This document shows, piece by piece, positions 1 to 64,000 of a stretch of DNA of 64,000 nucleotides. Below the pieces are notes generated by a model, which saw only the letters and a list, made by a program, of their open reading frames with translations, did no database searches and had not been told where the DNA came from. Position numbers and translations under genes: made by a program. This stretch comes from Xenococcus sp. PCC 7305. GTDB taxonomy: Bacteria; Cyanobacteriota; Cyanobacteriia; Cyanobacteriales; Xenococcaceae. How positions within the stretch are numbered: the first letter of the stretch is position 1; each line of letters begins with the position of its first letter. The DNA lies in NCBI RefSeq assembly GCF_000332055.1, contig NZ_ALVZ01000226.1, positions 1-64,000 of the forward strand, written 5' to 3'.

Positions 1-7
1 AATTCCT

Positions 8-62
8 CCACTTCTTTAAGTGGAACAGGGCATAGTGGTGAGTCTAATTCTCCCACTATGCC
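8..62. repeat. Two adjacent hairpins at the left edge
   Basis: CCACTT at 8-13 pairs with AAGTGG at 18-23. GGCATAGTGG at 29-38 pairs with CCACTATGCC at 53-62, a 10-bp stem. Neither stem is followed by a long T run on either strand, so a simple intrinsic terminator is not evident. They lie just 3' of the minus-strand RRM gene and may belong to a dispersed repeat that continues into the heptamers at 70-104. Confidence 0.5.
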
Positions 63-69
63 AGTTACC

Positions 70-104
70 TTCTGCCTTCTGCCTTCATTCTTCTGCCTTC
101 GATT
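70..104. repeat. Heptanucleotide tandem repeat (TTCTGCC family)
   Basis: Four of five consecutive heptamers match or resemble TTCTGCC: copies at 70-76, 77-83 and 91-97, with a degenerate copy between them and TTCGATT after. The array ends about 10 bp from the stop codon of the minus-strand RRM gene. Related arrays lie at 28230-28264 and 34557-34618, in each case just 3' of a minus-strand gene. Confidence 0.75.
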
Positions 105-114
105 TAATAAAATA

Positions 115-393
115 TTAATTTCTGCGACGATTACGATGAGAGTTTCTGTTGGATTGCTCGTTGGCTTTATTGACCTTGAGAGTGCGACCCATCCATTCGG
201 CTCCATCTAGGGCAGCGATCGCTGCCTCTTCTTGAGTTAGTGTCTCCAATCGCACAAAACCAAAACCTCGCATTCGTCCGGTATCACGGTCAGTAATCAG
301 CTTGACTTCTTGTACTGAACCATATTCAGCAAAAACTACTATGAGGTCTTGTTCGCTAGCCTCATAAGATAAATTACCTATAAAAATCGACAT
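115..393 (-). CDS. RNA-binding protein with one RRM domain
   Basis: Small cyanobacterial Rbp-type protein of about 92 residues, a single RRM expected to bind single-stranded RNA in the cytoplasm. RNP2 is visible as IFIGNL near the N-terminus and RNP1 as RGFGFVRL, with a short Arg/Asn-rich basic tail instead of the glycine-rich tail of cold-induced members. I prefer the start at 393, giving MSIFIGNL, because it aligns with the second RRM gene at 54551. The frame stays open upstream to an ATG at 417, and an intermediate ATG at 402 lies only 3 nt from a GAGGAG, so the start is uncertain by a few codons. Monocistronic on the minus strand. Long 5' regions and cold induction are common in this family, but nothing here proves them. 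Confidence 0.88.
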   Translation of the reverse strand: MSIFIGNLSYEASEQDLIVVFAEYGSVQEVKLITDRDTGRMRGFGFVRLETLTQEEAAIAALDGAEWMGRTLKVNKANEQSNRNSHRNRRRN

Positions 394-632
394 CTTTCTC
401 ATTATCTCCTCAATCAAAAGTATGTAGAGATCGGATTGTGGAGAAAAGCTTCTTAATATCAGCTATAGAAGTTATTGGTACTGAATCATTAACTTAAATC
501 TACATTCTTCATTCCTGATCATCAGCGTAACGTAGTTTAGGTAAATTGGAGCCAAAACTTTGCCGGATTCTCTGCAAATTAGGACTTTTAACTTCCCTGT
601 CAAGAGCTTTTGACTCTAATACCTATACAAAA

Positions 633-3600
633 TTAATTATGAATTTTTGAGTACCGAAGCGTCATTAACAAATACAAACAAGGAACAAAATAAAGTGCCA
701 AAAGTGTTGCTCCACCGACTCCTCCGGCAACACAAATAGCTAAAGGACTCCAAAATTTACTTCCCAAGATTAATAAAGGAATAAAACCTACTATTGTAGT
801 AATTGTCGTTGTCAAAACATGACGAGTAGCGCGAAAGATCACTTCTACTATTGCTTGGCGGTTTCCCGAAGAAGCTTGAGGATGATTGCTTAAAGAGGCT
901 AAAACTACAATAGAATCATTGATTGCAACCCCAATCAAGCCTACAATGCCTAAAATTGCCATAAATCCTAAAGGATAGTTAAACCACCATAAAGAGAATA
1001 ATCCCAAACCAATAGAGCCAATGCCGACTAAGATAATGATCCCGGCAGCGCGAAAAGAATTAAAAGAAAGAACCAGAATTGCCATCATCAAAACCAACAA
1101 GACACTCACGAGAGACATTAGATTGCCGACTGTCTGATCTCTTTCTTGGGCTTCACCGCCAATTTCGAGGGAATAGCCCGCAGGAAATTGGATATTACTC
1201 GCTTCCATTTTTTCCTTAAACTCAGCCAAAACCGTTGAAGGTAATAACCCCGCAGTGACAAAACCATGAATAGTATTCACCCTTTTCCCATTACGTCTGC
1301 TTATGCTGGCGAGTTCTGGCACTAGTTCAATTTTGCTGACCGTGGATAAAGGAATCGGCGCTAAATTACCTGTAGAATTTAAGTTATTAGGTAATAATTC
1401 TAAGGTAGTAATCTGATCTAAATCAGCGCGATCGCGATTAGTAAGACGAACTCGAACCGGTATTTCTTCTGTATCCTCGATCATAGAGCCGCCTAGGGTG
1501 CCTTCAAGATGAGCATTAAGTTGTTGGGCAATCATCGTATTATCCAGCCCAGTAAGCTTAGCCTCTTCCTCATCTAAATTGAAAGCTAATTTGGGTAAAG
1601 CATCAGATATGCTAGCACGGGTAGAGGTAATACCTTTAACTTGAGCTAAAACTAAACGAACTTTTTTCCCCAGTTCTCTGAGAATATTTAAATCAGAACC
1701 ATAAAGCCGTAGCTCAATAGGCGCTGGCAGATAAGGCCCCTGTTCCAATTGTCTGACCAATACTTGAACAGAGGGAAATTTGTGGTTAAGTTCTATTTGC
1801 AAACGAGAAATTAAGGCTGCTACTTTCTGTTGTGAATTAAGCTGGACAATACCATGAGCAAAATTAGGACGATTTGAGGTTCTTCTGGGCAAATTATAGT
1901 AAAAAGATGGGGCCTCGGTGCCTAAAAACCAATGTACATCAGTAATTTCTGGATGCCTAAGTATAATAGTACGAGCTTTTTCTGCCAAAAACTGAGTTTT
2001 TTCTAGAGAAGCCGAAGCAGGTAATTCAAACTCAATATGAAACTGATCTCTCTCCGTGGGGGGGAAAAATTGTTCGGCAAGAGTCGCAGCCTTCAGAAAT
2101 CCTGTTACTGGCAAAATAAGAGCTAATACAATTCCCAAAATAGGTTTCCTCAAGATAAAATTGAGGGAAAAGCGATAAATTTTGCTCAGATAGGCATTAG
2201 AAAAACCTTGATTCCAAAATTGAGAGTAATTTTTTCTAGCTTTTTTATTATTTAACTTAGCGAAAAAGCTTGTTTTCTCAAGTTGATTGATTCTTCCTGC
2301 CAGAGCTGGAATAATAGTTAGAGAAAGAAATAAAGAACTCAGCAGAGAAATAATTACCCCCAAACCAATAGTGCTGACAAATTCGCCTGTACTTCCTGGT
2401 AATAAGGCAATGGGAAGAAAGGTTAAAATAGTGGTGAAATTAGAAGCAAGTAAGGGAATTGCTAAATAAGTGACAGTTTGAGAAATAGCCTTTTGGGGTT
2501 TAAGTCCTTGTTTGAGTAAATGTTCTACTTCATCAACAACCACGATCGCATTATCAATTAATAAACCTAAAGCAATTACTAATCCTGTTACCGATACCTG
2601 ATGTAGAGGAATAGAACATGCACTCATCGCGCCAAAAACCATCAGTAATGATAAAGGTAAAGCAGAGCTTACTACTAGCGCCGATTGCCATCCCATCATG
2701 AAGAAAGTGCTAGCAAAAACGAGTAATGCTCCTAACGCCAGATTTTGAAATAAGGTATTGAGGCGATTGGTGACATAAATATTTTGATCGGAAATAATAT
2801 CTAAACTAATTCCTTGGGGAAGCTGTTGTCGAAATTGTTCTAAGTTTTGATGAGCTCTAATTGCCCATTGATCTATGCGTTGCGTGGTATCAATGCGAGC
2901 TGCTAGGCTAACCCCCATTTTTCCATTGATAATCGCGAGTTCTGGTGGTGGTTCTCTAATGCCTTTGGTTACTAGGGCAATATCACCTAAGCGAGCTATT
3001 TGCCCTGAATTACCGAAGCTGATGGGAATATTTCTAATCCTGTCTAAAGAATCTAATTCGGTTTCAACTTCAATGAGTAAGTCATTATTTTTGTTATAAA
3101 GTTGACCAGTGGTAATTTTGGCATCACTAAGACGAATTTGTTGTGATAATTCTTGGGGTTTGATGTTGAGAGCGGCAAGATTTTCGGGATTAATTGCTAC
3201 GATAATTTCTTCTAGGGGTTCGGCAAATAAATTTACTTCCTCAGTACCAGGTATGCTACGAATTTGTTCTTGAAATTTTAGGGCTAGGCGTCTGAGAATG
3301 GCATAGTTAGCTGGGGAATCTAAGTTCCAAGTTATCCCGACAATTAAGCTATAAGCTTTGATATCTATTTCTTTATATTCTGATTCTAAAGCATCTGAGG
3401 GTAATTGGGATGTGACATCTGCTAAAAGATCTCTCACTTCACTCCAAACCTGGTCAAAATTGCTTACAGTGTCTTTTAATTCAATGCTAATAAAAGAGCT
3501 ACCAAGTTTGGAGATAGAATCAAGGGTTTTGATTTCTTCAATTTCTAATAATTCTTGTTCTATTTTTTCTGTCACTAAAGATTCAACTCTTTGAGCGCTA

Positions 3601-3755
3601 GCCCCAGGGAAAGGAATGACAATATAGGAGCTGAGACCACTCAACTCGGGGTCTTCCATGCGCGGCAGCAATTGAAATGAAGAAATGCCCCAGACTAAGA
3701 TCAGAAAAATTGTGAGGATTAGTAGTCTAAAATTACGATAAAAAAGATGACCCAT
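633..3755 (-). CDS. RND efflux transporter, AcrB-type inner-membrane pump
   Basis: A 1040-residue proton-driven efflux permease of the hydrophobe/amphiphile RND family, the usual length for AcrB-like pumps. One N-terminal membrane segment (about 9-28) is followed by a large periplasmic region, a membrane block (about 330-490), a second periplasmic region and a final block (about 850-1035), the duplicated RND architecture. The TM4 motif GLLIDNAIVVVDE (about 393-406) carries the acidic residue used in proton relay; the second-half counterpart is GVAINDSIVVLA. It follows the adaptor gene at 3950-5290 in the same direction, separated by 194 bp holding a dispersed repeat, so the two probably form one pump. 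No TolC-type outer membrane channel is visible here. The substrate cannot be predicted; drugs, lipids and metals are all possible. Confidence 0.93.
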   Translation of the reverse strand: MGHLFYRNFRLLILTIFLILVWGISSFQLLPRMEDPELSGLSSYIVIPFPGASAQRVESLVTEKIEQELLEIEEIKTLDSISKLGSSFISIELKDTVSNFDQVWSEVRDLLADVTSQLPSDALESEYKEIDIKAYSLIVGITWNLDSPANYAILRRLALKFQEQIRSIPGTEEVNLFAEPLEEIIVAINPENLAALNIKPQELSQQIRLSDAKITTGQLYNKNNDLLIEVETELDSLDRIRNIPISFGNSGQIARLGDIALVTKGIREPPPELAIINGKMGVSLAARIDTTQRIDQWAIRAHQNLEQFRQQLPQGISLDIISDQNIYVTNRLNTLFQNLALGALLVFASTFFMMGWQSALVVSSALPLSLLMVFGAMSACSIPLHQVSVTGLVIALGLLIDNAIVVVDEVEHLLKQGLKPQKAISQTVTYLAIPLLASNFTTILTFLPIALLPGSTGEFVSTIGLGVIISLLSSLFLSLTIIPALAGRINQLEKTSFFAKLNNKKARKNYSQFWNQGFSNAYLSKIYRFSLNFILRKPILGIVLALILPVTGFLKAATLAEQFFPPTERDQFHIEFELPASASLEKTQFLAEKARTIILRHPEITDVHWFLGTEAPSFYYNLPRRTSNRPNFAHGIVQLNSQQKVAALISRLQIELNHKFPSVQVLVRQLEQGPYLPAPIELRLYGSDLNILRELGKKVRLVLAQVKGITSTRASISDALPKLAFNLDEEEAKLTGLDNTMIAQQLNAHLEGTLGGSMIEDTEEIPVRVRLTNRDRADLDQITTLELLPNNLNSTGNLAPIPLSTVSKIELVPELASISRRNGKRVNTIHGFVTAGLLPSTVLAEFKEKMEASNIQFPAGYSLEIGGEAQERDQTVGNLMSLVSVLLVLMMAILVLSFNSFRAAGIIILVGIGSIGLGLFSLWWFNYPLGFMAILGIVGLIGVAINDSIVVLASLSNHPQASSGNRQAIVEVIFRATRHVLTTTITTIVGFIPLLILGSKFWSPLAICVAGGVGGATLLALYFVPCLYLLMTLRYSKIHN

Positions 3756-3872
3756 AAGTACCTAGGCAAAATTCATTGTATATTTTGGGGTTTTGGGGGA
3801 TTAGGGGATTTGGGAATTGCGGTGCGGCCCCGGTGCCCTAAAGGATACACCTTCGGATAATTTTTAATCACC

Positions 3873-3914
3873 TAGGGAACGCGCATCGTTGGGGAAAAGA
3901 AGATAGCTAATTTC
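3873..3914 (-). repeat. Dispersed repeat, copy 1
   Basis: Read on the minus strand this stretch begins GAAATTAGCTAT and ends CCCAACGATGCGCGTTCCCTA. The same two blocks, with nearly the same spacing, occur on the plus strand at 56919-56959, with 19 of 21 bases matching in the second block. It sits between the adaptor and pump genes. The G-rich degenerate runs at about 3785-3820 resemble those next to the second copy. Confidence 0.6.
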
Positions 3915-3949
3915 AAATTTACACAAATAATTTTGCTCACCTACATAAT

Positions 3950-5290
3950 TTAATTTTCAAATGTTACCAATTGTCCCGGGACTAGACGATGAATGCCATC
4001 GGTGATTACTTGATCCTGGGGTTGGAGAGTGCCCCGAACTAAAATGCGATCGCTTTGGATCTGGAGAATTTCTACTGCTTTTTGCTCAACTTTAAACACA
4101 GATTGTTGTTCGGTGCGAATATCCTCTTGCTTCCCTAAAACGTAACAAGTCCACAAACCTCTTTCTCCTTCTACTAAGGCAGTTATCGGTAACCAATAGC
4201 CGGTCGTCTGAATCTTTTCGGTTAATTGGAGGGTGGCAATTTGTCCGGAGAAAAGCTCGATTTCTGCTCCTGGTTGGATTTTTAGAATAATGGTTAAGGT
4301 CCGAGTGCTAGGATCAAGTTCTGGCAAAATTGAGCTGACTTGAGCTTGATAGGTTCGATTGTCAATTTTTAAGGGAAAAATGTCACCTAGATCTATCTGA
4401 GCCGCATTTTGGGCAGGAACCCCGATATGGGCTTCTAATTGGCTATCTTCTACTAGTTTTAAAATAGTTTGACCCGTTTGTACGATAGTTCCTTCGTCAA
4501 CTAAACGAGCTGAGATTATTCCAGTGAAAGGAGCTTTTAAAACTGCTTTTTGAATCTCTAGTTCTAAATTAGCAATTTTTAAATCTTGCAGTTCAATTAA
4601 GGCTTTTTGCCCCTCTATTTGTTCAAAACGTGTTCCTGCTAATAATTCATCTAATTGACTTCGGTATTGATCTAAACGAGCTTGGATGGTAGCTACTTCA
4701 TTGCTCGCCTCGTCTAGTTGCTCTTGAGCAATTGCTCCTTGGGCATGTAAATTTTTGCGGCGATCGCTCTTCTCTTGGGCTAGTTTTAATTCTGTTTTTA
4801 ATTGTCTGACCTGGGCTTGAGCCGTGGCAATAGTTTCTACTCTGGAGCCATTTTCCATTTCCTGGAGCTGCGAAACCATTTGTTTGCGTTGAGCTAATAA
4901 TTCCTGTTGCGTAATTTTTAGACTACGAGTATCCAATAAAGCCAGAGGCATTCCTTTGGTCACTCTATTGCCTTGATCAACATTAATTACTGTCAATTTT
5001 CCCGGAATTTCAAAACCAAGTTCACTATTTCTTTGAGGTACGATTGTCCCTGTATAATTACGAAATACCCTGGCATAATTTACAGGAGTAATGGTTTTTG
5101 CTACAACAGGAATCAGACTAATAGATGGTGATGATTCTCTTGCTGATTTCTCGTTATTTTGCGATTGAGCAGCTAGATCAGATAAAAAAAATCTTCTTAT
5201 CGGAGTAATGAGAAAAAAACAAAAAATGAAGGAACAAATAATGATAATACTCCACAATAATCTATTTTGCCTTAACTTTCCTTGGCTCAT
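3950..5290 (-). CDS. RND efflux periplasmic adaptor (membrane fusion protein, HlyD/AcrA family)
   Basis: A 446-residue adaptor that would link the RND pump downstream to an outer-membrane channel. It has an N-terminal membrane anchor (about 12-35), then a barrel-sandwich/lipoyl-like half domain beginning ELGFEIPGKLTVINVDQG (about 84-101), a long Gln/Leu/Glu-rich coiled-coil hairpin (about 125-240), the returning half domain, and a beta-barrel region with the family pattern VDEGTIVQTGQTILKLVED. There is no lipobox cysteine, so it is anchored by the transmembrane segment. It is the promoter-proximal gene of a two-gene minus-strand unit with the transporter at 633-3755. The 343-bp upstream gap is shared with the divergent lipid cluster. 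Confidence 0.92.
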   Translation of the reverse strand: MSQGKLRQNRLLWSIIIICSFIFCFFLITPIRRFFLSDLAAQSQNNEKSARESSPSISLIPVVAKTITPVNYARVFRNYTGTIVPQRNSELGFEIPGKLTVINVDQGNRVTKGMPLALLDTRSLKITQQELLAQRKQMVSQLQEMENGSRVETIATAQAQVRQLKTELKLAQEKSDRRKNLHAQGAIAQEQLDEASNEVATIQARLDQYRSQLDELLAGTRFEQIEGQKALIELQDLKIANLELEIQKAVLKAPFTGIISARLVDEGTIVQTGQTILKLVEDSQLEAHIGVPAQNAAQIDLGDIFPLKIDNRTYQAQVSSILPELDPSTRTLTIILKIQPGAEIELFSGQIATLQLTEKIQTTGYWLPITALVEGERGLWTCYVLGKQEDIRTEQQSVFKVEQKAVEILQIQSDRILVRGTLQPQDQVITDGIHRLVPGQLVTFEN

Positions 5291-5633
5291 ATTTCGCCCT
5301 ATTCATACTTTGAATCTTACCCACTATAGCAATAGTATTTGAAATGAGATAACAAGTTCAGAAACTCACAATTAAAATTTCTTCCTCATCTTCCTTAAAT
5401 CCCGATACCCTTAAGTGAGTTAACTAGCTTAAATCTAGTCTGTGACGCATAAGTTAGGTGGAATTAAGGAAGACAATAGTAGTTTTATAAAGTTATTATA
5501 TTTTGTAGCACAACCACTTAAGTATATTACGAGAGTTTCTAGTTGTTTCTCTTAGTAAAATTTTATTAGGCTAATGAAATTTGAGTGAATTTTTGTCAAG
5601 ATAATAGCGAGCTATTTATTGCAATTTTAAGAT
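5291..5633. other. Divergent intergenic region, pump operon / lipid cluster
   Basis: No gene is supported here. It must hold the promoters of the adaptor gene (minus) and of the E1-KAS III fusion (plus). A TTGTCA near 5595 followed by AT-rich DNA is a weak candidate for the plus-strand promoter. I see no convincing operator palindrome and no Shine-Dalgarno before the ATG at 5634. Confidence 0.4.
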
Positions 5634-8600
5634 ATGAATCCTGTACCTGACTTAAAGAAAGATTCTGGGGTTTCTCTGGGACAAACGGAACAAGAGCAAT
5701 TAAAATTTCTGGAGCTTTTAAAATTTCTGGAGCTTTATCAAATCATGTTTACTGCCAGAGAAATTGACCTGCTGGAGGAGCAATATACAACTAGAGGAGA
5801 GGCTTTTTTTCACGTATCAGGAGCAGGACATGAAGCTGTTGCAACTATTAATCCTTATCTAATTCCCGAAGACTATTTGCATTGTCATTATCGAGATAAG
5901 GCTTTGATGCTGGCTCGGGGGATCTCGGTGGAAATGTTTTTCCATAGTCTTTTTTGCAAAGATGCGTCTCATTCTCGGGGGCGGCAGATGAGCGCACATA
6001 TGAGCGATCCTACGACCAATATTTTGAGTTTAGTTGGGCCTGTGGGCAATAATGCCTTACAAGCTGTGGGCGTTGCTGCTGAAATTAAAGATCAACCGCA
6101 AAACCCTCTGGTGTTTTGTTCCTTGGGTGATGGTACTAGTCAACAGGGAGAAGTTTTAGAGGCGATCGCAGAGGCCGTACGTTGGCAATTACCTGTTTTA
6201 TTTCTCATTGAGGATAATCGTTTTTCGATTTCTACTCGCACAGAGAAAAAGACTTTCTATAATTTGCTAGATGGCATAGTAGATAATTTCTATGGTTTGC
6301 CGATTCACCATTTAGAGGGTAAAAATCCCCTTCTTTGTGACCAAGTTTTCCAAAAAATTGTTTCTGAGATCAGGGAAACTCGCAAACCAGCCTTAGCCTT
6401 AATGAAGCTGGAGCGACTAACTAGTCATACCAATACGGATGATCAATCGATCTATCGTGATCGTCAAGAGATCGAACAAGTTAGACAAGAATATGATCCG
6501 ATTAAAATTCTAAGATTTGAGCTAGAAAAATTGGGCTGTGACGCTCAAGAATTAGTGTCTATTGAGGGAAATATTCGCTCAATAGTTAAACAAGCAGCAA
6601 AAGATGCTCAATTCAGTAATGAACCCCAGGCTTATTTTGCGGCTAAAGCTCCTCTCCCTCAGCATTTGTCGAAAACCGCAACAGAATATGTAGGAAACTC
6701 CGATTCTAGGCGTGTAACCATGCTGAATGCCATGAATAAAGTTTTAGGCGATCGCCTAGAGCAAGATTCTCGGGTTTTTTTGTATGGGGAGGATATTGAA
6801 GATCCCAAAGGCGATGTCTTCGGCGTTACCAAAGGATTAAGCCGTAAATTTCCTGGTCGAGTTGTTAATTCTCCCTTAAGTGAATCTACTATTGTAGGGA
6901 CTGCTGTCGGCAGAGCCTTGGCTGGCGGTCGCCCTGTCGCCTTTCTCCAATTTGCTGATTTTTTACCTTTGGCTTTTAATCAGATTGTCTCCGAATTAGG
7001 CAGTATGTATTGGCGAAGCGATGGTGGTTGGCAATGTCCTGTCATTATTCTGATTACTTGTGGTGGCTATCGTCCTGGTTTAGGGCCTTTTCATGCTCAA
7101 TCCTTAGAAGCGATCGCAGTTCATACTCCTGGTCTTGATGTGGCAATGCCTTCGACCGCTGGAGATGCAGCAGGAATGCTAAACGCTGCCTTTGATTCGG
7201 GAAGACCAACCCTATTTTTCTATCCCAAAAGTTGCTTAAATCTAGTCGATTTAGCTGCTACGACTTCCGATGATCCCCAGCGCCATTGCGTTCCGGTGGG
7301 TAAAGCCAAAATAGTTCGTGCTGGCAGTGATATTACCTTCGTCGGTTATGGCAACGCGATCGCTAGATGTTTACAAGCAGCAGATGCTCTGGATATCGAG
7401 GGCATTAAATCAGAAGTTATAGATCTGCGCTGGCTGGCTCCTTGGGACGAAGAAACAGTTCTCAAATCTGTTAATAAAACTGGAAAATTAATTGTTGTTC
7501 ATGAAGATAATCAAAGTTGCGGCATGGGTGCCGAAATATTAGCGGTAGTAGCCGAAAAATCCTCAACTCCCGTGACAGCAAGACGAGTAACCAGAGCAGA
7601 TACCTATGTTCCTTGTAATTTTGGTAATCAACTAGAGATCTTGCCTTCCTATAAACGCATTTTAGAAACAGCGGCAGACTTATTAGATTTAGATCTAGAT
7701 TGGATAACTCCCCCAGCTACAGAAGAAGGAATCTTTATGGTGGATGCGATCGGCGTTGGACCTTCCGATGAGACGGTAATTGTTCTGGAATTGGATATCT
7801 CAGAGGGAGCAGAAGTTGCCGAAGGTCAATGTTTAGGGGTTTTAGAAGCTTCCAAGGCCGCTTTTGATTTAGAAGCCCCAGTTCAAGGTGTCGTTGAGAA
7901 AATTTATGTCACAGAGGATCAAGAAGTTGCTGTAGGTCAGCCTTTATTTAAAATTCGGATTGACAAGGATCATATTCCTGCTCCGAAACCCATTACCCGA
8001 GAAGATCCTGGTCAACCAGTTATCAAAAGAAGACAAGCTGTTACTACTGCGACCCAATTGATGAGCCGGGCAACTAAATTAAAGATTGGGATTCAAGGGA
8101 TTGCCTGTGTCTTAGGCTCCAAAAATATTACTAATGAAGAAGTTGTGCAATCAATTGCCGGGAAAGAAGCGAATGATGTTTTAAAACTCACCGGAATTGC
8201 CAGCCGTCATTGGATTGAGCCAGGAGAAACGGTGTTAACTCTGGCAAAAGACGCAGCTCAAAAAGTTTTAGCGGCGCAACAAGTTCAGATTCATGATATT
8301 GACCTCATTATTTGCACTACTGGGACACCTTCTCAGATAACGCCATCCCTAGCTTGTCAATTATTGTATGAGTTGGCAGGAAGTGATTATGAATGCCCAG
8401 CTTATGATCTCAATGCTGCTTGTAGTGGCTATTTATATGCTCTGCAAAATGCCTATTTATATTTACGAAAGCATCCTTCTTCCAAGGTTTTACTAGTTAC
8501 TTCAGAAATATTATCACCTCTTTTAGATCCGCAAAATTTCGATACCCAGATTATTTTTTCCGATGGTGCAACCGCAACTATATTATGCGGGGAAGCTCAT

Positions 8601-9041
8601 TTGGATTCTTGTTCTTTTGTGGTTAACGAACCTATCTTGAGTGGCAGTGGGGAACCGTTGGATTCTTTATATGTTCCTACGGTTAATAGCAGTCAGAACA
8701 TTTCGATGAAAGGCAGAAAAGTTTTTACTAAAGCTGTCAAGAAAATGACAAGTGTTTTAAATCAAGCTTGTACGAAAGAAAATATCAAAGTTACTGAGCT
8801 TGATTTAGTGATACCCCACCAAGCTAATCAACGAATTATTGACGCGATCGCCAAAAAAATTGGTTTTCCAGAGAAAGTTGCCTCCAACATCAAACATCAC
8901 GGCAATACATCTTCAAGTTCTATTCCTATTTATCTGGCGGAAAACTGGAGCACTCTCCAAAGCAAAAAGACCCTGGCCTTAACCGCATTTGGGGGTGGAT
9001 TTACCTATGCTGCTGCTATTTTAAATAGCTTAAGAAGATAA
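5634..9041 (+). CDS. Four-domain fusion: 2-oxo acid dehydrogenase E1 alpha + E1 beta + lipoyl domain + KAS III
   Basis: An 1135-residue cytosolic fusion. Residues about 25-330 are E1 alpha, with the thiamine diphosphate signature GDGTSQQGE beginning at residue 165. About 355-685 is the E1 beta/transketolase-like half. About 700-775 is a lipoyl domain with the modifiable Lys741 in LEASKAAFD. About 815-1135 is a KAS III (FabH-like) domain with an intact triad: Cys930 in NAACSG, His1062 in IPHQAN, Asn1091 in HHGNTSS. There is no E2 catalytic or E3-binding domain between lipoyl and KAS III. Inference: a 2-oxo acid is decarboxylated on ThDP, the acyl group moves to lipoate and then directly to the KAS III cysteine for condensation, perhaps with malonyl carried by the ACP encoded next. 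An exact 18-bp tandem duplication near the N-terminus duplicates six residues. Leads the six-gene cluster and contains several HIP1 sites. Confidence 0.9.
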   Translation: MNPVPDLKKDSGVSLGQTEQEQLKFLELLKFLELYQIMFTAREIDLLEEQYTTRGEAFFHVSGAGHEAVATINPYLIPEDYLHCHYRDKALMLARGISVEMFFHSLFCKDASHSRGRQMSAHMSDPTTNILSLVGPVGNNALQAVGVAAEIKDQPQNPLVFCSLGDGTSQQGEVLEAIAEAVRWQLPVLFLIEDNRFSISTRTEKKTFYNLLDGIVDNFYGLPIHHLEGKNPLLCDQVFQKIVSEIRETRKPALALMKLERLTSHTNTDDQSIYRDRQEIEQVRQEYDPIKILRFELEKLGCDAQELVSIEGNIRSIVKQAAKDAQFSNEPQAYFAAKAPLPQHLSKTATEYVGNSDSRRVTMLNAMNKVLGDRLEQDSRVFLYGEDIEDPKGDVFGVTKGLSRKFPGRVVNSPLSESTIVGTAVGRALAGGRPVAFLQFADFLPLAFNQIVSELGSMYWRSDGGWQCPVIILITCGGYRPGLGPFHAQSLEAIAVHTPGLDVAMPSTAGDAAGMLNAAFDSGRPTLFFYPKSCLNLVDLAATTSDDPQRHCVPVGKAKIVRAGSDITFVGYGNAIARCLQAADALDIEGIKSEVIDLRWLAPWDEETVLKSVNKTGKLIVVHEDNQSCGMGAEILAVVAEKSSTPVTARRVTRADTYVPCNFGNQLEILPSYKRILETAADLLDLDLDWITPPATEEGIFMVDAIGVGPSDETVIVLELDISEGAEVAEGQCLGVLEASKAAFDLEAPVQGVVEKIYVTEDQEVAVGQPLFKIRIDKDHIPAPKPITREDPGQPVIKRRQAVTTATQLMSRATKLKIGIQGIACVLGSKNITNEEVVQSIAGKEANDVLKLTGIASRHWIEPGETVLTLAKDAAQKVLAAQQVQIHDIDLIICTTGTPSQITPSLACQLLYELAGSDYECPAYDLNAACSGYLYALQNAYLYLRKHPSSKVLLVTSEILSPLLDPQNFDTQIIFSDGATATILCGEAHLDSCSFVVNEPILSGSGEPLDSLYVPTVNSSQNISMKGRKVFTKAVKKMTSVLNQACTKENIKVTELDLVIPHQANQRIIDAIAKKIGFPEKVASNIKHHGNTSSSSIPIYLAENWSTLQSKKTLALTAFGGGFTYAAAILNSLRR
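5701..5736 (+). repeat. 18-bp exact tandem duplication inside the fusion gene
   Basis: TAAAATTTCTGGAGCTTT occurs at 5701-5718 and again at 5719-5736 without a mismatch. It keeps the frame and duplicates six residues (LKFLEL) just before the E1 alpha core. The perfect identity suggests a recent slippage event. Confidence 0.9.
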
Positions 9042-9129
9042 GTCATCCCAATGAGGCAAAAGATGAATTAGTAATACTAAAGGTTAATCAAGCTGTAAAT
9101 CAAAAATTATCAACAAAATCAAAAAACAA

Positions 9130-9393
9130 ATGACAAAAACACAAATTAACAAAAAAACTCTGTTAGAAATTCAGGCATGGTTAGTTAATTATTTAGCTAA
9201 ATCTTTGGAAGTAGAAACAACAGAAATTGATATTAAGGCATCTTTTGATGAATATTCTTTAAATTCCCATGATGCTATTTACTTAACTGGGGAATTGGAA
9301 GAATGGTTGGGATTTGAATTAGAAGCTACTTTGCTCTATGAATATACTAACATCAAAGAACTTTCTGAACATTTAGATTCGCAAGATTTGTAA
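9130..9393 (+). CDS. Acyl carrier protein
   Basis: An 87-residue free-standing carrier protein with the four-helix ACP pattern. The phosphopantetheine attachment serine is Ser46 in the block EYSLNSHDA, followed by a helix with ELEEWLGFELE, as in ACPs paired with fatty acyl-AMP ligases. Thus an acyl chain loaded by the FAAL at 13923 could be presented to the oxoamine synthase, or malonyl to the KAS III domain upstream. It lies 88 bp after the fusion gene. The canonical DSL is replaced by NSH, somewhat unusual, but the serine is kept. Not the housekeeping acpP: context and the divergent motif point to a dedicated carrier. Confidence 0.88.
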   Translation: MTKTQINKKTLLEIQAWLVNYLAKSLEVETTEIDIKASFDEYSLNSHDAIYLTGELEEWLGFELEATLLYEYTNIKELSEHLDSQDL

Positions 9394-9418
9394 TGATTAC
9401 TCTTCAGTTTTAGTCGCT

Positions 9419-9540
9419 TATATAGCAATTCTTTTTCTCGTGAGGTACAGCAAATCTAAGCTTTCGGGAACAGGGAACAGGGAACGGGGAATAGGGAATA
9501 GAAAGTACGTGTACCTCATAAATCTGAGAAACGCCATAGT
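9419..9540. mobile_element. MITE-like element with heptamer array between ACP and SDR genes
   Basis: TGAGGTAC at 9441-9448 is matched by GTACCTCA at 9511-9518. The outer flanks, TATAGCAATTC near 9420 and the reverse complement of GAGAAACGCCATA near 9538, extend it as an imperfect inverted repeat. Five heptamers of the form GGGAACA/GGGAATA fill the centre (9466-9500). No transposase is inside, so it would be a non-autonomous element. It occupies nearly the whole 156-bp gap and may affect transcription of the downstream genes. Confidence 0.6.
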
Positions 9541-9549
9541 TAAATTATT

Positions 9550-10356
9550 ATGATAATGAAAAAATCAAGTTTTTTTAAAAACAAGTTGGTTTGGATCACA
9601 GGAGCATCTTCTGGAATTGGAGAGCATCTTACTTATCAACTCGCAAATCTTGAAGCTAATTTGGTTATTTCAGCTCGTACAGAAAGTGAATTGCAGCGAG
9701 TAAAAGCTAATTGCAATAATAACGCCAATATTATGGTTTTGCCCCTTGATTTATCTGATATTAATTCAATTAAAGATAAGGTTAAAAAAGTAAAAGAAGT
9801 ATTTGGCAAAATTGATATTTTAATAAATAATGCTGGAATTGGTCAAAATGGATTTGTAGCCGATACCCAAATTAATATTTATCAGAAAGTTCTAGATATT
9901 AATTTAATAGGTACAATTACTTTGACTAAAGCTGTAGCTCCTATTCTACAAGCACAAGGACATGGTCAAATAACTATTGTTAGCAGTATTTTAGGACATG
10001 TAGTTTTGCCTAAGTATTCAGCTTATAGTATGTCTAAACATGCTTTAAATGCCTTTGCTCACACCATTAGATTAGAACTAAAAAAAGATAATATTCAAGT
10101 CCTACTTGTTTGTCCAGGGGCAACTCAAACCAATATGGAAGAGAAAGCAATTAATGGTTCTGGGAAAGTTATGGGAATAAAACCTAAAGAATATGAAACT
10201 TGGCTGCTTCCTGAAAAAGTTGCCCAAAAAATTATCATTGGTATCCAATCAGGAAAACGAGAAGTTATAATTGGTCATTGCTATGAAAAATTGGCGGTAT
10301 TCATCAATCGCTATTTTCCTTCAATCTATTTCAAATTAGCAGTTGACTTTGAATAA
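9550..10356 (+). CDS. Short-chain dehydrogenase/reductase
   Basis: A 268-residue classical SDR, cytosolic or membrane-associated. The cofactor motif TGASSGIG is at about 17-24, NNAGIG at about 93-98, a serine (VSSI) at about 147, and the catalytic YSMSK tetrad segment at about 159-163, so an active NAD(P)-dependent oxidoreductase is expected. Within this cluster the likely substrate is the 3-keto product of the oxoamine synthase, by analogy with 3-ketodihydrosphingosine reductases; this is inference from neighbours. An alternative start lies two codons in, at 9556. No clear Shine-Dalgarno is seen. This gene and the next two lack HIP1 octamers and are more AT-rich than the flanking cluster genes, which hints at a different origin. 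Confidence 0.9.
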   Translation: MIMKKSSFFKNKLVWITGASSGIGEHLTYQLANLEANLVISARTESELQRVKANCNNNANIMVLPLDLSDINSIKDKVKKVKEVFGKIDILINNAGIGQNGFVADTQINIYQKVLDINLIGTITLTKAVAPILQAQGHGQITIVSSILGHVVLPKYSAYSMSKHALNAFAHTIRLELKKDNIQVLLVCPGATQTNMEEKAINGSGKVMGIKPKEYETWLLPEKVAQKIIIGIQSGKREVIIGHCYEKLAVFINRYFPSIYFKLAVDFE

Positions 10357-10490
10357 AAGATTTTAAGCTTTACATTATTTTTTCTGTTAAAGATACAGCT
10401 TTAAAATGACAAAGAATATCATTAAAAATTAATATTAAGCAATAAAATATTTATAAATTTGTTAAACAAAAAAGAGCCTTAAGCAGAAAA

Positions 10491-11384
10491 ATGAGATATG
10501 TTTCAGGCATAATGCCACTATTTATGACAATAATTTCCTTGGCTATTGTAGTTATTGAATGGATTACACTGACAATCACTAAGAAAATTGAAAGCCATAA
10601 GGAAGGAATTGTCAATATTTCTAGTGCGGCTTTAACTTATATCCCAATTTTTATCACCAATAAATTGATAACTATTTCCTTAATGTTCTGGATTTATCAA
10701 TATAGATTATTCGATCTAAAATTTGATTGGTATGTCTGGATATTAGCCTATATAGGATATGATTTTATGTCCTATGCCATTCATTATTTATCTCATAAAG
10801 TCCGTCTTTTTTGGTGTATTCATACAGTGCATCATTCTCCAAAGGAAATGAAAGCATCTGTTGCTTTTAGAGGTTCTTTTGCCGAATTCATCCTGGCTCC
10901 TCATCTAACTCTGTGGCTTCCTATTTTAGGATTTCATCCTCTTTTGATCATAATAATTGATGGAATTGGTCAACTTTATGGTGTCCCGCTTCACCTCAAC
11001 CAACATATATTCCCAGATTCAAAATATTCCGGAATACAAAAATTCTTGATTACACCATCAGTACATAGACTTCACCATGCCAAGAATGATATTTATCTAG
11101 ATAGAAATTATGGTCTAACATTTAGGATTTGGGACTATCTATTCCAAACCTCTCAGGTAGAATTACAGCAAGAAAAACCCATTTATGGCATAAGCAAAAA
11201 CATTAACAGCGAAAACCTATTAGTTTCCCAAACTGATGAGTTTATTGAACTATGGCAAGATATCAAAAATGCTCCTAGTTGGCTTGACAAAATTAAATAT
11301 TTGGTGATGCCTCCTGGCTGGAATTATATTAATGGAGGATATACAGCTGAAAATATAAGAAACAATGCCTTATTGAAACTATAG
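10491..11384 (+). CDS. Fatty acid hydroxylase / sterol desaturase superfamily membrane protein
   Basis: A 297-residue integral membrane di-iron oxygenase. Several hydrophobic helices (about 8-28, 47-70, 80-100, 140-165) surround the histidine clusters of the family: HYLSH (about 98-102), HTVHH (about 111-115), HLNQH (about 167-171) and HRLHH (about 193-197). Members hydroxylate or desaturate lipid chains using oxygen and an electron donor. In this cluster a C4- or alpha-hydroxylation of a long-chain base or amide-linked acyl chain is an attractive guess, as with the eukaryotic SUR2-type hydroxylases; a carotenoid- or sterol-type substrate cannot be excluded. It lies 134 bp after the SDR, same strand, with no HIP1 site and AT-rich codon use. 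Confidence 0.88.
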   Translation: MRYVSGIMPLFMTIISLAIVVIEWITLTITKKIESHKEGIVNISSAALTYIPIFITNKLITISLMFWIYQYRLFDLKFDWYVWILAYIGYDFMSYAIHYLSHKVRLFWCIHTVHHSPKEMKASVAFRGSFAEFILAPHLTLWLPILGFHPLLIIIIDGIGQLYGVPLHLNQHIFPDSKYSGIQKFLITPSVHRLHHAKNDIYLDRNYGLTFRIWDYLFQTSQVELQQEKPIYGISKNINSENLLVSQTDEFIELWQDIKNAPSWLDKIKYLVMPPGWNYINGGYTAENIRNNALLKL

Positions 11385-11428
11385 TTTCATTTTTTACGAA
11401 AAAAAATAGCTCCTAAAAAACAAAAAAC

Positions 11429-13879
11429 ATGCCTAAAAATCTTCATGCTCATTGGGTAAAAACTATCGATAAACTTGTTGAAAATGGCATCAAGCAAGGT
11501 TTAAATCAACATTTTACTGATAATGAATTTCTGAATGGAAGAATTATAACTCTTCAAGATCGCAATTATGTTAACTTTGGCTCCTGTAGCTATTTGGGCC
11601 TAGAACAACATCATAAATTAATTGATGGAGTTACAGACGCAGTAAGAAAATATGGCACACAATTTTCTTCTTCTAGGGCTTATGTCGCCGTCGGACTGTA
11701 TCAAGAATTAGAAACTTTATTACAAGAGATTTTTGATAAACCTGTTGTCGTTACAGCCAGTACAACTTTAGGGCATTTATCAGCTTTACCAATTTTGATA
11801 GGAGATAATGATTGTATTCTTCTCGACTATCAAGTTCATTCCAGTGTGCAAATGGCCGCGCAAGTGCCTAAAGCTCGTGGAGTTGATGTGGAAATTCTGC
11901 GTCACAATTCCATGACGCAACTAGAAGAAACCATCAAAAAAATTAAACATAAATACGATAAAATCTGGTACTTGGCTGATGGTATTTACTCTATGTATGG
12001 AGATGTAGCACCTTTACCAGAGTTAGTCCGTTTATTGGATACTTATCCACAGCTTTATGCCTATATTGATGATGCTCATGGTATGAGTTGGACGGGGAAA
12101 AATGGTAGAGGCTATGTTCGCAGTCAAATCGACCATCATTCTAAAATGGTATTAGCAGTTTCGTTGAATAAATCCTTTGCTAGTGCGGGGGGAGCCTTAG
12201 TCTTTCCTAATGAAACTTTCACTAGCCAAGTTAAAAATTGTGGCAATACCATGATTTTTTCTGGGCCAATTCAACCACCAATGCTCGGGGGTGGCGTGGC
12301 TTCGGCTAAACTCCATTTATCAGAGGAAATTGTAGATTATCAGAATGAATTAAAGGAGCTCATTAAATATACAAATCAATGTATTACTGAGCTAAATATC
12401 CCTCAAGTTGAAATTAATGATAATCCGATCTTTTTTATTCCTGTTGGCCTAGTTAAACCTATTCAATCTTTTGTCTCTCGAATAATTAAAGATGGATTTT
12501 TTGTTAACCCTGCGGCCTTTCCGGCAACGCCAATGAAACAAGGTGGGATACGTTTTTCTCTGACTCGTCACATATTGAAACGTGATATAGAACAACTTCT
12601 TGAGCGGATTGCTTTTCACTATCCTGTAGTCTTACAAGAACATAATTTTACGGAACAAGATGTAGCCAAGAATTTCCAGATTCCTGAGTTTCAAATTCAA
12701 TCAAGTCAGGAAAAATTTGGCTTTGTTTCGCTGAAAAATCATTCATCTTCTAAGCTTGATATTCAATTTACTCGTCGCTTAAAGGACATTAATGCTCAAG
12801 AATGGGATAATCTATTTGCGACCAAAGGTAACTTTACTTACTCTAGTATTGAATTACTGGAAAAGGTTTTTACATCACAAGATAATGAGCCAGAAAATCA
12901 GTGGGATTTTTTCTATTTTATAGTCAAAGATGAAGCTGATAAAATTGTTTTAGCGACATTTTATACCTGTGCCAAAATAAAAGAAGATATGTTCTCTTCT
13001 CAAGAAGTATCAAAAAAAGTAGAAGCGATGCGTCTTGATGATCCAGATTATCTTACTGGCAAAGCAGTGATGTTAGGATGTCTGATGTCTAAAGGAGAAC
13101 ATCTTTATCTTAATCGTCAGCATTCTCGATGGAAACAGGCACTTCGTTTATTGGTTGAGCAAATTTCTCTTACGGTACAAGAATATCAAGCATCTCAGGT
13201 GTTATTAAGAGATTTTCCCTTGAATGACGATGAAGAATTAAAAAATACAATGTTTGACCTTGGTTTTGTGCAATTACCTTTACTAGATATATGTATTATG
13301 CAGGATTTGTCTTGGTCAACTCACCAAGAATATATGACTAGGTTAGGACGTAAGTATCGTTACAATGTCAAAAAAGAAATATTGGCCTATGAATCTCAAT
13401 TTGAAGTAATTATTGATTCTGAGATGTCACCAAGGGAAATTCGCCACAGTTATGAACTATATCGTCAAGTTCAACAAAGAGCTTATGAGTTGAATGTTTA
13501 TCCGCTTCCCTATGCCTTTTTTGAAGCAATTTGTCATCATCCTGACTATGATATTATGCGGCTTTATCTCAAGGATGATCCAGCATCTAGAGCTGAGGAG
13601 AAACCAGTGGCAGTTATGTTTAGCTTTGTGAATGCCGGTGTTTATTCGGCTTTAATTGTTGGTTTGGACTATCAATATTTAAGAACTCACAATATCTATA
13701 AACAAATTCTTTATCAAACTGTACAAAGATCTAGGGAGTTAGAATGTCAAACTTTAGACTTGGCTTACACCGCAGTTTTAGAAAAGAAAAAAGTTGGAGC
13801 TAGACCTCATCCGATGTGTGCCTATGTTCAATCTTTGGATCGTTATAGCCAGGCAGTACTTGATGCGATGGTAGTTTGA
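11429..13879 (+). CDS. Alpha-oxoamine synthase fused to a GNAT/FemAB-like N-acyltransferase
   Basis: An 816-residue bifunctional protein. Residues about 20-400 are a PLP-dependent alpha-oxoamine synthase (serine palmitoyltransferase / KBL / AONS family). The cofactor lysine is Lys248 in SLNKSFASAGG, and DDAH (Asp215, His217) contacts the pyridine ring. Such enzymes condense an acyl thioester with an amino acid and release CO2. Residues about 440-816 form an acyltransferase of the GNAT/FemAB-like type, with the core RLGRKYRYNVKKEI and later LIVGLDYQYL. Bacterial ceramide synthases of the Caulobacter type are also GNAT-related, so this half could N-acylate the amine made by the first half. Which amino acid is used cannot be read. 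Autoinducer (CqsA-like) or sulfonolipid-type condensations are alternatives. It lies 44 bp after the hydroxylase and 43 bp before the FAAL. Confidence 0.87.
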   Translation: MPKNLHAHWVKTIDKLVENGIKQGLNQHFTDNEFLNGRIITLQDRNYVNFGSCSYLGLEQHHKLIDGVTDAVRKYGTQFSSSRAYVAVGLYQELETLLQEIFDKPVVVTASTTLGHLSALPILIGDNDCILLDYQVHSSVQMAAQVPKARGVDVEILRHNSMTQLEETIKKIKHKYDKIWYLADGIYSMYGDVAPLPELVRLLDTYPQLYAYIDDAHGMSWTGKNGRGYVRSQIDHHSKMVLAVSLNKSFASAGGALVFPNETFTSQVKNCGNTMIFSGPIQPPMLGGGVASAKLHLSEEIVDYQNELKELIKYTNQCITELNIPQVEINDNPIFFIPVGLVKPIQSFVSRIIKDGFFVNPAAFPATPMKQGGIRFSLTRHILKRDIEQLLERIAFHYPVVLQEHNFTEQDVAKNFQIPEFQIQSSQEKFGFVSLKNHSSSKLDIQFTRRLKDINAQEWDNLFATKGNFTYSSIELLEKVFTSQDNEPENQWDFFYFIVKDEADKIVLATFYTCAKIKEDMFSSQEVSKKVEAMRLDDPDYLTGKAVMLGCLMSKGEHLYLNRQHSRWKQALRLLVEQISLTVQEYQASQVLLRDFPLNDDEELKNTMFDLGFVQLPLLDICIMQDLSWSTHQEYMTRLGRKYRYNVKKEILAYESQFEVIIDSEMSPREIRHSYELYRQVQQRAYELNVYPLPYAFFEAICHHPDYDIMRLYLKDDPASRAEEKPVAVMFSFVNAGVYSALIVGLDYQYLRTHNIYKQILYQTVQRSRELECQTLDLAYTAVLEKKKVGARPHPMCAYVQSLDRYSQAVLDAMVV

Positions 13880-13922
13880 TTTTTTCGAAAAAAGTAATAA
13901 ATTTTTATCTCTATTTATCAAT

Positions 13923-15677
13923 ATGATCAATCAAAAATTTAAGTTTTTGCCTCAACATCAATTAAATTCTATGGCTGATATTCTTAGTTATCAGGCGGCA
14001 ACTAAACCCAATGCAACAGCATATATTTTTCTGCAAAATGGGGAGAGAGAAACGGCTAGAATAACTTATCAAGAATTGGAGAAAAAAGCCAAAGAAATAG
14101 CTGTTTATCTTCAGGCATGGCAAGGAGAAAGAGCCTTATTACTTTATCCGCCTGGATTGGAATTTGTTACCGCATTTTTTGGTTGTTTATATGCAGGAGT
14201 TATTGCCATTCCTGTTTATCCCCCACGGCGTAATCAAAAGTTATCTCGCTTACTGATGATTGTTAATGATGCTGAAGCAAACTTAGCATTCACAACTACG
14301 GCAATTTATGATGATATTCAAAAAAGATGGACTGAAGAAACCAAGTTAGCCAATCTAAAATTGATTGCTACAGATACGATTGAAGCTAATAGTCAAGATT
14401 TTATTGTTAAATCCATTGCTCCTGAAAGTTTAGCTTTTTTACAATATACTTCTGGGACAACAGGAAAGCCCAAAGGGGTCATGGTTAGTCATGGCAATAT
14501 TGTTCACAATCAACAGGTAATTCATCGTGCTAGTCTGCTAAACGAGGAGAGTATTATTGTCAGTTGGTTGCCGATGTTTCATGATTTAGGATTAATTGGC
14601 AACGTTTTATATTCAGTTTATTTGGGATCTTCTATTATTTTGATGCCTCCGGTGGCCTTTCTCCAAAAACCGATACGTTGGTTAAGAGCGATCGCGAAAT
14701 ATCAAGGGAATGCTAGTGGTGGGCCTAATTTTGCTTACAATGCTTGCATTGAAAAAATTAAGCCAGAACAGTTAGAAGATCTCGATCTTAGTAGTTGGCA
14801 GATCGCTTTTAATTGTGGGGAAAATGTTTTAGCGAAAACTATAGAACAATTTAGTACCAAATTTGCTCTCTATGGTTTTAGTAAAAATTCTTTTTATCCT
14901 TATTATGGATTAGCAGAAGGAACTTTATTTGTTACGGGAAGACAAAAAAATACGGAGCTGATTATTAAAGATTTTGAGGCTACGGCTTTGGAGCAAAATC
15001 AGGTGCTTGAAAGTGCAGCAAATAAATTATCTTCTCGTCGGTTAGTTAGTTGTGGTCATTGTTGTTTGGATGATCAAGTAGTAATTGCTAATCCTCAAAC
15101 TTTAACTTCTTGCCCTGAGGGGGAAGTAGGGGAAATTTGGGTTTCAGGAAAAACTGTTGCTCTAGGATATTGGCAACAAAATGACAATGCTACATTTAAA
15201 GCTTTTCTTAAAGATAGAGTGGAAGGTCCATTTTTACGTACTGGGGATTTAGGTTTTGTATGGCAAGGTGAGCTGTATATTACGGGTCGTCTCAAAGAAG
15301 TTATTATTATCAGAGGGCAAAATCATTATCCTCAAGATCTAGAATTTACAGTACAACAAACTCATCAAGCTTTAAGAAAGAATCACGGAGCAGCTTTTAC
15401 TGTAGATATTGATGGTCAAGAGAAATTAATTATCGTTCAAGAAATAGAACGTCAGTACCGAAAAACCTTCAATAAACAGGAGCTCACTCGTCTGATCAAT
15501 AAAAATGTTACAGCTCAACATGGATTGGATATTCATACTATTCTCTTTGTCAAACCTGGTGCGATCGCTAAAACTTCTAGTGGCAAAATTCAACGTCTGA
15601 TTTGTCGAGAAATATTTCTTCGAGGAGAATTTATTAGTTTAGGTGAGACCAAACAATTAGCAAAGCTCTCTATGTAA
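13923..15677 (+). CDS. Fatty acyl-AMP ligase (FAAL)
   Basis: A 584-residue ANL-superfamily enzyme that adenylates a free fatty acid and, in the FAAL branch, hands it to an ACP rather than CoA. Motifs: phosphate loop YTSGTTGKPKG (about 177-187), FHDLGLIG, the YYGLAEGTLFVTG block (about 321-333) typical of FAALs, RTGDLG (about 439-444), and the C-terminal KTSSGKIQR with the catalytic lysine. The FAAL reading rests on the FHDLGLIG and YGLAEGTLFVTG blocks and on the dedicated ACP upstream. It closes the cluster, followed by a hairpin region and the convergent KH gene. It has HIP1 sites, unlike the three genes before it. Likely role: activating the acyl chain for the oxoamine synthase or for N-acylation. 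Confidence 0.92.
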   Translation: MINQKFKFLPQHQLNSMADILSYQAATKPNATAYIFLQNGERETARITYQELEKKAKEIAVYLQAWQGERALLLYPPGLEFVTAFFGCLYAGVIAIPVYPPRRNQKLSRLLMIVNDAEANLAFTTTAIYDDIQKRWTEETKLANLKLIATDTIEANSQDFIVKSIAPESLAFLQYTSGTTGKPKGVMVSHGNIVHNQQVIHRASLLNEESIIVSWLPMFHDLGLIGNVLYSVYLGSSIILMPPVAFLQKPIRWLRAIAKYQGNASGGPNFAYNACIEKIKPEQLEDLDLSSWQIAFNCGENVLAKTIEQFSTKFALYGFSKNSFYPYYGLAEGTLFVTGRQKNTELIIKDFEATALEQNQVLESAANKLSSRRLVSCGHCCLDDQVVIANPQTLTSCPEGEVGEIWVSGKTVALGYWQQNDNATFKAFLKDRVEGPFLRTGDLGFVWQGELYITGRLKEVIIIRGQNHYPQDLEFTVQQTHQALRKNHGAAFTVDIDGQEKLIIVQEIERQYRKTFNKQELTRLINKNVTAQHGLDIHTILFVKPGAIAKTSSGKIQRLICREIFLRGEFISLGETKQLAKLSM

Positions 15678-15702
15678 AACAAATAATACTGCTACATTAA
15701 AA

Positions 15703-15750
15703 GGCGATTACCCATAAAAAAATAATCGCCGAGACCTCTTGCTAGGTTTC
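15703..15750. terminator. Terminator region between FAAL and KH genes
   Basis: GGCGATTA at 15703-15710 and TAATCGCC at 15723-15730 form an 8-bp stem. A second hairpin (GAGACCT / AGGTTTC, 15731-15750) precedes, on the minus strand, GGCGATTATTTTTTT, so the region should stop minus-strand transcription from the KH gene. The stem may also help end the lipid cluster transcript. Confidence 0.55.
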
Positions 15751-15780
15751 AGCGATCGCATTGGACTATGAATTATTGGA

Positions 15781-16212
15781 CTATGAATTAATGATTGGTC
15801 GATTAGGCTTACTAGGTCGTTCTCTCGAACCTCTTCTGCGGTCGGAATCTCGCGACCCTTTGCGTCCTTCCCGACCACGAGGTGCATCACCGTTAAATGA
15901 CTTTTCTTTAGAGGAAAGATCTTCGTTGCCGTAGATATCTAAATGTATGTGCTGATTGACATTAGCCGCAGCAGTCTTCAAAACAGTTCTAATTGCTTTA
16001 ATATTACGACCACCACGCCCGAACACCTTACCCTTATCATTGGTGTCGAAAGCAACTCTTAGCCAAAGTTTCTTGGTACTGGCCACCTGTTCGCAATGAA
16101 TAGACAGGGTTTGGGGATCTTCCAAAAAAGGCTCTAAAAGAAATGACACCAGCCCCGCGTAATCAGGACTGGCATTGTTCTGACTAGCAGATAATGCTGG
16201 GTCGTTAGGCAT
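15781..16212 (-). CDS. khpA: KH-domain RNA-binding protein (KhpA/YlqC-like) with basic tail
   Basis: About 143 residues. The KH fold shows the GxxG loop in [15 protein letters not shown] (about 77-91), as in YlqC/KhpA proteins, which bind RNA and are commonly encoded next to rpsP. The C-terminal 45 residues are a low-complexity Arg/Ser/Gly-rich extension, longer than in firmicute KhpA and probably an extra RNA contact. I chose the start at 16212 because its ATG overlaps the end of rpsP by 8 nt, suggesting translational coupling; an upstream in-frame ATG at 16224 would overlap by 20 nt. Co-transcribed with rpsP. Confidence 0.88.
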
Positions 16213-16453
16213 GAACTTGCTCAAAAACTTTAGCTCTAGTTAAAATGTTTTTTACGGTATCAGAAGGTTGTGCTCCTTGTTGCAGACGTTTCACGATCGC
16301 AGGAACATTTAGTCTAGTCTCATCAGTTCTAGGATTATAAAAACCCAATTCTTCAATGGGGCGACCATTCCGGCGTCTTTTACTTTCGATCGCGACTATC
16401 CGATAGCTAGCCTCTCTCTTTTTTCCAAATTTCTTTAAACGGATTTTTACCAT
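16205..16453 (-). CDS. rpsP: 30S ribosomal protein S16
   Basis: An 82-residue ribosomal protein with the classic start [20 protein letters not shown] and the block [15 protein letters not shown]. It is part of the 30S subunit, near the 5' domain of 16S rRNA. Length is normal for bacteria. It is followed with overlap by the KH-protein gene, a widely conserved arrangement. Confidence 0.98.
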
Positions 16454-16604
16454 ATTACCTCAAAAGTCTTGTTTGCTGATTGTAAGCGATTGACTGTAGA
16501 TTCCCAATATTGAGCCTCAGAACTAATTATTATATCATTGGAAATCTACAATCTAACTAGATATTTCAATAATGACCTCAAACCAGTCTTTGAGAATAAA
16601 TAGA

Positions 16605-19145
16605 TCACCGAGTCATGAAAGCATTGGTCGCTCGACAAGAATCAACATTTAACAATACTTCTGCGGGCAATTGAGAAAACCATTGATTGCTAAATTGCTC
16701 TAGGTTTTTGCTTTTTAAAAAACCGTTGATCATATCTTGCCATTGACGATCATTATCGGGAAGTAAAATCCCATAATAATCACAAGTTAGAGGTTGCTGA
16801 GGGAAGAGTAGATAATCACCACTGGTTAAGCCTTGGCGTTCGATTTCCTGGCTAGACAAAATGCTGCTACTGGCAAAGGCATCAATGGACTTATTTTGTA
16901 GAGCTCCTACTGCTCTGGCGATCGCATTTTCCCCTTCAAAATACATTTTTTCCGCTGTGGGATATTTTGCTTCAATGAACTTTTCTGTCGTGGTATTTCT
17001 AACTACACCAATAGTGAAATCTGCCAAATCTGCAATTTTCCCGACCTGCTCAGCCCAGTCACTAGAGACCAGAAACTTAGTTCCCGTGGCAAAGAAGGGT
17101 TGAGAGAAAGTGAGATCCTCAATATCATTCCTAATGGAATTGGGACCGCATTCGAGATGGACTTGGTCCTGTTGTACTAGTTGATAGCGATTTGAGACAT
17201 TAGAAGGCAATTTGACGACTTGAATCCCGCCAGGCCGGTTCAACGCTATTTCGAGATGCTGTTCTAGCGAATTGATAAAACTAGCACAGTAACCAGACCA
17301 ATTTGCATTTTCCTCTAGAAACCCGAAGGGTTTGGCATCGCTTCTTACCGCCACTTTTAGGACTCCAGTGCGCTCAATTTCCTCTAAAATTGACTCCTCT
17401 CGTGGGGCTTTAGCTACCGTCACAGGATTGGGCAGCAAGGGAAAAGGTGGCTTTTTGCCGTAGGCAGTTTCTAGTTGTTCTGGTTGCAAAGATTGAGTCA
17501 GATAAAGACGAATATCCGCTTCTTGGGACATCTTCTTAGTATGAGCCGCCGTGAGATAGGGTTTATATTCTGCTAATTCTCGTAGATGATAATTAAAGAA
17601 AGCAACCGACATTGTCTTGAGATAATCATAGGCGATCGCGCTTTGGCCATTTAGTTGGTTGGAACTATCCAGCGCAGGCATGCCCTCTAGTCCCACTTGC
17701 TCTACAGTAGAAAAATGAGTTCCTGGATCTAGTAAAGTAAAATACCGCTCGGGGGTTTCTAACCAGAAAAAAGGATGAATTTGATTTTGAACAGGGGGAA
17801 CCGTGGTGTCTTTGCTGCTAGACCAAATCATCGTGGGGATCTCAAGAGTGGCCATTCCCTCAGGGCCGAAAATTGGATTAGTTAGGGGATATACGGCAAA
17901 GACAGCCTTGATGCGAGGATCTCTTAACTGAAAACTAATCGGTGGGAGATGTTGCGCTTGGCACTGAAAGTAAAAACTAAAAACAGGGTTCAAATCGTCT
18001 TGACTGCATTCTGCTGCTAGTCTAGGTTGATTAATTTCTGCTCCTGCGATCGCAAGTGCACTATAACCCCCGAAAGAATAACCAAAAACGCCTACCTGCT
18101 CCAGATTGAGTTTAGCTGCCCATTGCGGGTCTTGGGCTGTCAAATTCTCTAATTCATCTAACAAGTAAGTCACATCCAAGGGACGACTAATAAATTCAGC
18201 AGGATTAATCCAACCGCTTAGTTCTCTATTGGGCGAGGCCATACGCTGAGCTAAATTAGTTCCATGATGCTCGATAGAGGCCACCGCATAACCAAAGGAG
18301 GCCAATTGTTGAGCTACATAGCCATAGGTATCTGGGGTCGCGCCAAAGCCTTGGGTGATAATGATTAAAGGAGCTGGGTCAGGATTGTCCTGGGGAAGAT
18401 ATAAGTCAAAATCTAAAGTATAGGAAGAAGCTAGTCCAATATTAATTGAGCGCAAACTATCAACTTCAAAAGACATTGTTTGCTTGCTTACTTGCCAAGG
18501 ACCAGGTTGGCTCAAATCTTCAAGTTGCGAGACATCGAGGCGCGAGTTTTGCGCTTCCGCTTCCGACTGCTGAATAATTTCTGTGACGACTGCTTTTTGA
18601 TAGCTAGATAACTTGGCTAAATCTCGTCCAATCTGAATTAAATAATCAGAGTCGAGATAAATATCTTTGGTGGGAAAATGACGTAAAAAATTAATTACCG
18701 TGAGACCTTCTTCCTCATCTGCTGCGGACAAAATTGCCGCGGCTCTCATGCCATAAAAGCCATTAACCCCAGGACTTATCTTGACAGCTTTACCTATCTT
18801 GTTAAGTATTTCTTCAGCTATGGGAAGACGGGCGTAACGGGCAAGAAAAGCAGGCTCAATGTCAAAGCGCTGTTGAAGAAGTTCTCGTAGTTGAACTTTG
18901 GTGGCCTCATCAAGACGATTGGTAATTAGAGCGAGATCAGAATTAGCTTGTCCTTGTTCGGCAAAAGTTTCCAGATCATCAACTGAAATAGCTAGTTGTA
19001 GCGGCCCGACAAAAGTCACAATTCTCTCCGCAGACAAAATCGGTTTGGGTCTGAGCAAAACTGCTATGGTACTTATGCCCATAAATAAACAAGCAGTTGT
19101 TACTAGATTAAGTAATCTCTGGTGATTGGCTTTCGTTGGAGACAT
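16605..19145 (-). CDS. Exported alpha/beta hydrolase (DUF1400 N-domain) fused to a solute-binding domain
   Basis: An 846-residue protein. An N-terminal hydrophobic segment (about 13-32) looks like a signal peptide or anchor. Next comes a DUF1400-type region, starting near AERIVTFVGPLQLAISVDDL, found in cyanobacterial hydrolases. An alpha/beta hydrolase follows with the nucleophile elbow GYSFGG (serine near residue 356) and a PAF-acetylhydrolase/dienelactone-like core ending with a THFST histidine (about 470). From about 580 to 835 there is a second, unrelated domain beginning ERTGVLKVAVRSDAKPFGF, which resembles family 3 (amino-acid type) periplasmic binding proteins. Joining an esterase to a ligand-binding domain in one exported chain is unusual; a split ORF or sequencing fusion cannot be excluded, but the frame is open throughout. 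Confidence 0.85.
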   Translation of the reverse strand: MSPTKANHQRLLNLVTTACLFMGISTIAVLLRPKPILSAERIVTFVGPLQLAISVDDLETFAEQGQANSDLALITNRLDEATKVQLRELLQQRFDIEPAFLARYARLPIAEEILNKIGKAVKISPGVNGFYGMRAAAILSAADEEEGLTVINFLRHFPTKDIYLDSDYLIQIGRDLAKLSSYQKAVVTEIIQQSEAEAQNSRLDVSQLEDLSQPGPWQVSKQTMSFEVDSLRSINIGLASSYTLDFDLYLPQDNPDPAPLIIITQGFGATPDTYGYVAQQLASFGYAVASIEHHGTNLAQRMASPNRELSGWINPAEFISRPLDVTYLLDELENLTAQDPQWAAKLNLEQVGVFGYSFGGYSALAIAGAEINQPRLAAECSQDDLNPVFSFYFQCQAQHLPPISFQLRDPRIKAVFAVYPLTNPIFGPEGMATLEIPTMIWSSSKDTTVPPVQNQIHPFFWLETPERYFTLLDPGTHFSTVEQVGLEGMPALDSSNQLNGQSAIAYDYLKTMSVAFFNYHLRELAEYKPYLTAAHTKKMSQEADIRLYLTQSLQPEQLETAYGKKPPFPLLPNPVTVAKAPREESILEEIERTGVLKVAVRSDAKPFGFLEENANWSGYCASFINSLEQHLEIALNRPGGIQVVKLPSNVSNRYQLVQQDQVHLECGPNSIRNDIEDLTFSQPFFATGTKFLVSSDWAEQVGKIADLADFTIGVVRNTTTEKFIEAKYPTAEKMYFEGENAIARAVGALQNKSIDAFASSSILSSQEIERQGLTSGDYLLFPQQPLTCDYYGILLPDNDRQWQDMINGFLKSKNLEQFSNQWFSQLPAEVLLNVDSCRATNAFMTR

Positions 19146-19278
19146 ATTGACTAGTAACTACTAATGTAAAAAATCTATTGTAACGACAACTACTAGTCCG
19201 ACAATTTGGGATTGGTGGATAGAAGTAAGCAATGGTCAGACTGAAATTCATTGTCAGCAAATTGAGAATTTCAGAATT

Positions 19279-19773
19279 TTAATATGCACCCTGTGAATAA
19301 GTAAGCTCATAACTGTGAGAGTAGACCTCGAATATAAGACCAAACGGATCTTCTACATAAACCATCTTGTATGGTTTCTCTCCAGGATAATACTCTCGAA
19401 TTGGCATTCTCTGTTTGCCCCCATGAGCCACTATTTTCTCAGTGAGCCCCTCTATATCAGGGTCCTGAACGCAAAAATGGAATGTGCTTGTTTTCCAATA
19501 TTCGAAATCCTTGGGTTTTTCGTTGTTTTTAAACTCAAACATTTCCACCCCGATTTTATCCCCTGTAGACATATGAGCGATTTTAAAAGAACCCCAACCA
19601 GTACCAAATACATCAATACACATTTGTCCTATCGGTGTTGCAGATTCTTCTGTGATTACGGTCGGTTTCATGATTAGATACCAACCCATAACCTTGCTAT
19701 AAAATTCGACGGCTTTCTCCACATCAGGAACGGAAATTCCAATATGTGAAAATGTTCTTGGATAATTACTCAC
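19279..19773 (-). CDS. VOC-family protein (glyoxalase/dioxygenase-like)
   Basis: 164 residues covering one vicinal oxygen chelate unit pair. Candidate metal ligands are the histidine in FSHIGISVPDVEKAVEFY (about 8-25), the histidine in TFHFCVQDPDIE, and the glutamate in FGLIFEVYSH near the C-terminus. The fold serves glyoxalase I, ring-cleaving dioxygenases and resistance proteins, and the substrate cannot be assigned. Monocistronic, divergent from the patatin gene with 179 bp between them. Spacing and the central insertion (about 55-90) make it longer than minimal glyoxalases. Confidence 0.8.
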   Translation of the reverse strand: MSNYPRTFSHIGISVPDVEKAVEFYSKVMGWYLIMKPTVITEESATPIGQMCIDVFGTGWGSFKIAHMSTGDKIGVEMFEFKNNEKPKDFEYWKTSTFHFCVQDPDIEGLTEKIVAHGGKQRMPIREYYPGEKPYKMVYVEDPFGLIFEVYSHSYELTYSQGAY

Positions 19774-19952
19774 GACATTTCTCTTTTGTTAAAGTTAATC
19801 ACTTGTCATATTAAAAGCTTCTAGAATATCTAGACTGTATCAATACCTACCCAGAATTTGGAGTCCTACATAGCTAGATGGCTCCAGCAGGAAGTAATGA
19901 CAAAGCCGTAATATAATACGCCAATGAGTTCATTTAATCACCGAGATTTTCT

Positions 19953-21860
19953 ATGGTTAAAGATTTTGGTTCATCTTCTATTTATACAAAGAACAGTAGT
20001 ACATCCTCGTCACTACTATCAGCGACCAAAGGAACAACCATCAATAAATTACAGCAAGCATCCGTCAAACTATTCTGTGTTCTTGGTTTGCTCACGGTCA
20101 ATGTTTTTGGCCAATCGTTAGTGGCCAGAGCTGCTGAAGTTAAAAATAATAATGAGACTGCTTCTTTAGATCAGATTATTTGTCTTGCTACTTCGGGCAA
20201 TGGTTACAATTGGGCTGCTACTTTTACTTGGGCCTCAGAAATGATTAGAGATGCGATCGCTCAAGCTCCTCCAGAAGCGAGGTTTAATGCGGCTTGTGTT
20301 TCGGGGGCAAGCTCGGGAAGTGCGTTTGTTTCTGTTTATGGTTCACTTTTAAACAATAAAAAATTATTTGCTCGTGGGGATTATAGTCCCCAAGATATGA
20401 CGAGAGCAGAAGCCCAGATTCTCTCTAAGTCTTTACTCTACATGGCCCTGGCTGCTGACTTTCGACCCGAAGTTACTAGGTTTTACGTTTCTAAAGATGG
20501 TGATTCTCAGCCTGTTCCCCCTTGGTGGAAATCCCAATTTACCCTCGAAAGAGTGATGCTAGATTTTGGCACTAGGGTCATGCTTGCCCAGAATATTTCT
20601 CTTACAGATATCAATCAAGTTGAGCAACTAGAGCAATTTGTTCAGTATCAGACTGTGGCTGAATTAGAAGCAGTAGCCAAAAATAAAGAAATTCGCAATC
20701 AATATCGTCAGGTCACCTTTGATATTTGGGAGCAATCTCAGGAGATTATTAACCAGCTTTATCAAAATGCTAATTATCCTAGAACAGCAAGAAAAGAAGA
20801 TCGGGATGATTTTCGTGATAATCCTGACCATCCTGTCCGCCAAGCTTTAGCCCAGCAACCTCCTGAGGGTATCTTAGCTATGACCTATGGAGAATTGGCC
20901 TATACTGAGTCCCAAGTTGATTATCAAAATATGCGCTCCCAGGCTCCTCCGGTAGATGTATTGGTGCCCTTTGTCTTTACGAGTGAAGCCACAGCCAAGA
21001 AAATTATTCGATCGCCTTTTTATCGCGCTCAGGTAACGGGACAAGATCCCTATGTAGATCAATATGTGATCTCTGTTGTGCCAGATTATTTCACCATGAT
21101 TCGCCATGGAGTGAGAGAGCCTAATCTGCTTCCTGTGGGACTCTATCGTGTTTCCCCTGCCATAGAAGGTACGGATCGCGAGTTTACAGCAGAGATCAGT
21201 AAGTTTTATCAACCCTTAGCGGAAGCACAATGGCAAAGTGAACCCAGCTTTAAACTATTTCCTAGTACTCGTAGTTTGTTGCAAGATGGCAAGTTACTCA
21301 ATGCTCAGATGGGGATTGCTGGGGGCTGGATCGACAGCTATGTTGGCGGACAAGCAACTCTTTATTTGGGGTCTGGTTACGCCAATGAAAAATCTAACTC
21401 TAATTTATATTATTCGACCTTTTCTGGCCAGGATGGGATGAGTAACTTTGCCCAGCAGGTAGTGAAAAAATATTTTGCGCCACAGGATTCTAAGCAGGCA
21501 ATTGCTGAGATTGAAGCCCACAGAGAGCATTTACCAGTATTGATAAATCGTTATCAGGAGTTTCATGCTAACCATGAAATTAGTTGGCAACCCATATTTG
21601 TTGATTGGTCGGTTCGCTTCTTTTCCGAAAACAAAAAACTGATAGGGAAAATCATTGGCAAGGTTGATAATGTTCTAAAGCTGGGATTTAACTATCTACC
21701 AGTGGCCAATACTAAGCAATCTAATTATCTTTTGGCGAGAACCATGAATGTTGTTCGTCAAACCCTTGGTCTTGATGAAGGGCAAGGTTATATTTTTGAT
21801 CGAGCATATGCAGATCGTCATTATCGGCAAAAGGTGCAACAGGAAGCAGAGTCTGACTGA
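19953..21860 (+). CDS. Exported patatin-like phospholipase/acylhydrolase
   Basis: 635 residues. After a Ser/Thr-rich start there is a hydrophobic stretch (about 37-58) ending in ARAAE, a likely signal peptide, though with an extended n-region. The domain begins with the glycine-rich IICLATSGNGYNWAA (about 76-90, oxyanion-hole role). The nucleophile elbow GASSG centres on Ser120, and the catalytic aspartate is probably Asp461 in GGWIDSYVGG, so the Ser-Asp dyad of patatins is present, with a DS instead of the usual DG/DA. The product would hydrolyse acyl lipids in the periplasm or outside the cell. The long insert between the dyad residues is unlike plant patatin. Ends 14 bp from the convergent MFS gene. 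Confidence 0.75.
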   Translation: MVKDFGSSSIYTKNSSTSSSLLSATKGTTINKLQQASVKLFCVLGLLTVNVFGQSLVARAAEVKNNNETASLDQIICLATSGNGYNWAATFTWASEMIRDAIAQAPPEARFNAACVSGASSGSAFVSVYGSLLNNKKLFARGDYSPQDMTRAEAQILSKSLLYMALAADFRPEVTRFYVSKDGDSQPVPPWWKSQFTLERVMLDFGTRVMLAQNISLTDINQVEQLEQFVQYQTVAELEAVAKNKEIRNQYRQVTFDIWEQSQEIINQLYQNANYPRTARKEDRDDFRDNPDHPVRQALAQQPPEGILAMTYGELAYTESQVDYQNMRSQAPPVDVLVPFVFTSEATAKKIIRSPFYRAQVTGQDPYVDQYVISVVPDYFTMIRHGVREPNLLPVGLYRVSPAIEGTDREFTAEISKFYQPLAEAQWQSEPSFKLFPSTRSLLQDGKLLNAQMGIAGGWIDSYVGGQATLYLGSGYANEKSNSNLYYSTFSGQDGMSNFAQQVVKKYFAPQDSKQAIAEIEAHREHLPVLINRYQEFHANHEISWQPIFVDWSVRFFSENKKLIGKIIGKVDNVLKLGFNYLPVANTKQSNYLLARTMNVVRQTLGLDEGQGYIFDRAYADRHYRQKVQQEAESD

Positions 21861-21874
21861 AAAATACTAAATAC

Positions 21875-23182
21875 TTAGAGAAGAGGCTCGCGACTTCGAT
21901 CGCTCATAAAACTAATTGCTGTTGCTGAGGTAAATGCCGCCAAGGACAAATAAAGGGCTGGAGCATAAGAATTGCCGCTAACTTCAATCAGCCAGGTGGC
22001 AATCAAAGGGGAAGTTCCCCCGACAATGCCAGCCCCTAAGTTCAAAGCAAGAGAATATGCCGTAAGACGGGTTTGGGAGGGAAATAGTTCCACCATCATC
22101 GCAGGAGAAGTACCTAGCAACATTCCAATCAGAAGTGCCAGCCAAATCTGAGCGATCCAAACCAAGAGAATATTTGCTTGGTGTAACAAGACAAAGGCGG
22201 GATAACTAGAGAGGGCAATTGTACTCATGGCAATCAACAACCAAGATTTACGTCGTAGAGTCCGATCCGACAACCATCCCATGAGGGGAATTATTCCTAT
22301 TAATAATGCGATCGCGACAGTGTTAATTAACAGAGCTTGGCCAAAAGCAATATCAGTAAAATTTGTTAAGTAAGTTGGCAAATAAACCAGTGCCAGATAG
22401 AAAATCACACTGTAACCACTAGAAAAAATCGTTGCTTGAATGATTGGAGTGACATCTTTCTTGAGAGCGCTCAGAAATGGTGTTTTGCTATCTAAATGAT
22501 GTTCCTGAAAAATCTCAGAAGCAGGCATATCTCTGCGCAGATAAAAGCCCACTAATCCCAATAACCCGCCGATCAAGAAAGGCAGGCGCCAACCCCAATT
22601 CTGAAGGCTAGATTCTGGCAAAAAATTTGCCATCAAGGTGACTATCCCCAATCCCAACAACATTCCCAACATTGAGCCCACATTAGCAAAACTAGCAGTA
22701 AAACCACGACGATCTTGGGGCGCAGTCTCCGCCACATAGGTTACTGACCCTGTAAATTCGCCTCCCACAGACAATCCCTGAATCAATCTTAAAAAAATCA
22801 AGGCAATCGGTGCTGCAATGCCAATTTGCTCATAGGTTGGCAATGTTCCCAATAAAAAAGTCGGAATTGCCATCAAGATCACTGAGAGAAATAGTTCTAT
22901 ACGACGATCAATGCGATCGCCTATATATCCAAAAACAACAGCCCCAATTGGTCGCAGAATAAATCCGGCAGCAAACACACCATAGGTTTCTAGTAGAGAA
23001 ATCACCTCATTTTCGTTGGGAAAAAATAGAGTTGAGAGAATCGGTGCAAAATAGCCAAAAAGGGCGAAATCATACCATTCAATAATGTTGCCAATAACAC
23101 CAGCTAGGACAACTATTTTAGTATTTTTAGGCTGATTTTCTGACTTATTATTTACAATTTGAGTTGTAGGTATTTGTGCCAC
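21875..23182 (-). CDS. MFS transporter, metabolite:H+ symporter type
   Basis: A 435-residue, twelve-helix inner-membrane transporter. The N-terminal block GNIIEWYDFALFGYFAPIL is typical of the metabolite:H+ symporter group (ProP, KgtP, ShiA). The loop 2-3 signature GYIGDRIDRR and the later WLSDRTLRRK are both present. Substrates in this group are organic acids, betaine, proline or shikimate; the sequence alone does not decide. Monocistronic, convergent with the patatin gene and divergent from the MscS pair. Confidence 0.9.
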   Translation of the reverse strand: MAQIPTTQIVNNKSENQPKNTKIVVLAGVIGNIIEWYDFALFGYFAPILSTLFFPNENEVISLLETYGVFAAGFILRPIGAVVFGYIGDRIDRRIELFLSVILMAIPTFLLGTLPTYEQIGIAAPIALIFLRLIQGLSVGGEFTGSVTYVAETAPQDRRGFTASFANVGSMLGMLLGLGIVTLMANFLPESSLQNWGWRLPFLIGGLLGLVGFYLRRDMPASEIFQEHHLDSKTPFLSALKKDVTPIIQATIFSSGYSVIFYLALVYLPTYLTNFTDIAFGQALLINTVAIALLIGIIPLMGWLSDRTLRRKSWLLIAMSTIALSSYPAFVLLHQANILLVWIAQIWLALLIGMLLGTSPAMMVELFPSQTRLTAYSLALNLGAGIVGGTSPLIATWLIEVSGNSYAPALYLSLAAFTSATAISFMSDRSREPLL

Positions 23183-23328
23183 TGACTGTTGCTGCTAAAT
23201 CTTAGGATATATTCACCTTAGCAGGTCTTAATAGAGCTATTACAACATTAGTTTGTATTATTAAGTGGTACTTGTTAATCATTATTCTATTTTTTCAATA
23301 AACTGTCTATTGCGTGCTGGTAATCAAA

Positions 23329-24471
23329 ATGACAATTTTCGGCTCAAAGGTAGAAGAAATATTTGCTTTTCTCTATAGAACAATCTATCAATCAAGTTTA
23401 CCTAATATTATTATTTTTCTCATCTTTGTCCTTCTCGCAATTACCATCGGACAAGTCGTCCCTATTTTGCTGAAGTTCATTCTGTATTTAGGAGATCTTC
23501 AAAAAGAGAAAAATCTCTATGTTCTCATTTTTAAGCCGGTTCGAGCCTCAATTAAGCTCTGTAGTACTTTAATCCTTATTTATTGGTCTATCTTGTTATG
23601 GCTTGAGGGATATCGAGAACTATATAAGGTTCTAGAACCGTTAGTTTCTTTTTTAGCTTTGATTGCTATTGCTTGGATGACTTCTCGGATCTTGGCGCAA
23701 TTGATCCGCGTTTACGGCATCAAGTTTATGCGTCAGTCTGGATTCGTAGTTAATGAAATGTTGTTGGCATTTGAAACCTTAGCTAATATCATGATTGGAT
23801 TTATTGCTATTGTTGTCTATGCTGAAACCCGTAATTTTTCTTGGGTTAGTTTGTTGGCGGGTATCTCTCTTGGGGGAGCAGCCCTTGGGTTAGCATTGTC
23901 TAACACTGTTGATGATTTTTTCGGTACGATTCTATTATTTTTAGACCGTCGTTTTTTACCTGGAGAATATATTCGCTTACCAGCATCGACTAGTGGGAGA
24001 GCCGAAGAAGTATTTGGAAGGGTCGAATCTATTGGTTGGCGCTCAACGACTATTCGCGTAGCTGGTAAAAACACTCTGTATATCCTGTCAAATCCTTTGT
24101 TGGCACGCGATGAAGTAGAAAATGTCAGTCGCGGCAAAAAAATCATGGTTTTAATTTATCTCGATTTTATGAAACAGCTGCAAGAACGAGAACAAGCATT
24201 GATCGAACAAGTGATTATCGAAAGTACCGAAAAATTATTTGGCATTGCTCCCGATAGCACTAATGTTAATTTTACCCAGCAGTTGGATCATGATTTGACC
24301 AGGGCGATGGTTAATTTCTCCATTTTAGGTTCAACGAAGAACTCAATTGAATTTAGAAAAAAAATTTTAGAATCTACCTATGAGGAAATATCAGAAAAAT
24401 TGAGAAATTTTGGGATTAAATTTGTAGCGCAAGAACCTAATATCTATGTCGAAGCCCCAATCACCATTTAA
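23329..24471 (+). CDS. MscS-type mechanosensitive channel
   Basis: About 380 residues. Several membrane segments lead to the pore-lining TM3 and beta domain region SLGGAALGLALSNTVDDFFGTI with VESIGWRSTTIR after it, the hallmark of MscS channels. These proteins open under membrane tension and release solutes on hypo-osmotic shock. The ATG at 23329 is preferred; an in-frame GTG at 23314 is an alternative. The 3' end overlaps the next gene, a second MscS homologue, by 26 nt, so the two are probably co-translated. They are too different to be a recent duplication. Confidence 0.9.
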   Translation: MTIFGSKVEEIFAFLYRTIYQSSLPNIIIFLIFVLLAITIGQVVPILLKFILYLGDLQKEKNLYVLIFKPVRASIKLCSTLILIYWSILLWLEGYRELYKVLEPLVSFLALIAIAWMTSRILAQLIRVYGIKFMRQSGFVVNEMLLAFETLANIMIGFIAIVVYAETRNFSWVSLLAGISLGGAALGLALSNTVDDFFGTILLFLDRRFLPGEYIRLPASTSGRAEEVFGRVESIGWRSTTIRVAGKNTLYILSNPLLARDEVENVSRGKKIMVLIYLDFMKQLQEREQALIEQVIIESTEKLFGIAPDSTNVNFTQQLDHDLTRAMVNFSILGSTKNSIEFRKKILESTYEEISEKLRNFGIKFVAQEPNIYVEAPITI

Positions 24472-25450
24472 GTATCATAATTATATAGAGCGTTTTGCTG
24501 CTTCTCCAATAGCTATCGCGTATAAACAAATAGTTGAACCTTATTTCTCTTTAATTCAGATATTTTGGGGATTGGCGATCGCTGAGTTCATTCTGTTGCT
24601 AGTAAAACCCATAGTTAATCTATCTTTTCTCGAAATCATTCTTAGTTTGAGTATTGGAATCACAACCTGTTATCTTGGCTATCAAATTATTGGCGATTAT
24701 TTTCGTCTCTATATTGGAAATTCTCTGGATAAAGGACGCAAGCTTGATGCCGAGTTTCTACTGGTTGCCAAATTCTCAATTAACTCAGCTCTAGTCTTCA
24801 TCGTCATTACTATCTTTGCTGTAACTCATGAGATCGATATTTTTGGTTTATTAGCGAGTATTGGGATTGGCGGGGTTGCGATTGCGTTTGCCGCTCAAAA
24901 AATCTTAGAGCAAATTATTGGTGGGATTGTCCTCTTTTTTGATAGTCCCTTTGCGATCGATGACTACATCAAACTTCCAGATGGAACTTTTGGCCGCGTA
25001 GAATCTATCGGTCTACGCCTAACGAAAATTCGCACTTCAGGTAAAGGAACTCTTGTCAGCGTTCCCAATAATTCTTTGACTCAAGAAAATGTGGAAAACT
25101 TTACGAATGCTGGCAAAATTATGGCAATGGTACATTTAACTTTTCCTCAAGGGATTAGTATTGATCAGAAAGCTCTGCTACATCAGCTTATTATCACTGC
25201 GAGCAAAGATATTTGGGGCATCGATCCCCGCAGCACTGCGATTAATTTTAGTGACTTAAATGCTGCTGATAAAATGCAAGCCCAGGTGAGTTTTTGCATT
25301 CTTAGTTCTGGTAATGAATTGTCAACGGAGCTCCGTAGTCAAATACTGCAAATCGCAGGAAGCAAAATTAGTAAGAAGTTAGACGAATTTGGTATTGCCC
25401 ATGAAATAAAACAACCCTCAGAGGCTATTAATTTACCTATAAATATCTGA
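24446..25450 (+). CDS. MscS-type mechanosensitive channel (second of pair)
   Basis: 334 residues with the MscS pore block LASIGIGGVAIAFAAQKILEQ followed by FAIDDYIKLPDGTFGRVESI and a cytoplasmic C-terminal vestibule. Its ATG lies inside the end of the preceding MscS gene (26-nt overlap), which argues for coupled expression and perhaps hetero-oligomers. Inner membrane. It matches the standard MscS topology more closely than its neighbour, which carries longer N-terminal helices. Confidence 0.9.
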   Translation: MSKPQSPFKYHNYIERFAASPIAIAYKQIVEPYFSLIQIFWGLAIAEFILLLVKPIVNLSFLEIILSLSIGITTCYLGYQIIGDYFRLYIGNSLDKGRKLDAEFLLVAKFSINSALVFIVITIFAVTHEIDIFGLLASIGIGGVAIAFAAQKILEQIIGGIVLFFDSPFAIDDYIKLPDGTFGRVESIGLRLTKIRTSGKGTLVSVPNNSLTQENVENFTNAGKIMAMVHLTFPQGISIDQKALLHQLIITASKDIWGIDPRSTAINFSDLNAADKMQAQVSFCILSSGNELSTELRSQILQIAGSKISKKLDEFGIAHEIKQPSEAINLPINI

Positions 25451-25493
25451 TAGTATATATGCAATATTAATATTACAATACTTTTTTATTATT

Positions 25494-25829
25494 TTAACCA
25501 ACAGCAAACTCGGTAAATTTGCGAACATCTGGGGGATGAAATGCTAGCACAATATCACTTTTAGGAATACCTGCTCTCAGTAAATCACTAGCAATCCCAT
25601 CCTCTAACCCATCTCGATGAATCCAAATTTTATTGTCAATAATTTCTAAATGAACCACACAGCCATGAATTTTTACGTCATCTTCCCAACCAATAGCCAT
25701 TAATAAATAATCTTTTCTATCATTACTAACAACTAATTTATGTTTGCGATCTTGATAGCGATAGGGAATATCTGCATATCCTTTCATAATAGGATAAATA
25801 ATATTATAAAAATTTGTCAACTGATCCAT
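25494..25829 (-). CDS. XisI-family protein, without a XisH partner
   Basis: A 111-residue soluble protein of the XisI family, named for a factor needed with XisF and XisH to excise the fdxN element in Anabaena heterocysts. Recognisable features are the start MDQLTNFYNIIYPIMKGYAD, the core DRKDYLLMAIGW and the end IVLAFHPPDVRKFTEFAV. XisI is normally encoded just after xisH, but no xisH-like frame lies upstream (25830-25902) and there is no excision element or recombinase in the window. XisH/XisI homologues are abundant in cyanobacteria without heterocysts and their general function is unclear. Solitary gene, perhaps a remnant. Confidence 0.85.
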   Translation of the reverse strand: MDQLTNFYNIIYPIMKGYADIPYRYQDRKHKLVVSNDRKDYLLMAIGWEDDVKIHGCVVHLEIIDNKIWIHRDGLEDGIASDLLRAGIPKSDIVLAFHPPDVRKFTEFAVG

Positions 25830-25902
25830 TGTAATATTACCTCCTTTTTCTGAATAACCTATTCCCTAATTGACTCTAGGTAATTTATTTTGCACAACTA
25901 AT

Positions 25903-28173
25903 TTACCTATATTTAAAATTACGCAAACGCAGAGCATTCGTGACAACCGAAACCGAACTAAAAGCCATGGCTCCTCCAGCAATCATTGGATTGAGTAACC
26001 AGCCAAACACAGGAAATAGTATTCCTGCGGCGATAGGAATACCTAAAACATTGTAGATAAACGCAAAAAAGAGATTTTGCCGAATATTCGCCATCGTTGC
26101 CTTACTCAAAGCGATCGCGGTGACAATGCCCTGCAATTCTCCTGAAATTAAAGTAATATCACTAGCAGCGATCGCGATATCCGTTCCTGTCCCAATGGCA
26201 ATTCCCACATCGGCTTGGGCTAATGCTGGCGCGTCGTTAATGCCATCTCCCACCATGGCAACTATTTTTCCTTCTTGCTGCAATTCTTTAATTTTGGCTG
26301 CCTTTTGCTCGGGTCGTACTTCCGCTTCTACTCTGACTATCCCTACCTGTCGTGCGATCGCTTCTGCGGTTTTTCGATTGTCTCCTGTGAGCATCACCAC
26401 TTCCAAATCCAACTTGCGTAAGGCTCGAACTGCTTCGGGTGAAGAGAGTTTAATCGCATCGGCGATCGCCATAACTCCTTCTAGTTCGCCATCGACAGCT
26501 ATTAAAACCACAGTTTTACCCTCAGCTTCCCAAAGATCTTTTTTGGCTTGAAAAGTACTAGATTCAATCCCCAGCTCACTCATCCAGCGTTGAGTGCCAA
26601 TTTGCACCAAAAGATCGCTCACCATAGCTTGCACGCCACTCCCTGCGATCGCCTTAAACTGAATCGCTTCTGGTAAATCAAGATTCTGAGACTGAGCATA
26701 TTGCACAACGGCATCGGCTAAAGGATGTTCGGAGTTTCTTTCAACTGCGGCAACTAAACGCAGTAATTTTACTTCTAGCCCATGCTTCAATCCTCGTACT
26801 GTGGTGAAATTAGTAACAGTCGGTTTTCCTTGGGTAATCGTGCCAGTTTTATCTAAAACAATAGTTTGAATTTTATGGGCTAATTCCAAACTGGCAGCAT
26901 CTTTGATTAAAATTCCCTTTTCTGCGGCTTTACCTGTCCCCACCATCACAGAAGTGGGCGTTGCTAACCCTAATGCACAGGGGCAAGCAATGATTAAGAC
27001 CCCAACGGTAGGGATTAGAGATCTAGAAATATTACCTGTCAAAATAAACCAAAGCGTAAAAGTTGCGATCGCGATCGCGATTACTAAAGGTACAAACCAA
27101 CCTGTAACCTGATCCGCTAGCCTTTGAATTGGAGCTTTCGAGCCTTGGGCGTCCTGTACTAGTTTAACTATCTGTGCTAACAGGGTGTCTTTACCAATTC
27201 TGGTAGCTTTAAATTGAAAACTTCCCATCTTATTGATGGTTGCGCCGATAACTTCATCCCCTGGATGTTTGGCAACGGGAAGACTTTCCCCTGTCACCAT
27301 TGCCTCATCAACAGTAGAACTGCCGCGAATTATTTCCCCATCCACAGGAATTTTTTCCCCAGGACGCACTAGAATTGTATCGCCGATTTGAACTTCGCTA
27401 ATGGGAATATCTACTTCTCTGCCGTTACGAATCACTCGGGCATCTCTAGGCTGTAAACCGATTAATTTGCGAATTGCCGCTGAAGTTTGTCCCTTGGCTC
27501 GATTTTCAAACCATTGTCCCAAAAGGATTAAGGTAATAACCACCGCCGCAGTCTCGTAGTAGACCTCTGGCATTAGGCCCTGCTCGGTAAAAAAGTCGGG
27601 AAAAACAGTGGCAAATAGAGAATAAAAATAAGCAGCACTAGTTCCCAAGGTGATTAGAGTATCCATTGTGGCGGCACGACGCCTCAAGGCTTTGATTGCG
27701 CCGACATAAAATCTGTAACCGCACCAAAACTGAACAGGGGTCGTGAGCAGTAATTGTGTCCAGGGATTATGCAACCATTCAGGAATCCCAGGAATTGTTA
27801 ATCCCGTCATCATTGGGAATGAAGCAATGATCAGAATGAGGCTAATGATGCCACCAAAAATTATCTTGCGCTGAAAATCACGAGATTCTGCCTGGCGCTC
27901 AGCTTGCTCCCTATCGTTTTCTTCTGCTAATATTGACTGTTCTTGCAGGGCATAGGCTGAGTAGCCGGCATTTGCTACCGCGTCTTGAAGTTCTTTGATA
28001 TTGGTTTGCTGAGGATCATAGGCAATGGCAGCCTGCTCAGCGCCGAAATTGACATGACATTCTGCGACTCCAGGGACAGCTACAATTGCTTTTTCCACGC
28101 TACTGGCACAGGCTGCGCAGCTCATGCCCTTTAATTTAAGATTTATTTTTTCTAGATCACTTGTTGTAATCAT
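25903..28173 (-). CDS. copA: Copper-translocating P1B-type ATPase
   Basis: A 756-residue heavy-metal ATPase. One N-terminal HMA domain has Cys19 and Cys22 in GMSCAAC. Membrane segments follow, then the TGES actuator motif (VTGESLP), the transmembrane CPC metal site in [12 protein letters not shown] (about 397), the phosphorylation motif DKTGT (about 439), the HP motif (SEHPLADA), and [10 protein letters not shown] near the C-terminus. CPC plus the MxCxxC domain indicates Cu(I) transport, as in CopA/PacS/CtaA; which of these is the orthologue is unclear. It lies next to the Atx1-type chaperone (28271), which would deliver Cu(I) to it, separated by 97 bp with a heptamer array. Confidence 0.95.
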
Positions 28174-28229
28174 AATTTAGGTTTAAATCCTCGTCATATC
28201 GTCATAATAAGAGAACTCCTGTTTTCTAC

Positions 28230-28264
28230 CATCTGCCATCTGCCCTCTGCCCTCTGCCCTCTGC
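28230..28264. repeat. Heptanucleotide tandem repeat between copper genes
   Basis: Five heptamers: CATCTGC twice (28230-28243), then CCTCTGC three times (28244-28264), followed by CTTCAT. The array ends six bases from the atx1 stop codon and is related to the TTCTGCC arrays at 70-104 and 34557-34618. Confidence 0.85.
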
Positions 28265-28270
28265 CTTCAT

Positions 28271-28465
28271 TTAAACAGGATTATAACCAGCTTCTGCGAT
28301 CGCATCTCTAACAGATGATTCCGAAGCTAAAGTTTCTACCGTTACTTGTTTGGTTTGGGTATCAGCTTTGACGATCGCACCAGAATCTAGAGTTTGCACA
28401 GCTTGAGTAATACTTTTGGCACAGGCATCGCAAGCCATATCGGGGACTTTAAATTGAATAGCCAT
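28271..28465 (-). CDS. atx1: Atx1-type copper chaperone
   Basis: A 64-residue single HMA domain, cytosolic. The metal site is Cys12 and Cys15 in VPDMACDACAKS. Beta strands and the end AIAEAGYNPV match cyanobacterial Atx1 chaperones, which pass Cu(I) to the ATPases PacS and CtaA. The position directly upstream of the copper ATPase on the same strand supports this. The start at 28465 is the only reasonable one. Length is normal. Confidence 0.92.
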   Translation of the reverse strand: MAIQFKVPDMACDACAKSITQAVQTLDSGAIVKADTQTKQVTVETLASESSVRDAIAEAGYNPV

Positions 28466-28574
28466 AATTTTTATTGGTTGATTGATTTTTGATAAGCTTT
28501 GGAAGTTGGTACTACAATTTTAAAGAAATTTTGATTGTTAACTAGTATTATTTGTTTCGCTGAACTGACTATAT

Positions 28575-29408
28575 ATGGAATTAATAAAAGAGCGCACCTC
28601 CAAAAACTTTAAGAAATTGCAAGCGCGTCTGCGAGGTTCAGTGGGCAAGGCTATTCGTGATTATAATATGATCGAAGAAGGCGATCGCGTGATGGTATGT
28701 CTTTCGGGGGGCAAAGACTCCTACACCATGCTCGATTTGCTCCTTAGTTTGCAGCGCAAAGCCCCCGTAAACTTTGAAATAATAGCTGTTAATCTCGATC
28801 AAAAACAACCAGGGTTTCCGCAGCATATTCTTCCTGAATATCTCGAATCTCTGGGTGTAACCTACCGCATTGTCGAAGAAGATACCTACAGCACTGTCAC
28901 CAGAGTTATTCCCGAAGGCAAAACCATGTGCGGTTTATGTTCGCGATTGCGTCGAGGGATTCTCTATCGAGTGGCAGGGGAAGAAAATGCCACTAAAATT
29001 GCTTTAGGTCATCATCGAGACGATATTGTCGAGACCTTATTTCTTAATATGTTCCATGGCGGTAGAATCAAAGCTATGCCGCCAAAATTGCTCAGTGACG
29101 ATCAAAAAAATATTATTATTCGTCCTTTAGCCTATTGCCCAGAGAGAGAGATTGTTCGCTATGCCAATGCACGACAATTTCCCATTATTCCCTGCAATCT
29201 TTGCGGTTCTCAAGAAAATTTACAACGGGCAAAGATTAAAGAAATGTTGCAGTCTTGGGAAAGTGAATCCCCAGGAAGAATTGATAGTATTTTTCGGAGC
29301 ACTCAAAATATTTCCCCTTCCCAATTAGCAGATACGAAATTATTTGATTTTGCCAGTTTAGGCACTAGGAAACTAGTAGACGCGGGAGCAAATACACCCC
29401 CCCAGTAA
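28575..29408 (+). CDS. ttcA: tRNA 2-thiocytidine biosynthesis protein TtcA-like
   Basis: A 277-residue PP-loop ATPase. The loop SGGKDS is at 44-49. Two CxxC pairs (Cys119/Cys122 and Cys207/Cys210) fit the Fe-S cluster and thiolation sites of TtcA, which makes 2-thiocytidine at tRNA position 32. The region [17 protein letters not shown] is typical. It is divergent from atx1. Immediately after its stop codon the same frame stays open to 29582 and overlaps the PIN gene, described separately. Other TtcA-related thiolases are possible, but the motif pattern fits TtcA best. Confidence 0.9.
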
Positions 29409-29414
29409 AAAAGA

Positions 29415-29582
29415 TTGAAATCCAGTGGTGCTAAACAACATCCCCAAGAAAATGCTTCTAGTGTTGTCCAAGTTGCTCTAAAGGAAAAATTACGTCCTCG
29501 TAACGGAGAAAGATTATTAGAATTGGCAGGGATAGTGGAATCTGCACCTGTTGATGCTTCTACCGATAAAAAACATCGCTAA
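29415..29582 (+). pseudogene. Antitoxin remnant upstream of the PIN gene
   Basis: The frame from a possible TTG at 29415 to the TAA at 29580-29582 encodes about 55 residues, ending ESAPVDASTDKKHR. The stop overlaps the ATG of the PIN gene by one base (TAATG), the layout of a coupled antitoxin-toxin pair. No ATG or GTG start is available and the usual N-terminal DNA-binding part is missing, so it looks like the C-terminal remainder of an antitoxin. Recognition is by context, not by motif. Confidence 0.4.
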
Positions 29583-29995
29583 TGAAAAGATTAGTGTTAG
29601 ATTCTGGTTCATTAATCGGCTTGATATCTAAAAAAGACCATTACCATCAAGAAGCAAAACTCGGCTTTAGTCAAATTCCTAGTATTTTCGGCGAAGTATT
29701 AACTCCTTTACCGATTTTGTTTGAAGTCTATAAGTTCGTATCTCGCTATCAATCTGTAGACGCAGCTCGTACTTTATTAACTATTATTCAATCAGAAACA
29801 GTTATTGTCACTCTTTCTTCCTCGGATTTTACTACCATTTCAGATTTAGTTTTCACTACTCCTCATTAGCAAGGTAGCTTAGAGGATGCCTCTGTTATTT
29901 GCACCGCCCAACAATATCAGGCTCCAGTTTGGACGATTGATTATCAAGACTTTAGCTTTTTTAATAGCCTTGAATTTTGGAATCCTAGTGATTGA
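29582..29995 (+). pseudogene. PIN-domain (VapC-type) toxin gene interrupted by an amber codon
   Basis: The ATG frame gives 95 residues and stops at TAG (29867-29869). The same frame then continues for 41 more residues to TGA at 29993-29995, and this tail carries what a PIN domain still needs: an acidic block SLEDAS and VWTIDYQDF. The first part has the N-terminal aspartate (VLDSGSLIG) and a FEVYKF glutamate. The total of 137 codons is the normal PIN length. A single nonsense change is the simplest explanation, leaving an RNase toxin without its last catalytic acids. With its antitoxin also damaged, the module appears dead. Confidence 0.75.
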
Positions 29996-30092
29996 TCATT
30001 TCTGTTTATAGCTATTTTTAGCTCTTGATTAATAAATGCGATCTCATATGTAGCAAAATCAAAAAAGCGACCGCCTTTCTCTAAATGAAGAC

Positions 30093-30137
30093 GTGCGATC
30101 GCATGATGGAGAAATTCAATATTTAATCGGCGATCGC
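30093..30137. repeat. 45-bp direct repeat, left copy
   Basis: It begins GTGCGATCGCATGATGGAGA and ends with GGCGATCGC; a second copy at 30825-30869 differs at one base. Each copy contains two HIP1-type sites. The pair brackets the ParE-type toxin-antitoxin genes. Confidence 0.85.
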
Positions 30138-30188
30138 AAGATGGAAAAACATTAAAAAAGCGCTCTCTCTTTCAACTTCTGTCAAATA

Positions 30189-30482
30189 CTACTGTCGTCT
30201 TGATTTCCAGTAATTTGGTTTTTGCTTACAATGCATCACTGCCAGAATAAGTATGAAATCGGATTCGATCGTGTATAGGATTGCGTAAGGAAATTTGTGG
30301 GTTAAGCAACGTCTAATATCCCCATCAATAGTTGGATAAAGCTTAGGTGAATCTCTTAAACGATAAACCGCACTCTCAACTTCATCAATAAATTTTTGTC
30401 CTAAATTAATATTCTGTTGTGCATAATATTGGACTGCTTCTGAATACTCAGTTAGTGCTTCTGGATGAAAAACATACTTCAT
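30189..30482 (-). CDS. ParE/RelE-type toxin
   Basis: 97 residues with the family pattern: FHPEALTEYSEAVQYYAQQN near the start, GQKFIDEVESAVYRLRDSPKLYPT, then RRCLTHKFPYAILYTIESD. It would act on DNA gyrase (ParE) or as a ribosome-dependent nuclease (RelE); the sequence favours the ParE-like group but does not settle it. Its ATG overlaps the antitoxin stop by one base, so the two are co-translated. The full length and lack of damage suggest a working toxin, in contrast to the broken PIN gene 0.2 kb away. Confidence 0.88.
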   Translation of the reverse strand: MKYVFHPEALTEYSEAVQYYAQQNINLGQKFIDEVESAVYRLRDSPKLYPTIDGDIRRCLTHKFPYAILYTIESDFILILAVMHCKQKPNYWKSRRQ

Positions 30483-30700
30483 TAGCCTAAAATTTGTCTA
30501 ATTTGAGCTAAAGCTTCTTCTCCAGGAATAGGTTGAACTAATCTATTACGAATCTCATTGCGTCGTTTCTTAGCCTCTACTAGCCATTCGGACTGAATAA
30601 CTTCATCTACTTCAAGACTTTTTAATAAACTTTCTACAAGCTGAAGTCTGAGGTCTTTAGGTAAAGATAAAGCTTCTTGGGTTAAGTGATCGATTGACAT
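30482..30700 (-). CDS. Addiction-module antitoxin
   Basis: 72 residues of the putative addiction module component family. The sequence LTQEALSLPKDLRLQLVESLLKSLE is followed by IQSEWLVEAKKRRNEI, and the C-terminus is short. Such proteins precede ParE/RelE-type toxins, as here, with a one-base overlap. It would neutralise the toxin and repress the operon. The 45-bp direct repeats on both sides suggest that the pair moved or was duplicated as a unit. Confidence 0.87.
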   Translation of the reverse strand: MSIDHLTQEALSLPKDLRLQLVESLLKSLEVDEVIQSEWLVEAKKRRNEIRNRLVQPIPGEEALAQIRQILG

Positions 30701-30824
30701 AACAATAAATAAGCTGGAAGTAATTGATGCAAAGGCTACATTAGCTTCATTATATTAGGTTTGAGATAAGTAGTTTGATAAAATTCTGTAATGCTTTATG
30801 CGATCACCTTATACTCAACAAGAA

Positions 30825-30869
30825 GTGCGATCGCATGATGGAGAAATTCAATATTTAATTGGCGATCGC
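30825..30869. repeat. 45-bp direct repeat, right copy
   Basis: Identical to 30093-30137 except for one C/T difference before the second HIP1-type site. It lies 7 bp left of the MITE-like element. Confidence 0.85.
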
Positions 30870-30875
30870 GCTAAG

Positions 30876-30986
30876 TAATACCAATTTAAAATAGAAATAG
30901 AAATAGAACACATAATTCTGTAGGGGCGAATGGCCATTCGCCCCTCCCACCATGATCTGTCGTGAACATTATTTAATTTGGTATAA
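30876..30986. mobile_element. MITE-like element with central 24-bp palindrome
   Basis: The ends are TAATACCAATTTAAA and, inverted, TTTAATTTGGTATAA, giving imperfect terminal inverted repeats with TA at the borders. In the middle, 30922-30945 is a perfect palindrome, AGGGGCGAATGG plus its complement. About 111 bp long with no coding capacity. Expected to be present in many copies in this genome, which cannot be tested here. Confidence 0.65.
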
Positions 30987-31020
30987 CATCAAATTTTAGA
31001 AAGAAAAAACAACAAAAAAT

Positions 31021-31052
31021 CCCTGGAAGCCATAACAGGCAGCTTAACCAGG
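31021..31052 (-). terminator. Intrinsic terminator, minus strand
   Basis: On the minus strand CCTGG-TT-AAGC, a loop, then GCTT-CCAGG is followed by GATTTTTTG and a second T run. It would end transcripts coming from the phasin-like gene or from the candidate RNA. Confidence 0.65.
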
Positions 31053-31079
31053 AATCTAGAGGACATAAAAACACTACAG

Positions 31080-31241
31080 ATGGGCCTTGAGGTTCATCTT
31101 AAGGAAATCCTACTTATAAACTTAAAAATATTCATTCCAGACACGCCTACTGTCCACAGTCGCTCTGTCAGAGAGTTTAGTCTCTTGAGAACAGGAGTAA
31201 GGGGAGGACGCGATAAAAACTCCGTCTACGTTCCAGCCTGA
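31080..31241 (+). CDS. Possible small protein, unknown
   Basis: The ATG at 31080 opens 53 codons, ending NSVYVPA before TGA at 31239. The frame is already open from 30987, right at the edge of the MITE, for 85 codons in all and with balanced amino acid content (for example SLEAITGSLTRNLEDIKTL upstream of the ATG). No good Shine-Dalgarno is at the proper distance. It may be a truncated gene whose 5' part was displaced by the MITE, or chance. It competes with the minus-strand RNA interpretation of the same DNA. Confidence 0.25.
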   Translation: MGLEVHLKEILLINLKIFIPDTPTVHSRSVREFSLLRTGVRGGRDKNSVYVPA

Positions 31242-31446
31242 ATAATATTATAAAGATCAAACACACTGTCTACACATCTGACATCGCTCTCCTACGATAT
31301 GTAGTTCAAGAACACAGCGACAAAACTTCTTTTACAGTGTCTTTGTTCTTAACGATTCATTGTATCAATCTTTTTTGTCAATTTTCCCAGACAAATGTTA
31401 AAAAAACCTAAAAAAATAACTTTAAATATCTATACATTTTGTAACA

Positions 31447-31839
31447 TTATGGGGAATCTTTGCGCAATTGCTGTAATTCTTCCTTCAAAGACTGTACTTG
31501 ATCCCTTAGTTCATCAACATTAGGAGAGCCATCTTGAGCAGATGCGTCAACAGTTTCTGACTCTTCTTCTGTAACAATCTCGATAATGCGGGGTTCTTTT
31601 GATTCTGAGCCATTGCTTGAATCCTCAAAAATATCTTGTTGTGCTTGTTGCACCATTTCATCGACAAATTTGCGAGCTTCCTCGACATTCATTTCGCCTC
31701 TGGCAATCATCTCATCTGCCAACTGCTGAGCTTGAGCCGTAATTTCGGTAAGCGCTGTTCCTGCTTTTTCTTGAGCATAGTCAGCAAAGCCTACCCCCAT
31801 ATAAAAAGCCTTTTTAACAATATCTTCAAAACCAGCCAT
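31447..31839 (-). CDS. Phasin-like coiled-coil protein
   Basis: 130 residues, cytosolic. The start MAGFEDIVKKAFYMGVGFADYAQEKAG resembles cyanobacterial proteins annotated as phasin family. It is followed by a helical, Gln/Glu-rich amphipathic region (about 30-70), an acidic linker, and a C-terminal coiled coil (VDELRDQVQSLKEELQQL). Phasins coat storage granules, but many of these cyanobacterial relatives have no proven granule role. Monocistronic, divergent from the pentapeptide gene. A terminator candidate lies about 400 bp downstream. Confidence 0.65.
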   Translation of the reverse strand: MAGFEDIVKKAFYMGVGFADYAQEKAGTALTEITAQAQQLADEMIARGEMNVEEARKFVDEMVQQAQQDIFEDSSNGSESKEPRIIEIVTEEESETVDASAQDGSPNVDELRDQVQSLKEELQQLRKDSP

Positions 31840-31959
31840 TATATAATTTCCTCTTTGCTCATGTTTTTTCTATTTAAATTATAGATAGTTCCGTCTTTCT
31901 TGTTTCTCGTTCCTTTTTTCCGTATTGTTTTAATTAGATTTATTTATCTTCGATTATCA

Positions 31960-32472
31960 ATGAAATACCTTTTTCGACTAGGCGCAATCTTACTGCTATT
32001 TGTTATCTTGCTTTTACCTCTACCCGCGATCGCAGGGAGCTCCACTGCCGTTACTCCCTCATCCTTTAGCGACCTTAGTTCTGATGATTTAAAAAACAAA
32101 GATTTTTCTGGGAAAACCCTCCAAAGACTAGATTTTGCCAAGGTCGATCTCAGTGAGGCAAATTTTAGTAATTCCGATCTTAGAGGAGCTGTCTTTAATG
32201 CTTCTGATTTATCCAATGCTAATTTACATGGGGCAGATTTCACCTATGGTTTTGCTTATCTGACCGACTTTCAAGGAGCAGATTTAAGCGATGCGATTTT
32301 TAGAGAAACTATTTTATCTTTTTCCTCTTTTGAAGATGCCATGATTGACGGCGCAGATTTCACCTTAGCAATCCTTGAAAAATGGCAAGTCAATCAGCTT
32401 TGTGAAAATGCCACCGGAGTGAATTCCCAGACTGGGGTTGACACTCGCAGATCCCTCGGTTGCGATTATTGA
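31960..32472 (+). CDS. Exported pentapeptide-repeat protein
   Basis: 170 residues. I place the start at 31960, so that the protein begins with a clean signal peptide, [20 protein letters not shown] followed by PAIAG; the frame stays open to 31900 but the extra residues only add hydrophobic sequence. Residues about 45-135 are pentapeptide repeats of the A(D/N)LXX type ([20 protein letters not shown] and so on) forming a right-handed beta helix. The C-terminal [21 protein letters not shown] has two cysteines able to form a disulfide, as in thylakoid-lumen members. Function unknown. Just upstream of chlD, same strand. Confidence 0.85.
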
Positions 32473-32518
32473 TTTTGCTTAATTTTTCCTGTCTATTGCC
32501 CAAATACTGATTTTCCTC

Positions 32519-34543
32519 ATGCCTGCTGTAACTACAAAACCAGTCAATCTTAACTTTCCTTTAACTGCTGTCGTTGGACAGGAATCCATCAAACTCGCTC
32601 TGTTGCTGGCGGCCATAGATCCTCAATTGGGAGGTGTTGCGATCGCGGGTCGTCGAGGAACGGCTAAATCGGTTATGGCGCGGGGGATTGACGATATCTT
32701 GCCGCCGATCGAAATAATTAAAAATTCCCTCTACAATTGCGACCCTGACCAACCAGGATTTTGGGATGATGAGACATTGGTCAAGTATGGTAATACTAAG
32801 TTAGAGGATATCCCCACACAAATTATTCCTTCTCCCTTTGTCCAAATTCCCTTGGGAGTCACTGAAGATAGGTTACTGGGGTCGGTAGATGTCGAAGAAT
32901 CGGTAAAAAGAGGCGAGCCAGTATTTCAACCAGGGTTATTAGCGGCAGCCCATCGAGGAGTTTTATATATAGACGAAATTAATCTCTTAGATGATCAAAT
33001 TGCCAACCAATTGTTGACGGTACTTACAGAAGGGCGCAATGTGATTGAGCGAGAAGGCATAAGTTTCCAGCATCCTTGTCAACCAATCTTGATTGCGACC
33101 TATAACCCCGAAGAAGGGAACTTAAGAGAGCATCTTTTAGACCGAATTGCGATCGCGCTATCAGCAGATGCCATCCTATCCTCAGAGCAAAGAATTGAAG
33201 CGGTAAAGCAGGCGATCGACTATAGCAACGCACCCCAAGACTTCTTGCATAATTATCAAGATGAGATTGAGAGCGTCAAAACCGATATTATCTTGGCCAG
33301 GGAATGGTTAAAGGAAGTAACAATAACTCATGATCAAATTCTCTATCTAGTACAAGAAGCAGTCAGGGGCGGAGTAGAAGGCCATCGTGCAGAATTATTT
33401 GCTGTTAGAGTTGCCAAGGCTGCCGCTGCCTTAGAAGGGCGTAATAATGTCACCGCAGACGATCTGCGCAAGGCTGTGGAATTAGTGATTATCCCTCGGG
33501 CAACCACTATTGAAACTCCACCAGAAGACGCCCCGCAGCCGCCCCCACCACCTCCACAGCCCCAAGATAATTCTGAACCAGATTCTGAGGAGGAACCCGA
33601 AGATCAAGAAGAAGAAGAACAGGAAGAAGATCAAGAACAGGAGCCGCCAGCAATTCCCGATGAGTTTATTTTTGATATCGAAGGAGTAGTGCTCGATCCT
33701 GAGGTGCTCACTTTCGCCCAAACTATGCAGCGTCAAGGTAAATCGGGGGCGCGGAATCTGATTTACTCTGAGGATCGCGGGCGCTATATTAAACCGATGA
33801 TACCTAAAGGGAAAGTTAAACGAATTGCTGTAGATGCCACCCTGCGAAGTGCTGCTCCCTATCAAAAAACCCGGAGAGAACTTAACCCAGATCGTAAGGT
33901 GATTGTGGAACAAAGTGATTTGCGCTCTAAACGGATGGCCCGAAAAGCAGGCTCCCTGATAGTTTTTGTTGTGGATGCTTCTGGTTCAATGGCCTTAAAC
34001 AGAATGCAGTCGGCTAAAGGTGCTGTAATGCGACTGTTAACTGAAGCTTACGAAAACCGTGATCAAATTGCTTTGATTCCCTTTCGTGGCGAAAGAGCCG
34101 ATGTTTTATTGCCGCCAACTCGTTCTATCACGATGGCGCGGGGAAGATTAGAAACTTTGCCCTGCGGTGGGGGTTCTCCCCTCTCCCACGGTTTAACTCA
34201 AGCCGTAAACGTTGGGGTTAATGCCCAAATGTCTGGAGATATTGGTCAAGTTGTCATCGTTGCGATTACTGATGGCAGGGGAAATATTCCCCTATCCCGT
34301 TCTCTTGGTGAACCACCAGAAGAGGGAGTTAAGCCAAATATCAAGGAAGAATTGTTAGATATTGCGGCAAAAATCCGTGCTTTGGGCATGAAGCTATTGT
34401 TGATTGATACCGAAAGCCGTTTTGTTTCTACTGGTTTTGGCAAAGAATTGGCGAAAAATGCGGGAGGAACTTATTATCATTTACCCAAAGCTAATGATAG
34501 GGCGATCGCAGATATGGCAAGAGGGGCAATTTCTAATTTATAA
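32519..34543 (+). CDS. chlD: Magnesium chelatase subunit D
   Basis: A 674-residue subunit of the ChlI-ChlD-ChlH complex that inserts Mg2+ into protoporphyrin IX, the first committed chlorophyll step. The N-terminal AAA+ domain (about 10-330) has a Walker A-like GRRGTAKS and ends in sensor motifs. A proline run and a strongly acidic linker (about 340-385) follow. The C-terminal integrin-I/VWA domain (about 480-670) has the MIDAS motif DASGS starting at Asp486. This order is diagnostic of ChlD. The later pathway gene chlM is also in the window (51940). Convergent with ftsH. Confidence 0.97.
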
Positions 34544-34556
34544 GGGCTTCGCCTTA

Positions 34557-34618
34557 GAAGGCAGAAGGCAGAAGGCAGAGGTTTTAATAACTCATTTCAC
34601 TCTCAGACTTCTGCCTTC
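34557..34618. terminator. Heptamer-built hairpin between chlD and ftsH
   Basis: Three GAAGGCA heptamers (34557-34577) face CTTCTGCCTTC at 34608-34618, giving an 11-bp stem in the 78-bp convergent gap. The stem could stop transcripts from both sides, although T tracts are short. The right arm, TTCTGCCTTCGATTTAA, is the same sequence as at 91-107 next to the first RRM gene. Confidence 0.5.
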
Positions 34619-34621
34619 GAT

Positions 34622-36550
34622 TTAAAAAGAGATTTTCGTTTTGGTTTCTGGAACTTCAGAAAATTCCTGAACTAATTTGCGAAAATCTTCCCCTTCAATG
34701 GTTTCCTTGTCGACCAAAATATCAGTGATGCGGTCAATTGCGTAACGATTATCCCGAATAATATTTTTGGCATTTTCATAACATTCAAGAATAATAGTTT
34801 TAACCTGAGCATCAATCCGTGCCGCAATTTCTTCTGAATATTCCGAGCGCGGCATGGGCTCATTGCGCAAAAATACTGGTTGGTCTGCCTTCTCTAAAGC
34901 TAAAGGCCCCAGTTCAGACATGCCAAACTTGGTAACCATGTTTCGCGCCATTGAAGTTAATTGTTCAATATCGTTACTTGCTCCCGTCGTGATTTCCGCA
35001 TCCCCAAAGATTACTTCCTCGGCAGCTCGACCCCCCAATGTAGAGGCAATTTTGCCCAAAATTTGATTTCTCGTAATCAAACCTCGCTCTTCATCAGGAG
35101 TGAACCAAGTTAAGCCTTTAGCTTGTCCCCGAGGAATTAGAGTTACTTTTTCTACGGGATCGTGGTTAGGGGTGAGAGTCGCCACGATCGCATGGCCAAT
35201 TTCATGATAAGCAATTAAACGCTTGGCTTTACTATCCACCAGGGGAACTCCTTCCATCCCTGCGACAATGCGATCCACCGCGTCGTTGATTTCCTGCATC
35301 GTAATCGCTTCTTTACGCCTTCTGGCAGTAAAAATAGCTGCTTCATTAAGCAAGTTTGCTAAATCAGCACCACTAAATCCGGGTGTGCGGCGGGCGATCG
35401 CTTCTAGGTCAACCTCCGTTGCTACCTTCTTATCACGGGCATGAACCTCCAAAATGCCCAATCTTCCTTGATAATCGGGATAATCAACAAATACTTGGCG
35501 ATCAAAACGACCTGGACGCAATAATGCTTTGTCCAAAACATCAGGACGGTTGGTCGCAGCAATTACAATAATTCCCGCATTGCCTTCAAACCCATCCATT
35601 TCTGTCAGCAACTGGTTCAGAGTTTGCTCTCTCTCATCATTGCCGCCACCAATGCCCGCACCTCTTTGACGACCTACCGCATCTATTTCATCAATAAATA
35701 TCAAACAGGGAGCATTTTCCTTGGCTTTCTTAAATAAATCCCGCACCCGAGAAGCTCCGACCCCCACAAACATTTCGACAAATTCTGAACCGGAAATACT
35801 GAAAAAGGGTACTGAAGCCTCACCTGCGATCGCTCTTGCCAAAAGAGTTTTCCCCGTTCCAGGAGGCCCAATTAAAAGCATCCCTCGGGGAATTTTGGCC
35901 CCTAAAGCCGTAAATTTCTCTGGTTCTTTGAGGAAAGTAACCACTTCCTGTAGTTCTTCTTTCGCTTCTTCAATTCCTGCCACATCATCAAATTGAATCC
36001 CTGTTTTGGCTTCCATTTGGAATCTTGCCCTGGATTTGGCAAAATTAAACGCTTGCCCTGAGGCGCTGGCAGAACGTTTAATAATCATCACCAATGCCGT
36101 CAGCAGCAGAAAAATAATTAATAAATTGACCAAAATACTAGTAACGGCTGAGCGATCCACCGAGGGGTTGGCCTCTAATTTGGCTCCTGAGCTGATAATT
36201 CGTGAACTCAGATCGGGATTGCGATCAAATAGTTTTACTGTTTTAGGTGTTTGCTCTGTGCCTTCCCCTTTAAGCGTAACTTTGGCTCTTTTATTAGTTT
36301 CGTCTAGTTCTACGGTTTTAACTTGCTTATCTGCCAATTTTTCCAAGAATTCGCCGTAAGTTAGAGTATTCTTAGGTTTTTCTTGGGACAAGGCTGGGGT
36401 TGTCAAGAAACAAGTTTGTAAAATCAACCACCCAGTAGCCAATTTACGCAAATAACTAGATGATTTATTTAGTTTGCTTATTTTTTGGCCCTGAGAATTA
36501 GTTTTAGTGATAGAAGAGTTAGAAAAATTTTTTAAATACTTTTGTTTCAT
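34622..36550 (-). CDS. ftsH: ATP-dependent zinc metalloprotease FtsH
   Basis: A 642-residue membrane AAA+ protease that degrades damaged membrane proteins, including photosystem II subunits in cyanobacteria. It has an extended basic N-terminus, a first membrane helix near 38-56, a lumenal/periplasmic domain, a second helix (about 140-160), Walker A GPPGTGKT (about 228-235), Walker [14 protein letters not shown] region [20 protein letters not shown], and the zinc site HEIGH (about 445-449) with the later acidic ligand. Which of the usual four cyanobacterial FtsH paralogues this is cannot be fixed by eye. The first 20-35 residues may be a mis-set start. Confidence 0.96.
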
Positions 36551-36703
36551 TTGACAACTTCAATATAAGCCCTAACTCTATGATATCGTTTGCCAACTAG
36601 GACAGCTAGTGGGAACTCAAGGAATGAATACTAATTTTTAAGTAAAAAGTCTTGATTCTATTTACTCTTTACAGAAAAAGCTGTTTACTATTTACATGAA
36701 AAG

Positions 36704-36738
36704 CTGATAACTGATCACTGATCACTGATAACTGTTTC
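36704..36738. repeat. CTGATAA/CTGATCA heptamers abutting the aroA start
   Basis: Heptamers CTGATAA, CTGATCA, CTGATCA, CTGATAA and CTGTTTC occupy the 35 bases ending 2 bp before the aroA ATG, so the ribosome-binding region is made of repeat. The same family lies directly before the kinase gene at 58496. Confidence 0.85.
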
Positions 36739-36740
36739 CT

Positions 36741-38093
36741 ATGCCATCTCCTATTGTCAAACTCCAAGATCAAGATAATCAATCTCAAGATTTAATTATT
36801 ACTCCTTCCAGTTCAGGAATTGCCCTAACTGGGACTATTGGGATACCTGGGGATAAATCGATCTCTCACCGTGCTTTGATGTTAGGGGCGATCGCAGAAG
36901 GAGAAACCACGATTGAAGGTTTGCTATTGGGAGAAGACCCGATGAGTACTGCAAAATGTTTTCGGGCCATGGGGGCAAAAATTTCTAAATTAAATTCGGA
37001 AAAGGTCATAGTTCAAGGTGTCGGCTTAGGTAACCTCACAGAGCCGATTCATGTTCTCAATGCGGGAAATTCTGGCACTACTATCAGATTAATGTTGGGT
37101 TTGCTAGCATCCCATCCCGGCAAGTTTTTTACGATTACTGGAGATAAATCTTTGCGATCGCGTCCTATGTCGCGGGTTGTCAATCCCCTAAGCCAAATGG
37201 GGGCAAATATTTGGGGCAGAGAAGACAATTCGCTGGCTCCGCTGGCCGTCCGAGGACAACAGCTCAAGGCTATTCATTACTTATCTCCTGTAGCTTCTGC
37301 TCAAGTCAAATCCTGTGTTTTATTAGCAGGTTTAATGGTGGACGGCAAAACAACTGTTACCGAGCCTGCCTTGTCGCGTGATCATAGCGAGAGAATGTTG
37401 CGAGCTTTTGGTGCCGAATTAGAAGTAAATCCCAAAACCAATAGCGTTACGATTACTGGCCAACCAACTCTTACAGGTCAAAAGGTCATCGTTCCTGGGG
37501 ATATTAGTTCCGCTGCTTTTTGGTTAGTTGCTGCGGCGATCATTCCAGGTTCAGAGTTACTCATTACGAATGTGGGAGTGAATCCTACTCGGACAGGAAT
37601 TTTGGAAGCCTTGGAGATGATGGAGGCAGATATTGTCAAGGAAAATGAACGGACGGTTGCTGGGGAACCAGTAGCAGATCTACGAGTTAAATATAGTCAA
37701 TTAAAAGCCTGTATTATTGGCGGTAAGATTATTCCCCGTCTCATTGATGAAATTCCCATTCTCGCTGTAGCAGCGGCCTTTGCCTCGGGAACTACAGTAA
37801 TCAAGGATGCAGCAGAATTGCGGGTCAAAGAAAGCGATCGCCTGGCCGTGATGGCAACTGAATTAGGGAAAATGGGCGCTCGGATTAAAGAACTAGGTGA
37901 CGGCTTAGAAATCACTGGCGGGGCTAGTTTAACTGGGGCTGATGTCGATAGTTTTACAGATCATCGGATTGCCATGAGTCTTGCGATCGCATCTTTAAAC
38001 GCCAAGGAAACAACGACTATTCATCGCGCCGAAGCTGCTTCGATTTCCTACCCCAATTTTGTGGCTACTTTAAGACAAGCAATTAGTAATTAA
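36741..38093 (+). CDS. aroA: 3-phosphoshikimate 1-carboxyvinyltransferase (EPSP synthase)
   Basis: A 450-residue shikimate-pathway enzyme joining PEP and shikimate-3-phosphate. Substrate-binding blocks: GDKSISHRA (Lys39), [24 protein letters not shown], then [15 protein letters not shown] and the C-terminal DHRIAMSLA. The [10 protein letters not shown] block resembles the class II (firmicute-like) enzymes. Complete, cytosolic. The gene stands alone between ftsH (divergent) and the DUF4340 gene (convergent, 5 bp apart). The upstream region is filled with heptamer repeats and has no evident Shine-Dalgarno. Confidence 0.97.
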
Positions 38094-38098
38094 GACCT

Positions 38099-38650
38099 TC
38101 AAGATTTTCTTTTCCACTCTTGAAAGTCTCTCTCTACTGCATATTGCCAAGTTTTGGCAACGAGAACAATCTTATTATTGATTGGAGTATCGGAAAAAAC
38201 TTGAGCATAGATCAAAGAGTCATCAATTGTCGGTTGCCCCAGAGCTATTTTGGAAGTTTGGCCCTCCGTTGTCACAAAAGAGATTGTGGCGATCGGCTTA
38301 TCTAGACCATATTCAGCTAAGGTAGTTCCCTCAGGAGCAATAATGCGATCGCTTGTCCCTCCAACCAACAAATCTGCCAGAAAAGCAATCGCTGCATCAT
38401 CAGCTAAGGCTTGTTCCGGCTGCACCATTGACCAAGAATCTTCTTGATCTGCGTTCTGAATAAACTCCAAAGTTAAATCTTTTTGGTCAATAATAATTTT
38501 TTGGATTTGACTCTGTTCGACATTAAAAATCTTTTGTTCCGCAATCTTATTCTCTTCCTGTCTTGGTCTGGTGAGTTCAGAGATCCCAACCCACCCCACC
38601 ATCAAAAAAGCTGTTGTCACCAAGATCCAGGTCGTTTTTTTGAGTTTCAT
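38099..38650 (-). CDS. DUF4340-domain membrane-anchored protein
   Basis: 183 residues with one N-terminal membrane helix (about 7-25) and an extracytoplasmic domain. The pattern SWSMVQPEQALADDAAIAFLADLL, then LAEYGLDKPIATISF and KIALGQPT, fits DUF4340, a beta-rich repeat region often found near ABC-type gliding or export systems, though no such transporter is here. Its ATG overlaps the stop of the upstream SemiSWEET-like gene (ATGA), so the two are translationally coupled. Function unknown. Confidence 0.75.
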   Translation of the reverse strand: MKLKKTTWILVTTAFLMVGWVGISELTRPRQEENKIAEQKIFNVEQSQIQKIIIDQKDLTLEFIQNADQEDSWSMVQPEQALADDAAIAFLADLLVGGTSDRIIAPEGTTLAEYGLDKPIATISFVTTEGQTSKIALGQPTIDDSLIYAQVFSDTPINNKIVLVAKTWQYAVERDFQEWKRKS

Positions 38651-38994
38651 ACAATCTCTTGATCAACCTCCACATTGATTGTATTTGGGGAGCTGATTTG
38701 TGCGGGCACTTGGCGTCTATAGCTTAAAGCCAGAAAAAAGATCGCGAAATCTAAAACAGCAGTCCCTAGAAGACCAACCAGCGATTGAAGAGCTAAATAT
38801 TTTTCAGTGAACAAATACAAGCCGATATTAGCGACTCCAAAAAGAAACCAGGTGATTAGACTAACTCCAGCGGCATTTCTTTCCTGAACTATTTTTACCA
38901 GTTGAGTAATAGTAGCAATGGGCAAAATAATAGCAGGAACCCATCCTGCTAAATTGACTAAGAGGTCATTCATCGAAATTGTCATCAAGAACAA
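38647..38994 (-). CDS. SemiSWEET/PQ-loop-like small membrane protein
   Basis: 115 residues with three predicted helices. The first helix ends in the PQ-loop-like ATITQLVKIVQERNAAGVSL, followed by WFLFGVANIGLYLF and a third hydrophobic segment. Three-helix units like this dimerise to form SemiSWEET sugar or solute transporters; the canonical PQ is TQ here. Internal ATG codons at 38982 and 38973 are alternative starts. Coupled by a 4-nt overlap to the DUF4340 gene. Substrate unknown. Confidence 0.75.
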   Translation of the reverse strand: MFLMTISMNDLLVNLAGWVPAIILPIATITQLVKIVQERNAAGVSLITWFLFGVANIGLYLFTEKYLALQSLVGLLGTAVLDFAIFFLALSYRRQVPAQISSPNTINVEVDQEIV

Positions 38995-39153
38995 TTATTC
39001 ATCATACGCCTGATCATATGATTAATTGGCATGCATCTAATATATTTTTGTTAGTTCGTATAATTATGAGTTTCAGGCGTAATTTGTTAATCTTTGGAAT
39101 GGTTACCTTAACCAAGATTTAATTTCTTTAGACCTGCGGCAAAATAATTAGTT

Positions 39154-40026
39154 ATGTCCTGGAATCGTATTCTAAGTGCTATTATAGCGATCTTCCTTGC
39201 CTTGGGGATGATTGTTTTAGGGGGATGGTATTTTTCCGTCGCCATTGGGATTCTAATTTTTCTCGCACAGATTGAGTATTTTCGTTTAGTTCGCGCAACA
39301 GGAATTGAACCTGCGGCAAAAACTACTTTTGTCGTCTCTCAACTTCTCTTGATTAGTTCGACTATTACTCCCAACATCACCGATGCTATGTTTTGTCTGG
39401 GGGGCACGATTATTTGCTTTTATTTATTATTTCAACCCAAAATGGCCACGATCGCCGATATTTCTAGTTCTATTCTAGGATTATTCTATTGCGGCTATCT
39501 TCCGACCTATTGGGTGCGCTTACGAGTTAGTCTGCCCCATAACAATTCGATGACTAATTTACCTTTAGATGGTTATTGGCCAACTTCTTGGTCCGATTTT
39601 CAGCAGTGGCCCAACGCTTTGATTCTTACTTTTCTGGTCATGGCTTGTATTTGGGCTGCCGATATTGGAGCTTATTTTATGGGAAAAATCTTTGGGCGCA
39701 CTAAATTATCCGCCATTAGCCCAAAAAAGACCGTTGAAGGAGCAGCCTTTGGGATCTTAGGTAGCTTAATTGTCGCTGAGTTGGGAGCTTGGTATTTTGA
39801 TTTTCCTGGTTGGAGATTTAGCGGAATTATATTAGGGAGTCTGATCGGAGTTACCAGCTTACTTGGCGATTTAACCGAATCAATGATGAAAAGAGATGCG
39901 GGGGTGAAAGATTCGGGGCAATTAATTCCGGGTCATGGGGGTATCTTAGACCGTACTGATAGTTATGTTTTTACTGCTCCCTTGGTTTATTATTTTGTGA
40001 CTCTTTTGTTACCTTTGATACGCTAA
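39154..40026 (+). CDS. cdsA: Phosphatidate cytidylyltransferase
   Basis: A 290-residue polytopic membrane enzyme making CDP-diacylglycerol from phosphatidate and CTP, a precursor of phosphatidylglycerol. The diagnostic C-terminal signature is visible as SMMKRDAGVKDSGQLIPGHG followed by GILDRTDS (about 247-275), with about seven hydrophobic helices before it. Length is typical. Monocistronic, with a hairpin plus T run right after it. No link to the lipid cluster at 5.6-15.7 kb beyond general lipid metabolism. Confidence 0.95.
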   Translation: MSWNRILSAIIAIFLALGMIVLGGWYFSVAIGILIFLAQIEYFRLVRATGIEPAAKTTFVVSQLLLISSTITPNITDAMFCLGGTIICFYLLFQPKMATIADISSSILGLFYCGYLPTYWVRLRVSLPHNNSMTNLPLDGYWPTSWSDFQQWPNALILTFLVMACIWAADIGAYFMGKIFGRTKLSAISPKKTVEGAAFGILGSLIVAELGAWYFDFPGWRFSGIILGSLIGVTSLLGDLTESMMKRDAGVKDSGQLIPGHGGILDRTDSYVFTAPLVYYFVTLLLPLIR

Positions 40027-40035
40027 AGGAAAGAG

Positions 40036-40058
40036 CTTGTTAATTAACAAGACTTTTT
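40036..40058 (+). terminator. Terminator after cdsA
   Basis: CTTGTTAATTAACAAG at 40036-40051 is a perfect 16-base palindrome followed by ACTTTTTGG on the plus strand, 9 bp after the cdsA stop. The stem is AT-rich, so its strength is doubtful. Confidence 0.5.
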
Positions 40059-40131
40059 GGGAATCCTAATTGGGTGGGGTATTTTTTACCCATAAATAAA
40101 ATAATCACTGTAATATATTAGGAACTTGGTG

Positions 40132-41331
40132 ATGACGACTACCAAAGATGGAATTAGTCATACTCGTACCCGAATTCAACAATTTAATGCCACCAAACAG
40201 TTGGAGTTTTTTGAGTCTCTTAAATTAGCTAAATTTAGTGGTCAATTAGCGATTCATGATGTGCAAGATACTTCTTGGACTCTTTATTTATATTTGGGCA
40301 GAATTGTCTATGCTACTGGCGGAATTCATCCTGTAAGACGTTGGCGCAGAAATTTAGTAGCTTATTGTCCCCAAAGATTAGCTCACTTTAACGAAATCCA
40401 ATTAGAATTAGCCACTATTCCCGAAGAGGAGTGCCGCATTTCCTGGGAGTATAAGCTATTATCCCTCTGGATCGATCAGAAAAAAATTACGAGAGAACAG
40501 GCGACTCGTATGATCAAAGCTACTATTATTGAGGTGCTATTTGATCTTGCTCATCCCATAGAAGTGTTTTGCCAAACAATTAAAGATAATTTAATTTCTA
40601 CTCGATTAGTCTTAATTGAAGCAGAACAAGTAATTGCTGAGGCCAATAAGCTTTGGCAGGCTTGGCAAGAAGCCAAAATTGCTGATCGTTCCCCAGATAT
40701 GGCTCCAGTTATTCGCCAGCCAGAAGCTCTCAAAAAGAGAACATCTTCCCAAGTTTATCAAAATCTCAGTCAATTACTAGATGGGCAGCAAACCCTGAGG
40801 GATCTTAGTATTCGGATGAGGCGAGATGTTGTCACCGTAACACGTTCCTTGATTCCCTATATCCAATTGGGCTTAGTGCAATTAATCACGATCGACGATA
40901 TCCCGCCGCCAGTATCTCCGCCGATTGCTCACAAGCTGTCGAAAGGAATTTCTCCCCATCGAATTCTTATTGCCTGCATTGACGACAGTCCTCAGATCTG
41001 TCAATCCATGGAGCATATTATGAGGAGTGCTGGATATCAATTTGTCAGTGAGATGGACGGGTTAAGGGCGATCGCGGTGTTGCTTAACCGCAAGCCAGAC
41101 CTAATCTTTCTCGATCTCATTATGCCCAATACCAACGGGTATGAAATCTGTACTCAACTACGGAAGCTGTCATATTTCAAGCAGACTCCTATTGTGATTG
41201 TCACAGGGAATGATGGCCTGATAGATCGGGTACGAGCCAAAATGGTAGGATCAACGGATTTCATTAGTAAACCCGTTGACGAAAAGCTAGTTTTAGGTAC
41301 TATTGAAAAATATCTAAGCAAGAAAGTTTAA
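40132..41331 (+). CDS. PATAN-domain response regulator (PatA/PixG-like)
   Basis: About 400 residues. The N-terminal part (about 15-260) is the PATAN/DUF4388 region of cyanobacterial PatA-type regulators, seen in QFNATKQLEFFESLKLAKFSGQ. The C-terminal receiver (about 280-395) has CIDDSP and the phospho-acceptor region DLIFLDLIMPNTNG. Such proteins are output regulators of taxis clusters acting on type IV pili. It is the first gene of the operon running to 51547, matching PixG in position. I use the ATG at 40132 with AGGA 8 nt upstream; GTG (40129) and TTG (40126) are also in frame. Confidence 0.88.
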   Translation: MTTTKDGISHTRTRIQQFNATKQLEFFESLKLAKFSGQLAIHDVQDTSWTLYLYLGRIVYATGGIHPVRRWRRNLVAYCPQRLAHFNEIQLELATIPEEECRISWEYKLLSLWIDQKKITREQATRMIKATIIEVLFDLAHPIEVFCQTIKDNLISTRLVLIEAEQVIAEANKLWQAWQEAKIADRSPDMAPVIRQPEALKKRTSSQVYQNLSQLLDGQQTLRDLSIRMRRDVVTVTRSLIPYIQLGLVQLITIDDIPPPVSPPIAHKLSKGISPHRILIACIDDSPQICQSMEHIMRSAGYQFVSEMDGLRAIAVLLNRKPDLIFLDLIMPNTNGYEICTQLRKLSYFKQTPIVIVTGNDGLIDRVRAKMVGSTDFISKPVDEKLVLGTIEKYLSKKV

Positions 41332-41451
41332 TTGGTAGCTATGAAAATTAGAGTAATTATTAATTAATAAAAATAAAATGTTTTCTTTCCCAAAACTGTT
41401 AACTTCACTGTAATTAAAGGGAACTATAAAAATGATCGATAGACCATGATT

Positions 41452-41476
41452 AGCTGGCAACTTAATGCCAGTAGCT
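41452..41476 (+). promoter_or_regulatory. Hairpin upstream of the CheY gene
   Basis: AGCTGGCA (41452-41459) and TGCCAG-T-AGCT (41466-41476) form a stable stem with a 6-base loop about 40 bp before the CheY-like ATG. There is no T run after it, so it is more likely a processing or mRNA-stabilising structure within the operon than a terminator. Role unproven. Confidence 0.35.
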
Positions 41477-41515
41477 TATTTGAAATAGTCTAATTTTTTT
41501 ATTAAGGTAATCGTA

Positions 41516-41875
41516 ATGGGACAAGCCCTAATTGTCGATGATTCAGCAACCGAAAGAGCAATACTGGTTAATTATTTACAAGAGATTGGTATTGACATCT
41601 TAATTGCGACTAGTGGAGAAGAAGCTCTAGAAAAAATTGCGAATACTCATCCCGATCTAATTTTGCTAGATGTAGTGTTACCTGGGCGTAGCGGCTTCGA
41701 AATTTGTCGTGAACTTAAAGGATCACAGATCACCAATAAAATTCCAATTATTCTTTGCTCCAATAAAGGAACTGATATGGATAAATTTTGGGGAAAAAAA
41801 CAAGGCGCAGACGCCTATATCCCTAAACCTATCAATCAGGAAGAATTGCTACAGGCTGTTCAAAGCTTGATTTAA
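41516..41875 (+). CDS. Single-domain response regulator (CheY/PixH-like)
   Basis: A 119-residue stand-alone receiver. The acidic pair is Asp8/Asp9 in IVDDS, the phospho-acceptor Asp52 in LILLDVVLPGRSG, the conserved lysine sits in YIPKPI near the end, and a serine/threonine switch is in ILCSNKGTD. It would compete with the PATAN regulator for phosphate from the CheA encoded downstream. Second gene of the chemosensory operon, the position of PixH. Confidence 0.93.
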   Translation: MGQALIVDDSATERAILVNYLQEIGIDILIATSGEEALEKIANTHPDLILLDVVLPGRSGFEICRELKGSQITNKIPIILCSNKGTDMDKFWGKKQGADAYIPKPINQEELLQAVQSLI

Positions 41876-41905
41876 TAATTCAGTTTATTAAGGAAGAACC
41901 AAACT

Positions 41906-42454
41906 GTGTCTGACTCTACTGCCTACAAAAAATTAGTTCATTCGCCCACAGAGTTATTACAAGAGCGCCAAGAAGAACAGTTTTTGCGGTTTCACCTCGA
42001 ACCTGAAACTAAAATCATGTTACCTATTGAACAAGTAACAGAAGTTCTAAAAATTGGTGTTGGCAAAATCGTTCCCATTCCTCAAATGCCTACTTGGGTA
42101 ATGGGAGTTTACAATTGGCGAGGTGAAATTCTTTGGATAGTAGATTTAGGGCATTTAATTGGTCTTAGTCCTTGGGATCAGCAGGAAATGAAAACAACTG
42201 CGCACACTGCCGTTGTCTTATCCTATAGTGGTCAATCTGATAAGGGTAAAAAATCTCAAACCAGTCTGGGATTAATTATGACAAGAGTAGAAGATATTGA
42301 ATTATGTAATTCTAATTTAATTCAGTCTCCTCCTGCTTCGGCAATTACTTCAGATTTAGCTCCTTTTCTCCGGGGTTATTGGGCGAAGCCCGATGGTCAA
42401 ATTATTTTAGTTTTGGATGGTGATGCCATCGTCGCAGCGATACCACAAAATTAA
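41906..42454 (+). CDS. CheW-like adaptor (PixI-like)
   Basis: 182 residues, a CheW domain with the pattern FLRFHLEPETKIMLPIEQVTEVL, IPQMPTWVMGVYNWRGEILWIVDL, and a C-terminal GYWAKPDGQIILVLD. It couples receptors to CheA in the membrane-associated array. It lies 30 bp after the CheY gene in the same operon. The short N-terminal extension is normal for cyanobacterial CheWs. A second CheW-type gene ends the operon at 51053. Confidence 0.9.
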   Translation: MSDSTAYKKLVHSPTELLQERQEEQFLRFHLEPETKIMLPIEQVTEVLKIGVGKIVPIPQMPTWVMGVYNWRGEILWIVDLGHLIGLSPWDQQEMKTTAHTAVVLSYSGQSDKGKKSQTSLGLIMTRVEDIELCNSNLIQSPPASAITSDLAPFLRGYWAKPDGQIILVLDGDAIVAAIPQN

Positions 42455-42582
42455 ACTAAACCACAAAATATTTTTAACAGATATTTAAAAGTAAGTATTA
42501 AGGCGTAAAAAGTTAAAATTTCTAGTAATTAATAATTCAATTTAGTTCATTAATTTCAGTAACCAGTATAATCCAAAGCAAT

Positions 42583-44910
42583 ATGGGTACTCAACAAGCT
42601 CTTTCTTTATTAGGTAAACTTTATTACCTCCCGATTACGAGTAAAACAAGATTAATCTCTTGGTTTGGTTTGGGAGCTTTAGTCGTCGTGGTTGGTTCAG
42701 GAGGAATCATTCTCAGACAGAGTTTAGAAGAACAAAGATTTAAAGAAGTTGAATCTCAAATGGCTATTATTAGCACATTAGTTTCTGAGTCTCCTACCGA
42801 TGATAAATTACCCAATGCTCAGCGATTATTAGGGGCTTTTACTGATAACAATCAGCAGGATTATGGTGCGGTTTATTTGCCTAAAAATACTGGGGATTTT
42901 AAGTTAGCAACTTCTTCATCAGAAGATACAGAAAATAGTAAAGTCTCCTTACTAACTTTAAAAAATATTTTACTTTTAGCGAATAACAATTCAGGTCGAG
43001 TTGTTACGGAGCAAGCCAAGATTAATAATGAGACCTACAGTCTAGCAGCTCAAGCTATAACTGATGATGCACAAGAGCCTATCGCGGTTATTGTTTATGG
43101 CAGTAGAATAAATTCGGCTATATTTTGGAATAGTATCGGGCTACAAATGACGTTGGCTGGGTTAGTCACTGCGGCTACTCTTTGGTTGACAGATTTCTTG
43201 GGAAGAGCAATCACCGAACCGATTCAAGAATTGCAACAAATAACCCAAGATTTCTCTGAAGGGGATCTCAGTGCTAGAGCGCCCATGCGAACTAATGATG
43301 AAATTGCCCTCCTCGCCAGTAGTTTCAATCAGCTAGCAGACTCGATTGAAACTAGTGAAAATAAATTGCGTGAAGATGCCAAGAAATCGCAAGCACTCCG
43401 AGAAATTGCTTTGAGTCTTGGAGAGGCTTTAGAAACAGAGGCTATTTTTAAAATTGTGGTGGCGGATAGTCGTCAAGTATTGCATGGCGATCGCTCAATT
43501 TATTATGCTTTTGCTCAACAATGGCAGGGATCTATTATGGCCGAGTCTGTTCAGGATGGATATCCTACAGTTTTGGGCACTAGCTTTGACGATCCTTATT
43601 TTTCCGAAGAATATCTAGAAAAATACCGCGCAGGAGAAGTTATCGCTATTGCTGATATATCTCAAACAGGTTTGTCAGAATCCCATCTACAACAATTAGA
43701 AGATCTTAATATAAAAGCTAGCCTGATAGCACCAGTCTTAAAGGGAGAAACCCTGACAGGGTTACTGGTTGTTCATCAATGTAATCAACCCAGAGCATGG
43801 CAATCTGGAGAAATCGAGTTGTTAGCTCAAATAGCGATTCAAACTGGGAATGCTTTAGAGAAAGCAGAACTGTTACAAAGACAAAAGCAATCTCAAGAAA
43901 AAGAACGCCAAGCTAAAGAAAACCTGCAAAGACGAGCTTTGGAATTATTAATGGAAGTAGATCCTGTTAGTCAAGGAGATTTAACTATTCGAGCTCAAAT
44001 TAAAGAAGATGAAATTGGCACGATTGCCGATTCCTACAATGCGACTATTGAGAGCTTGCGTAAATTAGTCACTCAAGTCCAATCCGCAGCTGCCTTGGTA
44101 TCAACAACTACTAGTGCCAAGGAAACTTCGATTCAAGAACTATCCCAAGGCGCATCGGAGCAAACCCAGGAAATCACTAAGGCACTGGGACGAATTCAAG
44201 CCATGACTAATTCAATTCAAATTGTGGCCAGCAATGCAGAAGCCGCCGAAAAAGCCGTGCGTTTAGCCTCAGATACAGTGCAAGCTGGAGATGAAGTCAT
44301 GAATAGAACAGTCGACGGCTTTAGCTCTATTCGAGAAACGGTGGCCGAGACAGCCAAAAAAGTTAAGCGCCTAGGAGAATCATCTCAAAAAATTTCCAAG
44401 GTTGTTAATCTAATTAGTAGCTTTGCTGATCAAACAAACCTTTTAGCTTTGAATGCTTCTATTGAAGCTGCCCATGCAGGGGAAGAAGGTCGAGGTTTTG
44501 CCGTGGTAGCCGATGAGGTGAGGTCTTTGGCTCGCCAATCAGCAGAAGCCACAGCAGAAATTGAATCCCTCGTTGCAGAAATTCAGGCTGAAACCAATGA
44601 AGTAGTTGCTGCTATGGAGTCAGGTACGGAACAGGTAGTGGCAGGAACGAGATTAGTCGACGAGACGCGTTCTTCTCTTAATCAAATATCCCAAGTAAGT
44701 AGTCAACTTGATGAATTAGTTGTTGCGATCGCTCAGGCAACTGTGGAACAATCCCAAGATTCGGAGATAGTGAGTCAGACTATGGAGCAAGTAGCTGCTG
44801 TTTCAGAAAAAACTGCCACCGAGGCTTTACAGGTGTCTGATTCTTTTAAGGAGCTACTGACTGTAGCCCAAGATCTGCAAGAAAGTGTTAGTAAATTTAA
44901 AGTTAATTAG
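42583..44910 (+). CDS. Methyl-accepting chemotaxis protein with cysteine-less CBCR-like GAF domain
   Basis: 775 residues: membrane helix (about 22-45), extracytoplasmic region, second helix (about 182-205), HAMP, GAF (about 270-430), a second HAMP-like stretch around [20 protein letters not shown], and an MCP signalling hairpin (about 520-775) with the tip [21 protein letters not shown]. The GAF resembles the bilin-binding cyanobacteriochrome type ([12 protein letters not shown], then IADISQTGL). However, the chromophore cysteine of the CH motif is Ser367-His368, and the DxCF cysteine is Tyr339 in DPYF. So it probably cannot bind a bilin covalently. Position equals PixJ1 of Synechocystis, which is a photoreceptor. 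Confidence 0.9.
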
Positions 44911-44969
44911 CCCCTACCGTCGTCAATCCTCTGTTTTAGTCAGAACTTGTTATTTATCCTCGTCAAGAT

Positions 44970-47258
44970 ATGCCCCAATCTACTTCCTTCGGCTTCGGCC
45001 GAGTAAACTTAAGAAATCGGCTCTTGTCTGTAATCTTACCTACAGTCTTAGGTACACTAACCCTGTCAAGTTTACTGGGATATCGGTTTCTCGTCAGAGA
45101 AAAAGCTCAGCAGGAAATCAAACAGAAACTGGCGAGTCAGGTGACTCTGCAAATTATCACCCCAAAGGATAATCGAGCGCTTCGATCTAATAGTTCTCAG
45201 GGAATAAATAATGATTTGGATCTGAGCGGTGAAGGTGATTGGGCAACAATCGCGAACTTGCTCTTAAAATCGGAGAATAACCTAGAAAGTTTAACTGAGC
45301 AACTACAAACAAGCTATGGGCTGCAAGATCTAACAGTCGAACCTTATGGGTCTGACAATGAATCATTGATAGTGAGCTTTTCCGCTAAGAACAAATACTA
45401 CCGTTTACTGCCCATTAAAGAGCAAAATCAGGTTGCCATTGCTTTTGTTGATCAACGACAACGACAAGCTGCGGGTAGCGAGTTGATTCCCCTCCTATTG
45501 CCGAGCGCTCTTTTTATGGGTATCACAGTGACGATCATCATTATTTTGTTGGCGAATAAACTTTCTCAACCTTTGGTGGATTTAGCGACCACTGCCGAAA
45601 GAGCTGCGGCTGGAGACCTGGACATCGTAGCTCAACCAAAAGGAACATTAGAGACTCAAACTTTAGCAAGTAGTTTCAATAATTTAATTTTTCAAGTTAA
45701 AAAGCTTCTAGAACAACAAAAAGAAGAGACTTTACAGGCTAAAACTCTTAGGGATATTATTCTCGAGATTAATAACTTACAAGATGTCCAACTGATTAGC
45801 GAAACTATCGTTGAGAAACTACATTCAGCCTTGCATGCCGATCGGGTTTTATTTTATAACTTGGCAGAGTCTGAGACTGGAATTGTCATGGCTGAGAGTC
45901 TCAGTTCGGGATATTCATCAACTCTTGGAGAAGTAATTTATGCTTCCGAGGTTATGCAAGAATTGCTCACCCAAGCTCAGGAAAATCAGGTACAAGAATT
46001 CTCAAATATTCAAGAAACGGAGTTTTCCCCATCCTATTTACAACTTCTAGAAGCTCTTGAAGTTAAGGCAAGCTTAACTTCTGCGATTAGATGTCAAGGG
46101 CAAGTTTTGGGTTTTTTGGTAGTTTATCAATGTCGTGAGGCTCGTACTTGGCAAGAACGAGAAATTGACCTTGTCGAGCAGGTAAGCAATCAAATGGTTT
46201 TGGCCTTAGATCGTTTAGACTTTCTGAAACAACAAAAAGATTCTGAAATAAAAGCTCAACAGGCCAGGGGACAACTGGAAAAAAGAGCCTGGCAATTACT
46301 CCAAGAAGTCGATGGCTTGACCAGTGGTGATTTAACTATTCGCGCAAAAATCACCGCAGATGAAATTGGTACGATTGCCGATTCTTATAATGCCACTATT
46401 GAAAGTTTACATGAACTTGTTACTCAGGTGAAAAATGTGGCGGCAGAAGTGGAAAATACCGCTGAAACTAACGAGAATTTGGTTCAGAAACTAGCAGTCA
46501 AAGCAGTAACCCAGGCAACTGCGATCGCTGAGACAGTAGAGCAAATTCAAACTATGACAGAATCGATTCACAATGTATCGGTCAATGCAGCACGAGCGGA
46601 AAAAATTGTCCAACAGGCCAGCAGTACTATTAATGATGGTGATCAGGCAATGAACCAAGCTGTTGTGAAAATTAATAGTCTGCAAGCGACGGTCATCGAG
46701 ACCGAGAAGAAAGTTAAGCGTCTAGGAGAATCTTCTCAAGAGATTTCTCAAGTAGTTAATTCCATTGGTCGCTTCGCTGCTCAAACCCATCTTTTGGCCT
46801 TAAAAGCTTCCATTGAAGCCGCTCGGGCAGGAGAGCAGGGTAAAGGCTTTGCGGTGATTGCGGAGGAAGTTCGTTCTTTGGCCGCTCAATCGGCGACAGC
46901 CACAGCAAATATTGATAATTTGGTAGCTAGGATTCAACTGGAAACCAATGAAGTGATCCGCGCTATGGCTTATGGCACGGAACAGGTGGTTACGGGAACG
47001 GAACTGGTTCAAAATACCCGTCAGAACCTGGGCAGCATTACCCATGCCAGCCAGGAAATTAGTCAATTAGTCAAGGAGATTGCCCAAGCTGCTAGTCAAC
47101 AATCAACAACCTCAAATTTAGTGAATGAAAATATTACCCATGTTGCTATTACTGCCCAAGAAAACTCCCAATCTGCAACTGAAGTTTCCCAAGAAATTGC
47201 TAAGCTACTTGCCGTAGCGACGAAATTGCAAGTAGGAATCGCCAAATTTAAAACTTAA
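44970..47258 (+). CDS. Second methyl-accepting chemotaxis protein with GAF domain
   Basis: 762 residues, the same architecture as the preceding gene: N-terminal helix (about 16-36), extracytoplasmic region, helix (about 170-195), HAMP, GAF (about 260-420), HAMP-like [20 protein letters not shown], and a signalling domain with tip FAAQTHLLALKASIEAARAGE. The tip has H and K where the first MCP has N and N, so it may differ in CheA contact. The GAF has SPSYLQLLEALEVKASL, with Ser355-Tyr356 where bilin-binding GAFs have Cys-His/Tyr; no DxCF is seen. Clearly a paralogue of 42583-44910, arisen by an old tandem duplication. Sixty bases separate the two genes. Confidence 0.9.
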   Translation: MPQSTSFGFGRVNLRNRLLSVILPTVLGTLTLSSLLGYRFLVREKAQQEIKQKLASQVTLQIITPKDNRALRSNSSQGINNDLDLSGEGDWATIANLLLKSENNLESLTEQLQTSYGLQDLTVEPYGSDNESLIVSFSAKNKYYRLLPIKEQNQVAIAFVDQRQRQAAGSELIPLLLPSALFMGITVTIIIILLANKLSQPLVDLATTAERAAAGDLDIVAQPKGTLETQTLASSFNNLIFQVKKLLEQQKEETLQAKTLRDIILEINNLQDVQLISETIVEKLHSALHADRVLFYNLAESETGIVMAESLSSGYSSTLGEVIYASEVMQELLTQAQENQVQEFSNIQETEFSPSYLQLLEALEVKASLTSAIRCQGQVLGFLVVYQCREARTWQEREIDLVEQVSNQMVLALDRLDFLKQQKDSEIKAQQARGQLEKRAWQLLQEVDGLTSGDLTIRAKITADEIGTIADSYNATIESLHELVTQVKNVAAEVENTAETNENLVQKLAVKAVTQATAIAETVEQIQTMTESIHNVSVNAARAEKIVQQASSTINDGDQAMNQAVVKINSLQATVIETEKKVKRLGESSQEISQVVNSIGRFAAQTHLLALKASIEAARAGEQGKGFAVIAEEVRSLAAQSATATANIDNLVARIQLETNEVIRAMAYGTEQVVTGTELVQNTRQNLGSITHASQEISQLVKEIAQAASQQSTTSNLVNENITHVAITAQENSQSATEVSQEIAKLLAVATKLQVGIAKFKT

Positions 47259-47274
47259 CGCTCCCAACTCTACC

Positions 47275-50200
47275 ATGTCTCTCAATCCCGAAATTCGCGA
47301 TCAAGCCTATCAATTTTTTATTGAAGAAGCACAAGAACTTTTACAAGTACTAGAAGATGGTCTACTTCATCTCCAAGAAGATCATAGTACGCCAAAAGTT
47401 CACGAATTGATGCGGGCAGCTCATTCGATCAAAGGAGGTGCTGCTAGTGTGGAATTGGATGGCATTAAAAAGTTAGCTCATCGTTTAGAAGATTTTTTTA
47501 AGGCTCTTTATAGTGACAAAGTTGAATTTGATGAACATCTAGAAAGTCTATTCCTCCAGGGATATGACTGTTTACGCAATCCGCTAAATGAACAAATTGA
47601 CACGGGAGCTTTTGATGAGGAAGCAGCCCTGGCTGCTGCTGAACCCATATTTGAGCAATTAGCAGAAATTTTGGCAGAAGCGCTACAAGAAGGGGAAAGC
47701 TATATTCCCAGTGCCACAGATCTTGGGGTTGACATTGTAGCCTCAATTTTTGAAATTGATGTGGCTCAATCTTTAGATCATCTTGAGCAGGTGTTGGCTA
47801 ACCCCCAAGATTTTAATATTGCTCAGGAATTGCAGACTCAGATCGATGTTTTAGCAGGTTTTGCTGAGCTTTTTAATCTCTCTGGTTTTAATGAAATTAT
47901 TGAGCTGGTAAATCAGGCGTTAGCTCAAAATTCAGAACAGGCTCTTGAGATCACACAAATCTTAGTTAGGGATTGCCAATCTGCGAGGACTGCCATTTTA
48001 GAGGGCGATCGCGATCGCGGAGGTGAACCTTCTCCTGAACTGTTGACTCTGGCCTCCAATGACTCTTTGCCAGTTAATGATCAAGGAATAATTGAAGCAG
48101 GGGTATTGCCCCTTGATGATGTTTTTGGTGACGATAGTTATTCTTTTGATGCGATCGCGACATCTGAAGAAGAGGCAACTCTTAGTGACATATTTGGGGT
48201 CTCCAAAAATTTTACCGAATCTGCCCCTCAAGATTTAACCTCTGAGGGCGCTGAACCATTGCCAGCGCCATCTCTAGACGATGTCTTTGGAGATCCCGAA
48301 GGTATTTTGGCCTCCACAGAATCAGAAATTTCTGGATCATTTGACGATGCTGATCCTGAAGCTTGGGACAGCATGATATTTCAACATAAGCCTTTGCTAG
48401 GGAAACTTACAGAAGCCTCTCTAGCTGCAACTTCCGATTTGGACAATGTTTTTGGTTCGATAAATTCCCAGAAAGAGACTTCTTTGCCTGATATTCCCTC
48501 AGAAATAGCAGAATTTGCTCCCCCAGAAAACCTCGAAGCAGCAGTCCAATCAGTTGGAGAAATTTTTGACCGTTTACCGGAAATAGAAGCAGTCCCCATT
48601 AATACTCCCGAATTATATCCTCCCAGCAGCCTATCCCCAGCTAAATCAACTCCGCACAAACAAGCATCCTTAGGTAGTAATCTGACTGTCAGAGTTGATC
48701 TAGATCGTCTAGAGAGAATGAATAATCTGATTGGAGAGCTGGTAATCAATCGTAATAGTCTCTCACTACAAAATGAACAATTACAAAGTAATGTTCAAGA
48801 CTTAATGGCCAAATTCACCTCTTTTCGTGCTCTGACTAGTAATTTACGGGAATTTTCCGATCAATTGCTAGTAGAAACGGAAAAATCTCCACAAAATTCC
48901 TTTCACCTTAGCCAAAATGGCTTGGCAGAATTTGATTCTCTGGAGATGGATAGTTATAGTAAATTACATCTTTTACTTCAAGAGATTCTCGAAGAGATTT
49001 TACAGCTTGAAGAAGGGGTAGATGATATTGCTCTATTTGCTCAACAATCTGATCGCACCATTAATTCACAACGCCAAATGTTGGGGCAGATGAGAGATGA
49101 AATGATGTGGGCGAGAATGTTACCTTTAGAACAAATTCTCAAACGCTTTCCTCGTACTTTACGAGATTTGTCTAATAAATATAGAAAGCCAGTGGATCTC
49201 AAAATGATAGGCACTGGAGTTTTAGTAGACAAGGCGGTGCTCGAAAAACTCTATGATCCGTTGCTCCATTTACTAAGAAATGCTTTTGATCATGGAATTG
49301 AACGTGCAGATCTGCGCCAACAACGGCGGAAACCAGAAACAGGACAAATTGAGATTCATGCCTATTATCAAGGTAATCAAACAGTTATTGAGATTAGAGA
49401 TGATGGTGAGGGGTTAAACGTCCAAAAAATTGCCAAAAAGGCGATCCAGAACGGCATGATTTCTCCTGCTGAAGTTGGCTCAATCAATAATGAAAGTCTC
49501 TTTAATTTAATATTCGAGCCAGGATTTTCCACTGCCGAGAAGGTTAGTGAAGTGTCTGGGCGTGGTGTCGGGATGAACGTTGTGCGATCTCAAATAGAAT
49601 CTCTGAAAGGAAACATTACTGTTCATTCCATTTCAGGTCAAGGGACTGCTTTTACTCTGCGTCTTCCTCTAACTTTAACCATTGCCAAACTATTAGTATT
49701 TTCGTTATCAGAAACTGCCTTTGCCATTCCTTCTGACAGCATCTCAGAAATTATTATTCCTCTACCCGAACAACTTAAATTATCAGGAAATCAAAGATTT
49801 CTCTTTTGGGAAGAAAATTTGGTGCCGATCTATTCTCTAGACGAAATACTGCAATATAATTGTTCAATCGCTACCAATCAGACTAGTAGTAAAGCTTTTG
49901 AATCTGTTGCTGCCCCAGAAGATTGGGCTTTGCCATTATTAGTATTACGACGAGGACAGAAATCTTTTGCCTTAGAAATCAAACGATTAATAAGTGAACA
50001 AGAACTGGTAATCAAGCCATTTAGTCAGGTGATGAAGGCTCCGCCCTATACCTATGGTTGTACTATTCTCGGAGATGGAACCTTAATTCCTGTTCTCAAT
50101 GGAATGATATTAATTGACGAATTTTTAGGAGTTGCTGATAATGTAGGCGTAATTAGGAAAGAGCAAGCTCCAAATCTGGATTTGGAGCAACAAGACTGGG

Positions 50201-51030
50201 ACTCTAATGAGGCGACTACTCAATCCTCTATGGTAAAACTCAAAACAATTATGGTTGTGGATGATTCTACGGCATTGCGAAGAACTATGGCTTTGAGTTT
50301 GGAAAAACAGGGATATAAAGTATTTCAGGCTAAAGATGGACGAGATGCTGTAGAACAATTTCGCAAGATTGTCGAACTCGATCTAATTGTTTGTGATATA
50401 GAAATGCCTAATATGAATGGATTTGAGTTTTTAGGGGTTCGACGTCGTGATTCCTCGATGAAAGAGGTTCCAGTGATCATGTTGACCTCTCGCAGTGGCA
50501 ATAAACATCGAAACTTAGCAACCCAACTAGGCGCAGATGGCTATTTTACAAAGCCCTATGTAGAGCAAGAATTTCTGAAAGAGCTGAAGAATATTTTGAG
50601 TACTCAAAAAAATAAGTCCAGCAAGCTAACTTCGACTACTTCAAAAATTTTAAACAAAGTAACTATTCTAATCATAGATGATTCTTCTTCTTTACGTCGC
50701 ACTATGACTTTGAGTTTAGAAAATCAAGGTTATCGAGTATTGCAAGCAAGAGATGGTCAAGAAGGATTAGCTCAAATGCGAAACAACCCTGACGTTGCCT
50801 TGGCAATTTGTGATATTGAAATGCCAAATATTAATGGGTTTGAGTTGTTAACAGCCCGTCTTCGAGAGTCGAACTTAAGGGAAATTCCGGTGGCGATACT
50901 TTCTTCTCGTAGTGGGGAAAAAAATCGCAATTTGGCAAATCAATTGGGGGCAAATGCCTACTTTAGTAAACCCTATGTGGAAAAAGAATTTTTATCGAGG
51001 ATTAAAAATTTAATTAAAACAAAACAATAA
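47275..51030 (+). CDS. Hybrid CheA histidine kinase with two C-terminal receiver domains
   Basis: 1251 residues. The HPt domain (about 1-105) has the phosphorylated His50 in AAHSIKGGA. A long acidic linker follows, with the motif LDDVFGD repeated in variants (about 275-395). Then come dimerisation (about 470-600), ATPase (about 620-800: N-box HLLRNAFDHG, G-boxes RDDGEGL and GRGVGMNVV), CheW-like (about 800-965), and two tandem receivers (about 990-1110 and 1130-1250), each with CDIEMPN as the phospho site. The two receivers are close relatives, pointing to duplication. Matches PixL/PilL-type kinases driving type IV pilus motility. It lies 16 bp after the second MCP gene. Confidence 0.94.
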   Translation: MSLNPEIRDQAYQFFIEEAQELLQVLEDGLLHLQEDHSTPKVHELMRAAHSIKGGAASVELDGIKKLAHRLEDFFKALYSDKVEFDEHLESLFLQGYDCLRNPLNEQIDTGAFDEEAALAAAEPIFEQLAEILAEALQEGESYIPSATDLGVDIVASIFEIDVAQSLDHLEQVLANPQDFNIAQELQTQIDVLAGFAELFNLSGFNEIIELVNQALAQNSEQALEITQILVRDCQSARTAILEGDRDRGGEPSPELLTLASNDSLPVNDQGIIEAGVLPLDDVFGDDSYSFDAIATSEEEATLSDIFGVSKNFTESAPQDLTSEGAEPLPAPSLDDVFGDPEGILASTESEISGSFDDADPEAWDSMIFQHKPLLGKLTEASLAATSDLDNVFGSINSQKETSLPDIPSEIAEFAPPENLEAAVQSVGEIFDRLPEIEAVPINTPELYPPSSLSPAKSTPHKQASLGSNLTVRVDLDRLERMNNLIGELVINRNSLSLQNEQLQSNVQDLMAKFTSFRALTSNLREFSDQLLVETEKSPQNSFHLSQNGLAEFDSLEMDSYSKLHLLLQEILEEILQLEEGVDDIALFAQQSDRTINSQRQMLGQMRDEMMWARMLPLEQILKRFPRTLRDLSNKYRKPVDLKMIGTGVLVDKAVLEKLYDPLLHLLRNAFDHGIERADLRQQRRKPETGQIEIHAYYQGNQTVIEIRDDGEGLNVQKIAKKAIQNGMISPAEVGSINNESLFNLIFEPGFSTAEKVSEVSGRGVGMNVVRSQIESLKGNITVHSISGQGTAFTLRLPLTLTIAKLLVFSLSETAFAIPSDSISEIIIPLPEQLKLSGNQRFLFWEENLVPIYSLDEILQYNCSIATNQTSSKAFESVAAPEDWALPLLVLRRGQKSFALEIKRLISEQELVIKPFSQVMKAPPYTYGCTILGDGTLIPVLNGMILIDEFLGVADNVGVIRKEQAPNLDLEQQDWDSNEATTQSSMVKLKTIMVVDDSTALRRTMALSLEKQGYKVFQAKDGRDAVEQFRKIVELDLIVCDIEMPNMNGFEFLGVRRRDSSMKEVPVIMLTSRSGNKHRNLATQLGADGYFTKPYVEQEFLKELKNILSTQKNKSSKLTSTTSKILNKVTILIIDDSSSLRRTMTLSLENQGYRVLQARDGQEGLAQMRNNPDVALAICDIEMPNINGFELLTARLRESNLREIPVAILSSRSGEKNRNLANQLGANAYFSKPYVEKEFLSRIKNLIKTKQ

Positions 51031-51052
51031 ACATTCAAATTATTTAAATACA

Positions 51053-51547
51053 ATGGGAAATAAACTCTTTAATGTTTCTAAATCTGCCACAATTCTCCCC
51101 CAGGTAATTAATTCTTCATTAAAACTCGTAGTTTTTGATGTTGGCATACTAACCTTGTCATTCCCAGTTGAACAAGTAACCAAAGTCACTAAATATACTC
51201 AAACTCATGGGAGTGGATTGAGCTACGTTAATTTGACTCATTTGGAAGAACAAGAAGTTACTGTTATTGACTTGCACCAAAAGCTGTTTAAAGTCAGCCA
51301 AAACGAACTTTCTTCCGACAAGGGCTATTTTATTATTACTAGTAATACTACTGGTGATTCTTTAGGCATTAGGGTTTTGCAAACTCCTACTTTGCTGGAT
51401 GTTTCATTTTCTAGAATCCGCATTTTACCTATCTCCTATCGCCATGCTGACACTTTAGAAATAGCTAGTCATGTTGCGGTTATTCCTCAAGGAGAGGAAA
51501 GATCAAAAACTATCTTTATTCTTGACGTAGATCGTTTGTGTTCATAG
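51053..51547 (+). CDS. Divergent CheW-like protein
   Basis: 164 residues with a CheW-type fold: LKLVVFDVGILTLSFPVEQVTKVTKY, a short loop, VTVIDLHQKLF, and GDSLGIRVLQTPTLLDV. It is less similar to CheW than the 41906 gene and lacks the clear NWRG-type motif. It ends the chemosensory operon, 22 bp after the CheA gene. It could tune the array, or act as the CheW for one of the two receptors. Assignment as CheW family is fairly safe; the role is inference. Confidence 0.7.
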   Translation: MGNKLFNVSKSATILPQVINSSLKLVVFDVGILTLSFPVEQVTKVTKYTQTHGSGLSYVNLTHLEEQEVTVIDLHQKLFKVSQNELSSDKGYFIITSNTTGDSLGIRVLQTPTLLDVSFSRIRILPISYRHADTLEIASHVAVIPQGEERSKTIFILDVDRLCS

Positions 51548-51628
51548 CCTAGACTGGCAAGCAATAGATCTAAGGCTTACCATTTTTGGGTTTTGCTACC
51601 CAAGTTGTGATATTAGTAGGTTGTGATA

Positions 51629-51847
51629 TTAGTAGCTAGTCAACCCTTTAAAAGAATAACCAATAAAAAGTCCGATTAACAAAGCCCAAACTTGACCAGA
51701 ATCAATAAAATTGTACCAAGCATCTGTCATCTGTCCTATGATATCGGCATCTTCAAAAGTTTGAGCCAATATGGTTGTGTTGGAGCTGGAATTATCAAAA
51801 GTCAGGTTTATTGTCCCATCGATTAGATGTAAATCGAAAGTTTCCAT
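51629..51847 (-). CDS. Small membrane protein, unknown
   Basis: 72 residues. A polar N-terminal half (METFDLHLIDGTINLTFDN) is followed by a C-terminal hydrophobic helix (VWALLIGLFIGYSFKG). No known family recognised. It has its own ATG about 90 bp from chlM on the same strand, with GGAAAATC before the start. It could be a tail-anchored thylakoid or plasma membrane peptide. It may equally be a non-conserved ORF. Confidence 0.45.
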   Translation of the reverse strand: METFDLHLIDGTINLTFDNSSSNTTILAQTFEDADIIGQMTDAWYNFIDSGQVWALLIGLFIGYSFKGLTSY

Positions 51848-51939
51848 TGATTTTCCTTAATTATGAATTGCACAACCAAACTAACAAATCTAAGAAAGAA
51901 CGTCTTGATAGTTTTTTAACTATTTAGATATTGGGGCAG

Positions 51940-52629
51940 TTAATCACGCACGGCTTCTAAAATGTCTGAATAATAGAAGCTAGTACTAGTTGCTCCTTTT
52001 CTTTCAATATGAAATCCATTATCGAGCAGAATTCGAATAATCTCTGATTCTTTATGTTGATAGGCACGAGTAGTTTTGGATGGTCCAGGAAAGAATTCAC
52101 CAATTTTTTTGAGAACTACGAGAAAAAGAGTTTTGGGTGCGAAACTTAAAATCAATCGAGAATCGGCCAATGATGCTAAGTGAGAAATCATTTTGGCGGC
52201 ATCTTCTGTGGGATAGTGAATCAGCACGTCTAGGCAAATGACAGTATGATACTTTCCGCTTAAAGATTCGAGATCTTGAACGGCAAAGGATATATTATCA
52301 GTGTTTCCTAATGCCAATTTAGCTTTCTGCTCCGCTTCTGTGACCATTTTTTCTGAAATATCACTAGCAGAAACTGTTGCCCCAGCTTTTGCCAGAGGAA
52401 TACTGAGACTACCAACGCCACAACCTGCATCACAGACAGATATCTGAGGTAAATTACCGTCGGCTTTTAACCATTGCGTAACTGTATCGATAGTTTGTTG
52501 ATGACCAAAGCGAATATCTTTTTGAACTTTATTTACTTCTTCGGTATCGCCATAGATTCTCCGCCAGCGATCGAACCCAACAGCATTAAAATAGTTTTTA
52601 ACAATCGCTTTATCGTTTGCAGTGGTCAT
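51940..52629 (-). CDS. chlM: Magnesium protoporphyrin IX methyltransferase
   Basis: A 229-residue SAM-dependent enzyme that esterifies the C13 propionate of Mg-protoporphyrin IX, the step after magnesium chelatase. The start KNYFNAVGFDRWRRIYGD is distinctive for ChlM. SAM motif I is VCDAGCGVGSLS (about 64-75), followed by ASDISEKMV and the LILSFAPKT block. Complete length. It is located after dxr on the same strand, 69 bp apart, so two pigment-related pathways (chlorophyll and isoprenoid) may share a transcript. Confidence 0.95.
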   Translation of the reverse strand: MTTANDKAIVKNYFNAVGFDRWRRIYGDTEEVNKVQKDIRFGHQQTIDTVTQWLKADGNLPQISVCDAGCGVGSLSIPLAKAGATVSASDISEKMVTEAEQKAKLALGNTDNISFAVQDLESLSGKYHTVICLDVLIHYPTEDAAKMISHLASLADSRLILSFAPKTLFLVVLKKIGEFFPGPSKTTRAYQHKESEIIRILLDNGFHIERKGATSTSFYYSDILEAVRD

Positions 52630-52697
52630 AATATGTTTTCTTTTGTTAAATTGCCCGCAAGTATTCTATCTTGTAACCTGTCTGTTAACTGCGGCAA

Positions 52698-53888
52698 TTA
52701 ATTCTTTAAATCTTTTTCTGCTTCGAGGACAGCTTTTCTTGCCCAGAGATCGCATTCGATAATGTCTTCTAAGCTAGGATTGAGATTGTTTTGACTGGAC
52801 GCGCGATCGCAGACTTTCTCGATCACTTGGGGAATACCCAGAAAATCAATCTTTTCGGCCAGAAATAAAGCTACAGCCTGTTCATTCGCCGCATTCAAAA
52901 TTGCCGGCATTAATCCTCCTGCTTTTCCTGCAGTATAAGCTAGCTCCATGCAGGGATATTTTTCCCGATCTGGCTCCCGAAAAGTGAGATTGCCCGCCTT
53001 AACCAAATCCAAAGGTTCCCAATCTGTATAAATTCTTTCTGGCCAGGATAGGGCATAAAGTAAAGGCAAACGCATGTCTGGCCATCCTAATTGAGCTAGC
53101 ATTGAGGTGTCTTGCACTTCAATCAGAGAATGAATAATACTCTGAGGATGAATCACAATATCTATATTGTCGTAATCCATGCCAAAAAGATAATGCGCTT
53201 CGATTACTTCTAAACCTTTATTCATTAAAGTTGCAGAATCGATCGTAATCTTTTGTCCCATCGACCAATTTGGATGCTTCAACGCATCTTGCACCGTAAC
53301 TGTAGCTAACTTCTCAGCAGGTAAATCACGGAAAGAACCACCAGAGGCCGTCAAAACGATTCTCCTTAAACCGCCTTCTGGGACACCTTGTAAACATTGG
53401 AAAATTGCAGAATGTTCTGAGTCAGCTGGTAATAACTTAACCCCATGTTTAGCAACTAAAGGTAAGATGACCGGCCCGCCTGCAATCAAAGTTTCTTTAT
53501 TTGCTAGGGCGATATCTTTGCCTGCTTCGATCGCAGCAATAGTTGGTAATAAACCTGCACAACCAACAATCCCTGTCACGACTGTTTCCGCATCTCCATA
53601 GCGAGCAACTTCGGCAATCCCTGTGGCACCGACTAATATTTTAGGGGGATTAATCAGATCTGCGATCGCGTCCCGTAATTCTGACAATTTTTCCTCATCG
53701 GAAATAGCGACAATTTCGGGTTGAAATTTTCGAATTTGTTTAACTAATAATGTAATGTTTCGCCCTGCGGCTAATCCAACTACTCGAAATTTATCCGGGT
53801 TATGGGTAACTATATCTAAGGTCTGTGTGCCAATGGAACCAGTTGATCCCAAAATGGTAATTGCTTTTTGTTTAATAGATAATTTCAC
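52698..53888 (-). CDS. dxr: 1-deoxy-D-xylulose 5-phosphate reductoisomerase
   Basis: About 396 residues, the second enzyme of the MEP isoprenoid pathway, making MEP with NADPH and a divalent metal. NADPH motif [14 protein letters not shown] is at the N-terminus. Metal- and substrate-binding blocks include [32 protein letters not shown] and [18 protein letters not shown] suggest a GTG start at 53888, because the frame upstream to an ATG at 53957 adds 23 residues absent from typical Dxr; the longer form is not excluded. The product feeds carotenoids, phytol and, via squalene, the hopanoid enzyme encoded at 54953-56851. Confidence 0.95.
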
Positions 53889-54004
53889 GTTAGTTATTGA
53901 TATAGATTCTTTTATAGCTACTGCAAGCAGTATCTTAGATTTTGGATCTCTTTTCAAGAATTAAAAAATAAAGTTGGGGGTAGCATAAAATTCAGACAAA
54001 AAAA

Positions 54005-54032
54005 TAACCTCGGGACGCTTATACCGAGGTTA
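54005..54032 (-). terminator. Strong intrinsic terminator, minus strand
   Basis: TAACCTCGG (54005-54013) and CCGAGGTTA (54024-54032) form a perfect 9-bp stem with a 10-base loop. On the minus strand it is followed directly by a seven-T run; on the plus strand no T run follows. No annotated minus-strand gene ends here, so it must stop either readthrough from shc or an unannotated transcript. Confidence 0.7.
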
Positions 54033-54053
54033 ATTCAGGAGAAATCGATTTAA

Positions 54054-54218
54054 ATGGAAAACTTAGAAACTAAAATCAACTAGCTAACAATAACAGAAGT
54101 AAAAAGTAAAGTTGTAACCGTTAATGCAGAAGATGCGCTTTTCTGTAGCTATACTGCGCCATTAACACATGCATTTGACCGTACAGCCATTACTAATGCG
54201 TTTGTTTCACGTTCGTGA
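54054..54218 (+). pseudogene. Possible small gene with in-frame amber codon
   Basis: An ATG at 54054 has AGGAG 11 nt upstream. After nine codons (MENLETKIN) there is TAG at 54081-54083, then the same frame runs 44 more codons to TGA at 54216-54218, including NAEDALFCSYTAPLTHAFD and ending VSRS. No ATG, GTG or TTG occurs after the TAG, so the second part could be made only by readthrough or from a rare start. No family recognised. It overlaps the minus-strand RNA candidate; at most one of the two readings may be right. Confidence 0.25.
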
Positions 54219-54247
54219 TTTATTTCTTAAACAAATGTAACAAATAT

Positions 54248-54276
54248 ATTTATTTTTGTAAAGTAAATATTGACAA
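54248..54276 (-). promoter_or_regulatory. Promoter candidate, minus strand
   Basis: On the minus strand TTGTCA, 17 bases, then ATAAAT. It faces dxr but is followed by a terminator before dxr, so it would drive a short transcript. Confidence 0.4.
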
Positions 54277-54387
54277 GCAATACCATGAAAGAAGAGGAGA
54301 GCTGGAAGAGTATTGTAAAGTCGTCTACCATAGAGGGTAAATAGCTTTCTTTTTCGATTAAGCGAGGAGATCAATAAAAATTTGCTC

Positions 54388-54416
54388 TTACGTTATTAGG
54401 ATAAAAATGCTATGCT
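54388..54416 (+). promoter_or_regulatory. Promoter candidate for the second RRM gene
   Basis: TTACGT at 54388-54393, a 17-base spacer, and TATGCT at 54411-54416. The predicted start near 54423 leaves a 5' UTR of about 128 nt, long like those of other cyanobacterial rbp genes, where the leader takes part in cold regulation. Confidence 0.45.
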
Positions 54417-54550
54417 CGGGGCTGAGAATCAATAGATTAAAGATTAGGTTTTTTCAGTATCCGAGGTTTTTCCGTAAAGTATTGAGCTATTTCTTTTCCC
54501 ATAATCTTGTCTCTCTAAACACAACATTCTAGTGAGAAGACAATTAAAAT

Positions 54551-54838
54551 ATGTCAATTTACATAGGTAATTTATCCTACGAAGTTAACCAAGAAGACTT
54601 AAATGAAGTCTTTACCGAGTATGGAACTGTTAAACGAGTTCATGTTCCAACTGATCGTGAGACAGGTCGCGTTCGTGGTTTTGCTTTTGTCGAAATGGAG
54701 TCGGAAGCCGACGAAGACAAAGCAATTGCCGCTCTAGACGGAGCGGAATGGATGGACCGTGAGCTAAAAGTTAATAAAGCTAAGCCTCGTGAGGACAGAA
54801 GCTCATTTGGTGGTGGGCGCAGAAAAAACCGCTTCTAA
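54551..54838 (+). CDS. RNA-binding protein with one RRM domain
   Basis: 95 residues. RNP2 is IYIGNL and RNP1 is RGFAFVEM, followed by a short tail with Gly/Arg (SSFGGGRRKNRF), a reduced version of the glycine-rich tail of cold-inducible cyanobacterial Rbps. It binds single-stranded RNA, probably U/G-rich. Closely similar to the minus-strand gene at 115-393 (shared ALDGAEWM). It has an apparently long 5' UTR and a terminator-like hairpin with eight T after the gene. Confidence 0.93.
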   Translation: MSIYIGNLSYEVNQEDLNEVFTEYGTVKRVHVPTDRETGRVRGFAFVEMESEADEDKAIAALDGAEWMDRELKVNKAKPREDRSSFGGGRRKNRF

Positions 54839-54864
54839 GCTAAGTTTTAAAGTCCCATAGAAAC

Positions 54865-54924
54865 ATAAAAGCTTCTGGGAATCAAGTAGATTAATTCTGC
54901 ACATTCTCCTGGGAGTTTTTTTTG
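54865..54924 (+). terminator. Terminator after the second RRM gene
   Basis: TCTGGGAAT near 54873 and ATTCTCCTGGGAG at 54903-54915 can pair imperfectly, followed by TTTTTTTT at 54916-54923 on the plus strand. It lies in the 114-bp convergent gap with shc. Confidence 0.55.
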
Positions 54925-54952
54925 CTTGATTAGCGCGTGCTATCCTATCTTT

Positions 54953-56851
54953 CTAGTGACTTTGAGCATATCTTCCCAATGCCATTAAGGGAAAATATTG
55001 CTGGTAAAGATGATATTTCAAATAAAAATGACAAGGGAAACCCGTACCTGTAAATTCATCTTCATTCCATGTTCCATCATCACGCTGGGTTTTAATTAAA
55101 TAATCTATCCCCTTTGCGATCGCATTTTCTCCATTAAAATCAGGAGCAGCTAATAAGCCAATTAAGGCCCAAGCAGTTTGCGAAGCTGTACTGACCCCCT
55201 GACCTTTCAAACTGGAATCATTATAACTACGACAGGTTTCTCCCCAACCGCCATCAGGATTTTGACAAGTTGTTAACCAGGCCGCACCGCGATTAATATT
55301 TTCTTGATATTTTTGAGGATCAAGAGCTTCTAGGGCGCATAATGCAATACTTGTCCCATAGATATAGTTGACTCCCCAACGACCAAACCAGCTACCATCA
55401 GCTTCTTGTTCATTTAGTAAAAACGCGATCGCTTTTTCGGCTTGCTCTTCAGGTATTGGCAGTTGGCAAAGACCAATCATTTCTAATACTCTAGCTGTTA
55501 CATCAGCTGTATTGGGGTCGATAGTTGCTTTTAAATCACTATAGGGCAGCAAGTTCAACCAGTCTTGATCATTATTGATATCAAAAGCAGCCCAGCCTCC
55601 TGCTTGACATTGCATCGATAACATCCAGTCTAAACAACGAGCGATCGCTTTTTGCTTGAGCATCTCATCAGGAAGTTTAACTAGATCTAATCCCATGACC
55701 ACCACCGCAGAATCGTCTAGGTCAGGATAGAAACGATTGTCAAATTCAAAAGCCCAACCTCCAGGGGTTGCTTGGCTATTTTTTACGATCCAATCCCCAT
55801 AATCGAGGATTTGTTTATCGAGTAACCATTCTCCAGCCTTGACCAATGCAGGATGGTCAGAGGGAAAACCTGATTCGGCAAAAGCTCGTAAACACCAGGC
55901 GGTATCCCAAACGGGAGAAATACAGGGTTGAATTCGATAACTATCTTCCGTTTCGATCGCGAAATTATCAACCGCGACTAAACCTCTTTGAATAATAGGA
56001 TCATCGACATCATATTCTAAGCATCGTAAACCTAGCAAGGAATTCAACATTGCGGGGATAATGCCACCCCAATCTCCTGTAGCTTCTTGTCTTTCGAGAA
56101 TCCATTTTTCCGCAGCTTTTAATCCTTCTTTGCGGAAGGGTACTAAATTGAGAGTTTCTCCCAACTTGAAAAGATGATCGAGACCAATAAAAATATCTGT
56201 CCAGTCATTATTTTGCGGCAACTCGTAGCGAACATTGTCTATGCTCTCGGTATATAGTTCGTCTAAGCTAATCTTGGGATTGATATCGAAAACGGGTTTT
56301 TTATCAAAGACGATTAATAACGGAACAGTGCTACCTCGCGCCCAACTCGACATTTCATAAATAGTAAAGGGCGATTCTTTGGGCAGCAACATCACCCAAG
56401 CAGGCAGCGAAGGTATTCCTTCCCAACCATAACAACCAATTAAGGCTAAATGGAGTTTAGTAAAAATCCGAGATTTGCTAATGCCTCCGCGTTGTAAAAT
56501 AAATTTTTTTGCTTTGACTAAGGCTGGATCTTCCTTGGGCACTCCTAATAGTCGCAATGCCATGTAGGCTTCCACTGAAACACTTAGCTCACCACCATCA
56601 CCGTAAAATAGCTCCCAACCACCATGATCTCGTTGCTGCGATCGCAAATAGCTGGCAGACTTCTCTAAAGGACGGGTGGCATCGGTTCCCCAGATCTTAT
56701 GCAAAAGAACCATTTCTGAGGTGATACTGGCATTCGATTCTAGTTCTGCCCACCAATAACCATCGGGATATTGAATTGAGAGTAGATATTCTTGACTAAG
56801 AGCGATCGCTTTTTGGACTGGGACTTGATAAACTTCTGTTGGAAGAGGCAT
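54953..56851 (-). CDS. shc: Squalene-hopene cyclase
   Basis: A 632-residue monotopic membrane cyclase converting squalene to hopene, the first hopanoid step. The catalytic acid motif DxDD appears as DLDDSA (about 380), preceded by the conserved GGWAFEF. Multiple QW motifs are seen, for example QLPIPEEQAEKAIAFLLNEQ leading into ADGSWFGRWG, and near the end QTAWALIGLL and QRDDGTWNE. Length and order are normal. It stands alone on the minus strand, convergent with the RRM gene. Squalene synthase and the tail-adding hpn genes are not in the window. Confidence 0.96.
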   Translation of the reverse strand: MPLPTEVYQVPVQKAIALSQEYLLSIQYPDGYWWAELESNASITSEMVLLHKIWGTDATRPLEKSASYLRSQQRDHGGWELFYGDGGELSVSVEAYMALRLLGVPKEDPALVKAKKFILQRGGISKSRIFTKLHLALIGCYGWEGIPSLPAWVMLLPKESPFTIYEMSSWARGSTVPLLIVFDKKPVFDINPKISLDELYTESIDNVRYELPQNNDWTDIFIGLDHLFKLGETLNLVPFRKEGLKAAEKWILERQEATGDWGGIIPAMLNSLLGLRCLEYDVDDPIIQRGLVAVDNFAIETEDSYRIQPCISPVWDTAWCLRAFAESGFPSDHPALVKAGEWLLDKQILDYGDWIVKNSQATPGGWAFEFDNRFYPDLDDSAVVVMGLDLVKLPDEMLKQKAIARCLDWMLSMQCQAGGWAAFDINNDQDWLNLLPYSDLKATIDPNTADVTARVLEMIGLCQLPIPEEQAEKAIAFLLNEQEADGSWFGRWGVNYIYGTSIALCALEALDPQKYQENINRGAAWLTTCQNPDGGWGETCRSYNDSSLKGQGVSTASQTAWALIGLLAAPDFNGENAIAKGIDYLIKTQRDDGTWNEDEFTGTGFPCHFYLKYHLYQQYFPLMALGRYAQSH

Positions 56852-56918
56852 ACATTAATAAGGAAAGGGTAATGTGTCAATAATTCTCGTTTAGGGCAAT
56901 AGGGAGGTAGGGAATTAG

Positions 56919-56959
56919 GGAAATTAGCTATTATTATTACCCAACGGTGCGCGTTCTCT
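56919..56959 (+). repeat. Dispersed repeat, copy 2
   Basis: It begins GAAATTAGCTAT and ends CCCAACGGTGCGCGTTCTCTA. It matches the minus strand of 3873-3914 and is preceded by degenerate TAGGGA heptamers (56891-56918). It sits 67 bp before the shc start, so it may lie in the shc promoter region. Confidence 0.6.
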
Positions 56960-57028
56960 AAAACCCCAAGTCCCAACTTGTTCAGTGATATTATAATCGT
57001 CCAGGATCTGTAGATTGCGCGATGTTGT

Positions 57029-57913
57029 TCAAAAATTATTTAATTCTCTCAAGGCCTTGTGTAATTGAGCCGCATGTAACCAACCGACATAACCACCATA
57101 AAGAATTTTCTCTTCGCGATCGCAGACAAAAACATGATCGACTCTAGCAGGGCTTGTCCACGTACGAATCTGAATTCCTTCAGATAAGACTAACTGAATT
57201 TGCGATCGCGAAAAATTTCGATAATGAGCGTCAGTCATTCCCGGTACTTGTTGTAAATATTGAATAATTCTCGTTGCCAAATTATTGGCTGGAGCTTTAG
57301 CTATTTGGGGATTGCGCCAAAATTCTTGGATAATGGGGATTAATTTCTGATTACTTTTCAGTCCTACATGAGCAGCACCCCGAAGACAGATAAACTGGGA
57401 ATGAGCAAATTTGGTGTTCTCAACTGTTACCATGCCATCAGTTCCGAAGCCCAGATCTCCTGCGATCGCTAAAGTGGGAATCTGTTGAGCAATCCTAGTC
57501 GCAGTTTCTCGGCGGTTTCTCCCCAAATCCCGAGCCATACCAATTCCAATTCCGAGAGGATCAATCATTCTGGCAAGATGAGAACCACCGATCGGCGAGC
57601 CGATGACAACTAAAGAATGGACGCGATGCCATAGTTCGGGATGACGATGGAGCAATTCAATGCAGATTAGTCCGCCCATAGAATGACCAATCATTCGCAG
57701 AGAAATCTTAGGGTAGTTCTTGATAGTTTCTAGGGTAATTTGTTCTAATTGCTTAATTAAGGGTTCGATACGCCAATAGGTTTTCAAGATCCCTAAACTC
57801 GGTGCAATTACCAATGCCTCTGTAGTTACCATTGCGCGGGCTAAGTTCCCAATATCATGACCGTCATCTGACCAACCATGTTGGGCTAATATAATACAAT
57901 CTGGGTTGTTCAT
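57029..57913 (-). CDS. Alpha/beta hydrolase, lipase-like
   Basis: A 294-residue serine hydrolase. The nucleophile elbow GHSMGG contains Ser78, preceded by ILAQHGWSDDG with the oxyanion-hole HG. A later SPIGGSHLARM and the histidine in RGAAHVGL are candidates for the remaining triad. No signal peptide. Substrate is probably an ester or lipid. The start codon is only 20 bp from that of the divergent DUF423 gene. Confidence 0.82.
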   Translation of the reverse strand: MNNPDCIILAQHGWSDDGHDIGNLARAMVTTEALVIAPSLGILKTYWRIEPLIKQLEQITLETIKNYPKISLRMIGHSMGGLICIELLHRHPELWHRVHSLVVIGSPIGGSHLARMIDPLGIGIGMARDLGRNRRETATRIAQQIPTLAIAGDLGFGTDGMVTVENTKFAHSQFICLRGAAHVGLKSNQKLIPIIQEFWRNPQIAKAPANNLATRIIQYLQQVPGMTDAHYRNFSRSQIQLVLSEGIQIRTWTSPARVDHVFVCDREEKILYGGYVGWLHAAQLHKALRELNNF

Positions 57914-57933
57914 TCTTTATCTGACTAACAATT

Positions 57934-58311
57934 ATGACTAAAATCTTTTTGGCGATCGCCGGATTCTTGGGAGCCTTATCAGTCGCATCAGGAGCTTTTG
58001 CCACCCATGCTCTCAAGGATAGTTTAACCGTCAAAGCTTTAGCAATTTGGGAAACAGCAACCAAATACCAGATGTATCATGTCCTAGCCCTGATGTTGGT
58101 CGCTTTATTATTAACCCGCACTGAAATTCCCGTTTCATCTTTAGTGATTGCGGGTTGGGCTTTTATTATCGGAATAGTGATATTTTCCGGCAGTCTCTAT
58201 GCTCTTAGTCTCAGTAATATTAAATGGCTGGGTGCGATCACTCCCTTAGGTGGCTTAGCCTTTATTGTGGGCTGGCTCTCCATCGCGATCGCAGCCTGGG
58301 GTATTAAATAA
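57934..58311 (+). CDS. DUF423 family small membrane protein
   Basis: 125 residues with four hydrophobic helices. The start TKIFLAIAGFLGALSVASGA, then FATHALKDSL, YQMYHVLALMLVALL and WLGAITPLGGLAFIVGWLSI are typical of DUF423 (YgdD/YwdK) proteins, whose function is unknown. Inner membrane. Divergent from the hydrolase gene at 57029, with overlapping promoter space. No operon partner downstream, since the next gene has a 184-bp gap with repeats. Confidence 0.9.
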   Translation: MTKIFLAIAGFLGALSVASGAFATHALKDSLTVKALAIWETATKYQMYHVLALMLVALLLTRTEIPVSSLVIAGWAFIIGIVIFSGSLYALSLSNIKWLGAITPLGGLAFIVGWLSIAIAAWGIK

Positions 58312-58456
58312 TTTGTATGTTATTTTCTATTGTGATTAGTCTAATCCGGAAACAAACATCCATAAGTTAGCATCTTAAAGATATAAGCCAACTGACTAAG
58401 TCCTGATTATCTCGCTTGGAATTATCCCACGAAGATGGAACAGGACGAATGAGGAT

Positions 58457-58494
58457 AACTGATAACTGTTCACTGAATAACTGTTCACTGAAAA
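58457..58494. repeat. Heptamer repeat before the kinase gene
   Basis: A run of ACTGATA, ACTGTTC, ACTGAAT, AACTGTTC and ACTGAA ends at the kinase ATG. It is the same family as the array before aroA at 36704-36738. Confidence 0.8.
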
Positions 58495-58495
58495 A

Positions 58496-60187
58496 ATGCT
58501 GCTAAATGATCGCTATCGCATTCTAGACACCTTAGGGAGAGGAGGCTTTGGGGAGACTTATCTTGTAGAAGATAGACATTTGCCTTCGAAGAGAAAATGC
58601 GTTCTCAAACAACTTAATCCCATTGTCGAACAATCAGAAACTCCCTCTTGGATGAAAGAGAGATTTCAAAGGGAAGCAGCGATTCTCGAAGAGCTAGGTG
58701 ACGAAAGTAAGCAAATTCCCCGTCTTTATGCCTACTTTGCCGAAGAAGGAAAGTTTTATTTAGTGCAAGAATGGATTGAAGGGGAAACCCTAGCCCAAAA
58801 ACATCAAAGACAAGGCAATCTCAACTCTCAGCAAGTACAAGCAATTTTAGCTCAACTCTTGCCAGTTCTCGATTTTCTCCATCAGCGTCAGATTATCCAT
58901 CGAGATCTTAAACCAGAAAACATCATCTTACGGCAGAGCGATCGCTTGCCTGTTTTGATTGATTTTGGTGCGGTCAAAGAGGCAATGTCAACCCAAGCTA
59001 ATCACAGCAATAATAGCAGTCTATCGATTTCCATTGGCACCCCTGGTTATATGGCTTCAGAGCAGGCAGCAGGTCGTCCAGCCTATTCTAGTGATCTCTA
59101 TAGTTTGGGATTGACCGCTATTTTTCTGCTCACAGGAAAATCACCTCAAGACTTAGAAACTGATCCAGAGACAGGAGAGATAATTTGGCAAGAATATGCA
59201 AAAAATCTTGATCCTAAATTGGTTTTAGTATTAGACAAAGCAATCCAGTTTCATCCTCGCGATCGCTTTAACTCCGCCGCCGCCATGTTATCTGCCCTCG
59301 ACAACAGGCAGAAATCCCATCCCACAGTGCAGGTTGCCCCCGCAGTATCCCATCGTGAGCAGCATAGTTATGCTGGAACAGTTCACTATGAAAATCATAC
59401 TGAGCAATCAAGAACAGGAAGTAATCGATTAGTCAAAATATTTCTCTTTTTACTAACATTAGCCGGATTAGGAATTGGAACTTTCGCCGTTGGCTTTACT
59501 CTCATTGCCAATCTGTTGCCCTCATTTCAAAAATCTTCACCTCAAGCTCAAGTAGAACCTGATGATTCTAGCCGTAGACCGATTCTATTTCCTTCGAGAA
59601 ATGAGGAGAAAATAGAAATCAGTGAAGAGGAACCAGAAGTTCTAGAGGATAACGCTAAAACAGAATCGGAAATAAAAGAAAGGAAAATAGAAATAGAAAA
59701 AATTGCTAAAGCAAGAAAAGAAGAATCTATCGAGCAACCAAAAACTCCTGACGTTTTTGTGCAAACCCAACCCAACCCAGAATCGCCCTCTGCAACAGAT
59801 AAGCCTATTTTAACCACAGGAGTCTCTGAAGCTCAATTAGTTAGCACTCTAGGAAAACCGACATCTCAAAGAACAGATTTTCGAGAAAACAGTAAAGTCC
59901 TGGAATATCGTGATTCTGAAACAGATAAACTTAATTCGCGCTATAAGGCTAATACATCAGGGAAGATTTATTACACAGAGGTCATTTTAGATTCCTCTAA
60001 TAGTCTTGGTCAAATGCAGACAGCTTTAGACCAACTACTAGGAAACAATAATTCTGCATCTATCAAAGATAAACTCAGAGCAGTTTATAATCGCACATGG
60101 CAATCAAGTTTTTTTAAAGTGGGAAATCTAGAAGGGAAAATAGAACGAGATTCTAAAGATAGAATCAGCATCTCAGTTCAAGAATAA
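58496..60187 (+). CDS. Serine/threonine protein kinase with membrane helix and C-terminal domain
   Basis: 563 residues. The Hanks-type kinase domain (about 1-275) is complete: glycine loop LGRGGFGETY, ATP lysine Lys38 in VLKQL, catalytic HRDLKPEN (His135-Asp137), DFG in LIDFGAVK, and the activation/APE region GTPGYMASEQAAG. A single membrane helix follows (about 312-335), then a charged linker and an extracytoplasmic C-terminal domain (about 440-563, for example LVSTLGKPTSQRTD) that may sense a ligand. The DRYRILDTLGRGGFGETYLVEDRH opening is typical of cyanobacterial Spk kinases. Targets are unknown. Upstream heptamers replace a visible Shine-Dalgarno. Confidence 0.93.
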   Translation: MLLNDRYRILDTLGRGGFGETYLVEDRHLPSKRKCVLKQLNPIVEQSETPSWMKERFQREAAILEELGDESKQIPRLYAYFAEEGKFYLVQEWIEGETLAQKHQRQGNLNSQQVQAILAQLLPVLDFLHQRQIIHRDLKPENIILRQSDRLPVLIDFGAVKEAMSTQANHSNNSSLSISIGTPGYMASEQAAGRPAYSSDLYSLGLTAIFLLTGKSPQDLETDPETGEIIWQEYAKNLDPKLVLVLDKAIQFHPRDRFNSAAAMLSALDNRQKSHPTVQVAPAVSHREQHSYAGTVHYENHTEQSRTGSNRLVKIFLFLLTLAGLGIGTFAVGFTLIANLLPSFQKSSPQAQVEPDDSSRRPILFPSRNEEKIEISEEEPEVLEDNAKTESEIKERKIEIEKIAKARKEESIEQPKTPDVFVQTQPNPESPSATDKPILTTGVSEAQLVSTLGKPTSQRTDFRENSKVLEYRDSETDKLNSRYKANTSGKIYYTEVILDSSNSLGQMQTALDQLLGNNNSASIKDKLRAVYNRTWQSSFFKVGNLEGKIERDSKDRISISVQE

Positions 60188-60193
60188 GGTTTT

Positions 60194-60622
60194 TTAACTC
60201 GATTGCTCCTGAAATAATTCAAAGACCTGACGGGAAAATAACTTTAATTTGTTTTCTATCTCGTCTTTGGGTTTATATTCCCCTAACAATTGCCAATTGT
60301 CTACGGTCGAGAACCGCCAGGCTTGGCCCACATGACTAAACCCCCCAGTTTCTAACCCAATTAATTTTTCTGTCTTGTCTAGCGGATCTGTATAGAAACG
60401 AATCTGTACCAAAATGCTATTGCATTGAATACGAGGACTCCAACCGGGAAAATGAAAGCCAATATCTATCGAATCAGGATCTACCAATTCTTGGGTGTCA
60501 GGGTCATTCTTCCAAGGCTTGAGGTCAACTTTGACATCAGGAAATTGGGTTTTAAAAAGATTGACCACCGAGGCAATTTTAGTTGTGACATCCAATCCTC
60601 TAGCTCTTTCTGATGCATTCAA
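60194..60622 (-). CDS. Conserved hypothetical protein
   Basis: 142 residues, soluble, no signal peptide. No family recognised with confidence. Visible are an N-terminal helix (ERARGLDVTTKIASVVNLFKT), a beta-rich centre (SIDIGFHFPGWSPRIQCNSI) and a C-terminal helix (KDEIENKLKLFSRQVFELFQ). Convergent with the kinase gene, 6 bp apart. The alternating strand pattern and normal codon use make it likely to be real. Function unknown. Confidence 0.7.
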   Translation of the reverse strand: MNASERARGLDVTTKIASVVNLFKTQFPDVKVDLKPWKNDPDTQELVDPDSIDIGFHFPGWSPRIQCNSILVQIRFYTDPLDKTEKLIGLETGGFSHVGQAWRFSTVDNWQLLGEYKPKDEIENKLKLFSRQVFELFQEQSS

Positions 60623-60747
60623 GTTGACTACCCTCCCAATATAATATGAATATGTTTATATTATATTATGGTCAGTTAGATCAATAAAGTAGCTAAATAT
60701 CCAAATGTTCTCAAAATTCCTCTTCTTTAAAAATGATTGAAGAGTCA

Positions 60748-63294
60748 TTAAGATTGAGAGAAGAGCCATTCAGGAATTTTGTCTGCTGGTAAAGGCTTAG
60801 CAAATAAATATCCTTGCCCATATTCACAATCCAAATTTTCCAGAAGATATTGTTCTTCTTCTGTTTCAATGCCTTCGGCAATCACATCCATTCCCAGCTT
60901 ATGAGCCAACAAAACAATCGTGCTGACAATTTCTAAATTTTTGGCACCTTTGCTCATATTGCTGACAAAAGAGCGGTCTACTTTTAAGGTGTCCATGGGA
61001 AATTGATGAAGATAACTAAAAGAAGAAAATCCTGTGCCAAAATCATCCATACTGAGACGCAGACCAAGAGCTTTGAGACGATTTAACATCACGATCGCAT
61101 CTTGAACATTATCCATCACCATGCTTTCTGTGATTTCTAATTTAAGATTTTGATAATTTATATGGGTAATCTCCAGAATTTCCTCAATTTTTTCTACTAG
61201 ATTAGGTTGATTGAACTGTCGTCCCGAAAGATTCACACTGATAAAGAGATTGGAATATTCAGGAAACTTTTGCTGCCAAGAATGCATTTGAGTGCAAGCC
61301 TCCTGGAAAATCCACTCTCCCAAAGGGATAATGGCTCCTGTCTCTTCGGCAATAGGAATAAATTCCCCAGGGGAAATAAAGCCTTTTGAGGGCGAAATCC
61401 AACGAACCAATGCTTCAAACCCAGCGACTTTATGGGTTTTTAGCGAGATAATTGGTTGATAGTACAATTGGAATTCCTTCTTGGCGATCGCACGATATAA
61501 ATCGGTTTCCAATTCCAAGCGGATTAATGCTTGTTGATGCATTTTTTTCGCAAATATTTCATAGCGAATTTTTCCCGAAGCCTTCGCTTTATACATTGCT
61601 GTTCGAGCGGAACGGAGAATATTTTCAGCAACAAACTCTTGGCTAATATCATTAATGGCAATTCCAATTGTCACCGAATTAAGAATTTCTCGCTTCTGAA
61701 AACTAAAAGGAACAGTCAGGATTTCCTGCAATTTGCTGGCAAATTTAACCGCTATTGCCGGATCTTCATCAATTATCGTCGCGATCGCAAATTCATCGCC
61801 TCCCACTCTGGCTAATAACTCTTCTGAACTAAGATACTCCTGAAGATGTTGTGTCGTAGCTCGTAATAATTGATCTCCTGCTTGATATCCCAAACCATCA
61901 TTGATTAGTTTAAAACGATCTAAATCTAAACAAAAAACCACAATCGACAGAGAAGAATTTGGTTGGAGATATTTGTGATTAAGTCTTTTTAATTGTTGAG
62001 TAAATAATGTTGAATTCGGTAAAGAAGTTAAGGAATCATACAATGTGTTGTAAAGCACCTTATAAGTCCAGATAAGACCCACTGTGAGAACCAAGCTCAA
62101 CAGAGAAGGGACTAAGGGAATCCATCCCCCAACCAGAAAAATAGACATACAGGAGACATATAGTAAGCTACTGGTCACAATAGTTGTTAAACCAACAGAT
62201 AATGGATGCCGCAACTTTATAGAGATTGCTAATCCCACCAAAGACCAAACCCAAATCCATAAAATTTCTACTCCTTCAGACCAAAACCAAATGGGGGTTG
62301 ATTCCCCCAGGACTAAACTGATTAATTGACTGACCATCTGGGCATGGGCCAACACTCCAGGCATCGTAGCTTGCTCACCCTCATAAGGAGTATAAAAGAA
62401 ATCTTTGATACTCGGAGCAGTAGTTCCAATAATTACGATCTTGTCTTTAACTAAATCAGAACTGAGTTTTCCTTCGAGTGCTTCTGTTAAGGTTACCCTT
62501 GGCGCAATTATTGGTGATTGATAATCAATGAGAATTTGCCATCCCAAAGCTTCCGTTGAATGCATTCGGTAGCCACCAGAATTAGAGTGCAAGCGAGGCA
62601 AAATAGTATTGCCAATAGATAAAGAATCAATAGATTCTGTAATTTCTAAATTCCCTGCCAACTCAGGTAAATCTTGAAGGTACTCTAAACTCAAACGGAA
62701 AGCAAAAGAATATAGTTGTTTTTCTCCCAAACGAGCATACATTAAATTTCTGCGTAAAATGGAATCTTGATCTAAAACTACATCGTTAAATCCCACTTTT
62801 GATGGAGGAACAACTGTCGGAGGAGGTACTTGATTTTCTTCATTTCCCAAATATTCAATTGCAATTAAATTGTCGGCTTGTAATTGCTGATGTAAGCTGG
62901 CTGTCCCTGGAGGATAGGTAATATCCCGATATAAATCAAATCCTATTACTTTAGGTTGGTATTTTTGAATTTCTGCCAATAATTTGGCAATCGTTTGATC
63001 GTCAATGGGCCAACGCCTTTGATTCTTAATATCGAGATCAGTAATTTCTACTAAAAGTAATCTCTTATCAAGTTGATCATTGCTCTTTATCCGAACCATT
63101 GCATCATAAGCAAATAATTCTAAACTCTGTAGCCCTCCCCATTGCTTAACTCCAATTATCATTGTTGTTACCAAGAAACTAGTTAAGAATATTGGTAGAG
63201 TATATTTTCGGGAAAGACCATTGTTTTTCGCTAAATCGTTATAGCTTTTATGGTAAAAAGATTTAGCTTTATTGATTATGTCAAATAACGCCAT
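60748..63294 (-). CDS. CHASE2-GGDEF-EAL cyclic di-GMP protein
   Basis: 848 residues. A first membrane helix (about 30-48), an extracytoplasmic CHASE2 sensor (about 50-335, with LLLVEITDLDIKNQRRWPIDD), three further helices (about 340-420), a GGDEF domain (motif VGGDEF about 495-500) and an EAL domain (about 595-840: FEALVRW, ESMVMDN, DDFGTGFSS, AEGIETEEE). GGDEF looks intact for diguanylate cyclase activity, but the RxxD inhibitory site is replaced by SSEE. EAL residues for phosphodiesterase activity are present. So it may make or degrade c-di-GMP, regulating motility or biofilm. Next to a divergent DUF928 gene; CHASE2 and DUF928 genes are often neighbours in cyanobacteria. Confidence 0.94.
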   Translation of the reverse strand: MALFDIINKAKSFYHKSYNDLAKNNGLSRKYTLPIFLTSFLVTTMIIGVKQWGGLQSLELFAYDAMVRIKSNDQLDKRLLLVEITDLDIKNQRRWPIDDQTIAKLLAEIQKYQPKVIGFDLYRDITYPPGTASLHQQLQADNLIAIEYLGNEENQVPPPTVVPPSKVGFNDVVLDQDSILRRNLMYARLGEKQLYSFAFRLSLEYLQDLPELAGNLEITESIDSLSIGNTILPRLHSNSGGYRMHSTEALGWQILIDYQSPIIAPRVTLTEALEGKLSSDLVKDKIVIIGTTAPSIKDFFYTPYEGEQATMPGVLAHAQMVSQLISLVLGESTPIWFWSEGVEILWIWVWSLVGLAISIKLRHPLSVGLTTIVTSSLLYVSCMSIFLVGGWIPLVPSLLSLVLTVGLIWTYKVLYNTLYDSLTSLPNSTLFTQQLKRLNHKYLQPNSSLSIVVFCLDLDRFKLINDGLGYQAGDQLLRATTQHLQEYLSSEELLARVGGDEFAIATIIDEDPAIAVKFASKLQEILTVPFSFQKREILNSVTIGIAINDISQEFVAENILRSARTAMYKAKASGKIRYEIFAKKMHQQALIRLELETDLYRAIAKKEFQLYYQPIISLKTHKVAGFEALVRWISPSKGFISPGEFIPIAEETGAIIPLGEWIFQEACTQMHSWQQKFPEYSNLFISVNLSGRQFNQPNLVEKIEEILEITHINYQNLKLEITESMVMDNVQDAIVMLNRLKALGLRLSMDDFGTGFSSFSYLHQFPMDTLKVDRSFVSNMSKGAKNLEIVSTIVLLAHKLGMDVIAEGIETEEEQYLLENLDCEYGQGYLFAKPLPADKIPEWLFSQS

Positions 63295-63601
63295 AATATA
63301 CTCAATAATGATAGTAAGGTATGCTGTATAGATTTAGTGGCTGTAAAATTACGGATTAATTGATTTAAAAATAGTCAAGCTATTCAGTATTTTTTGGGGT
63401 AATGCATTTTATAACTGCAAAATATTTATTATATCTTCATCGCTAATTATTGGCTTATTAGTAGACATTTTTAAGCAAAAAACATAACATGAAGACATAT
63501 AAATTAAACAACTAGTCATCAGAGACCATATCTTGAAAAAAATAAGGATTTTTTTGACTTCATGAACATGAAACATTATTAGTAATTTGAACTTGTAAAC
63601 A
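63295..63601. other. Divergent intergenic region, CHASE2 / DUF928
   Basis: AT-rich, with no supported gene; a 73-residue minus-strand ORF (63409-63630) is of low quality and overlaps the DUF928 start. It must carry both promoters. No clear operator seen. Confidence 0.5.
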
Positions 63602-64000
63602 ATGTTAAACACAAAAAATAAAACTAGCAAAGTTATTGGGATATCTAGTTTTATAGCTATCTGGAGTTTGGTGAGTTTTACTGCGATCGCTCAAACCCCA
63701 GAGGTTACTAAATCTAATGAATCAAAAACTGCTGAAGTCCATGGCTTACCTAGTAATCGTGAAGCTGGAGGCAGTCGAGGTAATTGCGATATTACAGCCC
63801 AAAATAATCTTGATGACCCCATAGCTCTAATTCCAGACAGTTCGGTAAACATCACAGCATCCATTTCTCCCAAGCTATTTTTCTATGTCCCACAAACCAA
63901 AGAACAAAAGACTATAGAATTTGTGCTTCGAGATCAAAACGACCAACTAGTACATGAGGTATTCCTCCAAAAAACTAGTCAAGGAGGAATTATGAATGTG
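63602..64000 (+). CDS. DUF928 domain exported protein (truncated by window end)
   Basis: 133 residues to the window edge. The signal peptide (KVIGISSFIAIWSLVSFTAIAQ) ends near residue 31. The mature part GLPSNREAGGSRGNCDITA and then SISPKLFFYVPQTKEQKTIEFV fits DUF928, a cyanobacterial secreted or periplasmic family of unknown function. The start is the ATG at 63602. Complete except for the missing 3' end. Divergent from the CHASE2 gene. Confidence 0.85.
   Translation, partial: MLNTKNKTSKVIGISSFIAIWSLVSFTAIAQTPEVTKSNESKTAEVHGLPSNREAGGSRGNCDITAQNNLDDPIALIPDSSVNITASISPKLFFYVPQTKEQKTIEFVLRDQNDQLVHEVFLQKTSQGGIMNV

Follow-up and report, generated by a model that had tools for sequence, protein, structure and literature searches.

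The locus described here raises the question of whether a cyanobacterium carries a pathway for sphingolipid-like lipids, and to which enzyme lineage such a pathway would belong. The window, the whole stretch of 64,000 nucleotides from Xenococcus sp. PCC 7305 that was analysed, contained six consecutive intact genes, all on the plus strand (positions 5634-15677). An initial annotation had read them as a possible sphingolipid-like cluster. Our results indicate that a ceramide-like product is likely, but they do not support placing the operon in serine-based sphingolipid synthesis.

Gene content of the operon

The gene order was E1-KAS III, ACP, SDR, hydroxylase, alpha-oxoamine synthase (AOS)-GNAT and FAAL, with intergenic gaps of 88, 156, 134, 44 and 43 bp. 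In agreement with the initial annotation, all the named families were present (ORFs, Pfam), and a motif check of all six proteins confirmed that the catalytic motifs were complete. The upstream flank had RND/HlyD genes on the minus strand, divergent from the operon, and the downstream flank KH/rpsP, also on the minus strand. Promoter and terminator scans of the operon gave only chance-level results. In a second Xenococcaceae genome (L075), FAAL and ACP genes were found upstream of AOS-GNAT, at a locus without E1-KAS III, SDR and hydroxylase. The operon is not a chance arrangement, because its AOS-GNAT, ACP and FAAL were 78%, 68% and 63% identical to those at this second locus.

The ACP (9130..9393, plus strand, 87 aa) was recognized by PF00550 and by its likeness to the L075 ACP, and its Ser was in the context LNS rather than LDS. 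The FAAL (13923..15677, plus strand, 584 aa), annotated from Pfam, NCBIfam and solved relatives, had an AMP-binding domain, a PF23024 C-terminal domain and the motif YTSGTTGKPKG. Its best solved relatives were FAALs or FAAL-like domains, and the PDB matches below 1e-60 were FadD32, FadD23, a fatty acyl-adenylate ligase and related chains, placing it with FAALs rather than CoA ligases.

The third gene (9550..10356, plus strand) encoded a classical SDR (adh_short, motifs TGASSGIG and YSMSK), a predicted ketone reductase of the PRK06181 subfamily, with 222 bits on NF004825 (cut-off 215). It stayed below the 3-ketodihydrosphingosine reductase (KdsR) model NF049977, whose cut-off is 400 bits. This model was absent from the 25 best of the window SDR, so the score was under 125.5 bits; an SDR from Aureispira (L082) reached 130.9 bits on it. 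The fourth gene (10491..11384, plus strand) encoded a membrane di-iron hydroxylase (PF04116, FA_hydroxylase) with intact histidine boxes HYLSH/HTVHH/HRLHH.

The AOS-GNAT protein and its relatives

The fifth gene (11429..13879, plus strand) encoded a protein of 816 aa with Aminotran_1_2 and Acetyltransf_6 domains, in which an AOS (aa 1-405) was followed by a tandem GNAT (aa ~431-816). The AOS had its PLP Lys in LNKSF and a DDAH motif, and H137, D214, H217, K248 and R375 were invariant in 40 sequences. The fold, together with the PLP Lys, the Asp, the His and the carboxylate-binding Arg, places it in the AOS superfamily. The AlphaFold models of the protein had pLDDT values of 93.2 and 94.8, the latter for the tandem GNAT. 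Compared with the PDB, the AOS model gave Z scores of 48 to Alb29 and 46 to SPT (serine palmitoyltransferase); since SPT, BioF and KBL alike scored 44-48, structure comparison was not used for function.

In the tree, the AOS was outside the SPT, KBL and BioF clades, which were found together on the opposite side, and sat with PRK07505 (99 support). Grouping with KBL/BioF, which the initial annotation had named as evidence against its reading, was thus not observed. The best NCBIfam score was also with PRK07505 (NF005697), at 262 bits, below its cut-off of 342. A canonical SPT was rejected, based on the tree and the model cut-offs.

A true sphingolipid (ceramide) pathway, with the AOS as a divergent SPT, seems improbable to us. 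Its chemical logic would be like that of Rhodobacteria, with acyl-ACP synthetase, ACP, SPT, reductase and N-acyltransferase (PMC9386255); the Rhodobacteria-type gene order was observed in L219, L222 and L223; and two ceramides were reported from cyanobacteria (PMC8895605). However, the AOS clade was apart from both SPT groups (99 support), the SPT models gave 157 bits (NF047600, cut-off 640), 128 bits (NF047599, cut-off 500) and 93 bits (NF047603, cut-off 670), and the reductase and N-acyltransferase belonged to other families or had no detectable relation. From the sphingolipid-like cluster of the initial annotation we retain a FAAL-ACP-fed AOS joined to an N-acyltransferase-type fold, an SDR and a hydroxylase, in pairings that recur in distant phyla, but neither the equation of AOS with SPT nor the placement in a known bacterial sphingolipid system.

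The acyltransferase, previously described as GNAT/FemAB-like, was indeed fused to the AOS; taken in full (~386 aa), the modelled domain is a FemX/FemA-type tandem GNAT, predicted to be close also to N-myristoyltransferases (NMT). Both GNAT lobes were present, with a Z score of 22.7 to FemX over 308 residues (rmsd 4.8) and of ~17.7 to NMT. Only the fold comparison was informative, as phmmer searches of the GNAT half against the PDB returned nothing meaningful. FemX-type GNATs can use aminoacyl-tRNA. The GNAT profile A2, searched without a bCerS positive control, had zero matches in 12 genomes with curated SPT.

Among the 80 best-matching loci listed from a single scan, the AOS-GNAT fusion clade was found in Bacteroidota, Myxococcota, Gammaproteobacteria and a few cyanobacteria. 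In at least four loci (L076, L078, L080, L083) a FAAL-ACP didomain was encoded directly 3' of AOS-GNAT, with a gap of 0-65 bp. An SDR of the PRK06181 subfamily was upstream of AOS-GNAT in Aureispira (L082/L085), the one in L082 having 257 bits on NF004825, and a hydroxylase homologue (55% identical) was 19 bp 3' of AOS-GNAT in Candidatus Albibeggiatoa (L084). These recurring neighbours, whether FAAL-ACP, SDR subfamily or hydroxylase, support a single lipid pathway. At L232, the gene of an unfused AOS that branches beside the AOS-GNAT clade had as its immediate 3' neighbour one for a protein of 372 aa with a condensation-like HFDHAIADG motif, another acyl-transfer partner. We are aware of no product or activity assigned to a member of the AOS-GNAT clade, and we found nothing relevant on AOS with FAAL or GNAT in the open-licence literature.

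In most Bacteroidota among these 80 loci the AOS-GNAT gene was an orphan beside PAS and LuxR regulators, so the fusion does not require FAAL, SDR or hydroxylase as partners. Such neighbours, which included genes for a PAS-domain sensor, DUF7793 and a LuxR-type response regulator, would fit as product a secreted small-molecule signal or a secondary metabolite (alpha-amino- or alpha-amido-ketone), in the manner of the CqsA/LqsA autoinducers, instead of a membrane lipid. CqsA/LqsA, which make alpha-hydroxyketone signals, are themselves AOS enzymes, and the RND/HlyD pair divergent from the window operon could serve as exporter. We consider a signal unlikely: the CqsA/LqsA model NF005526 gave just 75.8 bits against a cut-off of 428, CqsA structures had a Z score of 40, below SPT or BioF at 46-47, and the FAAL, ACP, hydroxylase and NMT-like tandem GNAT favour long chains. 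A route to capnine-type sulfonolipids by way of a cysteate acyltransferase (CFAT) is very improbable. CFAT is a relative of AOS, its structure aligned with a Z score of 41.3, and many fusion hosts are Bacteroidota, but it was among the weaker matches both by sequence (1.9e-13) and by structure.

The E1-lipoyl-KAS III fusion

The first gene (5634..9041, plus strand) encoded a protein of 1135 aa. Pfam recognized E1_dh, Transket_pyr, Transketolase_C, Biotin_lipoyl and ACP_syn_III/_C domains, delimiting E1alpha (~36-332), E1beta (~361-667), lipoyl (~709-774) and KAS III (~817-1131) parts. The ThDP motif GDG...N, the lipoyl K in EASKA and the Cys/His/Asn of KAS III were all present. The initial annotation had recognized the E1-KAS III fusion, but had overlooked the lipoyl domain and left the fusion unexplained; this domain is central to the proposed mechanism. 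Homologues in G386 and G789 were 72% and 39% identical, respectively. G386 had no AOS, and neither had the locus in G789, so the tie of the fusion to an AOS comes from the window operon only. No full-length E1-KAS III match was found on plasmids, and the open-licence literature held nothing relevant on E1/lipoyl with KAS III or loading modules.

In the E1beta tree, the window protein was split from cyanobacterial PDH E1beta (100/100), placing it outside housekeeping PDH, and clustered with streptogramin-type E1 from Streptomyces and, among cyanobacterial proteins, with those of E1-lipoyl and E1-lipoyl-KAS III architecture (100/99). In streptogramin-type clusters, the E1 gene adjoins a megasynthase starting with lipoyl-E2-ACP-KS. 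The pristinamycin II starter is isobutyryl (PMC6963833). Judging from kinship and a GRQM motif, the E1 substrate is most likely a branched 2-oxo acid.

The KAS III retained the condensing triad C112/H244/N274. At the CoA-adenine site, W32/R36/R151 were replaced by D/L/F in the window and by E/L/F in G386, and the pocket gate F87 was replaced by T. These W/R/R/F residues were retained in all six housekeeping cyanobacterial FabH compared. W32 and R36 were still present in G789, and thus the CoA site there was lost only in part. We infer from these residues that the KAS III may take the acyl group straight from the lipoyl onto its condensing Cys, priming a branched chain without CoA.

The E1-lipoyl-KAS III could instead load a short acyl group (glycolyl from ketose phosphate, or acetyl) onto the neighbouring ACP, as QncN/QncL or SclQ1-4 do, for use by AOS or GNAT. 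The quinocarcin and scleric acid clusters share the logic of E1, lipoyl, acyltransferase and ACP (PMC6335953), and in the window the ACP gene is directly 3' of E1-KAS III. Yet these systems place an acyltransferase domain, not a KAS III, by the lipoyl (PMC6335953), the window E1 clustered with the streptogramin-type E1 in a tree built without QncN/QncL, the condensing His and Asn are intact although unneeded for plain transfer, and a FAAL is already there for ACP loading. We regard short-acyl loading as a doubtful explanation.

Proposed pathway and comparison with known systems

Alongside the gene content, domain integrity, clade positions, CoA-site residue loss and recurrent pairings observed, we infer the following substrates, order of steps and product. 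From the anatomy of the fusion, the E1 domains would decarboxylate a 2-oxo acid, likeliest a branched one (e.g., 2-oxoisovalerate), and acylate the fused lipoyl arm. The acyl group would pass to the KAS III Cys, not via CoA, and with malonyl-ACP give a branched fatty acid primer. A long fatty acid would then be activated by the FAAL and loaded onto the dedicated ACP, and the AOS would condense acyl-ACP with an amino acid, losing CO2, to a 2-amino-3-ketone. The amine would be N-acylated by the fused tandem GNAT, the ketone reduced by the SDR, and a hydroxyl added by the di-iron enzyme. In our view there is an even chance that the product of the operon is a long-chain 2-amino-ketone/alcohol lipid, N-acylated and with a ceramide-like architecture, made by an enzyme lineage separate from known sphingolipid synthesis. 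More tentative is the proposal of a CoA-independent, self-contained starter, in which E1alpha-E1beta-lipoyl-KAS III makes beta-ketoacyl-ACP from a branched 2-oxo acid, with KAS III replacing E2, and feeds branched chains to AOS-GNAT fusions, which in cyanobacteria and several other phyla would make ceramide-like lipids of a new, non-SPT class.

If true, the pathway would be a second way to make ceramide-like lipids that evolved separately, with a widespread AOS-GNAT family at its centre, and the question of cyanobacterial sphingolipids would become testable. On that question, PMC8895605 sets the two reported ceramides against the only cyanobacterial AOS assayed for SPT activity, which gave no SPT product. 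The E1-lipoyl-KAS III would be a new way of priming fatty acid synthesis that draws on 2-oxo acids and needs neither CoA nor E2, useful in phototrophs for branched lipid production.

With the Rhodobacterial sphingolipid genes (AasR, AcpR, SPT, CerR/epi, bCerS/aca; PMC9386255) the operon shares an acyl-AMP-type ligase and a dedicated ACP leading to an AOS, then a reductase and an N-acyltransferase. It differs in that its AOS belongs to a different clade and is fused to its own acyltransferase, its FAAL is only ~30% identical to the SPT-adjoining ligases, its reductase is a classical SDR and not of the epimerase type, and a hydroxylase and E1-lipoyl-KAS III are added. PRK07505, the nearest named AOS group, is single-domain, with long connecting branches and different neighbours. 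QncN/QncL/QncM and SclQ1-4, which form glycolyl-ACP (PMC6335953), have in common with the window an E1, a lipoyl, an acyl-transfer domain and an ACP, but in the window KAS III stands for the acyltransferase domain, and all parts except the ACP are on one chain. Streptogramin-type starter loading, encoded on Streptomyces plasmids, has a fused E1ab of the same clade and a lipoyl passing the acyl group towards a ketosynthase, but there an E2 and an ACP separate the lipoyl from the KS, and the system consists of separate proteins and belongs to a modular PKS-NRPS. With FabH, the window KAS III shares the family and the Cys-His-Asn triad, but lacks the adenine-clamping residues and the F87 gate, and is fused to its presumed acyl supplier.

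Gene content and surroundings of the operon

The source genome (5.93 Mb, the window being its contig C226) is taken to be that of a cyanobacterium of the family Xenococcaceae. The operon consisted of six genes on the + strand (5634-15677), separated by 88, 156, 134, 44 and 43 bp. Based on Pfam and NCBIfam domain calls and motifs read from the sequence, these encoded, in order, an E1a-E1b-lipoyl-KAS III fusion (1135 aa), an ACP (87 aa), a classical SDR (268 aa), an FA_hydroxylase (297 aa), the AOS-GNAT fusion (816 aa) and a FAAL (584 aa). The initial annotation holds, except that the lipoyl domain had been overlooked. Both flanks were encoded opposite to the operon: HlyD/RND genes (633-5290, - strand) and KH/rpsP genes (15781-16453). 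The former, for an RND permease and an HlyD-type adaptor, diverged from the operon across 343 bases and are a possible candidate exporter. No such pair was seen at L075, the AOS-GNAT locus of a second Xenococcaceae genome.

The AOS-GNAT fusion and its relatives

The AOS half was modeled with high confidence as an alpha-oxoamine synthase fold (pLDDT 93), with Z scores of 48 to Alb29, 47 to BioF and 46 to SPT. His137, Asp214, His217, Lys248 and Arg375 were unchanged in an alignment of 40 relatives. In the AOS tree, 26 fusion proteins formed a single clade, joined to PRK07505 (99) and separate from SPT, KBL and BioF. Because the tree came from a quick search and had some long branches, its link to PRK07505 is less secure than its split from SPT. 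The half also scored far under the cut-offs of three NCBIfam SPT models, and together with its place in the tree this led us to reject descent from SPT.

Other AOS proteins were encountered. The window's own genome encoded a second one (L008, G000:C136:4459-5472), within a 2613-aa open frame, which clustered with other cyanobacterial AOS in a clade that is neither BioF nor SPT. AOS ~30% identical to the window's were found on E. coli plasmids (H26, H28-H35), most with an MFS transporter annotated beside them. An unfused AOS (L232 7632-10048), on a branch adjoining the fusion clade, had immediately downstream a gene for a protein of 372 aa that lacked a Pfam match and carried an HFDHAIADG motif resembling condensation-type acyltransferases.

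The C-terminal half was modeled as a tandem GNAT (pLDDT 94.8), closest in fold to FemX/FemA-type enzymes (Z ~22), then to N-myristoyltransferases (Z ~17). The model fits a putative role in N-acylating the amine produced by the AOS half, but FemX-type enzymes use aminoacyl-tRNA.

A scan of species genomes gave at least 80 fusion loci, in Bacteroidota, Myxococcota, Gammaproteobacteria, Acidobacteriota and one Xenococcaceae. The latter, L075, was the closest relative among the matches listed. Full-length AOS-GNAT was present in 2 of 27 genomes of the family, and another class of the phylum had five further copies in three genomes. Across the 386 genomes sampled from the phylum, full-length matches were absent from all other members of the class to which the window belongs. 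A FAAL-ACP didomain protein began 0-65 bp past the fusion at four loci (L076, L078, L080, L083), and at L075 FAAL and ACP lay upstream. An SDR of the window SDR's NCBIfam subfamily preceded the fusion in Aureispira (L082), with a close homologue in L085, and in Candidatus Albibeggiatoa (L084) a hydroxylase sharing 55% identity with that of the window followed 19 bp downstream. That FAAL-ACP, SDR and hydroxylase appear in differing combinations in different phyla would be difficult to account for if they did not work on a common product.

Between the ACP and AOS of L075 (8323-9630) there were frames of 82 and 348 aa, in the same reading frame with a stop between and no Pfam match. Most Bacteroidota carried a lone fusion, and genes for DUF7793, a PAS-domain sensor and a LuxR-type response regulator recurred beside it (L103-L154), suggesting that these orphans are under sensory control.

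The E1-lipoyl-KAS III fusion

This fusion is a more novel finding than the cluster as such. Among 390 genomes sampled from the class, four others gave strong matches. G789 had a complete fusion (39% identical) standing alone, and the matches in G797 and G763 ran off contig ends. G780 had consecutive genes for E1ab, a lipoyl-E2 and a FabF-type ketosynthase (L253 628-5097), a related form of this arrangement split over several genes. G386, which shares its genus with the window, had a fusion 72% identical, adjoining a methyltransferase-like gene, and no AOS-GNAT. In a tree flagged for long branches, the E1b of these cyanobacterial proteins grouped together and next with E1 from Streptomyces plasmid clusters; housekeeping PDH E1b formed a separate group.

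The fused KAS III was compared with E. coli FabH (HMMER alignment) and six cyanobacterial FabH. C112, H244 and N274 were retained. In FabH, the adenine of CoA is clamped between W32 and R151; F87 lines the primer pocket and limits the primer. W32/R36/R151, W/R/R in all six cyanobacterial FabH, were D/L/F in the window and E/L/F in G386; G789 retained W32 and R36, with V at 151. F87, present in every FabH compared, was T in the window and G386 and I in G789. From these residues we infer that the fused KAS III is acylated by the lipoyl arm and accommodates a bulkier primer.

In the Streptomyces plasmid clusters (L233 11935-26226, L234 11878-25884, L235 11935-25896) a fused E1ab gene adjoined a megasynthase gene starting with lipoyl-E2-ACP-KS, a domain order confirmed for L233 and L234. 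The arrangement amounts to a 2-oxo acid dehydrogenase placed in line to load the starter. The clusters also held streptogramin-type genes (pabB, chorismate mutase, prephenate dehydrogenase, cyclodeaminase), and we read them as probably making a streptogramin. The pristinamycin II starter is isobutyryl (PMC6963833), as likewise suggested for virginiamycin M (PMC9636800), and a related logic was published for glycolyl-ACP in the quinocarcin and scleric acid clusters (PMC6335953).

Proposed pathway and known sphingolipid systems

In the proposed pathway, E1-lipoyl-KAS III would prime a branched chain, FAAL would put a long acyl onto the ACP, AOS would condense the acyl-ACP with an amino acid, and GNAT would then N-acylate, with the SDR carrying out a reduction and the hydroxylase adding a hydroxyl. 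The parts are observed; step order, substrates and product we infer from them, and we give the combined mechanism an even chance. In Caulobacter, N-acylation was proposed to come first, ahead of reduction (PMC9386255).

Reports of sphingolipids in cyanobacteria comprise two ceramides, and the Nostoc punctiforme AOS, which groups with BioF, gave no SPT product (PMC8895605). The sphingolipid set of Rhodobacteria comprises a ligase, ACP, AOS, reductase and N-acyltransferase (PMC9386255), a gene order also observed at L219, L222 and L223, and the window operon works alike. However, its AOS and reductase are from other families, and its acyltransferase had no detectable relative in Rhodobacteria-type sets (12 genomes with curated SPT, searched without a positive control), so we did not file it as a member. 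The sphingolipid-like cluster initially proposed is a real, conserved and uncharacterised lipid-type cluster, to which the sphingolipid label applies by analogy rather than by membership.

Follow-up and report, generated by a model that had tools for sequence, protein, structure and literature searches.

In the conventional route, the acyl group derived from a keto acid is passed by an E2 core, which requires about 230 residues, to CoA before it is used by FabH. The polyoxypeptin A operon orf5-orf10 of Streptomyces sp. MK498-98 F14 encodes E1 alpha (303 aa), E1 beta (326 aa), an "E2" of 82 aa, an acyl carrier protein (ACP; 82 aa), a KAS III (312 aa), and a homolog of crotonyl-CoA reductase/carboxylase (CCR) (PMC3943440). 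Feeding experiments place the origin of the polyoxypeptin unit downstream of isoleucine, and the operon makes an extender unit; its authors assigned the E1 and E2 genes to beta-keto reduction and proposed no transfer from a lipoyl domain to KAS III (PMC3943440). Judged by gene length, the 82-aa "E2" is probably a lipoyl domain, being too short for an E2 core. In the BkdABC proteins of Photorhabdus, BkdB carries an ACP (PMC4578411, PMC4901931). No fusion of a lipoyl domain with KAS III was found described in the literature searched.

Analysis of a 64,000-nucleotide stretch of the Xenococcus sp. PCC 7305 genome (the window; NZ_ALVZ01000226.1:1-64000) revealed such a fusion. A single ORF with an ATG start and no internal stops encodes E1 alpha, E1 beta, lipoyl, and KAS III domains in one chain (Table 1), as a reading of the sequence alone had claimed. 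The positions given in that reading for the lipoyl lysine and the KAS III triad proved exact.

Table 1. Features of the fusion locus and its surroundings in the window
Feature	Position	Strand	Evidence
Fusion E1 alpha - E1 beta - lipoyl - KAS III, 1135 aa	5634..9041	+	single ORF; Pfam; same architecture in ~50 genomes
E1 alpha domain, aa 36-332, ThDP motif GDG 165-167, His265	5739..6629	+	PF00676 (E1_dh) E 3e-39; aligned to Thermus and human E1 alpha
E1 beta domain, aa 361-667, Glu417 and His487	6714..7634	+	PF02779, PF02780; aligned to 3duf_B, 1um9_B
Lipoyl domain, aa 709-774; Lys741 codon 7854-7856	7758..7955	+	PF00364 E 1.6e-12; Lys741 and Glu738 conserved 57/57
Linker, ~40 aa, without E2 core	7956..8081	+	low pLDDT, one short strand; family-variable
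KAS III domain, aa 817-1131; codons Cys930 8421-8423, His1062 8817-8819, Asn1091 8904-8906	8082..9026	+	PF08545, PF08541; PRK09352; FabH structural matches
Acyl carrier protein, 87 aa, 88 bp downstream of fusion	9130..9393	+	PF00550 E 2e-13
Short-chain dehydrogenase/reductase (SDR)	9550..10356	+	PF00106 E 7e-51; PRK06181 222 bits, cut-off 215
Fatty-acid-hydroxylase-family di-iron enzyme	10491..11384	+	PF04116 E 5e-25
Alpha-oxoamine synthase (SPT/BioF/CqsA-like) + GNAT-type acyltransferase fusion	11429..13879	+	PF00155 46-394, PF13480 641-778
Fatty acyl-AMP ligase (FAAL)	13923..15677	+	PF00501 E 4e-68; FAAL models
RND periplasmic adaptor, divergent; possible exporter, membership uncertain	3950..5290	-	PF16576; TIGR01730 158 bits, cut-off 95
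RND permease, divergent; possible exporter, membership uncertain	633..3755	-	PF00873 E 3e-154

The N-terminal part of the fusion contains an E1 of the alpha2beta2 type with a ThDP site (PF00676, PF02779, PF02780). Its beta part is covered by the Pfam matches Transket_pyr (361-535) and Transketolase_C (556-667), and GDG165-167, Glu417, His487, and His265 align with the equivalent residues of solved PDH and BCKDH E1 structures. These catalytic positions are invariant across 31 homologs, with the exception that a few of them differ at Asp166 and Gly167 in the ThDP motif. The Biotin_lipoyl match (PF00364, 709-774) contains Lys741 as the predicted site of modification. In the C-terminal part, ACP_syn_III (924-986) and ACP_syn_III_C (1047-1131) were matched and the NCBIfam KAS III model begins at residue 817; the domain passes the PRK09352 model (265 bits, cut-off 249) and is below the cut-off of the fabH model TIGR00747 (228 bits, cut-off 292). 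AlphaFold, run with five models on 31 family members, reached a mean pLDDT of 87.5, and Foldseek matched the two halves of the fusion with branched-chain or pyruvate E1 beta and with FabH, respectively.

The domain search for the 2-oxoacid dehydrogenase acyltransferase, which the sequence-only reading had proposed as a check, found neither the E2 core (PF00198) nor an E3_binding domain in the fusion at E<=1. The same reading had named an E2-like fold in the linker at about residues 775-815 as the finding that would speak against it. None was found: the linker between the lipoyl and KAS III domains is modeled with low confidence and contains one short strand, and both its length and its sequence vary across the family. 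With about 40 residues, it cannot hold the E2 fold; a hidden E2 core is thus ruled out. The helical pair of a peripheral subunit-binding domain was likewise not found in the linker of the AlphaFold model.

To survey this architecture, we scanned bacterial and archaeal genomes for homologs and obtained 57 loci, most of them full fusions of about 1100-1190 aa with 46-72% identity. The complete architecture occurs in about 50 genomes from eight phyla, comprising Cyanobacteriota, Planctomycetota, Verrucomicrobiota, Kiritimatiellota, Lentisphaerota, Spirochaetota, Pseudomonadota, and one actinomycete MAG. Many hosts are metagenome bins and single taxon assignments may be wrong; the wide spread over phyla is not in doubt. 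The four-domain arrangement is a conserved family, beyond chance, and its recurrence in about 50 homologs rules out a local fusion artefact. The lipoyl lysine and the glutamate three residues before it (Glu738) were found in all 57 homologs covering them, and the Cys-His-Asn triad of KAS III is kept in 51-52 of the 52 fusions. Among the cyanobacteria sampled, the fusion occurs in one of 129 genera, the second cyanobacterial example (L008) belonging to the same genus as Xenococcus sp. PCC 7305; this rarity suggests that cyanobacteria gained the fusion horizontally. A separate, stronger FabH was found in nearly all of the 29 host genomes searched. Therefore, the fusion is an additional enzyme, and the possibility that it is the only FabH of the cell is ruled out. 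In two hosts (G045 and G057), no high-scoring separate FabH was found; both are metagenome bins that may be incomplete.

The search of Planctomycetota revealed a second type of fusion, in which E1 alpha, E1 beta, and lipoyl domains are followed by an E2 core (L061, L067, L068, L070, and L071 from Planctomycetota, and L059 from Leptospirales). The E2 core was confirmed at the KAS III position in L061 (PF00198, E 7e-41) and L059 (E 9e-40). A further member of this group, L069, is frame-shifted past its E1 part, and a gammaproteobacterial chain (L136) ends after the lipoyl domain. In the E1 beta tree, all proteins with the fused chassis form one clade (support 100/100) separate from ordinary E1, within which the E2 fusions (100/99), the KAS III fusions (96/93), and the lipoyl-only protein are separate lineages. 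The two types of fusion are thus sister groups that share the E1-lipoyl chassis, and KAS III stands in the position of the E2 core. They differ at the C terminus, where the E2 fusions have an acyltransferase core instead of KAS III; the E2 fusions presumably yield acyl-CoA.

The fused KAS III domains have also lost part of their CoA-binding site. Trp32 and Arg151 of E. coli FabH hold the CoA adenine, and its Arg249 contacts ACP. Trp32 is present in none of the 52 fused KAS III domains and in all 21 FabHs from the same genomes (two of 23 were left out because of a wrong reading frame), Arg151 in none of the 52 versus 16 of the 21, whereas Arg249 is kept in all 52 fusions. In the Xenococcus protein, these three positions are occupied by Asp, Phe, and Arg. 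Arg36, a further CoA contact, is kept in 41 of the 52 fusions, the Xenococcus protein not being among them. Such losses are also seen among KAS III-like enzymes with other donors. In the KAS III tree, the fused domains form one group apart from FabH, except for one doubtful frame-shifted row and a misread KAS III sequence (L096), the latter distorting the root. Since they are essentially one clade, the loss of Trp32 and Arg151 may have been a single event. The fusion is linked with ACP twice: in addition to the ACP gene downstream of it in Xenococcus, a gammaproteobacterial fusion (L137) shares an 8-bp overlap with an ACP gene, which is an independent second link.

Taken together, the fusion is probably a one-chain, CoA-independent starter-unit synthase. 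The proposed pathway has four steps: (i) E1 alpha and E1 beta, whose sites are intact, would use ThDP to decarboxylate a 2-oxo acid and would transfer the acyl group reductively to the lipoyl moiety of Lys741, (ii) the lipoyl arm would swing to KAS III and deliver the acyl group to Cys930, bypassing E2 and CoA, (iii) KAS III, which keeps the triad and Arg249 and adjoins ACP genes, would condense the acyl group with malonyl-ACP to form a 3-oxoacyl-ACP two carbons longer, and (iv) an ordinary dihydrolipoamide dehydrogenase would re-oxidize the lipoyl group. Genes for Lpd and LipA are present in the Xenococcus genome. We infer lipoylation of Lys741 and direct acyl transfer from sequence comparison. 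Direct loading of KAS III by acyl-lipoate, as suggested in the sequence-only reading, gains support from three observations: the exchange of the E2 core for KAS III, the loss of the CoA-adenine residues with Arg249 kept, and the adjoining ACP genes in two unrelated lineages. On balance, we also favor the view that the family constitutes a widespread enzyme class, in which KAS III would replace the E2 core and, within a single chain, acyl-lipoate instead of acyl-CoA would prime the synthesis of fatty acids or lipids.

The substrate is a separate question. Comparison of scores and alignments with known E1s did not single out one substrate type. Pyruvate, the commonest 2-oxo acid, would be compatible with the proposed mechanism and would yield acetoacetyl-ACP, that is, a CoA-sparing start of straight chains; the highest-scoring models of E1 alpha are indeed those of PDH. 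We consider pyruvate somewhat unlikely, since FabH is already available in nearly all sampled genomes, the best structural match of the fused E1 is the Thermus branched-chain E1, and the residue at position 87 differs from that of most FabHs. At this position, which limits the FabH acyl pocket, all 52 fusions have Thr, Ser, or Cys, whereas the Xenococcus FabH and 12 of the 21 others have Phe. This difference weakly favors an acyl group larger than acetyl, the argument being weakened by the presence of Thr in four of the 21 FabHs. Thus, a branched or otherwise larger 2-oxo acid is weakly favored over pyruvate.

In Xenococcus, the fusion is the first of six same-strand genes, ending with FAAL, that are separated by gaps of 44-157 bp. 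The set of ACP, SDR, hydroxylase, oxoamine synthase/GNAT, and FAAL looks like a pathway for amino-alcohol (sphingoid-like) lipids, and the product of the fusion probably feeds it. The oxoamine synthase is assigned to the wider oxoamine synthase family only, being below the cut-off of every specific model (for serine palmitoyltransferase, 157 bits with a cut-off of 640). No convincing terminator or promoter patterns were found around the operon, which neither breaks nor confirms it. Alternatively, the fusion could be a general accessory enzyme that stands beside an unrelated lipid-like operon by chance. Homologs without this operon adjoining them, including that of the congener, are in line with such an arrangement; the close spacing of the six genes, all of them usable on ACP-bound acyl chains, makes it rather unlikely. 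A lipid operon conserved beside all homologs was not found, and their contexts differ, for example: aconitase in spirochaetes, a radical-SAM enzyme in Kiritimatiellota, and a microcompartment shell protein in Planctomycetota. Next to the fusion of the congener (L008), and divergent from it, are a KAS III-like gene and a gene of the Glu/Leu/Phe/Val-dehydrogenase family, whose best matches are glutamate dehydrogenase models, below cut-off; these neighbors would fit a 2-oxo acid derived from an amino acid. Since the lipid-like operon is genome-specific and the homologs occur in unrelated contexts, the Xenococcus operon does not prove a general role of the fusion.

Two other mechanisms would change the role of KAS III. 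The domain could be a transacylase only, moving the acyl group from the lipoyl domain to the phosphopantetheine of ACP without condensation, in the manner of CerJ, a KAS III-like acyltransferase. The ACP genes adjoining the fusion in two lineages would suit this activity, and ketosynthases with acylating activity have been reported in the cervimycin and xenocyloin pathways (PMC4578411), but retention of the residues for decarboxylative condensation in nearly all fusions and the score of the domain as an ordinary KAS III (PRK09352) make it improbable. Least probable is that the E1-lipoyl part works with an ordinary E2 in trans and that the tethered KAS III uses the resulting acyl-CoA like FabH: the genome carries a single E2, taken as that of PDH, and most fusions keep Arg36, whereas all fused domains lack Trp32 and Arg151, which most FabHs from these genomes retain, the chassis carries KAS III where its sister fusions have the E2 core, and the chain has no peripheral subunit-binding domain.

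If direct priming by acyl-lipoate is correct, it would represent a new start route for fatty-acid and polyketide chains that skips the E2 core and CoA, would explain unusual starters in bacteria without a branched-chain E2, and could provide a compact engineering tool for keto-acid-primed lipids. The family is real and conserved and, as far as the literature searched, unstudied.

Comparison of the fusion with known systems reveals both common and distinct features. The branched-chain 2-oxo acid dehydrogenase and FabH of Bacillus and Staphylococcus share with it the overall route from 2-oxo acid through acyl-lipoyl to 3-oxoacyl-ACP, and differ in being separate proteins with an E2 core and an acyl-CoA intermediate. 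The fused KAS III has the fold, the triad, and the ACP-contacting Arg of FabH; unlike FabH, it lacks the CoA-adenine residues and sits behind a lipoyl domain. The Photorhabdus BkdABC system consists of three proteins. On Streptomyces plasmids, E1 alpha and beta genes are followed by a megasynthase that starts with lipoyl, E2 core, ACP, and KS domains (L144; L145 and L146 resemble it in gene order). This system probably also channels a keto-acid-derived acyl group from the lipoyl domain to ACP; it differs in retaining an E2-like core and in loading a type I polyketide/peptide synthase. The polyoxypeptin operon likewise combines E1 alpha, E1 beta, lipoyl domain, KAS III, and ACP without an E2 core, as far as its gene lengths tell; it consists of six separate genes with a CCR partner, whereas in Xenococcus the four domains form one chain and CCR is absent among the ORFs scanned in 633-21860. 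Thus, the claim that no characterized enzyme works in this way holds for the fused enzyme in the literature searched and does not extend to its logic, which appears in split, unrecognized form in orf5-orf10; the fusion thereby bears on this cassette, published from an antibiotic-type cluster, whose E1 and lipoyl genes had been assigned another role. Channeling from lipoyl domain to ACP therefore has relatives, and the new element is the replacement of E2 by KAS III in one chain.

In six related Planctomycetota (loci L023, L025, L027, L028, L029 and L031), a gene of the microcompartment (BMC) shell family begins directly at the end of the gene for the E1 alpha - E1 beta - lipoyl - KAS III fusion, the distance being about 7 bp at L023; this arrangement hints that the enzyme or its product is confined in a microcompartment.

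Sister fusions ending in an E2 core were observed in Planctomycetota and Leptospirales (L059, L061, L067, L068, L070 and L071), each being a single polypeptide that comprises the greater part of a 2-oxo acid dehydrogenase complex. The gammaproteobacterial lipoyl-terminated gene (L136) adjoins genes for a SET-domain protein and a WelO5-like halogenase, apparently within a natural-product cluster. On the Streptomyces plasmid (L144), an E1 alpha/beta gene is followed by the synthase gene. Both tabulated genes of the congener (L008) are divergent from its fusion.

Features in the window and in the compared loci
Feature	Locus	Position	Strand	Remark
BMC shell-family protein	L023	13314-13940		adjoins 3' end of fusion gene
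E1 alpha/beta, terminal lipoyl domain	L136	7626-9968		781 aa
Synthase beginning lipoyl - E2 core - ACP - KS	L144	7969-10500		Streptomyces plasmid
E1 alpha - E1 beta - lipoyl - E2 core fusion	L061	9593-13117		
E1 alpha - E1 beta - lipoyl - E2 core fusion	L059	1647-4835		
KAS III-like	L008	319-1362	-	
Glu/Leu/Phe/Val-dehydrogenase family	L008	1412-2620	-	
DUF1400 alpha/beta-hydrolase-type region joined to solute-binding-protein domain (PF00497)	window	16605-19145	-	846 aa
Oxoamine synthase - GNAT fusion	window	11429-13879		

Oxoamine synthase - GNAT fusions similar to that of the window were found in three further genera of Cyanobacteriota (L112-L116), where their neighbour is a membrane protein roughly 320-480 aa long, possibly a signal-synthase arrangement. 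These loci lack ACP and fatty acyl-AMP ligase genes, whereas the window locus contains both.

Follow-up and report, generated by a model that had tools for sequence, protein, structure and literature searches.

A cyanobacterial alpha-oxoamine synthase fused to a double-GNAT transferase and its Bacteroidota relatives beside signal transduction genes

PMC9386255 attributes dihydroceramide formation to a set consisting of yghO, a fatty acyl-AMP ligase (FAAL), an epimerase, an acyl carrier protein (ACP) and spt, and states that 3-oxo-sphinganine formation in E. coli needs SPT, ACP and acyl-CoA synthetase jointly. For Caulobacter, the order of steps has been proposed as acylation followed by reduction (cited in PMC9386255). 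In E. coli BL21, the N-acyltransferase yghO, FAAL, epimerase, ACP and spt lie together as separate genes. AHK signalling, the field of the pairs CqsA/CqsS and LqsA/LqsS, is placed in aquatic gamma-proteobacteria by PMC3376566. How does a cyanobacterial gene that joins an alpha-oxoamine synthase to a putative N-transferase on one chain compare with these systems?

The window analyzed here is a 64,000-nucleotide stretch of Xenococcus sp. PCC 7305 (contig NZ_ALVZ01000226.1, positions 1 to 64,000), in which the gene under study occupies 11429-13879 (+). It is one ATG-started open reading frame of 816 amino acids with zero internal stops, and the strand opposite is full of stops and not open. Pfam places Aminotran_1_2 (PF00155) at residues 46-394 (E 7.6e-22, model positions 2-361 of 361) and Acetyltransf_6, a GNAT family, at residues 641-778 (E 5.7e-10). 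The N-terminal half (11429..12736, +), including a linker up to residue 436, is assigned as a PLP-dependent alpha-oxoamine synthase (AOS) with K248, and the C-terminal half (12737..13879, +) as a double-GNAT, FemABX-like transferase. A preliminary description of this DNA had proposed an oxoamine synthase fused to a GNAT/FemAB-like half, with Lys248 as the PLP site. The single frame, the homologues and the conserved residues confirm that the AOS-GNAT fusion is real and that both halves are conserved, and K248 is the lysine of SLNKSF, invariant in all 42 aligned fused proteins. This alignment holds 2 cyanobacterial and 40 Bacteroidota proteins and excludes L062 (632 aa, at a contig end) and L073 (a frameshift), which are both kept in the 42-locus neighborhood count given below; contig ends truncate L064 and L074. 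A model of the full-length fusion has a mean pLDDT of 58.2 and is the basis for no claim made here. PADLOC returned no match for 7 proteins, and a role in a defense system was ruled out on that ground.

The fused gene is the fifth of six on the same strand, separated by intergenic gaps of 88, 156, 134, 44 and 43 bp, in an operon with a GC content of 29-42%; upstream of it lie RND efflux genes in the opposite direction. The first gene (5634..9041, +) encodes an 1135-aa fusion in which the Pfam and NCBIfam domains follow in the order E1-alpha, E1-beta, lipoyl and FabH-like KAS III, the E1 part being of the 2-oxoacid dehydrogenase type. Next come an ACP of 87 aa (9130..9393, +; PP-binding E 2.1e-13), a short-chain dehydrogenase/reductase (SDR) of 268 aa (9550..10356, +; adh_short E 7.1e-51; PRK06181 222.3 bits, cut-off 215), a fatty acid hydroxylase superfamily protein of 297 aa (10491..11384, +; PF04116 E 4.6e-25) and, beyond the fusion, a 584-aa FAAL that is likely an acyl-ACP synthetase (13923..15677, +; AMP-binding E 4.1e-68). 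This FAAL shares 29% identity over 554 columns with its counterpart in the sphingolipid cluster of E. coli BL21 (E 2e-72); the SDR does not clearly resemble the BL21 epimerase (E 0.094). FAAL, ACP and fusion occur together in both cyanobacterial loci, namely the window and a Xenococcaceae MAG. The operon resembles the bacterial ceramide set spt/acpR/aasR/cerR/cerS (Caulobacter; the BL21 yghO cluster) in that an AOS, an ACP, a FAAL, a reductase and an N-transferase are co-encoded. It differs from that set in that its transferase is fused and of another sequence family, its AOS lies outside SPT, and an E1-lipoyl-KASIII protein and a hydroxylase are additionally encoded.

Judged from its domains, the E1-lipoyl-KASIII chain would decarboxylate a 2-oxoacid and deliver the resulting acyl group directly to the ketoacyl synthase. 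A genome of the same genus (G001) encodes a full-length 72% homologue of it and has no AOS-GNAT gene. Beside this homologue (G001:C179:2960-6349; L120, L121) lie a further KAS III-like gene and one of the Glu/Leu/Phe/Val dehydrogenase family, the latter of which hints at branched 2-oxoacids as starters. Elsewhere in the window, 16605-19145 (-) encodes an 846-aa protein with a DUF1400 alpha/beta-hydrolase portion and a GrrP-like portion of the extracellular solute-binding type, and the 635-aa frame at 19953-21860 (+) has zero Pfam or NCBIfam matches. In the Xenococcaceae locus, a 348-aa protein (L007:7575-8621, -) lies between the ACP gene and the fusion, and neither it nor an 82-aa neighbor matches a Pfam family over cut-off.

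Residues H137, D214, H217, K248 and R375 of the AOS half are invariant in 42 of 42 fused rows, and the core residues of the fused proteins align with SPT, BioF and KBL rows; for SPT, PMC6148460 gives His159, Asp231, His234 and Lys265. In a phmmer search, the matches to PDB chains of BioF, SPT and KBL reached a best E of 1.6e-33. Based on this invariance and alignment, the AOS half is expected to be an active alpha-oxoamine synthase. To which family does it belong? The window protein scores far under the cut-offs of the curated SPT models (NF047600, 156.7 bits against 640; NF047599, 127.9 against 500; NF047603, 93.4 against 670), and in both AOS trees, the second of which was built from 27 of 42 fused and 15 of 17 unfused rows (the latter described below) plus the viral-collection sequence L124, the AOS clade stands apart from the SPT, BioF and KBL rows with support 100/100. 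These scores and the separate clade rule out membership in the SPT family. The AOS clade carries CSYLGL where the SPT, BioF and KBL rows carry (N/D)YLGL, and the amino acid substrate may for this reason be other than serine. Membership in the CqsA family is likewise ruled out, since against the AHK synthase model NF005526 (CqsA/LqsA; cut-off 428) the window protein reaches 75.8 bits and unfused clade members at most 89. The top NCBIfam match of fused and unfused members is PRK07505 (NF005697; 262 bits, below the cut-off of 342), a family annotated as 'hypothetical protein' and the nearest named one to the AOS half. Its plasmid example, a PRK07505-type AOS on E. coli plasmids (L095:7883-10221), is unfused and adjoins an MFS transporter, unlike the window gene. 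Canonical SPT is present in 1 of the 34 genomes with the fusion and in 37 of all 395, a co-occurrence that does not depart from chance (p 0.23), which rules out the fusion as its replacement.

The AlphaFold2 model of residues 436-816, built from four sequences, has a mean pLDDT of 83.2 and contains two GNAT domains rather than one. Comparison by Foldseek and VIA-align gave FemX 6snr as the best match (Z 22.8, rmsd 4.4 over 305), ahead of FemA 1lrz (Z 21.7, rmsd 4.5 over 297), Sbb17/Sba18 (Z 21.6), Weissella FemX (20.3), MprF (about 17) and N-myristoyltransferases (NMT; Z about 16, 16.4), with about 5-15% identity in the structural alignments to double-GNAT transferases; no ceramide synthase was recognized among the best 50 fold matches of each comparison. 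The C-terminal half thus has the fold of FemABX and other double-GNAT transferases (FemX, Sbb17, the MprF C-domain, NMT, mycothiol synthase), and unlike FemABX-type transferases it is fused to an AOS. The preliminary description had counted modeling as a peptidoglycan FemX with tRNA-binding features, or as a catalytically dead fold, against its own reading. This outcome is seen in part: the C-terminal model does look most like FemX and FemA, but in a fold that is common to NMT, which are fatty-acyl transferases. Its polar residues K518, D520, S528, R535 and D595 are present in 42 of 42 rows and K786 in 41 of 42, and these residues together with the shared fold of FemX and NMT argue that it is not decayed but probably a live transferase; a dead transferase is ruled out by the conserved polar residues.

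Is this half a relative of the known ceramide N-acyltransferases? The hhalign comparison of the 42-row C-half with a 12-row YghO family (E. coli YghO with 11 homologues from plasmids, 25-64% identity), a comparison whose reach at such distance is uncalibrated, gave a probability of 0.2 and E 0.32, and profile comparison with YghO alone found nothing. YghO/CerS family membership was rejected on this absence of profile similarity. The CoA loop [QRK]xxGx[GA] is found in 0 of 42 rows at residues 738-775, in the second GNAT domain, one row ending before that stretch. When the whole C-half is considered, the pattern occurs in 5 of 42 rows; of the 12 YghO-family members, 6 have it at some position in the protein, so that half of that family is without it. 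No FemAB sequence model matched the window protein at E 0.001; PF04339 FemAB_like reached 24.7 bits against a cut-off of 27 in the Aureivirga C-half only. FemA has a long helical arm; the longest helices in the C-half model measure 17-19 residues.

Full-length fused homologues are scarce around the host of the window, with one other in 100 genomes of its relatives (its own counted) and no other among 388 genomes of its class (its own included). A scan of a genome collection by two peptide patterns only, so that its three matches are a lower bound, found the Xenococcaceae MAG MO_167.B27 (78-79% identity), Aureivirga marina (45%) and a Bacteroidetes MAG (39%). The C-half profile matched in 96 of 395 sampled genomes of Aureivirga's class (Bacteroidota), where 41 fused genes in 34 genomes stand out together with E values of 1e-49 or below; almost all occupy long frames, with one frameshifted and a few truncated at contig ends. 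The remaining profile matches are unfused GNATs (E 1e-13 to 1e-24, frames of 337-491 aa); a weak match on a Persicobacter plasmid (H61) is a GNAT without an AOS. Occurring as a distinct group in this many genomes, the fused state is an old and widespread Bacteroidota architecture. In the AOS-half trees, the window and Xenococcaceae proteins pair at 100/100, and the pair groups among Bacteroidota rows with Aureivirga (L012) and L066 (99/92 in the first tree, 98/94 in the second). This nesting inside Bacteroidota fits a transfer from there, and the fused gene has apparently moved horizontally from Bacteroidota to cyanobacteria. In the second tree, whose backbone is poorly resolved, the fused members are not one clade.

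What surrounds the fused genes in Bacteroidota? Neighbors were taken from our own ORF calls (ATG/GTG/TTG, greedy by length) and labeled by phmmer seeds, and kinases, regulators and DUF7793 were confirmed by Pfam in samples. The count covers 42 Bacteroidota loci and leaves out the window and the Xenococcaceae locus (L007). Within 3 kb of the fused gene, DUF7793 is present at 37 of the 42 loci and at least one kinase or regulator gene also at 37 (histidine kinase 30, response regulator 23, AraC 5), although the seeds, taken partly from counted loci (L013, L055, L056, L066, L067, L071, L080, L085, L124), somewhat favor the fused set. By comparison, AOS paralogue loci from 20 fused-bearing genomes have DUF7793 at 0 of 20 and a histidine kinase, response regulator or AraC gene at 1 of 20, and unfused GNAT loci have neither (0 of 11 for each); Fisher tests against the paralogues, which ignore the shared descent of loci, give 6e-12 for DUF7793 and 2e-10 for the kinase and regulator genes. 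A frequent arrangement sets the fusion divergent from DUF7793, a PAS/HisKA_3 kinase and a LuxR-type regulator in that order. By a simple hydropathy rule, 33 of the 36 kinases lack a predicted membrane span, and most are soluble PAS kinases. DUF7793 itself (e.g., L080:11592-11987) is a small family that most often stands divergent to the fused gene and is multi-copy in some genomes; 1 of 3 DUF7793 proteins scanned at a loose threshold gave a sub-cut-off, SpoIIAA-like match. It was found neither in three cyanobacterial genomes queried nor in Aureivirga's genome (G458), and the Aureivirga locus and L066 are two of the five Bacteroidota fused loci without DUF7793 nearby. No FAAL or ACP gene lies within 3 kb at any of the 42 loci, where a KAS III is near one fused gene and an SDR near one; the absence of FAAL and ACP argues that a lipid operon was not the ancestral setting.

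The AOS clade also has unfused members. A search with the AOS half found 42 places in 39 of 198 genomes, 25 of them in fused frames of 648-862 aa and the other 17 unfused, in frames of 423-497 aa (L157-L173). All of the unfused loci except L157, L158, L160 and L162 (13 of 17) adjoin a kinase or response regulator. The 10 seed-recognized kinases at these loci have 3-5 predicted membrane spans, and L159 holds a further His_kinase-type protein with 4. On a viral-collection contig (L124:4569-9920), the AOS gene ends 3 bp before a HisKA_7TM kinase gene, which is followed by a response regulator.

From the observed architecture, conserved catalytic residues, operon content and origin inside a Bacteroidota clade, we infer a reaction order, substrates, donor and product for the fusion. 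The best explanation, which we regard as having about an even chance of being correct, is a bifunctional protein that carries out aminoketone formation and N-capping on one chain. The N-terminal half, with PLP on K248, would condense an acyl thioester with an amino acid and, upon decarboxylation, give an alpha-aminoketone, and the C-terminal half, as a FemABX-type double GNAT, would put an acyl or, less likely, an aminoacyl group on the new amine. In the cyanobacterium, the FAAL would load a fatty acid, possibly branched and begun by the E1-lipoyl-KASIII protein, on the dedicated ACP, and the fusion would use acyl-ACP in one or both steps; the SDR would afterwards reduce and the hydroxylase hydroxylate the product. 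Because the operon resembles the acyl-ACP logic of ceramide synthesis, that product is best read as an N-acylated aminoketone or sphingoid-like lipid, and by analogy the acylation-then-reduction order of Caulobacter would suit an AOS-acyltransferase fusion. The earlier proposal that one chain both forms the skeleton and N-acylates the amine is thus retained as far as the AOS residues, the transferase fold and the ACP, FAAL and SDR genes favor it, and is given up with respect to kinship with ceramide synthases. Counting against the bifunctional explanation are the lack of kinship to ceramide synthases, the tRNA-dependent enzymes among the best folds, the missing CoA loop and the Bacteroidota loci free of FAAL and ACP. 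Those best folds, with FemX, FemA, Sbb17/Sba18 and Weissella FemX all scoring above NMT, and the missing loop would agree with a C-terminal half that is an aminoacyl-tRNA-dependent amide synthase (FemX/Sbb17-like) and adds an amino acid to the aminoketone. The donor cannot be read from fold ranking alone, however, and the FAAL and ACP at both cyanobacterial loci point to acyl-ACP; with the short helices of the model also against it, we consider this variant unlikely.

A literal SPT-ceramide synthase fusion producing keto-ceramide from serine is more improbable still, even though AOS chemistry stands beside ACP, FAAL and SDR as in the BL21 spt cluster: the SPT model scores, the separate position in both trees, CSYLGL in place of (N/D)YLGL, a C-half unrelated to YghO by profile, and a co-occurrence of canonical SPT with the fusion that departs from chance in neither direction all argue against it. 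The claim of the preliminary description that SPT and ceramide synthase are covalently linked here is abandoned on the SPT scores, the tree and the C-half comparison. Nothing was found in favor of an artefact of assembly or annotation, or of gene decay, and either has practically no chance of explaining an identical fusion found in dozens of genomes with invariant catalytic residues, and the homologues rule out a chance ORF as well. A more serious alternative, which we hold as a real if tentative possibility, is that the clade makes an aminoketone-derived autoinducer or intracellular messenger that is sensed or controlled by the adjacent histidine kinases, as with CqsA/CqsS and LqsA/LqsS, with the GNAT modifying the signal, and that the cyanobacterium took the synthase into a lipid operon. 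It is compatible with the bifunctional explanation, which concerns chemistry. The enrichment of DUF7793 and of kinase and regulator genes over both control sets, the unfused AOS genes beside multi-span kinases and the 3-bp spacing on the viral-collection contig all speak for a signal. Yet the mostly soluble kinases beside fused genes may merely regulate the gene, no kinase lies near the window gene, the cyanobacterial genomes queried lack DUF7793, and the AHK synthase model scores low.

Of widest general interest is how tightly the AOS clade is linked to signal transduction in Bacteroidota. We tentatively propose, as an idea that we consider rather doubtful, that Bacteroidota possess an undescribed AOS-based chemical signalling family of two branches, whose fused synthase was captured by a cyanobacterium. 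In one branch, which recalls cqsA-cqsS, a multi-span histidine kinase would be the partner of an unfused AOS; in the second, the AOS would be fused to an amine-capping double GNAT and operate with the possibly STAS-like DUF7793 and soluble PAS kinases. In the cyanobacterium, the captured synthase would have been rewired to serve a lipid operon that runs on acyl-ACP and has a starter enzyme of its own, the E1-lipoyl-KASIII protein. To our knowledge, Bacteroidota have no widely accepted lipid autoinducer. If the neighborhood reflects signalling, the phylum would have a genetically tractable candidate, whose synthase, kinase and regulator genes all fit in a single short locus. The literature searched, which included few subscription journals and no preprints, contained in print no AOS-GNAT fusion, no DUF7793 and no link of this AOS clade to Bacteroidota signal transduction.

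Should the fusion act as proposed, a single chain would carry out both C-C bond formation and lipid-amine N-capping, steps for which the bacterial sphingolipid pathways described in the sources consulted use separate genes. Relative to CqsA/CqsS and LqsA/LqsS, the AOS family differs, and the fused GNAT and DUF7793 are without counterpart in those systems as described in PMC3376566. The likeness lies in the organization of the loci: Bacteroidota members of the clade adjoin a histidine kinase gene, in many cases together with one for a response regulator, and usually at the unfused loci, as well as on the viral-collection contig, the order of AOS and kinase is that of cqsA-cqsS and lqsA-lqsS.
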